The notes beneath the pieces were generated by a model. The model did no database searches. It was not told the origin of the DNA and saw only the letters and a list, made by a program, of their open reading frames with translations. Positions 1 through 34,013 of a stretch of 34,013 nt of DNA are shown piece after piece. The first letter of the stretch is position 1. Each line of letters starts with the position of its first letter. The stretch is from Bacteroidota bacterium (lineage in GTDB: Bacteria; Bacteroidota; Bacteroidia; Bacteroidales; VadinHA17). The translations under genes were made by a program, and so were the position numbers. The stretch covers positions 1-34,013 of the forward strand of contig DQWH01000190.1 in NCBI GenBank assembly GCA_011042635.1. Direction: 5' to 3'.

Positions 1-219
1 GAACTGGTTGGTCATGAAAAGCTGGTAGAGCAAGCCAAGAACAACACCATGGACAATTTCAAATATGGTTTTGAAGAGGTATTTTTGAATACGCTGATAA
101 ACCGGATGGATCAAAATCAGGAACTTTTCGCCAAGATGATGGATGATGATGAATTTTCAAGGGTGGTGAAGAGATTGTTATTGGAGAAAGTATATGCCAG
201 ACTGAGGGAAGCGGTGTAA
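1..219 (+). CDS. hsdR: Type I restriction enzyme R subunit, C-terminal fragment
   Basis: An open frame runs from the window edge to a TAA at 217-219, giving 72 residues with no start inside the window. The acidic helical tail contains NTLINRMDQNQELFAKMMDD followed by LEKVYARLREAV. This resembles the extreme C-terminus of type I restriction endonuclease R subunits, which use the helical C-terminal region to bind the rest of the complex. HsdR is the DNA translocase and nuclease subunit of type I restriction-modification enzymes. No methylase or specificity subunit is visible, so the rest of the system, if present, lies to the left. The assignment rests on recognising a short tail only. Confidence 0.65.
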   Translation, partial: ELVGHEKLVEQAKNNTMDNFKYGFEEVFLNTLINRMDQNQELFAKMMDDDEFSRVVKRLLLEKVYARLREAV

Positions 220-254
220 ATACCGCATTCCTTACCAGTACATAAATCGTACAT

Positions 255-287
255 AAAAAAACTAACCCCCTGAATGTCAGAGGGTAT
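255..287 (-). terminator. Rho-independent terminator of tRNA-Arg
   Basis: Read on the minus strand, the segment just downstream of the tRNA 3' end forms an 8-bp stem (278-285 with 265-272) with one G-U pair and a 5-base loop. After a few bases comes a run of seven T (complement of 255-261). The position directly after the tRNA and the T tract on the correct strand support a terminator. Confidence 0.7.
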
Positions 288-290
288 TAG

Positions 291-362
291 TAGCCCCGCC
301 AGGAATCGAACCTGAATCTAAGGTTTAGGAAACCTCCGTTCTATCCATTGAACTACGGGGCC
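291..362 (-). tRNA. tRNA-Arg (anticodon CCT)
   Basis: The minus strand folds as a full cloverleaf. The acceptor stem is GGCCCCG with CGGGGCT plus discriminator A, the D arm is GTTC/GAAC, and the anticodon arm is GAGGT/ACCTT around loop TTCCTAA (anticodon CCT). The T arm is TCAGG/CCTGG around TTCGATT. The 72-base RNA has no variable-arm extension, and CCA is not encoded. It decodes AGG arginine codons. Its 3' end faces the restriction gene fragment on the left. Confidence 0.95.
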
Positions 363-453
363 GGGTTCTGGTAGCGTAATGGGTGTTGCGCAAACCGGAT
401 GCAAATATACTGCTTTCCGGATTTTTATCAAAAAGAGACCGGTTTTGCCTTTT

Positions 454-2556
454 CTAAGCCTCCTCGCGCCAGCCGTACGCTATCACAACCCGCACCTTGA
501 GCTTTGCGTTCAGGCCGAATCCGTCAATGTGTTCGTATTTGATGGGAATGCACTCGAAATAGTTGTGCCGCATAATTTCGGTACCCGGCGTCCCGTCGGT
601 GGTTTCAATGATCGACATGGCCCGGTCATGATCGTTGCCGGTAACGGTATTGTATACCCAGGCAGAAATATCCTGGCCCTCATTGTAATCGCAGGTGAGA
701 GTAACGGTCCTTTCTTCCAGGTTTACCTCAACGGCAGGTGTGAACCAGGTCCCGGTGGAAACCCCTTCAATCTCCACCAGCTTGTCGGTTTCCGGATTGT
801 AAGAATGCTCCCCTCCCAGTACACCGTCCCAGAAACAACCGGCCACATTGTCGGGAAGGCTGTTGTGCACCATGGTGAAACGGGTCCTGCCGTCGTTGCC
901 GGTTTCATAGCTTTCAGGCAGGTAGCTGAAAAAAATCCAGCGACTGGTTTCTGTTCCGGCCAGGTTTTTAATAATCACCGATGCATTACGGGTTACTGCC
1001 GAAGGATCGTCAAACCAGGCCTTGATATTGTTTGCGTCAGACTCATTGGTGGTTTCAAAAATCAGGGGATACTCCATGGTCAGGCCCGGTTCTTCATGAT
1101 AGACCAGCTCGCCGCTGCCACTGTATCCGTTCGGGGTGGTGATGCGTTCGGTTTCATGGCCAATGCTGTTGATAATCACCATCTTGTCAGTTGTTGATAT
1201 CCCTTCGATTTCCATTTCTGCCAGGTTGTTCAGAATATCCGGGAAATTCATGGTGTATCCTTCACCCAGGAGCCCGGAAATTTGCGATACATGCACGGTG
1301 TCAATTTCAATGCTACCGGTAAGCGTCCCGTCCACCTGCAAATTCCCTGCAAAATAGGCATTTCCCTGCCCGTCGATTTTCACCCGGTCGGTCCAGGAAC
1401 CTGAGTATGTCCTGTAATACAAGGGATATGCTGAATTAACCGTCAGGTTGTACCCGGAGGTGCTGGTTTGCAGGATCAACCCTTCTTCCCAGTTCAGGTT
1501 CACATTGTTTCCGTTTTCACCACGAAGATACAGAGAACCGGGAGAAAGGGCAGTCAGGTAATTATACGCCGGATTCAGAAGTTCCATTACCGGGGAGGTT
1601 TCTTCATCGTACAGTCGGAAAATATCGGCCCGCGGCCGGAATTCCGATGCCCATTCCGAGGATATGGCTAGAGCCAGGTGGTTCTGTGTCTGCCGGTCGT
1701 AATCGGGCATCCGGATGTGCAGGCCCGGTGCGGGAAAATCATTCATTACCGCCACATCCAGCAGGGCTTGCGGCTCATTGGTTCCTATGCCCAGCATGCT
1801 GTCCTTCCCGGTGATCCATCCTCCGTCACTCCCGAGTTGGATACTTACCAGCGTGGAGTCCTCCCCGCCGAAAACACCCAGGGTGTTTGGCCGGTCAATG
1901 TCGGTAAGGTAAGCGTCGTTGCCGATCAGCAGGTTTCGTCCGCCGGCTTCAAAATCGTCCGGCAGTTCGAGCTGGGTGGTGCCGGTTTCATTCCCGATCA
2001 GCACCTTTCCTGCCGTGTAGCTGATCCCGTCCGGAGTGTTGGTCCACACGGAAGGCAGCTCCACTTCATTGCCACGGCTGATGGATAGAAAATTTTCATT
2101 GAGAACCAGCTCCTGCAGTTCATTTTCAGGATCGGCATCGGCATCGTCGGTGTTTACCGCATCGCGTGCCAGCAAAGCATAAGGGACACTGAGTAGCTGA
2201 CTGGTTCCCATCAGTGTATAATCATTCCCACCAGTGGCATCCAGGGATAGTTCCAGGAAATAGCTGTGACCGGCCCAGTCGATGTTTCCGAGATCCCCGT
2301 TCAAAATGGTGCCGTTACCGATTTCCAGGCTAACCAGTCCCTGGTCATTGGTTTGCACCTGATGGGTTTCGGTAAATACCTCTGTTCCCGTAGGTGCATC
2401 CGCAAGGAGGCGGATTCTGAGGCTGACGTTGTGTCCGGCTAACGGATTCCCGGACGGATCCCGGATAACAGCCTGATAATGGATGGTTTCCGGCACCTGG
2501 GCGGTGAGTGCTGGCAGGATGAATCCGAAACCGATAAGCAATAGAAAACGTTTCAT
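454..2556 (-). CDS. Secreted protein with Bacteroidota surface-protein N-terminus and two tail-tube-like C-terminal domains
   Basis: A 700-residue protein. I choose the ATG at 2556 because MKRFLLLIGFGFILPALTAQ is a clean signal peptide; an ATG eight codons upstream would spoil it. Residues 20-135 (PETIHYQAVIRD, then LLSVPYALLARDA) match a module common at the start of Bacteroidota secreted repeat or tail-fibre-like proteins. Residues 140-440 are a long low-complexity beta-rich stalk. Residues about 447-570 and 593-700 look like two copies of one domain. Each starts EIEGxST and has an I-AW segment, a basic/acidic strand pair and a closing aromatic-KYE or SYE segment. That pattern resembles phage/T4 gp19-type tail-tube proteins. 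No T9SS tail follows. The gene is monocistronic. Function is unknown; a surface fibre or adhesin is my guess. Confidence 0.8.
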   Translation of the reverse strand: MKRFLLLIGFGFILPALTAQVPETIHYQAVIRDPSGNPLAGHNVSLRIRLLADAPTGTEVFTETHQVQTNDQGLVSLEIGNGTILNGDLGNIDWAGHSYFLELSLDATGGNDYTLMGTSQLLSVPYALLARDAVNTDDADADPENELQELVLNENFLSISRGNEVELPSVWTNTPDGISYTAGKVLIGNETGTTQLELPDDFEAGGRNLLIGNDAYLTDIDRPNTLGVFGGEDSTLVSIQLGSDGGWITGKDSMLGIGTNEPQALLDVAVMNDFPAPGLHIRMPDYDRQTQNHLALAISSEWASEFRPRADIFRLYDEETSPVMELLNPAYNYLTALSPGSLYLRGENGNNVNLNWEEGLILQTSTSGYNLTVNSAYPLYYRTYSGSWTDRVKIDGQGNAYFAGNLQVDGTLTGSIEIDTVHVSQISGLLGEGYTMNFPDILNNLAEMEIEGISTTDKMVIINSIGHETERITTPNGYSGSGELVYHEEPGLTMEYPLIFETTNESDANNIKAWFDDPSAVTRNASVIIKNLAGTETSRWIFFSYLPESYETGNDGRTRFTMVHNSLPDNVAGCFWDGVLGGEHSYNPETDKLVEIEGVSTGTWFTPAVEVNLEERTVTLTCDYNEGQDISAWVYNTVTGNDHDRAMSIIETTDGTPGTEIMRHNYFECIPIKYEHIDGFGLNAKLKVRVVIAYGWREEA

Positions 2557-2581
2557 GGGTTGGTTTGTGTGATAAACCAAT

Positions 2582-2612
2582 CAAGTTACGGAAAACAATT
2601 TATCAGACCAAA
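2582..2612 (-). promoter_or_regulatory. Candidate promoter for the secreted tail-tube-like protein
   Basis: On the minus strand TTTG (complement of 2609-2612) is followed after about 20 bases by TAACTTG (complement of 2582-2588). This is close to the Bacteroidota pattern TTTG-N19-TAnnTTTG. It would leave a leader of roughly 20-25 bases before the ATG at 2556, which supports that start. The -7 element is one T short of consensus. Confidence 0.4.
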
Positions 2613-2651
2613 TCAGTATCTGGTATGCTTCTCGTTCAGCTACCTGATCCA

Positions 2652-2840
2652 TTAACCCCGGATATGCCTTTCCGCATGATAGGGTGACCGGATCAGGGGG
2701 ACGCTTTCCACCATGGAAGGATCCCTCTTCAGCTCCTCCCACCGGGAAAACTCTAAAATCTCCGGGGAAAGGTATCCCCCGGGTTTTTCTCTTTCACCTT
2801 CCGGATGGTATTTCATAGAAATAAGATACCGGGGGTTCAT
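2652..2840 (-). CDS. Possible small protein, 62 residues, unrecognised
   Basis: An ATG-to-TAA frame inside the long gap between the tail-tube-like protein and the CvpA gene. The product is hydrophilic and mixed-charge, with no signal peptide or membrane segment. An internal ATG at residue 9 (MKYHPEGEREKPGG) may be the true start, giving 54 residues. The composition looks protein-like, but I recognise no family. The start lies about 13 bases downstream, in minus-strand terms, of the 12-bp palindrome array at 2853-2896, which could be its control region. It could equally be a chance frame or a gene remnant. Confidence 0.25.
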   Translation of the reverse strand: MNPRYLISMKYHPEGEREKPGGYLSPEILEFSRWEELKRDPSMVESVPLIRSPYHAERHIRG

Positions 2841-2852
2841 TGCATTATCTAA

Positions 2853-2896
2853 CTACGTAGGTAACTACGTAGATACCTACGTAGATATCAACGTAG
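2853..2896. repeat. Four tandem 8-bp palindromes at exact 12-bp spacing
   Basis: CTACGTAG occurs at 2853-2860, 2865-2872 and 2877-2884, with a one-mismatch copy CAACGTAG at 2889-2896. Copies start every 12 bases and are separated by the 4-base linkers GTAA, ATAC and ATAT. Each unit is self-complementary. The array lies in the 466-base gap between 2557 and 3022. It is followed by an AT-rich stretch (2897-2970) and then the cvpA promoter. The layout suggests a multi-site protein-binding element (operator or iteron-like); no function is established. Confidence 0.85.
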
Positions 2897-2979
2897 TAAA
2901 AATCAGTGCAAGAGTATATTGCATAAAATATATGATTGGTAATATATAAATAAATGCAAAATAACCGGTAAACGCCGAG

Positions 2980-3008
2980 TTGGTCGCCAATAATTTTCCC
3001 TATTTTTG
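2980..3008 (+). promoter_or_regulatory. Promoter of the CvpA-like gene
   Basis: TATTTTTG at 3001-3008 is an exact TAnnTTTG match to the Bacteroidota -7 element. A TTG at 2980-2982 lies 18 bases upstream as a -33 element. The start codon follows at 3023. Confidence 0.65.
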
Positions 3009-3022
3009 TCAAAACCGTTTTT

Positions 3023-3556
3023 ATGAACTATCTCGATATCATTCTGGCCATTCCCCTTTTATGGGCTGTTTACCGGGGATTTACAAAAGGTCTGGTGATT
3101 GAGGTGGCGTCCCTGGCGGCCCTGATCCTGGGAATATGGGGCGCTATCCGGTTTTCGTGGTTCACGGCCGATGTGTTGACCCGCCAGTTGGAATGGACCT
3201 CTCCCTATCTTCCCGTGATCTCATTTGCCATTACCTTCATTGTGATAGTCATCGGGGTTCATTTGGTGGCCAGGTTAGTCGACAAACTGGTGCGGGCTGT
3301 GGCCCTGGGCCCTTTCAACCGCATACTGGGAGTGGTGTTCGGCGTGGCTAAGATGGGCTTTATTCTGAGCATCATCCTGGTTGTTGTCAATGGCATCGAC
3401 AAAAACGCCCGGTTTATTCCTTCAGAAGACAGGGAGCAATCGGTGCTGTACGGTCCGGTCTCGTCGTTTGCCCCGGCCCTGTTTCCTTATCTGAACTTTG
3501 AAGAGATCAGGGATCACATCCGGAAAGAAGAAACGGACGAAGAAATACGGGTGTAA
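3023..3556 (+). CDS. CvpA family inner-membrane protein
   Basis: A 177-residue protein with four hydrophobic segments (roughly residues 5-20, 28-45, 63-85 and 105-125) and a charged cytoplasmic tail. The opening NYLDIILAIPLLWAVYRGF, with the following G-F-KG-V-EVASL pattern, is the hallmark of CvpA proteins, whose founding E. coli member is needed for colicin V production. Bacteroidota members are usually housekeeping membrane proteins of unclear role, and there is no sign of bacteriocin genes here. A good promoter sits just upstream. A separate TAnnTTTG box precedes tyrS 61 bases downstream, so the two may be transcribed separately. Confidence 0.85.
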   Translation: MNYLDIILAIPLLWAVYRGFTKGLVIEVASLAALILGIWGAIRFSWFTADVLTRQLEWTSPYLPVISFAITFIVIVIGVHLVARLVDKLVRAVALGPFNRILGVVFGVAKMGFILSIILVVVNGIDKNARFIPSEDREQSVLYGPVSSFAPALFPYLNFEEIRDHIRKEETDEEIRV

Positions 3557-3592
3557 ACGGACGGCCGGTACGGGTTAATTAACTGCAATTGC

Positions 3593-3600
3593 TATCTTTG
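3593..3600 (+). promoter_or_regulatory. -7 element of the tyrS promoter
   Basis: TATCTTTG matches TAnnTTTG exactly and lies 17 bases before the tyrS ATG at 3618. No clear TTTG -33 element is visible at the expected distance. No T-box leader is present. Confidence 0.5.
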
Positions 3601-3617
3601 CAGAAATATCCGCAACC

Positions 3618-4913
3618 ATGAATTTTGTTGAAGAACTGCGATGGAGGGGGATGATACACGATATGACCCCCGGAACCGAAGAACTGGTGGAGAAAGAAAT
3701 GACGACGGCCTATGTGGGTATCGATCCTACGGCCGATTCCCTGCACATAGGCCACCTGGTGAGCGTGATGATGCTGAAGCATTTCCAGGCTTGCGGACAC
3801 AAACCCATTGTGCTGATTGGCGGGGCTACGGGCATGATCGGGGATCCTTCGGGAAAATCGCTGGAAAGGAACCTGCTGGATGAAAAAACCCTGCGGCATA
3901 ATCAGGAAAAGCTGAAGCAGCAGCTGGCCCGCTTCCTGGATTTTGATCCTTCCAGAGCCAATGCGGCCGAAATGGTGAATAATTACGACTGGATGAAGGA
4001 GTATACCTTCCTGGGCTTCATCCGGGATATCGGAAAGCACATCACGGTCAATTACATGATGTCGAAAGATTCGGTGAAAAAACGCCTGGGAGAAGATGCC
4101 ACATCGGGGATGTCGTTTACCGAATTCTCCTATCAGCTGGTACAGGGAACCGATTTTCTGCACCTTTTTCAGGAAAAGAACTGCAAGCTGCAAATGGGGG
4201 GGAGCGACCAGTGGGGAAACATCGTGACCGGCACCGAACTGATCCGGCGGAAACTGGGCGGGGAAGCCTATGCCCTTACCTGTCCCCTGATCACCAAATC
4301 CGACGGAGGAAAATTCGGGAAAACCGAAGACGGGAATGTGTGGCTTGACCCGGGGAAAACCTCGCCTTATAAGTTCTATCAGTTCTGGCTGAATGTTTCC
4401 GATGCCGATGCGGAAAAGTATATCAAAATTTTTACCGGTCTCGGCAGGGAGCGGATCGAACAACTGACTGAGGAACACAGGCGGCAACCGCACAAACGGA
4501 TCCTGCAAAAGGAGTTGGCCTGCCAGGTGACCACCATGGTTCATTCGGCCGAAGAAACCCGGAAAGTAGTGGAAGCCTCGGCCATCCTTTTCGGGCAGGG
4601 TACCACCGAATCGCTCCGGCGCATGGATGAAAAAACCTTTCTGAACGTTTTCGAAGGAGTGCCCGTGGATGAGATCGGCCTCCCCTTGCTTGAAAAAGGG
4701 GTCAATGTGGTAGAACTGCTGGGTGAACATACGGGCGTTTTCCCTTCCAAGGGCGAGTGCCGCCGGATGATCAAAGGAGGAGGCCTGAGTCTGAACAGGG
4801 AAAAGGTGGGGTCTCCCGAATTAACGGTTACCGCCGCTCACCTGCTGAACGGAAAATATCTTCTGGTGCAGAAAGGAAAAAAGAACTACCACTTACTAAA
4901 AGTGGCCGACTGA
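3618..4913 (+). CDS. tyrS: Tyrosine--tRNA ligase
   Basis: A 431-residue class I aminoacyl-tRNA synthetase that charges tRNA-Tyr with tyrosine in the cytoplasm. The N-terminal catalytic fold has [16 protein letters not shown] with the HIGH signature at residues 43-46. The KMSKS-equivalent loop is KFGKT at 232-236, the form seen in bacterial TyrRS. The tyrosine-site segment MGGSDQWGN is at 193-201. A C-terminal S4-like RNA-binding domain covers about 350-431 ([17 protein letters not shown]). Length is normal (E. coli 424). The first gene of the surface-glycan group starts 33 bases downstream on the same strand, so read-through is likely. Confidence 0.97.
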
Positions 4914-4946
4914 CGTTATACATGCATTGAATCAATCCATTGGCCC

Positions 4947-5951
4947 ATGAACCAGGATCCTTTTTCCTTCCGTTCAGGGAACCTGCTGGTTTTTATCTGG
5001 GGGAAACGGGTTCCCCTCCTCATTCTTACCGGTATTGCCGCGGTTGTGTCGGCTGTTGTTTCCCTGCTGATCACACCCAAATATGCGTCTACGGTGGTTC
5101 TTTTCCCTTCTTCATCCACCTCGGTGTCAGAGGCTCTGTTATCCACCAGCCAGTTTGCCACCAACGATCTTCTGGAATTCGGCGAGGAGGAGGAAGTGGA
5201 AAGAATGCTGCAGATCCTGTATTCCGACCGGATCAGGCAGGAACTCGTGGACCGGTTCAACCTGTTTGACCATTATCAGATCGATCCGGATTCCAAATAC
5301 CGGTATTCTGAGCTTTATTCCGAAATGAACGATAATATTTCCTTCCGGAAAACCGAGTTCATGTCCATTGAGATCAGGGTGCTGGATACCGATCCCGGGG
5401 TAGCTGCCGATATGGCCAATACCATTGCAGCCCTGATCGATTCCACCATATACGATATGCAGCGTGAAAAGGCGCGGGAGGCTTTTTTGCTTGTAAAACG
5501 GGAATACGAAAACCTGCAGAACGAGATCAGAACTATGGAGGATTCTCTGGTCAGTTTACGGAAGCTGGGTGTGTACGATTACGAGGAACAATCAAAAGCA
5601 CTGAGCCGGGCCTATGTGAATGCCATGGCATCGGGGGATCAATCACTTGCCGGAGGGCTGGAAAAAAAGCTCCGGGAGCTGGCAGGATACGGCCAGGCCT
5701 ACCAGGGGTTGCAGGATTTTCTGAGGCTGGAAAAGGAAAGGCTCAGCCACCTGAAAACCATGTATCTCCAGGCGAAAGTCGATGCCGAGCAAACCCTGCC
5801 GCATACGTTTGTGGTATCGAAAGCCTGGGAGGCTGAAAAGAAAGCCTATCCCCGGCGGAGCATTATCGTGCTTTCGGCCATGCTCAGCACCTTTGTGCTG
5901 GCCCTGCTGTTGCTGGCCCTGATTGAAGGGATCAGAAACCGGAAATATTAG
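4947..5951 (+). CDS. Wzz-type polysaccharide chain-length protein
   Basis: A 334-residue inner-membrane protein with the Wzz/GumC architecture. TM1 lies at about residues 24-45 (LLILTGIAAVVSAVVSLLIT) followed directly by PKYASTVVLF. A large periplasmic region includes a coiled-coil stretch at about 165-290. TM2 is near the C-terminus (about 308-328), ending in a short basic tail. Members set the length or export of O-antigen or exopolysaccharide chains. There is no C-terminal tyrosine kinase domain. An O-antigen ligase/polymerase gene follows 9 bases later and a methyltransferase overlaps that, so the three form a tight unit for surface glycan assembly. No glycosyltransferases are in the window. 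Confidence 0.85.
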   Translation: MNQDPFSFRSGNLLVFIWGKRVPLLILTGIAAVVSAVVSLLITPKYASTVVLFPSSSTSVSEALLSTSQFATNDLLEFGEEEEVERMLQILYSDRIRQELVDRFNLFDHYQIDPDSKYRYSELYSEMNDNISFRKTEFMSIEIRVLDTDPGVAADMANTIAALIDSTIYDMQREKAREAFLLVKREYENLQNEIRTMEDSLVSLRKLGVYDYEEQSKALSRAYVNAMASGDQSLAGGLEKKLRELAGYGQAYQGLQDFLRLEKERLSHLKTMYLQAKVDAEQTLPHTFVVSKAWEAEKKAYPRRSIIVLSAMLSTFVLALLLLALIEGIRNRKY

Positions 5952-5960
5952 ATTCAACCG

Positions 5961-7427
5961 GTGAACCTTGCTATCCGAAACATACTGGTTTATCCGGCCG
6001 TGCTGCTTTTTCTGGCCGTAAACCTGTGGCTGATGACCCGGGATGTGTATGTGCTGAACCTGCTGCCGGTGGCCCTGCTGCTTGTGGTCATTGCTTTTCT
6101 TTCCCTCGACAGGCTGCTGCTGATCATTGTTTTTTTTACCCCTCTTTCCATTCCTCTGAAACACCTGGTGGGGGATATCGGAGTGGATCTGTTTCTTCCC
6201 ACCGAACCGCTGCTGGCAGGTGTCATGATCCTTTTTATACTAAAAGTGATCAGGGAAAAGAGTGCCGATCTGCATATCCTCCTTCATCCGCTGGCTGTGG
6301 TGATCTATATCTATCTGTTCTGGATGGTGGTGACCAGCCTGACCAGTACCCTGCCGCTGGTTTCCGTCAAGCACACCCTGGCGCGGATGTGGTTCGTTAC
6401 CGGGTACTTTTTTGTAGCGGCCCATGTGTTCAGGGATTTCAGGAACATAAAAAAATACCTCTGGGCATATATCCTGTCGCTGACTATAGTGATTTTCTAC
6501 ACCCTGTTCAAACAATATCAGTACGGACTTTTCAACCAGCAGGCCTCGCATTCCACCGTCCATCCCTTCTATAATGACCATACCGCATACGGAGCCGCTC
6601 TGGCGTTCCTCATTCCGGTTCTGGCCGGCTTTGTTTCTGGCCGGAACGGGAAAAAACCGCACAGGATCATCCCGGGGATGTTTCTGACGATCTTTCTGGT
6701 GGCCCTGGTGTTCTCTTATACCCGGGCGGCCTGGGTAAGCCTGGCGGCGGCTGTTGTGGTATTCCTGCTGATCAGGTTCAGGGTCTCACTCACATCGATG
6801 GTGGTGGTTTTGCTGACCGGCACGGCATTCCTGTTCATGTACCGCGCGGAGATCAAGATGAAACTGGAAGCGAATAAGGAAACTTCTTCCACCGATTTTG
6901 CCACCCATGTGCGATCGATCACCAACATTACAAGCGATGCATCGAATGCCGAACGGATCAACCGATGGAAATCGGCCTGGCGGATGTTCAGGGAAAAACC
7001 GGTGTACGGCTGGGGCCCCGGAACATACCAGTTCAATTATGCGGGTTTCCAGATGAAAAAGGAAAGAACATACATCAGCACCAATTTCGGGGATCTGGGG
7101 AATGCACACAGCGAGTACATGGGCCCGCTCTCGGAATCGGGATTCCCCGGCTTATTGACTGTGCTGGCCCTGGTCGGTGTATCGGTTTTTACCGGTTTGC
7201 GTGTGATGCGTCAGGCCAGGGATAAACCGGTCAGCACCCTGGCACTGACCCTGTTGCTGGGGCTGGTGACGTATTTTACCCACGGGTTCCTGAACAATTT
7301 TCTGCATACCGACAAGGCATCGGCTTTGTTCTGGGGATTTATGTCCATGCTGGTGGCTCTGGATATCTATCATACCCGTGGGATATCCCCGGAGACTGCG
7401 CAGGAAGGAAATAATCCTGATTCATGA
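5961..7427 (+). CDS. O-antigen ligase/polymerase family membrane protein
   Basis: A 488-residue protein starting at a GTG, with about 10-12 membrane segments across most of its length. A large extracytoplasmic region at about residues 285-390 includes RINRWKSAWRMFREKPVYGWGPGTYQ. In the Wzy_C/WaaL family the corresponding region carries the R...W..A motif, G-W-GxG, and a downstream H in NAHSEYMGPLSESG. The protein either ligates or polymerises undecaprenyl-linked glycan; sequence alone does not decide which. The GTG start puts the frame 9 bases after the Wzz-like gene. Its TGA overlaps the ATG of the methyltransferase (ATGA at 7424-7427), which suggests translational coupling. Confidence 0.85.
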   Translation: MNLAIRNILVYPAVLLFLAVNLWLMTRDVYVLNLLPVALLLVVIAFLSLDRLLLIIVFFTPLSIPLKHLVGDIGVDLFLPTEPLLAGVMILFILKVIREKSADLHILLHPLAVVIYIYLFWMVVTSLTSTLPLVSVKHTLARMWFVTGYFFVAAHVFRDFRNIKKYLWAYILSLTIVIFYTLFKQYQYGLFNQQASHSTVHPFYNDHTAYGAALAFLIPVLAGFVSGRNGKKPHRIIPGMFLTIFLVALVFSYTRAAWVSLAAAVVVFLLIRFRVSLTSMVVVLLTGTAFLFMYRAEIKMKLEANKETSSTDFATHVRSITNITSDASNAERINRWKSAWRMFREKPVYGWGPGTYQFNYAGFQMKKERTYISTNFGDLGNAHSEYMGPLSESGFPGLLTVLALVGVSVFTGLRVMRQARDKPVSTLALTLLLGLVTYFTHGFLNNFLHTDKASALFWGFMSMLVALDIYHTRGISPETAQEGNNPDS

Positions 7428-8221
7428 ATAAACGAAGATACCTCAGGAACTGGGAGGGGATTGCCCGTGCCGATCCGTTATGGTCCATCTGTACCCATCC
7501 TGACCGGAAAGACGGGAAATGGGGCAGGGAGGAATTTTTCGAAACCGGAAGGGGGGAATGGGGAAGCCTTGTAAGGTATCTGTCGGAACAAAATATTGCC
7601 CTGCCACGGAATGGGAAGGCCCTGGATTTTGGTTGTGGTGTGGGAAGGTTGAGCCGGGCCATGGCCGGGTATTTTTCTACGGTGACCGGGGTGGATGCAT
7701 CGGCTGCTATGATCGGTCTGGCCCGGGAATACCATGCCGGTGAAAATAGCACCATCCGTTTTGTGCATCATGACCAGCCCGGTTTGTCCCTGTTCGGGAA
7801 TAACACCTTTGATTTTATTCTTTCTGTCCTCGTACTGCAGCATATTCCTGTGGAAGAAGGGAAAAATTATCTGCGGGAGATGGCGAGGGTACTGAAACCG
7901 GGAGGGATTCTTCTGTTTCAGGTGCCGGTGGCCGACAGGAGAAAACGGCCTGTGTTTGACCGGTTGCGCACGGTGTTACGAATCAGGGAACGGCTGGCCC
8001 TGGCAGGGATAGGACAGGGATTTCGGATGGAGATGTTTGTGTACCCGGAGGATGAAGTGGAAGCTGTTCTGTCCGGTGTATCCACCGGGATCATTCACCG
8101 GGTTTATACCAACCATACGGAACCCGGATACGCAGGGAAGTTTCAGGTCATATCCCCTGAACAGGCCGGAGATTATGTGAGTGTGATGATGGTGGGAAAG
8201 AAACGGGATACGACAGACTAA
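7424..8221 (+). CDS. Class I SAM-dependent methyltransferase
   Basis: A 265-residue cytoplasmic enzyme with a Rossmann-type SAM-binding core. Motif I is ALDFGCGVGRLSRAM (about residues 66-80) and motif II ends in GVDASAAMI. Motif IV is FDFILSVLVLQHIP, and the post-IV segment is MARVLKPGGILLFQVP. The acceptor cannot be read from sequence; overlap with the O-antigen ligase gene suggests glycan or lipid-carrier modification. Its stop codon overlaps the stop of the convergent SpoIIE phosphatase gene at 8218-8221, leaving no room for a terminator. Confidence 0.85.
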   Translation: MNKRRYLRNWEGIARADPLWSICTHPDRKDGKWGREEFFETGRGEWGSLVRYLSEQNIALPRNGKALDFGCGVGRLSRAMAGYFSTVTGVDASAAMIGLAREYHAGENSTIRFVHHDQPGLSLFGNNTFDFILSVLVLQHIPVEEGKNYLREMARVLKPGGILLFQVPVADRRKRPVFDRLRTVLRIRERLALAGIGQGFRMEMFVYPEDEVEAVLSGVSTGIIHRVYTNHTEPGYAGKFQVISPEQAGDYVSVMMVGKKRDTTD

Positions 8222-9447
8222 AAAAACTGGGCCCCGATCAGGGTAATGTCGTCGAATATATTGTTGTTGCCGGTAAGGATGTTCTGGCTCTCAATGATCC
8301 CTTTGATGTTTTCCTCAATGCTTCGTCCGTTGCTGATGCAGGCTTCGATGGCACGTGTTCCCATCTCCTGGTCGTTCTCATCGCGCAGTTCGGAAAGCCC
8401 GTCGGTGTAGCAAATGATTTTTGACCCCGGGCTCACGGTGAATTCGCCTGTATCGATGCGGGGAATATGATCGAGCATCCCGACGCCCAGGCAGCTGGTT
8501 TCGAGCTTGGTGAGGTTTTTGTTCATCCCGTCGAAGAAAACCGGCGGGTTGTGAGCGGCATTGATGAATTCGAGCTTGCGGAAACCGGTATGGTACTTGG
8601 CCACAAACAGGGTGATGAACTTTTCCCCGTTGGCATTCTCTATTACCCTCTGATTCAGTATCCTGATCAGGTCTTCCAGGGGGATATCGGCTGTGAACAG
8701 GGCGCGGAGGTTGGCCTGGAAGTTCGACATGAGCAGGGCGGCGGAGATGCCTTTTCCCGACACATCGGCGATAAGAAAACCCACCTCGTGTTCACTCAGG
8801 CGGAGGCAATCGTAATAGTCTCCCCCCACGTCGTAATGCGGGTGATAAAATGCCGAAACCCATATTTTGTCGGTGCGGGGAAGGGTTTCGTTGTTGGGAA
8901 TGAGCATGGTCTGCATTCTCGATGCCAGCTCCAGCTCTTTCCTGATGGCTTCCTGCCGGAGGCTTTCATTAAAAAGGCGGATATTTTCGATGGCCACCAT
9001 GATGATATTGGAAAGGGTCTGGATAAAATGCAGGTGCTTGATGGTAGGGCTCATTCCTTTCTCTTCTTCGTCAATATCGCCAATCAGCACATATGCCAGG
9101 GGAGAACCCTTGTGTATGACGGGAATGGTAATATCGAAATGGCGAAGGTAATTTTCTTCATAATCCGAATTGTAGGTGATTTCCCGGATGTGGATCAGGT
9201 CTCTTTCCACGTCGATGTCCCGGTACATGTCTTCGGTACATCCCGCGGTCAGGATCAATTCCCAGTCGGTGGAAAACTTGAAGATCAGGATTTTTCCGAT
9301 ATTCAGGTCTTCCCGTAATAATCTTTCATACCTTTTGAGCAGCTCCTCCTGCGGAAGGTTCTCATTGATGGCCATGGTAATATCAAGCAGGGCATTGAGC
9401 TTGAATTTGGATACCTGCAACCTTTTTATGGAGGGATTCTCGCTCAT
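8218..9447 (-). CDS. GAF domain - SpoIIE/PP2C-type serine phosphatase
   Basis: A 409-residue cytoplasmic regulator. Residues about 15-170 form a GAF-like sensor, followed by a short helical linker (RQEAIRKELELASRMQTMLIP) typical of RsbU-type proteins. The SpoIIE phosphatase domain covers about 200-409. Its metal-binding signatures are YDVGGDYYDCL, LIADVSGKGISAALLMS and ICYTDGLSELRD, with NAAHNPP between. Such enzymes dephosphorylate anti-sigma-factor antagonists or similar partners, but no partner gene is adjacent. The gene starts 21 bases after efp and is probably co-transcribed with it. The 3' end overlaps the methyltransferase stop. Confidence 0.9.
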   Translation of the reverse strand: MSENPSIKRLQVSKFKLNALLDITMAINENLPQEELLKRYERLLREDLNIGKILIFKFSTDWELILTAGCTEDMYRDIDVERDLIHIREITYNSDYEENYLRHFDITIPVIHKGSPLAYVLIGDIDEEEKGMSPTIKHLHFIQTLSNIIMVAIENIRLFNESLRQEAIRKELELASRMQTMLIPNNETLPRTDKIWVSAFYHPHYDVGGDYYDCLRLSEHEVGFLIADVSGKGISAALLMSNFQANLRALFTADIPLEDLIRILNQRVIENANGEKFITLFVAKYHTGFRKLEFINAAHNPPVFFDGMNKNLTKLETSCLGVGMLDHIPRIDTGEFTVSPGSKIICYTDGLSELRDENDQEMGTRAIEACISNGRSIEENIKGIIESQNILTGNNNIFDDITLIGAQFF

Positions 9448-9468
9448 GGGTACCGTGTGGATGGGTTA

Positions 9469-10035
9469 TCAGTCCTTGGCCCTTTCCGAGTAAGAGTGAT
9501 CGCGTGTATCTACCCGGATGCGGTCGCCTGTATTGATAAACAGCGGAACATTCACCTCGGCTCCTGTTTCCAGGGTGGCTGGTTTCAGGGTGTTGGTGGC
9601 TGTATCTCCCTTTATTCCCGGTTCGGTATAGCTGACTTCCAGATCAACAAAAGGAGGGAGTTCGCAGCTGAGGGCCGTTTCCGAATCGGCATGGAATACC
9701 ATTTCCACATACTGTCCTTCCTTTAAAAGATCGGGAGCGCTGATGAGATCCTCGGGAATGGCAACCTGTTCGAAGGTTTCGTTATGCATGAAATGGTAGC
9801 CCATATCGTCTTTGTAAAGAAACTGGTAGGGCCGTCTTTCCACCCTCACCGTGTTTACCTTGACACCGGCAGTAAAGGTGTTGTCAATGACTTTGCCGGT
9901 GGTAAGGCTTTTCAGCTTGGTACGGACAAAAGCTCCGCCTTTTCCCGGTTTTACATGCTGGAACTGGACAATGGTGTAAATGTCGTTGTTGAATTCAATG
10001 CACAGGCCGTTCCTGAAATCTGCTGTTGTTGCCAT
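9469..10035 (-). CDS. efp: Translation elongation factor P
   Basis: A 188-residue protein, exactly the usual EF-P length, that relieves ribosome stalling at polyproline stretches. It has an N-terminal KOW-like domain with the modification loop [10 protein letters not shown]; Lys32 corresponds to the residue that is lysylated in many bacteria. The central domain is followed by a C-terminal OB domain with the conserved end [19 protein letters not shown]. No epmA/epmB genes are seen here. A TAnnTTTG box at 10068-10075 gives it its own promoter. Confidence 0.97.
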
Positions 10036-10067
10036 AAAATTCGTTCTCTATTATTGGTCCGATCGTG

Positions 10068-10075
10068 CAAAAATA
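10068..10075 (-). promoter_or_regulatory. -7 element of the efp promoter
   Basis: The minus strand reads TATTTTTG, an exact TAnnTTTG match, 32 bases before the efp ATG at 10035. It sits in the 81-base gap after the DUF3108 gene, so efp and the phosphatase gene can be transcribed independently of the upstream genes. Confidence 0.55.
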
Positions 10076-10116
10076 ACTGAAAATTCGGTTAATACACAGC
10101 GCGCGCAGGAATTATC

Positions 10117-10890
10117 TCAATCCAGCCGGGAAGAAAGGGGATACTTCAGGCCGCTGTATTCCACCAGGTCTACTTTCATAGAACCCACCCACATATCGAA
10201 CTGGATACGGATGGGGATAAAATTATCATCGTCGGTGAACCACATCAGCATATCGCTTTCGGTTTTGAACACCCTTCCGGGTTCGGTTACCGGGGCAAAA
10301 ACATGGCATCTGTATGTGCCCAGGCGGGTTTTCAGGGTTTCCATTCCGCGGTATCTTACCGGAAGGGGGTAAATTTCATCGGCGAAATAGGTCATCAGAT
10401 CGATTTTATCCCCAACGGCCAGACTGCTCCGGTCAACCAGTCTCAGATAATACAGGGCCGAAACCATGTCAATGATCCCTTCGGGCGTGTCATGATAACC
10501 CGATAACTGGCTGTAAACCCGGTTGCTGTCGCGGTCGAAGTAAGTTTCGTTGTAATACCGGTATCTTCCTTCCCGGATGTTCCGGATGGCCTTGAGGGGC
10601 AGGCCGGTTTTCGGATCGATAAAGCTTTCGTACGCATCTTCCACCTTGTACAGCTTGTCGGCCAGACCGATGGTATTGGCCCGGGCCACGGCATGGTATA
10701 CGGCTTTCCCGTCAAGGGTCGATTCATGGACCTCCAGGGTGCCCCTACCTCCATTCAGGATTCCGTAATGCAACAGGAAAGTCAGTTTTTCGCCTGCCAG
10801 AAAAGGAGGAGAGTATGGCTTATTCTGCCCCTTACCTGTTTGCAGGCAAAGGATGAGGACGCATGCGGCTGCCAGCCATTTCATTTTCAT
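10117..10890 (-). CDS. DUF3108 family secreted protein
   Basis: A 257-residue protein from the ATG at 10890. I prefer this to a TTG nine codons upstream because MKMKWLAAACVLILCLQTGKG then begins as a signal peptide. The mature part opens PFLAGEKLTFLLHYGILNGG and contains VYHAVARANTIGLADKLYKV, DPKTGLPLKA and a C-terminal LMWFTDDDNFIPIRI. This order is typical of DUF3108 proteins, predicted beta-rich periplasmic proteins of unknown function. It lies between tsaB and efp on the same strand with no clear promoter of its own. Confidence 0.85.
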   Translation of the reverse strand: MKMKWLAAACVLILCLQTGKGQNKPYSPPFLAGEKLTFLLHYGILNGGRGTLEVHESTLDGKAVYHAVARANTIGLADKLYKVEDAYESFIDPKTGLPLKAIRNIREGRYRYYNETYFDRDSNRVYSQLSGYHDTPEGIIDMVSALYYLRLVDRSSLAVGDKIDLMTYFADEIYPLPVRYRGMETLKTRLGTYRCHVFAPVTEPGRVFKTESDMLMWFTDDDNFIPIRIQFDMWVGSMKVDLVEYSGLKYPLSSRLD

Positions 10891-10953
10891 AACCGGGCGT
10901 TTTAGAATATCTACCAAACACTGTGCCTAAATGGATTAGGCTGTAAATAATAA

Positions 10954-11661
10954 TCACCCGAGCCTGTTGCGTGGAACTGTCGGAATAAAATCTTTCAGAT
11001 AAAAGGGTTCAAAATACGCCGTGTCGGCAAATTCCTTTTTTTCAAAGAGTTCATTGGCCAGGGGAGCCAGGTAACAAGCTGAGGCCTGCAGGTGATCGAG
11101 GAATACGGCGCCGGGGTGGGTGATCAGCTTTCTGCATTTTCCGGCTCCGTCGCCCCCGAAAAACAGGATGCGGTCTTCGTGGAGTTCATGGAAAGATCCT
11201 GATTCCACCACCAGGGCATGAGGTTCTTTGAGGATTTTCAGCCGTCGGGTATACCATGCCGTATACACTTCCATGCGGCGGGCATCGATCATGGGAACAA
11301 GAATATGTTGTCCGGGGTAGGACTCTTTTTTTTCCCTGACCTGCGGCAGGTTCAGGGCTCCCTGTGCCATAGCCAGGAGGGTGGAAATGCCTGCCATGGG
11401 GACACCTGCTCCGTAAGACAGGCCTTTGGCCACCGACACCCCGATTCTCAGTCCGGTATAGGAACCCGGCCCCATGCTGACGGCTATCATATCCAGATCG
11501 CTTGGACGTATACGGGCTTCTGCCAGTACTTCTTCAATAAAAAGCGTGAGCCGGGAGGCGTGGTCGCGAAGCAGGGTACTTTCCCGCAGAATTATCGGAA
11601 TTCCTTTATCCGACAGGCAAACGGAACACACCGGGGTGGCCGTTTCAATGCACAGGATCAT
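10954..11661 (-). CDS. tsaB: tRNA threonylcarbamoyladenosine biosynthesis protein TsaB
   Basis: A 235-residue cytoplasmic protein of the ASKHA fold that partners TsaD and TsaE in forming t6A at position 37 of ANN-decoding tRNAs. The start MILCIETATPVCSVCL is the phosphate-1-like motif. It is followed by LLRDHASRLT and the conserved VSMGPGSYTGLRIGVSVAKGL. The second lobe is more variable, as usual for TsaB. Length fits (E. coli 231). It starts 14 bases after the adaptor gene, so a housekeeping gene appears to ride in an efflux operon. Confidence 0.93.
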   Translation of the reverse strand: MILCIETATPVCSVCLSDKGIPIILRESTLLRDHASRLTLFIEEVLAEARIRPSDLDMIAVSMGPGSYTGLRIGVSVAKGLSYGAGVPMAGISTLLAMAQGALNLPQVREKKESYPGQHILVPMIDARRMEVYTAWYTRRLKILKEPHALVVESGSFHELHEDRILFFGGDGAGKCRKLITHPGAVFLDHLQASACYLAPLANELFEKKEFADTAYFEPFYLKDFIPTVPRNRLG

Positions 11662-11675
11662 AGGTGTTTCATCAG

Positions 11676-12941
11676 TTATTCTTCTTCCCGGAAAAGCGCA
11701 TCTTCACTCACGATTTCCACCGGCATGAGGTGTTCAAGTTTTCTGGCAATGGCCGAATAGGGGGCCTTCACTACCCGGCAGGTATCTGTAAGCCCTTTGA
11801 GTATTTCAATATACCTGTCATCCTGGATGCCCGTTTCCACTTCCTGCATAAATGCGGTATCCCTTCTTACCACAAAAACCACCTCACGGTATTCTTCATC
11901 TGTTATGGTTGTTTCTTTCACCTTTCCGGTGGAATCAATGCGGGTGGTAACCGACTGGATGGGGACCGAGAGAACATGATGGCGTGTTTCTGTCTGGATA
12001 TCCACCGTAGCGGACATACCCGGGCGGAAGGGATTTTTCATGTTCTCATTGATCAGGTCCTGGTAGGATTCTCTCAGAAGCAATATCTTGACATTGAAAC
12101 TGGTTACCTGATCGGTGGCTACCCCGGTGGTAGTTGCCGAATTGGCGATTTCAGTCACCACACCCCGGAAGGTTTTGTCGAGGTAGGCATCCACTTCCAC
12201 AAAGGCCGTGTCGCCGTGACTGACCCGGATAATGTCGTTCTCGTTGACTTCCACTACCACTTCCATTCTTTCCAAATCGGCAATGCGCATCAGGTCCGTA
12301 CCGCTCATCATAGAGGTTCCCACCACCCTTTCCCCTTTTTCCACCAGCAGCATGGAGATGGTTCCCGACATAGGAGCATAGATGGTGGTTTTTATCAGAT
12401 CTTCATCGGCTCTTTTCAGGCTGGCTTCCGCGCTTTTCACGGAAAATTCGGCGGCGCGGTATTCGGCCTGTGCCATTTTGTAGCTGGCCTCTGTGCTTTC
12501 AAAGTCGGCCTGTGAAATAGCATTCTGCTCAAAAAGCTGCCGGTTTCTTTTGAAGGCCAGCTCGCTTTGCAGCAGCTGGGCTTCGGACTGGGCCAGGCGT
12601 GCTTTGGCTGTGTTCAATTGCGCCATTGCCTGGTCACGCGCAGAAATATATATGTCGGGATTGATCTTGACCAGCAGGTCCCCTGCCTTTACTTCATCCC
12701 CTTCTTTTACGGGGAGTTCCACAATTTCCCCAGAGATTTCAGGGCTGATCTTGACCTCGGTTTCCGGTTGGATTTTCCCGTTGGCGGTGATCAGTTCCAC
12801 AACGGTACGGCGTTCGGCTTTTTCCACAGCCACTTTTAACCGGTATTCCCGGCCAAACCATCCCAGACTTTTTCCGACAACAGCCAGTATCAGAAGCAGG
12901 ATGACGCCAATCAGAATGTAACGGAAAGGTTTCTTTTTCAT
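11676..12941 (-). CDS. HlyD/MacA-type periplasmic adaptor (membrane fusion protein)
   Basis: A 421-residue protein with an N-terminal membrane anchor (residues about 7-27). The first half of a lipoyl/barrel-sandwich domain follows (PEISGEIVELPVKEGDEVKA), then a long alpha-hairpin at about 100-180 with AKARLAQSEAQLLQSELAF. The second lipoyl half is IYAPMSGTISMLLVEKGERV, with beta-barrel and membrane-proximal domains to the end. Such adaptors link an inner-membrane ABC or RND pump to TolC. It starts 27 bases after the TolC gene. No pump gene follows; the next gene is tsaB. Confidence 0.9.
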   Translation of the reverse strand: MKKKPFRYILIGVILLLILAVVGKSLGWFGREYRLKVAVEKAERRTVVELITANGKIQPETEVKISPEISGEIVELPVKEGDEVKAGDLLVKINPDIYISARDQAMAQLNTAKARLAQSEAQLLQSELAFKRNRQLFEQNAISQADFESTEASYKMAQAEYRAAEFSVKSAEASLKRADEDLIKTTIYAPMSGTISMLLVEKGERVVGTSMMSGTDLMRIADLERMEVVVEVNENDIIRVSHGDTAFVEVDAYLDKTFRGVVTEIANSATTTGVATDQVTSFNVKILLLRESYQDLINENMKNPFRPGMSATVDIQTETRHHVLSVPIQSVTTRIDSTGKVKETTITDEEYREVVFVVRRDTAFMQEVETGIQDDRYIEILKGLTDTCRVVKAPYSAIARKLEHLMPVEIVSEDALFREEE

Positions 12942-12968
12942 GGATGAGGGTTTGAATAGAAAATCTGT

Positions 12969-14375
12969 TTAAAGTTCCAGCGGTTTCCCGGTATAAAATT
13001 CCAGCACCTTCAGCTGGAAAATATATTCATATTTTGCCTGAAGCAAATCTGATTCGGTTCGTGTCAGCTGGTTCTTGGCCGTATTGTATTCCACTGAAGT
13101 GACCAGTCCCACGTTGAATTTCTGTTCGGTATACCGGAACGATTCCTGCATGGAGGAAAGGGTTTTCAAACTCGCATTGTATTTTTTCAGCGCAGCCAGT
13201 GCATCGGCATATTTCTGCTGTATTTCCTTGTATAACTGCTTTTTGGTGTTTTCCAGGACCAGCCGGGCGTTCATTACCCCGATCCTGGCATTGCTGATTC
13301 CGGTATGGGTGCGCATTTGGTTAAAAATGGGAATACTCAGGCTGAAACCGAAACCATAGGTGACGTTATCATCCAGCTGGTCCCAGAAAGGGTATGGTTC
13401 ATACGTTGGCAGATTCGTCACCGGGTCGAGCACGGGCATGCCGGTCTCATCGGTAACCATTCTCTCCCGGGCATTGGAATAGCCGGTACTGCTGAAAAGG
13501 TTCATGGAAAGAGAGGGGCTTCTTGCTCCCCGGGCAATTTTCAGGGAGGTTTGCGAGCTCATGAGGGAATATTCGGCGCTTTTTACCTGGGGCAAAATAG
13601 TCTCGGCCATGGCGTATACGTCACGAACAGAAAGGATTAGCTGAGTTTCGTCGGGGACATCCAGTTCGGGCCGGGCAATGGAAAAATCGCCAACCGAATC
13701 GAGTTCCAGGAGCTGGGCCAGGTTCAGCAGGGAAATATCGTACTGGTTCTGGCTGTTTACCAGCTGGAGCTCCTCGGCGGCTTCCTGTGCCTGAATTTCG
13801 AGCAGGCTGCCGTGCGGCAGACTACCGGCTTCCACCAGCTTACGGGTCCGTTCAACCTGTAAACGGGTTACTTCGAGCTGATTGCGTGCCACTTCCATCA
13901 GTTCTTCATTGAACAATATCTGAAGATAGGCCAGGGCAATATTCAGGGAAATGTCATTTTTCATTTTTTCCAGGTCTTCCTGACTGGCCAGCAGGTCGTA
14001 TCGGTTCTGCCTGATGGTGTTGATCTTTTGCAGGCCGTTGAACAGGGTAACACCGCTTCCCGCCTGAAAATTGTTGGTCTGTATGCGTTCGGTGCTTTCA
14101 ACGAATCCGTAAGTGGTCTCGTCCAGGGCCCTGCCGAAGGAATAGTTGTGCGAGGCGGAAGCATTCAGGCTGGGTAGCAGGTCGTAGCGTGACTGGTGAA
14201 AGGCATTTTCCTGGTACCGGGTATTCAGTTCCTGCTGTTTGATCTGGATGTTGTTTTCCAGTGCATGGCGTATACAGTGTTCCAGTGTCCAGGGTTCGGT
14301 CTGGGCAAGCAGCCACATTTCCGGAACAAATAGAAGCAAGATGCAGAGAATACTGCTTTTTCGCATGAATCTCAT
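12969..14375 (-). CDS. TolC family outer-membrane efflux protein
   Basis: A 468-residue protein with a signal peptide (RKSSILCILLLFVPEMWLLAQ). Two OEP repeats follow, each containing long alpha-hairpins: about residues 27-225, starting WTLEHCIRHALENNIQIKQQ, and 250-465. These build the trimeric outer-membrane channel and periplasmic tunnel. ATGs at residues 1 and 4 are both possible starts. It is the first gene of the minus-strand operon and has a TAnnTTTG box just upstream at 14400-14407. Confidence 0.92.
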   Translation of the reverse strand: MRFMRKSSILCILLLFVPEMWLLAQTEPWTLEHCIRHALENNIQIKQQELNTRYQENAFHQSRYDLLPSLNASASHNYSFGRALDETTYGFVESTERIQTNNFQAGSGVTLFNGLQKINTIRQNRYDLLASQEDLEKMKNDISLNIALAYLQILFNEELMEVARNQLEVTRLQVERTRKLVEAGSLPHGSLLEIQAQEAAEELQLVNSQNQYDISLLNLAQLLELDSVGDFSIARPELDVPDETQLILSVRDVYAMAETILPQVKSAEYSLMSSQTSLKIARGARSPSLSMNLFSSTGYSNARERMVTDETGMPVLDPVTNLPTYEPYPFWDQLDDNVTYGFGFSLSIPIFNQMRTHTGISNARIGVMNARLVLENTKKQLYKEIQQKYADALAALKKYNASLKTLSSMQESFRYTEQKFNVGLVTSVEYNTAKNQLTRTESDLLQAKYEYIFQLKVLEFYTGKPLEL

Positions 14376-14399
14376 GGATAGCTCAGTTTAACAAAAGTT

Positions 14400-14407
14400 C
14401 AAAGTTA
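14400..14407 (-). promoter_or_regulatory. -7 element of the tolC-adaptor-tsaB promoter
   Basis: The minus strand reads TAACTTTG, an exact TAnnTTTG match, 24 bases before the TolC start. No clear -33 TTTG is seen. It lies in the 140-base divergent gap shared with the metallopeptidase gene. Confidence 0.5.
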
Positions 14408-14515
14408 AACCTTTCTGAAGTATATTCTTACAGGCACGGAATATTTTTCTTGAAAAATATGATATCTGACCGGGTATTATAAACGAAAAGCTTGTATTTT
14501 TATTTTTCGTTAACG

Positions 14516-15253
14516 ATGGTTCCCATGCATTTGACAGAGGCAGACAACATTAGCGTGGAGGGGATCGGAAAGATCAGGGTGGTCAGAACGTACCGGGGTA
14601 AATATCTTCGGTTGCAGGTGGACCGTGAAGCGGGGGTGAAAATGACCGTGCCGGTCCGGGTGAGCATGAAAGAAGCCGAAAAATGGCTGGAAAGGAAGAA
14701 ACCGTGGCTCAGGAAAAAGATCGGGGAAATCAGGAGGCAGCAGGCATCACAAACGGTTTTTCTGCCGGGCAGGCGGTATTTTACCCGCACCCATCTCCTG
14801 TTGCTGGAACCCTGGGCCGGAAAGGGTATGCAGCTCCGTATCCGGGGAATCACAGCCACACTGAACTATCCTGAAAATGCGGATCCTGCGGCCGAACCGG
14901 TTCAGCAGATAGCCCGCAGGGCCCTGGTTCAGGTACTCAGAAGGGAAGCCTCTGTATACCTTCCTGAAAGGCTCGATTTTCTGGCCCGGCGGCATGGCTT
15001 TTCTTACCGGAAAGTCAGTATACGGGAAAACCGGTCCCGTTGGGGAAGCTGTTCGGGGAAAGACCATATCAGCCTGAATCTGCATCTCATGAGACTACCC
15101 GATCACCTGATCGATTATGTGCTGCTCCACGAACTGTTGCATACGGTACACCGTAACCACGGGCCCTTATTCTGGGCTGAACTCGACAGGCTGACAGGAG
15201 GGGCCAGGAAACTCGACAGGGAGCTGAAAAAATATCCTGTCCGGTATTTTTAA
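14516..15253 (+). CDS. YgjP-type metallopeptidase (M48/DUF45 superfamily)
   Basis: About 245 residues from the ATG at 14516; ATG 14525 is equally possible, and a TTG at 14492 would overlap the likely promoter. The N-terminal half resembles the beta-rich start of YgjP proteins (ISVEGIGKIRVVRTYRGKYL). The C-terminal half carries SIRENRSRWGSCS, then ISLNLHLMRLP, and the zinc motif HELLHTVHRNHGPLFW with HExxH-like spacing. This combination is diagnostic of YgjP (DUF45) zinc-dependent hydrolases, often found in restriction-linked or housekeeping contexts. It has no signal peptide, so a cytoplasmic location is likely. The substrate is unknown. Confidence 0.88.
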   Translation: MVPMHLTEADNISVEGIGKIRVVRTYRGKYLRLQVDREAGVKMTVPVRVSMKEAEKWLERKKPWLRKKIGEIRRQQASQTVFLPGRRYFTRTHLLLLEPWAGKGMQLRIRGITATLNYPENADPAAEPVQQIARRALVQVLRREASVYLPERLDFLARRHGFSYRKVSIRENRSRWGSCSGKDHISLNLHLMRLPDHLIDYVLLHELLHTVHRNHGPLFWAELDRLTGGARKLDRELKKYPVRYF

Positions 15254-15284
15254 CAGTTTCCTGTACCTGCAGGGGTACGAACCA

Positions 15285-17138
15285 ATGGACATGGATATAC
15301 GTATACTTGCCTGTATGAGGATTTCCCATGTACTGATACGGATCTGGACGGTCCTGGCCTTCCTGCTGGCGGTTGCCGGCGCCCCGGCCCAGACCCGGGA
15401 GGGGTTGCCTGTACCTGCGTATACCCGTTATATGGATACCGTGGAAGTCTGGTACAGGGTTCCTGCCGGAAGAAAAGCTCGGTTTCTACTCGATTCGGTC
15501 ATACAGTATGATTACCTAACCGCCATCGGCGAGTGGCGGGCCCATCAGAAAAACACCTATACCTATTACAACGACGGTTTACGAAAGGACCTTACCGTAT
15601 ACTCACGGCAGGGAGAGGAGTGGGGCCCGGTCTGGAGCAATTTGTATGAATACACCGACGGCCGGCTGGTTCGTATCGAGACCCGGGACTATCAGGAGGA
15701 AGCCTGGACAGTAACCCGGCAAACGCTATATACCTACGACCCGGATGGCAGTGTAACGGAACAGCTTACACAGGACCGGGTTTCCCCACCCGTGGAATGG
15801 GAAAACAGCCACAGGTATCTTTATGAATACGATGAAGGTCAGAACATGGTATCACGCACCTATCAGCAGTATATGGATGGTCGGTGGGTCAATAATCATC
15901 GGTACCTGTGGGTGTATGATAACGAAACGGCTCTGGAAAATATCCGGCAGAAATGGGACACCGCTCTGTCTGTTTTTGTAAATGACTATAAATTCCTGTA
16001 CGAGTATAACGAAAAAGGACTGCGTGTGAAAGATATCCAGTACAACTGGATGGAAGGGGATATCTGGGAACCGGCTACCCGGATTGTTTATGAGCATAAT
16101 CACCTGGATGTGGTTATTAGGAAACTGTATGAGGATTATCAGCCTGAGGATGATTCATGGAACACGGTGGTGGATTATCTGTACTATCAGAACAAGGAAA
16201 ACCGCGACACCCTGATCCTGTACAGGGTATGGAATAGTACGGTGCAGATATGGAATGAAGAAAAAAGGTATCTTTTCGATTACGATTCGTACGGGAACCT
16301 GCAGAAAGAAACCTGGCAAAATTGGAAAGGTGAATGGATTCATGATTACCGGATTGATTATTTTGTAAGCATTTTCGGTATTTCCCCCCTACGTGTGGAT
16401 ATTATTGACAGCACGGAAGTGACCTGTTATGGCTATGCCGACGGGGGTGCTGTGGCCGAAGCAACGGGAGGGCAGCCTCCCTACAGCTACCGGTGGGATG
16501 ATCCGGCGCAAACCTCCACAACCGCAGTAAGCGGACTTTCCGGTGGTATATGGTACCGGGTGACGGTGACCGATGCGGCCATGAATACAGCTACCGACAG
16601 TATCCGGTTAGCCGAACCGCCACCGGTGATTACCGGCGACATATCGGGACCGGATGAGGTGGATCCGCTGGCCACGGCCGTCTATTCCGTTCCTTACGAA
16701 GAAGGAGCCGTTTATTCATGGAAAGTGGAAGATGGTTTTATCATGTGGGGACAGGGCAGTTTTCAGGTGGAGGTGAAATGGAGGAGATGCGGTTCAGGAA
16801 AAATATGGGTATATAAAACCGCCGCAAACGGCTGTCCGGGGGATACTTCCTTCCTGGATGTGAGGATCCGTCCGGTGGGTGTGGAGAAATTCCCGGACAG
16901 TGTCCCTGTCATTTATTTTCCCAATCCCGCCGATCTTCCGGGCAGTATCTCTTTCATTTTTTCCGGTCGCCTGACAGCGATCTGGTCCCTGAAAGGGATC
17001 TCGGGCCATACTTATCTGCAGGGAGAAATGAGGGAAACCAACAGGCTGGAAGTGGACGTTCCTGCCCTGGCTCCGGGAATGTATTTCTGGTATTTTGAGG
17101 GCACTGAACAGATGGCCCTTCCCTGGGTGGTGAAATAG
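15285..17138 (+). CDS. Secreted YD-like repeat protein with SprB, PKD-like and T9SS sorting domains
   Basis: A 617-residue protein. A start at residue 11 (MRISHVLIRIWTVLAFLLAV) would give a tighter signal peptide, so 15315 is an alternative start. Residues about 86-362 hold nine tandem units of 28-31 residues with the consensus [RK]-[YF]-L-Y-E-Y-D-x2-G and a W near each unit end. These resemble tyrosine-rich YD/RHS or WG-type repeats. A SprB-like module follows (about 372-445, including GGQPPYSYRWDDPAQT), then a PKD-like beta domain to about 530. The C-terminal domain (IYFPNPADLPGS ... APGMYFWYF) is a type A T9SS sorting signal. It is presumably attached to or released from the cell surface. 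Its 3' end is four bases from the convergent unknown gene. Confidence 0.85.
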   Translation: MDMDIRILACMRISHVLIRIWTVLAFLLAVAGAPAQTREGLPVPAYTRYMDTVEVWYRVPAGRKARFLLDSVIQYDYLTAIGEWRAHQKNTYTYYNDGLRKDLTVYSRQGEEWGPVWSNLYEYTDGRLVRIETRDYQEEAWTVTRQTLYTYDPDGSVTEQLTQDRVSPPVEWENSHRYLYEYDEGQNMVSRTYQQYMDGRWVNNHRYLWVYDNETALENIRQKWDTALSVFVNDYKFLYEYNEKGLRVKDIQYNWMEGDIWEPATRIVYEHNHLDVVIRKLYEDYQPEDDSWNTVVDYLYYQNKENRDTLILYRVWNSTVQIWNEEKRYLFDYDSYGNLQKETWQNWKGEWIHDYRIDYFVSIFGISPLRVDIIDSTEVTCYGYADGGAVAEATGGQPPYSYRWDDPAQTSTTAVSGLSGGIWYRVTVTDAAMNTATDSIRLAEPPPVITGDISGPDEVDPLATAVYSVPYEEGAVYSWKVEDGFIMWGQGSFQVEVKWRRCGSGKIWVYKTAANGCPGDTSFLDVRIRPVGVEKFPDSVPVIYFPNPADLPGSISFIFSGRLTAIWSLKGISGHTYLQGEMRETNRLEVDVPALAPGMYFWYFEGTEQMALPWVVK

Positions 17139-17142
17139 GGGT

Positions 17143-18012
17143 TTATTGTTTCAGGCTTGAATCGAGCATGTAGTGATACAGCACTTCATGCAGGCTGTTG
17201 ACATATTTTTCAGCCACTTTACTGCCGAAAATTTTATCGAAATTTTTCAGAAGAAACTCCCGGATATCTTTTTCCCATTCGAAATAGCTCAGGATGGAAA
17301 TCTTGCCGGGATTCATTTTTTCGAATTTGCGCCGGATGATTTTCACCTGGGTGCTGAAAGCCATATAGGCCTTAATGACTGTTTGCAGTTTGTCGGAGAA
17401 AAAATTCTCAATCAGTTTCAGACCCTTCGGAATCACTTCAAAAGTGGTTTCGTAAAAACCCGCAAAGGAATTGTTCCAGTTGATGTAGTGCATAAAATAG
17501 TTGCATACCCTGAATACTTCTTTGCTTTTCTGGGGGTCGACATTCTTTGCAAACAATCCCTTTACTTCGGCAAGGTACAGTTCTTTCAACCGGTCATCGA
17601 GCAAATGGGAAATTTCCGTGGTATGTTTGGCATATTCACGGGAAAAATTCCTGGCAGTAAAATGCTGTATTTCGAAAGGTTCATTAAACTCAATGATATT
17701 GTGTATCAGCCTGGCTTCATCCACCAGCAAGTCGTAGATGGGAAACAACCTTTCTTTCATGATCCGGTCGAAAGTATCCGTGGTAAAGTACCCCGTCATC
17801 ATATAGTTTAATTGCTGCAGGTTCTCACGCGACAATTTTTTCACATCGCTTTGATAGAATCTCAGGTATTCACAGATCCTGCTTCTGATCTTGATGATTT
17901 CATTCCGGTAAGCAATTCTGACATCCAGCGGGTGAAAACCACCGTTGCCGTATGCAGGGGTTACTTCCTGAGGATTCAGGAAGTGGCTGATGTATGCAGG
18001 TTCCTTTTTCAT
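17143..18012 (-). CDS. Conserved-looking cytoplasmic protein, unrecognised
   Basis: A 289-residue protein with no signal peptide, membrane segment or motif I recognise. It is predicted to be largely helical and rich in F, Y, K and E (for example ICEYLRFYQSDVKKLSREN and DIREFLLKNFDKIFG). The codons look more AT-rich than in neighbouring genes. It is transcribed toward the secreted YD-like repeat protein and away from the sugar locus, from a possible promoter at 18056-18086. The intact frame and natural composition argue that it is a real gene. No function is proposed. Confidence 0.75.
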   Translation of the reverse strand: MKKEPAYISHFLNPQEVTPAYGNGGFHPLDVRIAYRNEIIKIRSRICEYLRFYQSDVKKLSRENLQQLNYMMTGYFTTDTFDRIMKERLFPIYDLLVDEARLIHNIIEFNEPFEIQHFTARNFSREYAKHTTEISHLLDDRLKELYLAEVKGLFAKNVDPQKSKEVFRVCNYFMHYINWNNSFAGFYETTFEVIPKGLKLIENFFSDKLQTVIKAYMAFSTQVKIIRRKFEKMNPGKISILSYFEWEKDIREFLLKNFDKIFGSKVAEKYVNSLHEVLYHYMLDSSLKQ

Positions 18013-18055
18013 TGCTTGTCCGGGATTGACCGGAATAATCCGATGGAAATATAAA

Positions 18056-18086
18056 GCAAGGTACGAAAACCAATGATTATTCCCAA
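18056..18086 (-). promoter_or_regulatory. Possible promoter of the unknown 289-residue gene
   Basis: The minus strand has TTG (complement of 18084-18086), a 20-base spacer and TACCTTGC (complement of 18056-18063). This is one base off the TAnnTTTG consensus and lies 44 bases before the ATG. Confidence 0.3.
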
Positions 18087-18163
18087 TAATCCCTCCCGGA
18101 TTGCCCCCGGGAATTTTATCCGCAGAAAAAAAAATAATTTTTTTAAAAACTTGTATCTGGGTG

Positions 18164-18173
18164 CAAACGTTTG
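18164..18173. promoter_or_regulatory. LacI-family-type operator upstream of the sugar transporter
   Basis: CAAACGTTTG is a perfect 10-bp palindrome with a central CG, extended as TGCAAACGTTTGA. This is the general form bound by LacI-family repressors, including maltose regulators. It lies 131 bases before the MFS start, in a 291-base gap (18013-18303) that also holds a run of A followed by T at about 18126-18155. No regulator gene is within the window. Control of the plus arm by a MalR-like repressor is inferred. Confidence 0.55.
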
Positions 18174-18303
18174 AAACAGGCCTTCCGCGACAACACCTTA
18201 AAATGCCTATTAATTAAGCGATTAAGAGTGTTTTTTTTCGAAAATTCTGGTTATTTTAATCCCCCGGTTAGAGAAATCGGATGTTAAAAATTATGCTCTT
18301 GTG

Positions 18304-20055
18304 ATGAAAAAACCTGCGTTGAGTTTCTGGCAGATATGGAACATGAGTTTCGGTTTTCTGGGGATACAGTTTGGATTTGCTCTTCAGAATGCCAATGTGA
18401 GCCGCATATTTGAAACCCTGGGCGCCAGCATTGACAATATTCCCATTTTATGGATTGCTGCACCCGTAACCGGCCTCATTGTGCAGCCCATCATCGGGCA
18501 TATGAGCGACCGTACATGGAACAGGCTGGGCCGGCGCCGCCCATATTTCCTTACCGGGGCCATTCTGGCCTCCGCTGCCCTTTTCCTGATGCCCAATTCA
18601 CCCGTATTGTGGGTTGCTGCCGGTATGCTGTGGATCATGGATGCTTCCATTAATATTTCCATGGAACCGTTTCGTGCCTTTGTGGGCGATATGCTTCCTT
18701 CCCACCAGCGGACCATGGGTTTTTCCATGCAGAGCTTTTTCATTGGTACGGGGGCTATCATTGCTTCGGCTCTTCCCTGGGTGCTCACCAACTGGTTCAA
18801 TATCTCGAATGTGGCAGCCGAAGGAGAAATACCGCCTTCCGTGAAGTTTGCTTTCTACATCGGGGGGATGGTGTTCTTCCTGGCTGTATTGTGGACCGTG
18901 GTCAGCAGCAAGGAGTATTCCCCTGAAGAAATGGAAGCTTTTCAGGCTGCCGATGAACAAAACCATCAGGGCAATGAACGAGCTCCCCTGCATCCGGTGA
19001 AAGATACCCGCCTGTTCCGTAACGGGCTGATCTGGTTGCTGACCGGACTGGCCCTGTATTTTCTGTTCGATACCTTCATTTACATGGATTATGGACTGGG
19101 AGTATTTTTCGGCGGGATTGCCCTGTTCGGGCTGCTACAGATACTGACCGGACTGTTTACCCGCAGGGGAAAGACGCAGACGGGGCTGGTCACCATTATC
19201 AACGACCTGTATTATATGCCCAAAACCATGAAACAACTGGCCGGCGTTCAGTTTTTTTCATGGTTTGCCCTTTTTTCCATGTGGATATATACCACGGCGG
19301 GAGTAACCAGTACAAAATACGATATGGAGCTCAGCCGGTCGATGGTTATGGAGCTGGAAAATGAGTTCGAACGGCTGAGCCGTATGGATGAATCGGCTCA
19401 GTGGAACCATACCGATGAAGTGGGGAGTGATCTGGAAAAATACCGTAATAAACTGGATGCAGGAGAAGAAAAGGTCATTTCCACCGTCAGGCTGGCAGGG
19501 TATTTCACCGATCCGCACAAAGCCGATCTGCTGATGCTGAGCCCGGAAACCACTGCCCGGCTTCTGCGCATACAGCAGGAATACAACCGGGGAGCCGACT
19601 GGGTGGGGGTGCTGATGGCCGTGTATAACGGATTTGCCGCTATTATGGCCTTTGTGATCATGCTCATGGCCAAAGTTATCACAAGGAAAACGGTGCATTT
19701 TATCTGCCTGGTGGTGGGAGGCCTCAGCCTGATCAGCTTTTACCTGATCCCCGATCCCCGCTGGCTGCTGGTTTCCGAACTGGGTATCGGACTGGCCTGG
19801 GCTTCCATTCTGGCCATGCCCTATGCTATCCTTACCGGATCACTGCCCCCGAAGAAATTGGGAGTATATATGGGGATATTTAACTTTTTTATAGTGATTC
19901 CACAGATCACGGCCGCCGCCATGCTGGGATTCGTGGTTCGCACCCTGTTTGACCAGCAGGCTATATATGCCCTGGTACTGGGAGGCGTTTCCATGATCCT
20001 GGCAGCAGTGCTGGTTTTGTTTGTACATGATGTGGATGACGGAAAAAATCATTAA
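18304..20055 (+). CDS. MFS sugar transporter, SLC45/maltose type, enlarged
   Basis: A 583-residue inner-membrane protein starting at ATG 18304 (a GTG directly before it is less likely). The N-terminal half matches the sugar-cation symporter MFS group: QIWNMSFGFLGIQFGFALQN, then motif A as GHMSDRTWNRLGRRRPY (about residues 67-83) and MEPFRAFVGDMLP. Two features are unusual. A hydrophobic hairpin (about 240-285) lies between TM6 and TM7. A hydrophilic insert (about 335-430) sits before GADWVGVLMAVYNG. Typical relatives are about 440-500 residues. GH65 follows 33 bases later, so the likely cargo is maltose or short maltodextrins, imported for phosphorolysis. Confidence 0.88.
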   Translation: MKKPALSFWQIWNMSFGFLGIQFGFALQNANVSRIFETLGASIDNIPILWIAAPVTGLIVQPIIGHMSDRTWNRLGRRRPYFLTGAILASAALFLMPNSPVLWVAAGMLWIMDASINISMEPFRAFVGDMLPSHQRTMGFSMQSFFIGTGAIIASALPWVLTNWFNISNVAAEGEIPPSVKFAFYIGGMVFFLAVLWTVVSSKEYSPEEMEAFQAADEQNHQGNERAPLHPVKDTRLFRNGLIWLLTGLALYFLFDTFIYMDYGLGVFFGGIALFGLLQILTGLFTRRGKTQTGLVTIINDLYYMPKTMKQLAGVQFFSWFALFSMWIYTTAGVTSTKYDMELSRSMVMELENEFERLSRMDESAQWNHTDEVGSDLEKYRNKLDAGEEKVISTVRLAGYFTDPHKADLLMLSPETTARLLRIQQEYNRGADWVGVLMAVYNGFAAIMAFVIMLMAKVITRKTVHFICLVVGGLSLISFYLIPDPRWLLVSELGIGLAWASILAMPYAILTGSLPPKKLGVYMGIFNFFIVIPQITAAAMLGFVVRTLFDQQAIYALVLGGVSMILAAVLVLFVHDVDDGKNH

Positions 20056-20088
20056 TGAACGGTTCGGGTGAACCTGAAAGCCTATGCG

Positions 20089-22401
20089 ATGAAAAGACTG
20101 GTAGAAATTGACAGATGGAATATTGTGGAAAAGGAATTCCGCCCTCGCCGGCACAGGGACATGGAAAGCATCTTTGCCCTGGGGAACGGCCATATGGGGC
20201 AACGGGCCAATTTCGAGGAAACCTATTCCGGCGACAGCCTGCAGGGAAATTACCTGGCAGGAGTGTATTACCCTGACAAAACCCGCGTTGGGTGGTGGAA
20301 GAACGGATACCCCGAATATTTTGCCAAAGTGATCAATGCCCCTGCCTGGATCGGGATACGGATCCGTATGGAAGGTGAGGAACTGGATCTGGCCCGGGGT
20401 ACTGTGGAGGAATTTACCCGCATCCTGCATATGCACGAAGGGTATCTGGAGAGGAAATTCCGATATACATCGCCCGACGGAAAGAAAATATCGGCCCAGG
20501 TGATCCGGTTTCTCAGCATCACCGAACCCGAAGCCGGAGCTATCAGCTATTCACTGACCCCTGAGAACTTCGACGGCAGTATGGAAATAGAGCTGGGTAT
20601 AGACGGCGATGTAAGGAACGAAGACGCCAATTACAGGGAAAAATTCTGGGAGTCGGTCCATGCGGAAATAAAAGCTCCCGAAGCTTTTCTTGTCATGAAA
20701 ACAAAAAAGCTGGGCTTTCATGTTTGTACCGGTATTCACGGGGAGGTCTTTATCGGCGGGAAGCCCTGTCAGGCTTCCCCTCGGGCTGTGAAGAAGGAAA
20801 AGTATGTGTCCCTGCTTTATCAGTGCCAGGTGAAAAGAAACCAGCCGGTGACCGTGGTGAAATACGGTTGCCAGCCAACCAGCCTGGACCATTCCCCAAA
20901 TCAGATACTGGAAGCTGCCGAAACAGTGCTGAAACGCTGTGTGAAAAAAGGCTTTGACCGGATGCTGGCCGAACAGGCAGAGGCCTGGCAGCGGAAATGG
21001 GAAACCAGCGATATCGTTATCGAAAGAGATGATGAGGCTCAGCAGGGGATCCGGTTCAATATTTTTCAGCTTAACCAGACCTATACGGGCGAGGACGAAC
21101 GGCTGAATATCGGGCCCAAGGGATTCACGGGTGAGAAATACGGGGGAAGCACTTACTGGGATACCGAGGCTTTTTGCTTTCCGTTCTATCTGAGCACTTC
21201 CGGACAAAAAGTGGCCCGGAACCTGCTGCTGTACCGGTACAAGCACCTTCAGAAGGCCATAGAGAATGCCGGGAAACTGGGATTTAGCGGCGGGGCTGCC
21301 CTGTACCCCATGGTGACCATGAACGGGGAAGAATGCCATAACGAATGGGAGATCACGTTTGAAGAGATCCACCGGAACGGAGCCATTGCATTCGCTATTT
21401 ATAATTACATCCGGTATACCGGCGATAATCAATACCTGGCGGATTACGGACTGGAAGTGTTGATTGCCATCTCCAGGTTCTGGTCACAACGCGTCAATTT
21501 TTCCGAACCCCGGCAGCAATATGTCATTCTGGGAGTTACCGGTCCGAATGAATACGAAAACAACGTGAACAACAACTGGTATACCAATACCATCGCTGTA
21601 TGGTGCCTTTCCTATACCCTTTCATCACTGGAGTATGTCAGAAAGGAACATCCCGGGAAATACCGCCAACTGGTGGAAAAAACCGGCTTCAGGGAGAAAG
21701 AGGAAACGGCCCGCTGGAAGGAAATCATTGAAAAAATGTATTTCCCGCGCGATGAGGAGAAAGGGATTTTTATTCAGCAGGACGGATACCTGGATAAGGA
21801 ACAGATGATGGCGGACGAACTGGATCCTGCCATCAGGCCCCTGAACCAGCACTGGTCGTGGGACAGGATCCTGCGTTCCTGCTTTATCAAACAGGCCGAT
21901 GTGTTACAGGGCTTGTTCTTTCTCGAAGATCAGTATGATACGGAAACCATCCGGAGGAATTATGATTTCTATGAACCCAGGACCGTGCACGAATCGTCCC
22001 TTTCACCCTGTGTGCATTCGGTGCTGGCAGCCCGGATCGGTTACGAACAGAAAGCCTATGAGCTCTACCTTAGAACGGCCAGGCTTGATCTGGACGACTA
22101 CAACAAGGAAGTGGCCGAAGGATTGCACATAACCAGCATGGCCGGAACCTGGATGGCTATTGTTCTGGGTTTCGGAGGGATGCGTACCAGGGATGGAAGG
22201 ATCTGTTTTCATCCCATGATCCCCGACAAGTGGAATAAATATTCCTTCTATGTCAGGTTCCGCGAAAGCCTGCTGCAGGTGACCGTAAGCAGGAAAGATG
22301 TGGTTATTGCCAACAAGAGCCGGGCGGGTGTGAAGATCAGCGTATACAGCCAGGAAGAATGGCTTTCGGCGAATGAAACAAAGGTTTTTCCCGTGAGGTA
22401 A
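20089..22401 (+). CDS. GH65 glycoside phosphorylase, probably maltose phosphorylase
   Basis: 770 residues from the ATG at 20089 (an upstream in-frame GTG at 20068 is less likely). The order is an N-terminal beta-sandwich with ESIFALGNGHMGQRANFEE, a helical linker, then the (alpha/alpha)6 barrel. The barrel contains GGSTYWDTEAFCFPFYL and GVTGPNEYENNVNNNWYTN. Glu488 in GPNEYE aligns with the general acid of GH65 maltose phosphorylases. The NEYENNVNNNWYTN form is what I associate with maltose rather than kojibiose or trehalose specificity. The reaction is maltose plus phosphate to beta-glucose-1-phosphate plus glucose, in the cytoplasm. The usual partner beta-phosphoglucomutase is not adjacent. 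It lies between the transporter and the aldolase. Confidence 0.9.
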   Translation: MKRLVEIDRWNIVEKEFRPRRHRDMESIFALGNGHMGQRANFEETYSGDSLQGNYLAGVYYPDKTRVGWWKNGYPEYFAKVINAPAWIGIRIRMEGEELDLARGTVEEFTRILHMHEGYLERKFRYTSPDGKKISAQVIRFLSITEPEAGAISYSLTPENFDGSMEIELGIDGDVRNEDANYREKFWESVHAEIKAPEAFLVMKTKKLGFHVCTGIHGEVFIGGKPCQASPRAVKKEKYVSLLYQCQVKRNQPVTVVKYGCQPTSLDHSPNQILEAAETVLKRCVKKGFDRMLAEQAEAWQRKWETSDIVIERDDEAQQGIRFNIFQLNQTYTGEDERLNIGPKGFTGEKYGGSTYWDTEAFCFPFYLSTSGQKVARNLLLYRYKHLQKAIENAGKLGFSGGAALYPMVTMNGEECHNEWEITFEEIHRNGAIAFAIYNYIRYTGDNQYLADYGLEVLIAISRFWSQRVNFSEPRQQYVILGVTGPNEYENNVNNNWYTNTIAVWCLSYTLSSLEYVRKEHPGKYRQLVEKTGFREKEETARWKEIIEKMYFPRDEEKGIFIQQDGYLDKEQMMADELDPAIRPLNQHWSWDRILRSCFIKQADVLQGLFFLEDQYDTETIRRNYDFYEPRTVHESSLSPCVHSVLAARIGYEQKAYELYLRTARLDLDDYNKEVAEGLHITSMAGTWMAIVLGFGGMRTRDGRICFHPMIPDKWNKYSFYVRFRESLLQVTVSRKDVVIANKSRAGVKISVYSQEEWLSANETKVFPVR

Positions 22402-22482
22402 GGGAAATTTTTTTCTTTCCCTGAAACCAATTAATTTTAACCCATCAGAGGGAAATACCTATAATAACTAAAAAAGCTGATT

Positions 22483-23556
22483 ATGAGTACACCTAAATTT
22501 AAACCGGGAGTGCTTTTCGGACAGGATGTGAAAGACCTTTTCGATTATGCCAATGAGAACAATTTTGCCCTGCCTGCCGTGAATGTGGTAGGAACCAATT
22601 CGGTTAATGCCGTACTGGAAACAGCCCGAGAAGTCAATTCCCCCGTCATTATCCAGTTTTCAAACGGAGGAGCGGTTTTCTTCGCCGGGAAAGGCCTGAG
22701 TAACGAGAATCAGCAGGCGGCTGTTCTTGGAGGGATTTCCGGAGCCCAGCATATACATACCCTGGCTGAAGCGTATGGAGTACCGGTAGTATTGCATACC
22801 GACCATGCCGCGAAAAAACTGCTGCCCTGGATCGACGGATTGCTTGATGCCGGGGAAAAATATTACCAGAAGCATAAAAGGCCTCTGTATTCTTCCCATA
22901 TGCTGGACCTTTCGGAAGAAACCCTGGAGGAGAATATTTCCATCAGTAAGAGATACCTGGAACGAATGAGCAAACTGGGGATGACTCTGGAAATCGAGCT
23001 GGGAGTGACCGGCGGGGAAGAAGACGGCGTGGATAATACGGGCATCGACAGTTCCCGGCTGTATACACAGCCCGGAGAAGTGGCCTATGCCTACGAAGAG
23101 CTGAATAAAGTGAGCGATTTCTTTACCGTCGCAGCCGCTTTCGGGAATGTGCACGGTGTGTATAAGCCGGGGAATGTGAAGCTTAGTCCCGTTATCCTGA
23201 AAAATTCCCAGGAACACATTCAGAAAAAATTCAATACCCGGCCCAATCCGGTGAATTTTGTGTTCCACGGAGGTTCCGGGTCGGAAAAGCACCTCATTAC
23301 CGAAGCCATTCAATACGGTGTCATTAAAATGAATATCGACACCGATATGCAGTGGGCCTTCTGGAGCGGGGTGAAGAAATATTACGAAGAAAAGAAAGAT
23401 TACCTGCAGTCGCAGATCGGTAATCCCGAGGGCGAGGATAAGCCCAATAAAAAATTCTATGATCCGCGGGCCTGGCTGAGAAAGGGAGAGGAAGCTTTCA
23501 AGGCACGGCTGATCGAGGCTTTTGAAGATCTGAACGCCCTGGACAGGAATATTTAG
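22483..23556 (+). CDS. fbaA: Class II fructose-bisphosphate aldolase
   Basis: A 357-residue zinc aldolase that interconverts fructose-1,6-bisphosphate with DHAP and glyceraldehyde-3-phosphate. It is close in length and sequence to E. coli FbaA (359). VVLHTDHAAKKLLPWIDGLL supplies the catalytic Asp107 and zinc ligand His108. Further markers are TLEIELGVTGGEEDGVDNTG, AAFGNVHGVYKPGNV, FVFHGGSGS and VIKMNIDTDMQWA. It starts 81 bases after GH65 on the same strand and is followed by a terminator-like hairpin, so it probably ends the first transcript of the plus arm. A core glycolytic gene inside a maltose locus is notable but fits the sugar flow. Confidence 0.96.
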   Translation: MSTPKFKPGVLFGQDVKDLFDYANENNFALPAVNVVGTNSVNAVLETAREVNSPVIIQFSNGGAVFFAGKGLSNENQQAAVLGGISGAQHIHTLAEAYGVPVVLHTDHAAKKLLPWIDGLLDAGEKYYQKHKRPLYSSHMLDLSEETLEENISISKRYLERMSKLGMTLEIELGVTGGEEDGVDNTGIDSSRLYTQPGEVAYAYEELNKVSDFFTVAAAFGNVHGVYKPGNVKLSPVILKNSQEHIQKKFNTRPNPVNFVFHGGSGSEKHLITEAIQYGVIKMNIDTDMQWAFWSGVKKYYEEKKDYLQSQIGNPEGEDKPNKKFYDPRAWLRKGEEAFKARLIEAFEDLNALDRNI

Positions 23557-23584
23557 TACATCCTGTTCCGCTTTGGAAAAAGTG

Positions 23585-23623
23585 CCGGGATGGCCGGGCC
23601 TGCAGGCTGGCTGTCCCGGTTTT
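23585..23623 (+). terminator. Terminator-like hairpin after fbaA
   Basis: Bases 23585-23595 pair with 23609-23619 (11 bp, two of them G-U), with the self-complementary GCCTGCAGGC inside the loop. A short T run follows (23620-23623). It lies 28 bases after the aldolase stop and precedes an AT-rich gap, so it probably separates the aldolase transcript from the two GH13 genes. Confidence 0.55.
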
Positions 23624-23647
23624 GTATGTACGGAAATGAAACTCAGG

Positions 23648-23712
23648 TTTAATATAATTATATAACAAATAAATAAAATTAAAAGTAAATTAAAATATAT
23701 TAATATATTCTT
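23648..23712 (+). promoter_or_regulatory. Extremely AT-rich leader before the first GH13 gene
   Basis: Only about three of the 65 bases are G or C, against roughly 50% in the flanking genes. The stretch runs directly into the ATG at 23713. It probably contains the promoter and an unstructured leader. I cannot pick a convincing TAnnTTTG box or operator palindrome within it. Confidence 0.4.
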
Positions 23713-25104
23713 ATGGGAAAGGTAATAGGAATTCTTGCCGGGGTCGTCCTCTTTGGCTTCATGAGGGAGGCGTACAAATGGCTTTTTAGGCCGGCCTTCC
23801 TGCCGGAAAAGCCGTTCATAGCAGAAGTGGTCCATCCCGAATGGACAAAAAACGCTGTAATGTATGAAATTAATATCAGGCAGTTTTCTGATGAGGGGAC
23901 TTTCCGGGGCGTGCTGCCTCATCTGCCTCGCCTGAAAGAGATGGGGGTGGATATTCTGTGGTTCATGCCCGTTCATCCCATCGGAGAGAAAAACCGTAAA
24001 GGAGAACTGGGCAGCTATTATTCGGTGAAAGATTTCCGGGATGTGAACCCGGAATTCGGAACCATCGACGATTTCATGGAATTGCTCGATTCGGCCCGGA
24101 ATATGGGCTTTCATGTGATCATGGACTGGGTCCCCAACCACACGGCCTGGGACAATCCCTTGCTGGAGGAGCATCCGGAATGGTATGCCAGGGATTCTGC
24201 CGGACAATTTATTTCACCGTATGACTGGACCGATGTGGTGCAGCTCGACTGGAGCAACACGGAACTGCAGGATTACATGCTGGAATCAATGAAATTCTGG
24301 GTGGAAAAAGGAGTGGAAGGCTTCCGGGTGGACCATCCGCATAAAACACCCTGTGATTTCTGGGAAAGGGCCCGTGAGGCGCTGGACAAGATCAGGCCGG
24401 TATTTATGCTGGCCGAGAACGAGGAACTAACCCGTTTCCTGGAAAAAGCCTTCGACATGAATTATTCCTGGGAACTTCACCACATGATGAATGCCGTGGC
24501 ACAGCGAAAAGACAGCGTAAGAAGCATCGACCGGTACTTTAAACGGGAACAGGCGGTTTATCCACCCGGTGTGTACCGCATGCGGTTTATTGACAACCAT
24601 GACGAAAATTCCTGGGCCGGTACCGTTGAAGAACGGCTGGGAGATGCCCATGAAGCCTTTGCCGTATTCATGTTCACCATTCCGGGTATGCCGCTTCTGT
24701 ATAACGGACAGGAAGCCTGCCTCGACAAGAGGCTGGAATTCTTTACCCGTGATCCCATCGAATGGAAAGAATGTGACAAAACGGAATTTTACCATTCCAT
24801 GATCATGCTTAAAAAAGAAAACAAAGCCCTTTGGAACGGTACCTGGGGTGGAACCATGGAGCGTATTCGTACCGGCTGCGACAGGAAGGTTTTTGCTTTT
24901 ACCCGGGAAACAGACAGCAACCGGGTGGTGGTGTTCCTGAACCTTAGCAGGAAGCCCCTGTCGGTTCTGCCTGATCTTTCCGGGCTCTCCGGCGAATACC
25001 GGGAAGCATTCACGAACGAACACACCGGTTTCCCCCTGGCCGATTCCCTCCGGCTGGAGGCATGGGATTACCGGGTATTTGTAAATTCCGGCAAGAACAA
25101 ATAA
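23713..25104 (+). CDS. GH13 alpha-amylase-family enzyme with N-terminal membrane anchor
   Basis: A 463-residue protein. A short hydrophobic stretch (residues about 4-17, VIGILAGVVLFGFM) without a cleavage site suggests a signal anchor with the enzyme in the periplasm. The TIM barrel starts at NAVMYEINIRQFS. Catalytic residues fall at Asp207 (GFRVDHPHK, nucleophile), Glu235 (FMLAENEE, acid) and Asp297 (FIDNHDENSW). Region I is DWVPNHT. A C-terminal beta domain follows from about 400. Region II, with HPHKTP straight after the nucleophile, is unusual. It probably trims malto-oligosaccharides, but the exact specificity is not readable. The MalS-like gene follows 12 bases later. Confidence 0.88.
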   Translation: MGKVIGILAGVVLFGFMREAYKWLFRPAFLPEKPFIAEVVHPEWTKNAVMYEINIRQFSDEGTFRGVLPHLPRLKEMGVDILWFMPVHPIGEKNRKGELGSYYSVKDFRDVNPEFGTIDDFMELLDSARNMGFHVIMDWVPNHTAWDNPLLEEHPEWYARDSAGQFISPYDWTDVVQLDWSNTELQDYMLESMKFWVEKGVEGFRVDHPHKTPCDFWERAREALDKIRPVFMLAENEELTRFLEKAFDMNYSWELHHMMNAVAQRKDSVRSIDRYFKREQAVYPPGVYRMRFIDNHDENSWAGTVEERLGDAHEAFAVFMFTIPGMPLLYNGQEACLDKRLEFFTRDPIEWKECDKTEFYHSMIMLKKENKALWNGTWGGTMERIRTGCDRKVFAFTRETDSNRVVVFLNLSRKPLSVLPDLSGLSGEYREAFTNEHTGFPLADSLRLEAWDYRVFVNSGKNK

Positions 25105-25116
25105 CCATTCTGAACC

Positions 25117-26793
25117 ATGAAAAAAGTCTTCCTGCCCGCCTTTGCCTGTATTATTCTCCTGACCGGTTGTAACGGGCTCCACTCTGACCGGGAAAAGGGG
25201 GAAACGGTGGAAAGCGTTCCCTTTGTGTGGGACAATGCCAGCATTTATTTTTTGCTGACCGACCGCTTTTGCAACGCCGACCCTGCGAACGATGTTCATT
25301 TTAACCGCACGGCTGAAACCGCCCTGCTTCGGGGTTTTGAAGGAGGTGATTTCCAGGGCATCACGAAAAAAATCCGGGAAGGATATTTTGATTCTCTGGG
25401 AGTAAACGTGTTGTGGTTCAGTCCGGTGGTGGAACAGATCCACGGGCTGGTGGATGAAGGAACCGGTCCTACCTATGGTTTTCACGGATACTGGGCCAGA
25501 GACTGGACCAGCCTGGAGCCCAATTTCGGCACGGAGAAAGAACTACGGGAACTGGTAAGCACAGCCCACCGGCACGGTATACGGATCCTGATGGATGTGG
25601 TACTGAACCATACCGGCCCGGTAACGGAACGGGATCCTTTATGGCCCGGCGACTGGGTACGTACCGGCCCGCCATGCAGGTATGACAGTTTCGGGAGTAC
25701 CGTGAGCTGTACCCTGGTGGAAAATCTTCCCGATATCAGAACGGAACGTAACGAGGAAACGGAACTGCCCCCTTTCCTTCTGGAGAAATGGGAAAGGGAA
25801 GGCCGCCTGGAACGGGAACTGGCCGAACTGGATGCCTTTTTTAAAGAAACCGGATACCCCCGGGCCCCAAAATATTATCTGATCAAATGGATCATCGATC
25901 TGATCAGGGATTACGGGGTGGACGGATTCCGCGTGGATACGGCCAAGCATGTGGAAGAATCGGTATGGGCCGAACTCCGGAAACAGGCTGAGAGAGCCTT
26001 TTCGCAATGGAAGAAAGAAAATCCCGGAGAGATACCGGAAGGGCAGGATTTTTACCTGCTGGGGGAAGTTTATAACTATGGCATTTCTTCTACCTTCTAT
26101 TATGATTTCGGCGACAGGCAGGTGAATTATTTTGCCCATGGCTTCAGCAGCCTTATCAATTTCGAGTTCAAACACGATGCTACCCGCGACTATGAGGGAA
26201 TGTTCTCGAAATATTCCGGTCTGTTGAACGGGGAACTGGAAGAATACGGGGTGGTCAATTATGTGAGTTCCCATGATGACGGGTATCCCTATGACCGATA
26301 CCGCGAAAAGCCGCTGGAAGCGGGTACCCGACTTCTGTTATGCCCCGGTACGGCCCAGATCTATTACGGAGATGAAACTGCCCGGAGCCTGGATATACCC
26401 GGGGCAGAAGGTGACGCCAGCCTTCGCTCGTTTATGAACTGGGAGGCTCTGGAAGCAGGCGGGGGAGAGGGAAAGCCCACGGCCCGGGAGGTGCTGGAAC
26501 ACTGGAGGAAACTGGGAAGGTTCAGGGCCGAACATCCGGCGGTGGGCGCCGGTGTGCACCGGATGATATCGGAGGATCCGTATCTGTTCATCCGTACCTG
26601 GCAGGACGAGGGTCATGCCGATACCGTTCTGGTAGGGCTGGATCTTGATCCCGGAAGGCATATCCTGAATGTGGAAGGGATTTTTGAGAACGGGTCCCGG
26701 CTTCAGGAATACTATTCGGACAGAGAAGTAATGGTAAACAATGGCAGAGTAAGCATCGACACCGCATCCGGCATCATTCTGCTGGGTAGTTGA
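25117..26793 (+). CDS. GH13 alpha-amylase lipoprotein, MalS-like
   Basis: A 558-residue protein with a lipoprotein signal (MKKVFLPAFACIILLTGC, Cys18). The GH13 domain opens FLLTDRFCNADPAND and has GGDFQGITKKI and the region I motif DVVLNHTG. The three catalytic acids are Asp274 (GVDGFRVDTAKH), Glu317 (LLGEVYN) and Asp387 (YVSSHDDG). The inserted segment between barrel strands and the overall order resemble E. coli periplasmic alpha-amylase MalS. It is probably periplasmic-facing and membrane-tethered, releasing short maltodextrins for import. The residues after Cys (NGLHSDRE) are not a clear surface-export signal. Its stop is only 14 bases from the convergent T9SS amylase stop. Confidence 0.9.
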   Translation: MKKVFLPAFACIILLTGCNGLHSDREKGETVESVPFVWDNASIYFLLTDRFCNADPANDVHFNRTAETALLRGFEGGDFQGITKKIREGYFDSLGVNVLWFSPVVEQIHGLVDEGTGPTYGFHGYWARDWTSLEPNFGTEKELRELVSTAHRHGIRILMDVVLNHTGPVTERDPLWPGDWVRTGPPCRYDSFGSTVSCTLVENLPDIRTERNEETELPPFLLEKWEREGRLERELAELDAFFKETGYPRAPKYYLIKWIIDLIRDYGVDGFRVDTAKHVEESVWAELRKQAERAFSQWKKENPGEIPEGQDFYLLGEVYNYGISSTFYYDFGDRQVNYFAHGFSSLINFEFKHDATRDYEGMFSKYSGLLNGELEEYGVVNYVSSHDDGYPYDRYREKPLEAGTRLLLCPGTAQIYYGDETARSLDIPGAEGDASLRSFMNWEALEAGGGEGKPTAREVLEHWRKLGRFRAEHPAVGAGVHRMISEDPYLFIRTWQDEGHADTVLVGLDLDPGRHILNVEGIFENGSRLQEYYSDREVMVNNGRVSIDTASGIILLGS

Positions 26794-26807
26794 TATTCAT
26801 ATGATCG

Positions 26808-29597
26808 TCAGTGTTTTATCATACGAGTGGTCCCCCGGGAATTTTCTCCTTCCACCAGGATGAAATACAGGCCGGGTTTGGCCGGTGCACCATCGCTTGT
26901 AGTCCCGTCCCAGACAAAACGGAACAACCCGTTCCCCGCGGAATGGATTTCACGTTGGACAATGATTTTCCCGCTGATATCAAAAATTCGAAACCGGGCG
27001 CTTCTGTCATGACCGGCATACCATTCCAGGCTTACAGGCCCCGATGAGGGATTGGGCCAGGCATGAACGGAGCCTTCGGGAACCGAAGGAAAAGGAACAT
27101 CTTCGGCCGAAACCACAAACCGGGGTCGTGTCAGCTTCCGGTTGGTATACAGGCGGTATTCCCCCGGAGCCAGGGTGATGGGGTTATTGACATCGGTAAC
27201 TTCCAGGCTGTCGCCGGAAAAATATTCATACCATTTTCCCGTATTCTGAAAAGCCGGATTGACGGTTCCTTCTACCAGATCGAAATTGCCCAGGATCACC
27301 ACATCCATATCGGGATGGTTCAGGTTGATCCTTTTCCGGGAACCGGCCAGAGAATACTGATAGTCGGAAGTGGAGAAGACTTCATGATCTTTCCGCAAAC
27401 CGGCCATGAAGCTGAACAGCTGGTAGATCCTGTGCCGGGGATGGTACCAGACATAATCCCAGCGAATGGGCTTCTCGCCTAACCGGCCGTTGTAATCGAT
27501 GGAATAATCATATCCCAGTTCGCCGAACTGCCAGATCATTTTCGGCCCGGGCAGGCCCAGCAGGAAGACGGTGGCCAGTTCCATTCTGGAAAGGGCGGTT
27601 TCCAGGTTGCGGGTGCTGTAACCCGGCAATTCGGCACCGTAAGTGAGCATTTTGTACATCAGGCGTTCTTCGTCATGACTTTCCATGTAGGTGATCAGGT
27701 GGGGTACCGTCCATCCTCTTTCCACTGATGAGCCCCAGCTCAGGTCGGAGCTGTAGCCCATAACGGCCTCTGCGTATTCGTAGTTCAGGTTCCCCCACAG
27801 CATCATTCCGTATTCGGCCAGTTCTTTCTCTTCCGTATTGTCGGCAAAATGTTCCAGAATGACATAAAAATCCGGGTTCAGACTCCACATATAATCGGCA
27901 TACATTTTCCAGATGGCCACCCTGGTTTCGTCATATGTGCCCCAGGCAGCCACGTTGCCCAGGGTATTTTTCTGGGTGAATCCTTTGCTCAGGTCGAAAC
28001 GGTACCCGTCGGCCCGGTAGTTTTCCATCCAGTGTTTCATTACACGCTTTGAAAAGTTACGTGTGTGAACGCTTTCATGATTGAAATCGTATCCAACATT
28101 ATAGTCATGAGTGGGTACCGGGTTGTACCAGGGGTTTTCAGCAGAAGGCCGTTCGTTGGCTTCGTCCCAGTAAAGCCTGACCATGGGCGATTGCCCGAAG
28201 GAATGATTCAGCACCATATCGAGAATCACCGCCATGTTCCTTCCGTGGCACGAATCGATAAAGGCTTTCAGGTCGTCAGCCGGTCCGTAATATTTGTCGG
28301 GAGCAAAGTAAAAGGAAGGATTATAACCCCAGCTCAGGTTCCCCTCGAATTCATTTACGGGCATCAGCTCGATGGCATTAACCCCGAGGTTTTCCAGATA
28401 GTTCAGGGTGTCGGTAAGGGTTTGCCAGTCGTGGGATTCCAGAAAATCGCGCAGCAGGAGTTCGTAGATCAGCAGGTTCTGCTTACCGGGAAGGGTGTAT
28501 GTGTCATGGGTCCACATATATTCCTCCCCGCCTGTTTGAAATACGGATACGGGTTCTGTGGTGTATCCTGTGGGATAGGGCCTGAGATCAGGGTAGGTTT
28601 CTTTGCTGATGTACGGGTCGTTCCAGGGATCCAGCACTTTTTCGGTGTACGGATCGGCAATGCGCAGTTCCCCGTCCACCAGGTACTGAAAGGCGTACTC
28701 CACCCCGGCTTCCATATCCGTCAGGGTGATCCACCAGCGGTTGGTTACGGGGTCCAGGTTCATACGCGAGGTGGAGGAAGGGGTCCAGTTGTTAAAATCC
28801 CCGATTACAAACACATGTTCCTTCCCGGGGGCATGCAGCACCAGGTGTACGGTGTGATCGTCCACCGTATTGATCCCGTCAATGGCTCCTTCGGGCAGGG
28901 TTTGATAAACCGCATCGCCCAGAATATGGACAAATACGGAATCGACAGCCGATTCCTCAGCCGTTTCGGCCGTTACTTTGATCCGGTAATCGCCCGGATC
29001 GGGGAATTGGAACAGATGGGAAAGATCTGTACCGGTAACCGATGTTACCTCCGATCCGTTCAGAAAAAGGGTCATGTCGGCTTCCTCGCTGGCGATGGCT
29101 TCCAGGGAAATATTACTGGAAGGTTCGGCAATGGTCAGTTCTTCCGGGGAAGTGATGGAAACGCTCAGGCCTTCGGGATACACCTCGATAAATATATCGG
29201 GGCGGGTCTGCTTATCCCCCGCGGCATTCCGGAAAACAAAAGCAAGTTCCTTCACGGTTTCACCTGCCTCCACACCATAATAGGTTCTGATATCGGGAGT
29301 GATGACCAGTTCGTACAGGTAATCGCCCAGGTAGTTCAGTTTGGGCTGGGTGGTGTTGTCCCCCCAGGTGCCGATCACATGTTGCCAGCTGGTGCTGCCC
29401 TCGATAATCACGCCGGTATGGGCATATAGTTCTCCTGTGTAGTTTTCCAGTTCCCCTCCTTCATCCTGGCTGGTGTTGTAGTATACCCTGACTTCTTCAC
29501 CGGCAGTGGGGAAGCCGGGGTCGGTGGTGACCATCTGGGCGGAAAGGGTTCCGGTGATACATACCAGCACCGGCAGGAGGAATGGTTTCCTTTTCAT
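26808..29597 (-). CDS. Multidomain GH13 alpha-amylase exported by T9SS
   Basis: A 929-residue protein with a signal peptide (MKRKPFLLPVLVCITGTLSAQ). Residues 22-140 form a starch-binding-like beta domain beginning VTTDPGFPTAGEEVRVYYN. A second Ig-like domain covers about 145-228. A CBM48/N-domain (about 245-340, HVFVIGDFNNWTP) precedes the GH13 barrel (about 375-760). Catalytic residues are Asp535 (ADGYRFDLSKGF), Glu582 (VILEHFAD) and Asp642 (MESHDEERLM). The last roughly 80 residues (HAWPNPSSGPVSLEW ... KPGLYFILVEG) form a type A T9SS sorting domain, which places the enzyme outside the cell. It is the last gene of the Sus-type operon, 25 bases after susA, and takes the role that surface lipoprotein SusG has in Bacteroides. 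Confidence 0.93.
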   Translation of the reverse strand: MKRKPFLLPVLVCITGTLSAQMVTTDPGFPTAGEEVRVYYNTSQDEGGELENYTGELYAHTGVIIEGSTSWQHVIGTWGDNTTQPKLNYLGDYLYELVITPDIRTYYGVEAGETVKELAFVFRNAAGDKQTRPDIFIEVYPEGLSVSITSPEELTIAEPSSNISLEAIASEEADMTLFLNGSEVTSVTGTDLSHLFQFPDPGDYRIKVTAETAEESAVDSVFVHILGDAVYQTLPEGAIDGINTVDDHTVHLVLHAPGKEHVFVIGDFNNWTPSSTSRMNLDPVTNRWWITLTDMEAGVEYAFQYLVDGELRIADPYTEKVLDPWNDPYISKETYPDLRPYPTGYTTEPVSVFQTGGEEYMWTHDTYTLPGKQNLLIYELLLRDFLESHDWQTLTDTLNYLENLGVNAIELMPVNEFEGNLSWGYNPSFYFAPDKYYGPADDLKAFIDSCHGRNMAVILDMVLNHSFGQSPMVRLYWDEANERPSAENPWYNPVPTHDYNVGYDFNHESVHTRNFSKRVMKHWMENYRADGYRFDLSKGFTQKNTLGNVAAWGTYDETRVAIWKMYADYMWSLNPDFYVILEHFADNTEEKELAEYGMMLWGNLNYEYAEAVMGYSSDLSWGSSVERGWTVPHLITYMESHDEERLMYKMLTYGAELPGYSTRNLETALSRMELATVFLLGLPGPKMIWQFGELGYDYSIDYNGRLGEKPIRWDYVWYHPRHRIYQLFSFMAGLRKDHEVFSTSDYQYSLAGSRKRINLNHPDMDVVILGNFDLVEGTVNPAFQNTGKWYEYFSGDSLEVTDVNNPITLAPGEYRLYTNRKLTRPRFVVSAEDVPFPSVPEGSVHAWPNPSSGPVSLEWYAGHDRSARFRIFDISGKIIVQREIHSAGNGLFRFVWDGTTSDGAPAKPGLYFILVEGENSRGTTRMIKH

Positions 29598-29622
29598 CGG
29601 CAGCAGGTTGTTTGTTGGTTCG

Positions 29623-31461
29623 TTATTCCAGTTCCAGGATCAGGGGTGTCTTTGCAGGCAGGGTCAGTGTGCCGGTAAGGGAAAGCGTTTCACCGGTGAT
29701 CACATTCCTGCCCGAGGTGCAGGACCCGGTTGCTTCAATGAACCTGGAAGTATCCAGCAGGGTTTCTTCCCGGTTTTTATTGAGGATGACCATGATCTTC
29801 TGATGGTTGTTGTACCTGAAATACACATACACTCCTTTTTCAGGGGCGAAGTGGGTCAGGTTTCCATGGTGGATCACCTCATTTTCTTTTCTCCAGTTCA
29901 GGAGGGTTTTCATGTATTGCTGAAAATCAAGGGCTTCTTTTGACAGGCCCCTGCCGGTGAATGCATGGACCTTGTCGCCGGGCCAACCCCCGGGAAAATC
30001 TTTTCTGATGAATTCATGCCGGTCCCCTTCTTCATGGGTCATGAGTATTTCCGTTCCGTACATGATCTGGGGAATGCCCCGCATGGTGAGGATATAAGCC
30101 ATTCCCAGCTTCATGAGTTCGGTATCCTGACCCACCTGCATGAAAAACCTGGCCATGTCGTGGTTATCGGCAAAGATCACCAGGTTTCCGGGGTCAGGAT
30201 ACACCGCATCGTTGACCATAGCCTCATAGAGTGCCACCAGGCCGGTGTTGAAAGTTTCATCTTCCGTTAATGCCCGGAACAGGGCGTGCTGCAGGGGAAA
30301 ATCCATAAGGGAAGGCAGGTTTCCGCGATAGCCGTCGTGATTCTTCTTTCCTTTCTGCCAGTAGGAAACTATTACCGGGTTGGTTGACCATTCTTCCCCT
30401 ACGATATTGAAATGGGGGTATTCCTCCAGAACACTCCGGCACCATTCGGCCATAAAATCCTTGTCGGGATAGGGGTAGGTATCCATCCGGATCCCGCTGA
30501 GGCCGGCATACTCAATCCACCAGATGCTGTTCTGTATGAGGTACCGGGCCAGAAAAGGATTTTGCTGGTTAAGGTCGGGCATGGAAGGAACGAACCAGCC
30601 GCGGGTCATGTATTCCCGGTCGTAACGGGATGCATAGGGATCCTGCTGTGCCGTGCGGCGGTGGTTGGTGGGGGTATATTCCGGATAGAAATTGATCCAG
30701 CTTTTCATGGGGACGTCTTTCATCCACCAGTGTTCTGAACCGCAGTGGTTCAGCACCATGTCCATGATGAGTTTGATGCCTTTTTCCTTTGCTTTCTGTC
30801 CCAGGGTACGGTAATCTTCATTGGTCCCGAAACGGGGATCCACGCGGTAGAAATCGGTGATGGCATATCCGTGGTAAGAAGTGCGGGGCTGGTCGTTTTC
30901 CAGCAGAGGGTTGGTCCATAGGGCTGTAAATCCCATACCGGCCAGGTAATCCAGGTGGTTCAGAATGCCCCGGATATCGCCCCCGTGCCGGCCCTGGGGA
31001 TTATTTCTGTCGGATCCTTCCTTCATACCTTCTATATCATCGTTTCCGGGATCCCCGTTGGCAAAGCGATCGGGCATCAGCAGATAGATCACATCGCAGG
31101 CACTGAATCCTTCCCTCTGTGCAGAATGTTCTTCTCTTTCCAGTAGGGGATATTCCAGCGTAGCCACGATTTCTCCGTTTTTCCGGAATACCAGGGGTAC
31201 CCTGCCCGGTTTCACATGCCGGTCGAGCCGCAGGTCGATGAAAAGGTACCGGGGGTTTTCCACACTGGTGACGGCTTCCAGGCTAACTCCTGGATAATCG
31301 GCTATTACTTCGGCTCCGGAAATTTGCTGGCCGTAGACCATCAGCTGCAGAGCCGGATTTTTCATTCCGGTCCACCAGAAGGGAGGCTCCACCCTGCTGA
31401 TCTGTGCCATGACGGCAGGTATCAACAGAAGGGAAGCCAGAAGGAGTGTTATTCTTTTCAT
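29623..31461 (-). CDS. susA: Neopullulanase/cyclomaltodextrinase, SusA-like GH13
   Basis: A 612-residue protein (B. thetaiotaomicron SusA 617) with a signal peptide (MKRITLLLASLLLIPAVMAQ), so probably periplasmic. Residues about 21-110 form the cyclomaltodextrinase N-domain (ISRVEPPFWWTGMKNPALQ). The GH13 barrel starts DVIYLLMPDRFANGDP. Catalytic residues are Asp327 (GIRMDTYPYPD), Glu356 (IVGEEWS) and Asp435 (FADNHDMARF). A C-terminal beta domain closes the chain. It is expected to cut cyclodextrins, pullulan and maltodextrins taken up through SusC/SusD. It starts 28 bases after the GH53 gene and is followed by the T9SS amylase, all on one operon. Confidence 0.92.
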   Translation of the reverse strand: MKRITLLLASLLLIPAVMAQISRVEPPFWWTGMKNPALQLMVYGQQISGAEVIADYPGVSLEAVTSVENPRYLFIDLRLDRHVKPGRVPLVFRKNGEIVATLEYPLLEREEHSAQREGFSACDVIYLLMPDRFANGDPGNDDIEGMKEGSDRNNPQGRHGGDIRGILNHLDYLAGMGFTALWTNPLLENDQPRTSYHGYAITDFYRVDPRFGTNEDYRTLGQKAKEKGIKLIMDMVLNHCGSEHWWMKDVPMKSWINFYPEYTPTNHRRTAQQDPYASRYDREYMTRGWFVPSMPDLNQQNPFLARYLIQNSIWWIEYAGLSGIRMDTYPYPDKDFMAEWCRSVLEEYPHFNIVGEEWSTNPVIVSYWQKGKKNHDGYRGNLPSLMDFPLQHALFRALTEDETFNTGLVALYEAMVNDAVYPDPGNLVIFADNHDMARFFMQVGQDTELMKLGMAYILTMRGIPQIMYGTEILMTHEEGDRHEFIRKDFPGGWPGDKVHAFTGRGLSKEALDFQQYMKTLLNWRKENEVIHHGNLTHFAPEKGVYVYFRYNNHQKIMVILNKNREETLLDTSRFIEATGSCTSGRNVITGETLSLTGTLTLPAKTPLILELE

Positions 31462-31489
31462 TTGAAAAGGGGTGAATTGTGTGATTGGG

Positions 31490-32653
31490 TCAGAAGGTAT
31501 AAGGATGTGTCATGTATTGCATTCCCTGAATCACATTCCCCTCGAAATCGAAGAGGGTGTTGCATTCCCAGGCTGAGCCCTGTCCCCACTGGGTTTTCAT
31601 TTCGGAAGTGATCCAGGCAGGTTCCCAGTAAAAGATCCCTTTTCCTCCCCCGTCAATGATTTCCTGGGTGAGTTTTACCAGATATCGGTATTGTCCCTCG
31701 GCAGTGGCGGGATAATCCGGGTCCAGTTTGGCCGTATCGATGATATTGTGGTAATCATCGGCGTATCCGGTGGTCCAGGGGTAAGCTGTTTCCGTAATCA
31801 TGACATCCCGCCCCAGGGATATTCTGATGTGTTCCGTAAAATTGCTCACGCGTTCGAGCTCTACTTCCGACCATATATAATAATAGGAAAACCCGACCAC
31901 ATCGAAATCATTCAGCCCGGCTTCTTCCAGCCCCTGGAACCATGGGACCACGTTCTCGGGCTGGGCTATGTGTATAATAACCTTCGGGGAAACGGATGCC
32001 TCGCTGCCTGCATCCCGTACGGCCTGTATGCCGGCGTTCAGCAGGTAAACAAAATTTTCCTCGTTGCCGTCCCAGCGGTTCCCGGCAGGTAGCAGAAAGC
32101 CCGGATTGATCTCATTTCCCACCTGGACGTATTCCGGCATCATGCCCTGTTGTTCCAGGTGTTGCAGAACATTCAGGGTATAATGATATATGCTGTCGTG
32201 GAGTATGTCAGGAGAAAGGCCTTCCCAGGCAGCCGGAGGGAGCTGGCGGGAAGGGTCGGCCCAGGTATCGGAATAGTGAAAATCGAGGCAAACCTGCATG
32301 CCCTGTTCTTTTGCACGGGCGATGGCCAGGGTCACGTCGTTCAGGTCGTTGTACACTTGTGTCCCCTTTTCCCCGTATATCTCTTTTGTCCATACGGGTG
32401 TATGAAACAGCCTGAACCGGGCGACATTGGTCCCGTATTCACGGAAGATCCGGTAGGGATCTTTTATCTTCCCGGAATCTCTGTACGTTCCGTTATGATC
32501 AAGGATCTGGTTCACATAGGAAAGATCGGCTCCCATCACCATTTGGTCGGGAGTGTAAAATACGGGTTCTTTCATGTTTTCCGGTTTTTCCTGTTTGCAT
32601 GAGAGGCAGGCCAGGAACAGGATCGGAATAAAATGCAGAAGAGAGTTTTTCAT
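31490..32653 (-). CDS. GH53 endo-beta-1,4-galactanase lipoprotein
   Basis: 387 residues from the ATG at 32653. An earlier in-frame ATG adds eleven residues that would precede the signal. MKNSLLHFIPILFLACLSC with Cys19 is a lipoprotein signal. The GH53 domain covers residues about 36-385: MGADLSYVNQI, VARFRLFHTP and CLDFHYSDTWADP. The acid/base is Glu181 (YVQVGNEINPG) and the nucleophile Glu288 (MITETAYPW). GH53 enzymes cut beta-1,4-galactan side chains of pectic arabinogalactan. It lies directly between susE and susA, separated from susE by a 19-bp hairpin. Its presence in an otherwise alpha-glucan operon is unexpected. Confidence 0.92.
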   Translation of the reverse strand: MKNSLLHFIPILFLACLSCKQEKPENMKEPVFYTPDQMVMGADLSYVNQILDHNGTYRDSGKIKDPYRIFREYGTNVARFRLFHTPVWTKEIYGEKGTQVYNDLNDVTLAIARAKEQGMQVCLDFHYSDTWADPSRQLPPAAWEGLSPDILHDSIYHYTLNVLQHLEQQGMMPEYVQVGNEINPGFLLPAGNRWDGNEENFVYLLNAGIQAVRDAGSEASVSPKVIIHIAQPENVVPWFQGLEEAGLNDFDVVGFSYYYIWSEVELERVSNFTEHIRISLGRDVMITETAYPWTTGYADDYHNIIDTAKLDPDYPATAEGQYRYLVKLTQEIIDGGGKGIFYWEPAWITSEMKTQWGQGSAWECNTLFDFEGNVIQGMQYMTHPYTF

Positions 32654-32686
32654 ACCAAGAGAATATAACATAAAATTAACTAACAA

Positions 32687-32728
32687 GATAAAAAGAGGTT
32701 ACCCCGTGCGGGGTAACCTCTTTTTATC
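32687..32728 (-). terminator. Perfect 19-bp hairpin between susE and the GH53 gene
   Basis: Bases 32687-32705 pair without mismatch to 32710-32728 around a 4-base loop. The stem has a G+C-rich top, and on both strands it ends in a run of five T within the stem. It lies 13 bases after the susE stop. It looks like a strong intrinsic terminator or a processing/stability element that lowers transcription from susE into the enzyme genes. Confidence 0.8.
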
Positions 32729-32741
32729 CTACTCTAAACCG

Positions 32742-33827
32742 TCAATTCTTCTTGACCGTATAAGTATAAATGGCATCACTCAGGTCCAGTGTAATGGTAT
32801 AATTTCCTGCCTCGGCAATGGCGATGTTATCGCCACCGTATTCCAGGCTGCCGTCGGCTCCGGTGTCACCCAGGTTAATATCCCATCCGTCGTTGGCCCT
32901 GAACTTGATCTCACCGGCCGTGAGATCGACGGTCAGGGTCCACACATCCTCAATGGGATCGTAGGTCATATCGGTGTCGTTATCCCATTGTCCGGGGGTG
33001 GCCGAACCGATCAGTCCCCAGTGGGTTTTGGTGTGCGAATAGGTGGCGTCGTTCAGGTTGGCTTTCACCAGGAACACGCCGGCCCCGCCGGTCACCACCT
33101 TGATATTGTTGCCGCCCCAGCTTCCGATCTGAAGGGTCCCTGATTCTCCGCCTGGATCGGGATCCCCGATGGTATAATCCTCCTCCCATCCGGCGACCAT
33201 GGTGAATTTATGGTACACTTCCGCTTCGTTGAAATAGAGGTAGCCTTCGTATTTACCGTCATCTTTCACTGAGAAGATGGTGGTGTGTTCATTGGCGGCA
33301 TCCCATTCTCCCCATTCGGGGTTCCATTCGTTCTGGTAACTACCCGGTACGTACAGTTTGGGATACACGATGATCTTCTCATAAGGAGTGACGGTTAATG
33401 CCAGGGGAGCGGAATACAGGGTATCCAGATCGGGATGGACGGTGGCCATGATCCGGATCTCCACATCTGCAGGCTCTTCGGGTTGCATTCCCATGGCAAG
33501 CAATGTACTGTTCATCTTACCGACGGTTACCGCCAGTTCCGTATTGTTCACCTTTCCCAGTTCGCGGGGCTCCTGGAAATTGTTGCCTGCCTCATCCAAA
33601 TGAATCCGGTAGGTCACGGAGGCCTGGAATCCGTAATTTGCAGGGTTCCAGGTGAATACTGCCAGAGTGTCTTCCTCGTTCTCCTCGAGCAGGACATAGC
33701 TGGTTCCCCCGGCCGGGCTGGTGAAGGCGGGATCACCCAGTACGTGGTAAACAGGATGGTCTTCCTCTTCGCAACCCACAGCCAGCACCAGGAGGGCCAG
33801 GATGAAAGTATAGAATATATTTTTCAT
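32742..33827 (-). CDS. susE: SusE-like starch-binding surface lipoprotein
   Basis: A 361-residue protein with lipoprotein signal MKNIFYTFILALLVLAVGC (Cys19) followed by EEED. Such an acidic stretch is typical of Bacteroidota lipoproteins sent to the cell surface. Residues about 25-150 form the SusE N-terminal Ig-like domain (FTSPAGGTSYVL, then AVFTWNPANYG). Two starch-binding domains follow (about 155-265 and 269-360). The second contains WGLIGSATPGQWDNDTDM and IKFRANDGWDINLGD, with aromatic residues at the likely glucan-binding face. It binds starch beside the SusC/SusD complex. It starts 24 bases after susD. Confidence 0.9.
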   Translation of the reverse strand: MKNIFYTFILALLVLAVGCEEEDHPVYHVLGDPAFTSPAGGTSYVLLEENEEDTLAVFTWNPANYGFQASVTYRIHLDEAGNNFQEPRELGKVNNTELAVTVGKMNSTLLAMGMQPEEPADVEIRIMATVHPDLDTLYSAPLALTVTPYEKIIVYPKLYVPGSYQNEWNPEWGEWDAANEHTTIFSVKDDGKYEGYLYFNEAEVYHKFTMVAGWEEDYTIGDPDPGGESGTLQIGSWGGNNIKVVTGGAGVFLVKANLNDATYSHTKTHWGLIGSATPGQWDNDTDMTYDPIEDVWTLTVDLTAGEIKFRANDGWDINLGDTGADGSLEYGGDNIAIAEAGNYTITLDLSDAIYTYTVKKN

Positions 33828-33851
33828 GGTTGTAATGTTTTTGGTGTTGGT

Positions 33852-34013
33852 TTAATAATCGGGATTTTGCTCCAGATTGGGGTTGGCTCCGATATCGGCT
33901 GCCGGAATCGGGAAGAGGTCGTATTTGGCATCCACGGCCGTTCCTTCAGGCACTCCTCCTTTCCAGGGCCAGAGGTAATCGGTATCGCTGAATTTCCCGA
34001 ACCGGATCAGGTC
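33852..34013 (-). CDS. susD: SusD-like starch/nutrient-binding lipoprotein, C-terminal fragment
   Basis: The frame enters from the right edge and ends at a TAA (complement of 33852-33854), giving 53 residues. DLIRFGKFSDTDYLWPWKGG and the ending YDLFPIPAADIGANPNLEQN are the conserved tail of SusD/RagB proteins, which cap the SusC outer-membrane transporter and bind the glycan. SusC is expected further right. The start is outside the window. Confidence 0.92.
   Translation of the reverse strand, partial: DLIRFGKFSDTDYLWPWKGGVPEGTAVDAKYDLFPIPAADIGANPNLEQNPDY

Follow-up and report, generated by a model that had tools for sequence, protein, structure and literature searches.

To our knowledge, tube domains occur only in virus tails and in the machines derived from them, and narrow keyword searching of open papers turned up no other use of the tube fold. 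Trimeric phage fibres use the S74 domain as their chaperone. In T5 pb6 a duplicated tube domain gives trimeric, pseudo-hexameric rings, which stack, and hub and spike proteins originated by a similar duplication (PMC5717097). In the Legionella protein Lcl, which is found on the cell surface, the C-terminal Lcl_C domain (DUF1566) forms a trimer on a stalk (PMC11162425).

Here we describe a protein encoded in a 34,013-nucleotide stretch of a Bacteroidota genome (contig DQWH01000190.1, referred to as the window), in which predicted tube domains are joined to a fibre. The gene lies on the minus strand (454-2556, start codon ATG at 2556) and encodes an exported, modular fibre-like protein of 700 amino acids; its assignment is based on the open frame and on a dN/dS below 1 against the orthologue from the same genus. 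A putative signal peptide, identified by eye (residues ~1-20, MKRFLLLIGFGFILPALTAQ; 2497-2556), is followed by a Bacteroidota N-terminal head module (residues ~21-131, ...YQAVIRD...GTSQLLSVPYALLAR; 2164-2496) with weak similarity to the Ig-like Big_1/MG2 families. The shaft (residues ~132-417; 1306-2163) carries GIGTNEPQALLDV and GNAYFAGNLQVDGTLTG motifs of the GIGTxxP type. Motifs of this type precede tail-fibre tips and are also present in paralogues tipped by S74 or Lcl_C. A neck (residues 418-446, IDTVHVSQISGLLGEGYTMNFPDILNN; 1219-1305), strongly conserved in the alignment of five family members (A1), leads to tube-like domain 1 (residues ~447-575; 832-1218) and tube-like domain 2 (residues ~590-700; 457-789). 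Both were assigned from matches to PF06841 and from profile matches, domain 2 also from a fold match in VIA, and together they span 457-1218, the region singled out in an earlier note made from the DNA alone. The signal-peptide-like start and a head module common in Bacteroidota agree with the secreted Bacteroidota protein proposed there. Scans with Pfam and NCBIfam reported no type IX (T9SS) sorting domain at the C terminus.

The earlier note had also recognized gp19/Hcp-like tube domains at the C terminus, and this proposal is borne out by profile comparisons. When the C-terminal region (283 residues) was scanned in isolation, the sole Pfam family reported was PF06841, the T4 gp19 tail tube, in two stretches (E 2.4e-4). 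The score is 21.4 bits for the region and 18.0 bits for the whole protein, both under the curated cut-off of 28.2, so that neither is a family match by this threshold. Sub-cut-off matches were obtained with the C-terminal regions of four of the five family members, one member being without any match; the best stretch falls in half 1 of the window protein and in half 2 of its relative L003, and each half gives a weak PF06841 match when scanned by itself. We then compared each half with a custom gp19 alignment of 28 true tube genes from the same family and order. In profile-profile alignments half 1 scores 28.9 (E 2.6e-4) and half 2 scores 23.4 (E 2.5e-3), both aligning in the same register over gp19 columns up to ~110. 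The maxima of 500 column shuffles per half are 21.9 and 21.1, respectively, with none of the 500 as high as the real score for either half, and the reversed profiles score 13.6 and 15.9. Each domain thus has statistically supported homology to gp19, above all 500 shuffles. The correspondence runs through a tryptophan-bearing helix and a turn to an 'AWPxK'-like strand. Domain 2 is short and leaves little space for a long loop present in gp19. A PDB profile search with alignment A1 gave no match, and the window protein escaped the gp19 family search, so that other diverged cases may be overlooked. Taken together, the profile comparisons show at the sequence level that both halves are related to the gp19 tube family. 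The window protein differs from gp19 proteins in matching below the cut-off, in its duplication, export and fusion to a head and shaft, and in the absence of a detected sheath gene from its genome.

The two halves had further been read as duplicates, a claim that stands in part. The motifs N/D-I-x-AW (residues 510 and 629), x-GTE (533 and 657) and x-P-x-x-YE (546 and 670) fall on conserved gp19 positions, namely the helix tryptophan, the beta-turn and the 'AWPxK' strand, and the halves occupy the same gp19 columns. Direct resemblance between them is only marginal at the sequence level. Within the window protein, half against half gives E 0.001 in blastp and p = 0.005 in Smith-Waterman alignment (1000 shuffles), but in the four relatives the Smith-Waterman p ranges from 0.05 to 0.79. 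A profile-profile comparison of the two halves gives P 0.055-0.07. Duplication is therefore supported via the gp19 family, which each half matches independently, and not directly. The EIEGxST motif, taken in the earlier note as the shared start of both domains (residues 449 and 595), had to be discarded as evidence of duplication: it lies 61 residues ahead of the AW motif in half 1 and 34 in half 2 and is thus out of register, and the match between the halves is unconserved in the relatives and coincidental.

An AlphaFold2 model was computed from an alignment of only the five family members and is of low confidence (mean pLDDT 46); padding of this alignment with gp19 sequences was rejected as circular. 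In a Foldseek search of the PDB with this model, the top 35 rows consist almost entirely of entries for Hcp, tail-tube, major-tail, baseplate or injection-system proteins, and many of the named matches in a viral structure library are tail-tube proteins. In the low-confidence model, domain 2 is a beta-sandwich flanked by one helix, as in tail-tube and Hcp proteins. In VIA it aligns at Z 9-10 to many chains of Hcp and tail-tube proteins, among them Hcp3 (Z 10.4, 99 residues, 2.6 A), Hcp2-Hcp3 of Bacteroides fragilis (Z 9.8) and the PVC, AFP and pyocin tubes (Z ~9). The model thus shows a predicted tail-tube/Hcp fold for domain 2. This likeness in fold is shared with Hcp/TssD of type VI secretion, including the Bacteroides fragilis proteins; the window protein differs in giving no sequence match to Hcp and in carrying, besides domain 2, another tube-like domain, a shaft and a signal peptide. 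The structural resemblance expected for residues 440-700 is hence seen for domain 2. Domain 1 modelled by itself loses its helix (mean pLDDT 45) and shows no distinct match in fold: Foldseek ranks two tube proteins first for this model, at a low probability of 0.4-0.5, and the best VIA row (Z 6.3) is an unrelated protein. The tube assignment of domain 1 rests on sequence.

Low model confidence, Pfam scores below threshold and the weak direct similarity of the halves in the relatives would all fit C-terminal domains that are unrelated beta-sandwiches merely resembling the tube fold. We regard this as improbable, given that both halves match the gp19 family independently and in the same register, that the Pfam scan of the 283 C-terminal residues gave gp19 and no other family, and that the top of the structure search is almost exclusively made up of tube folds.

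Tube domains are normally found in phage or injection particles, and the protein might be left over from a phage or contractile injection system, or be an accessory component of one, that leaves the cell by export or on lysis and works together with the particle. The genomic setting speaks against this. The next genes in the window encode CvpA, TyrS, Wzz-like, O-antigen ligase, methyltransferase, SpoIIE-like, EF-P, DUF3108 and TsaD-like proteins, so that the neighbours scanned are housekeeping and polysaccharide genes, consistent with the earlier remark that no phage genes lie nearby. Neither a sheath gene (PF04984) nor a true gp19 (PF06841) tube gene was found in the five genomes that carry the tip, the window genome being ~81% complete, and scans of IMG/VR found no viral contig encoding a relative; matches in phage records were set aside as chance matches only. 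Together with the signal peptide, read by eye, and the cellular paralogues, this makes a particle-associated role very improbable. Within the window, the Wzz-like, O-antigen ligase and methyltransferase genes lie consecutively at 4947-8221, forming a small surface-polysaccharide cluster. A tRNA-Arg gene (anticodon CCT, 290-362) is located directly downstream of the fibre gene, and the orthologue in L100 has this tRNA after it as well.

The paralogues place the protein in a large family of cellular fibre-like proteins. The head module occurs in all five carrier genomes with 4-15 copies each; in the window protein it lies behind the signal peptide read by eye. Among the paralogue C termini that were read we find Peptidase_S74 (L076), Lcl_C (L070, and more weakly L074 and L087) and Fib_succ_major (L073). 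The window protein shares the head with these Bacteroidota proteins and differs from them by its tip, a pair of tube domains. Two proteins of one genome, L003 (340-2208) and L087 (1426-3345), have 58% identity in the shaft over 229 residues and 52% in the head over 184, yet L003 ends in tube domains and L087 in an Lcl_C-like domain. This shows that the tip is swappable on a common head and shaft. In Bacteroidota, one head and shaft can thus be fitted with different tips of phage type (S74, Lcl_C, tube). In the genome of the window itself, the contig L076 encodes two adjacent fibre-like proteins (3-1247 and 1351-2982), of which the second combines the head module with an S74 chaperone tip and the first has an end similar in sequence.

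The paralogues are probably trimers, since Lcl_C is trimeric on the stalk of Legionella Lcl and S74 chaperones trimeric phage fibres. Lcl resembles the window protein in its layout of N-terminal region, stalk and C-terminal tip; it differs in having a collagen stalk and a DUF1566 tip and no tube domain. With T5 pb6 and the gp27/VgrG hubs the protein has in common two tube domains per chain; in pb6, to which it is likened by domain layout, these build a tube protein, and here the pair would instead sit at the tip of a fibre for which we infer trimerisation. We propose that the window protein is an exported, phage-fibre-like member of a large modular Bacteroidota family with signal peptide, head, shaft and exchangeable tip, in which the tip of this branch would be a pair of tail-tube-fold domains, distant kin of T4 gp19, the contractile-injection tubes and Hcp. 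If the shaft trimerises, three chains would bring together six tube domains, and a trimer with two tube domains on each chain would amount to a pseudo-hexamer like that of T5 pb6. Given the duplicated domain and the probably trimeric stalk, the reasoning that holds for pb6 and VgrG predicts a ring here too. At the end of the fibre such a pseudo-hexameric ring, like those of pb6 and the gp27/VgrG hubs, may work beyond the cytoplasm as a head for binding or stacking, and not as a component of an injection machine. As with trimerisation and the ring, we infer surface display and a role in adhesion or binding. Against this explanation stand the PF06841 scores under the cut-off, the low confidence of the models, the absence of a distinct fold match for domain 1 and of a reported T9SS sorting domain. 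On balance we favour it as a whole, a trimeric fibre tipped, for binding, by tube domains in a pseudo-hexameric ring, by a slight preponderance.

The earlier note had raised a secreted, chain-forming or pilus-like use of the fold; in such a tube or filament the rings would stack end to end. Phages and injection systems do build tubes by stacking members of this domain family, and the tandem fusion pb6 stacks as well (PMC5717097), and the two domains of the window protein are likewise fused in tandem. However, each carrier genome has a single such gene, the two domains terminate a long protein of head and shaft, the short domain 2 has little room for the long loop of gp19, and the sheath PF04984 was undetected in all five carriers. 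Chain formation is thus conceivable, though a ring tip is more probable, and we consider the filament unlikely.

The fibre could also be trimeric with a tip of purely structural function, for example as a cap aiding the folding of the shaft, and not adhesive. In one paralogue the C-terminal place of the tube tip is taken by the S74 chaperone, which would fit such a role, but the other tips of the family, Lcl_C and Fib_succ_major, look more like binding domains, and tube domains are, as far as we know, unheard of as chaperones. A structural tip therefore seems doubtful to a similar degree as the filament, and we retain the binding ring as the preferred reading. Whether the tail-tube fold has moved from phages and injection machines to an exported cellular fibre, where a pseudo-hexameric tip ring would bind, cap or thread some extracytoplasmic target, is a nearly even question in our judgement, leaning somewhat to the negative. 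If true, a pair of tube folds tipping an ordinary exported fibre would mean that the fold can serve outside injection machines. The fold is known and so is this kind of fibre protein; their combination was not found described.

Single-sequence and profile searches detected the tube-domain tip in 5 of 117 genomes of the window's family. Besides the window genome, these are a member of the same genus (93% identity) and members of three other genera (39, 36 and 31%), and the gene is present as a single copy in each. The family yielded two more weak matches to gp19 (L024, L025), which seemed to be unrelated. Beyond the known members, samples of 395 genomes from the class, 395 from the phylum and 295 from the order returned only noise, two order-level matches proving on inspection to be unrelated proteins. 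A scan of genome contigs yielded SpSt-1193, the record from the same genus, a second time, together with two Saprospiraceae proteins whose match is confined to the N-terminal part. In these searches the tube tip is rare and restricted to the family.

Comparison with the same-genus orthologue (L002) gives dN 0.030 and dS 0.124 for the tip, which is under purifying selection. The head (first ~125 residues, 2164-2556) is only about half identical (57%) to that of L002, the rest of the protein being ~93% identical, and dS is 1.7, near saturation, in the head and 0.12-0.33 elsewhere. A close tip next to a head with near-saturated dS suggests exchange of the head through recombination. The shaft, close over the rest of its length, has a short stretch at 1507-1581 (residues 326-350) that is diverged to 65% nucleotide identity and is perhaps another recombination segment.
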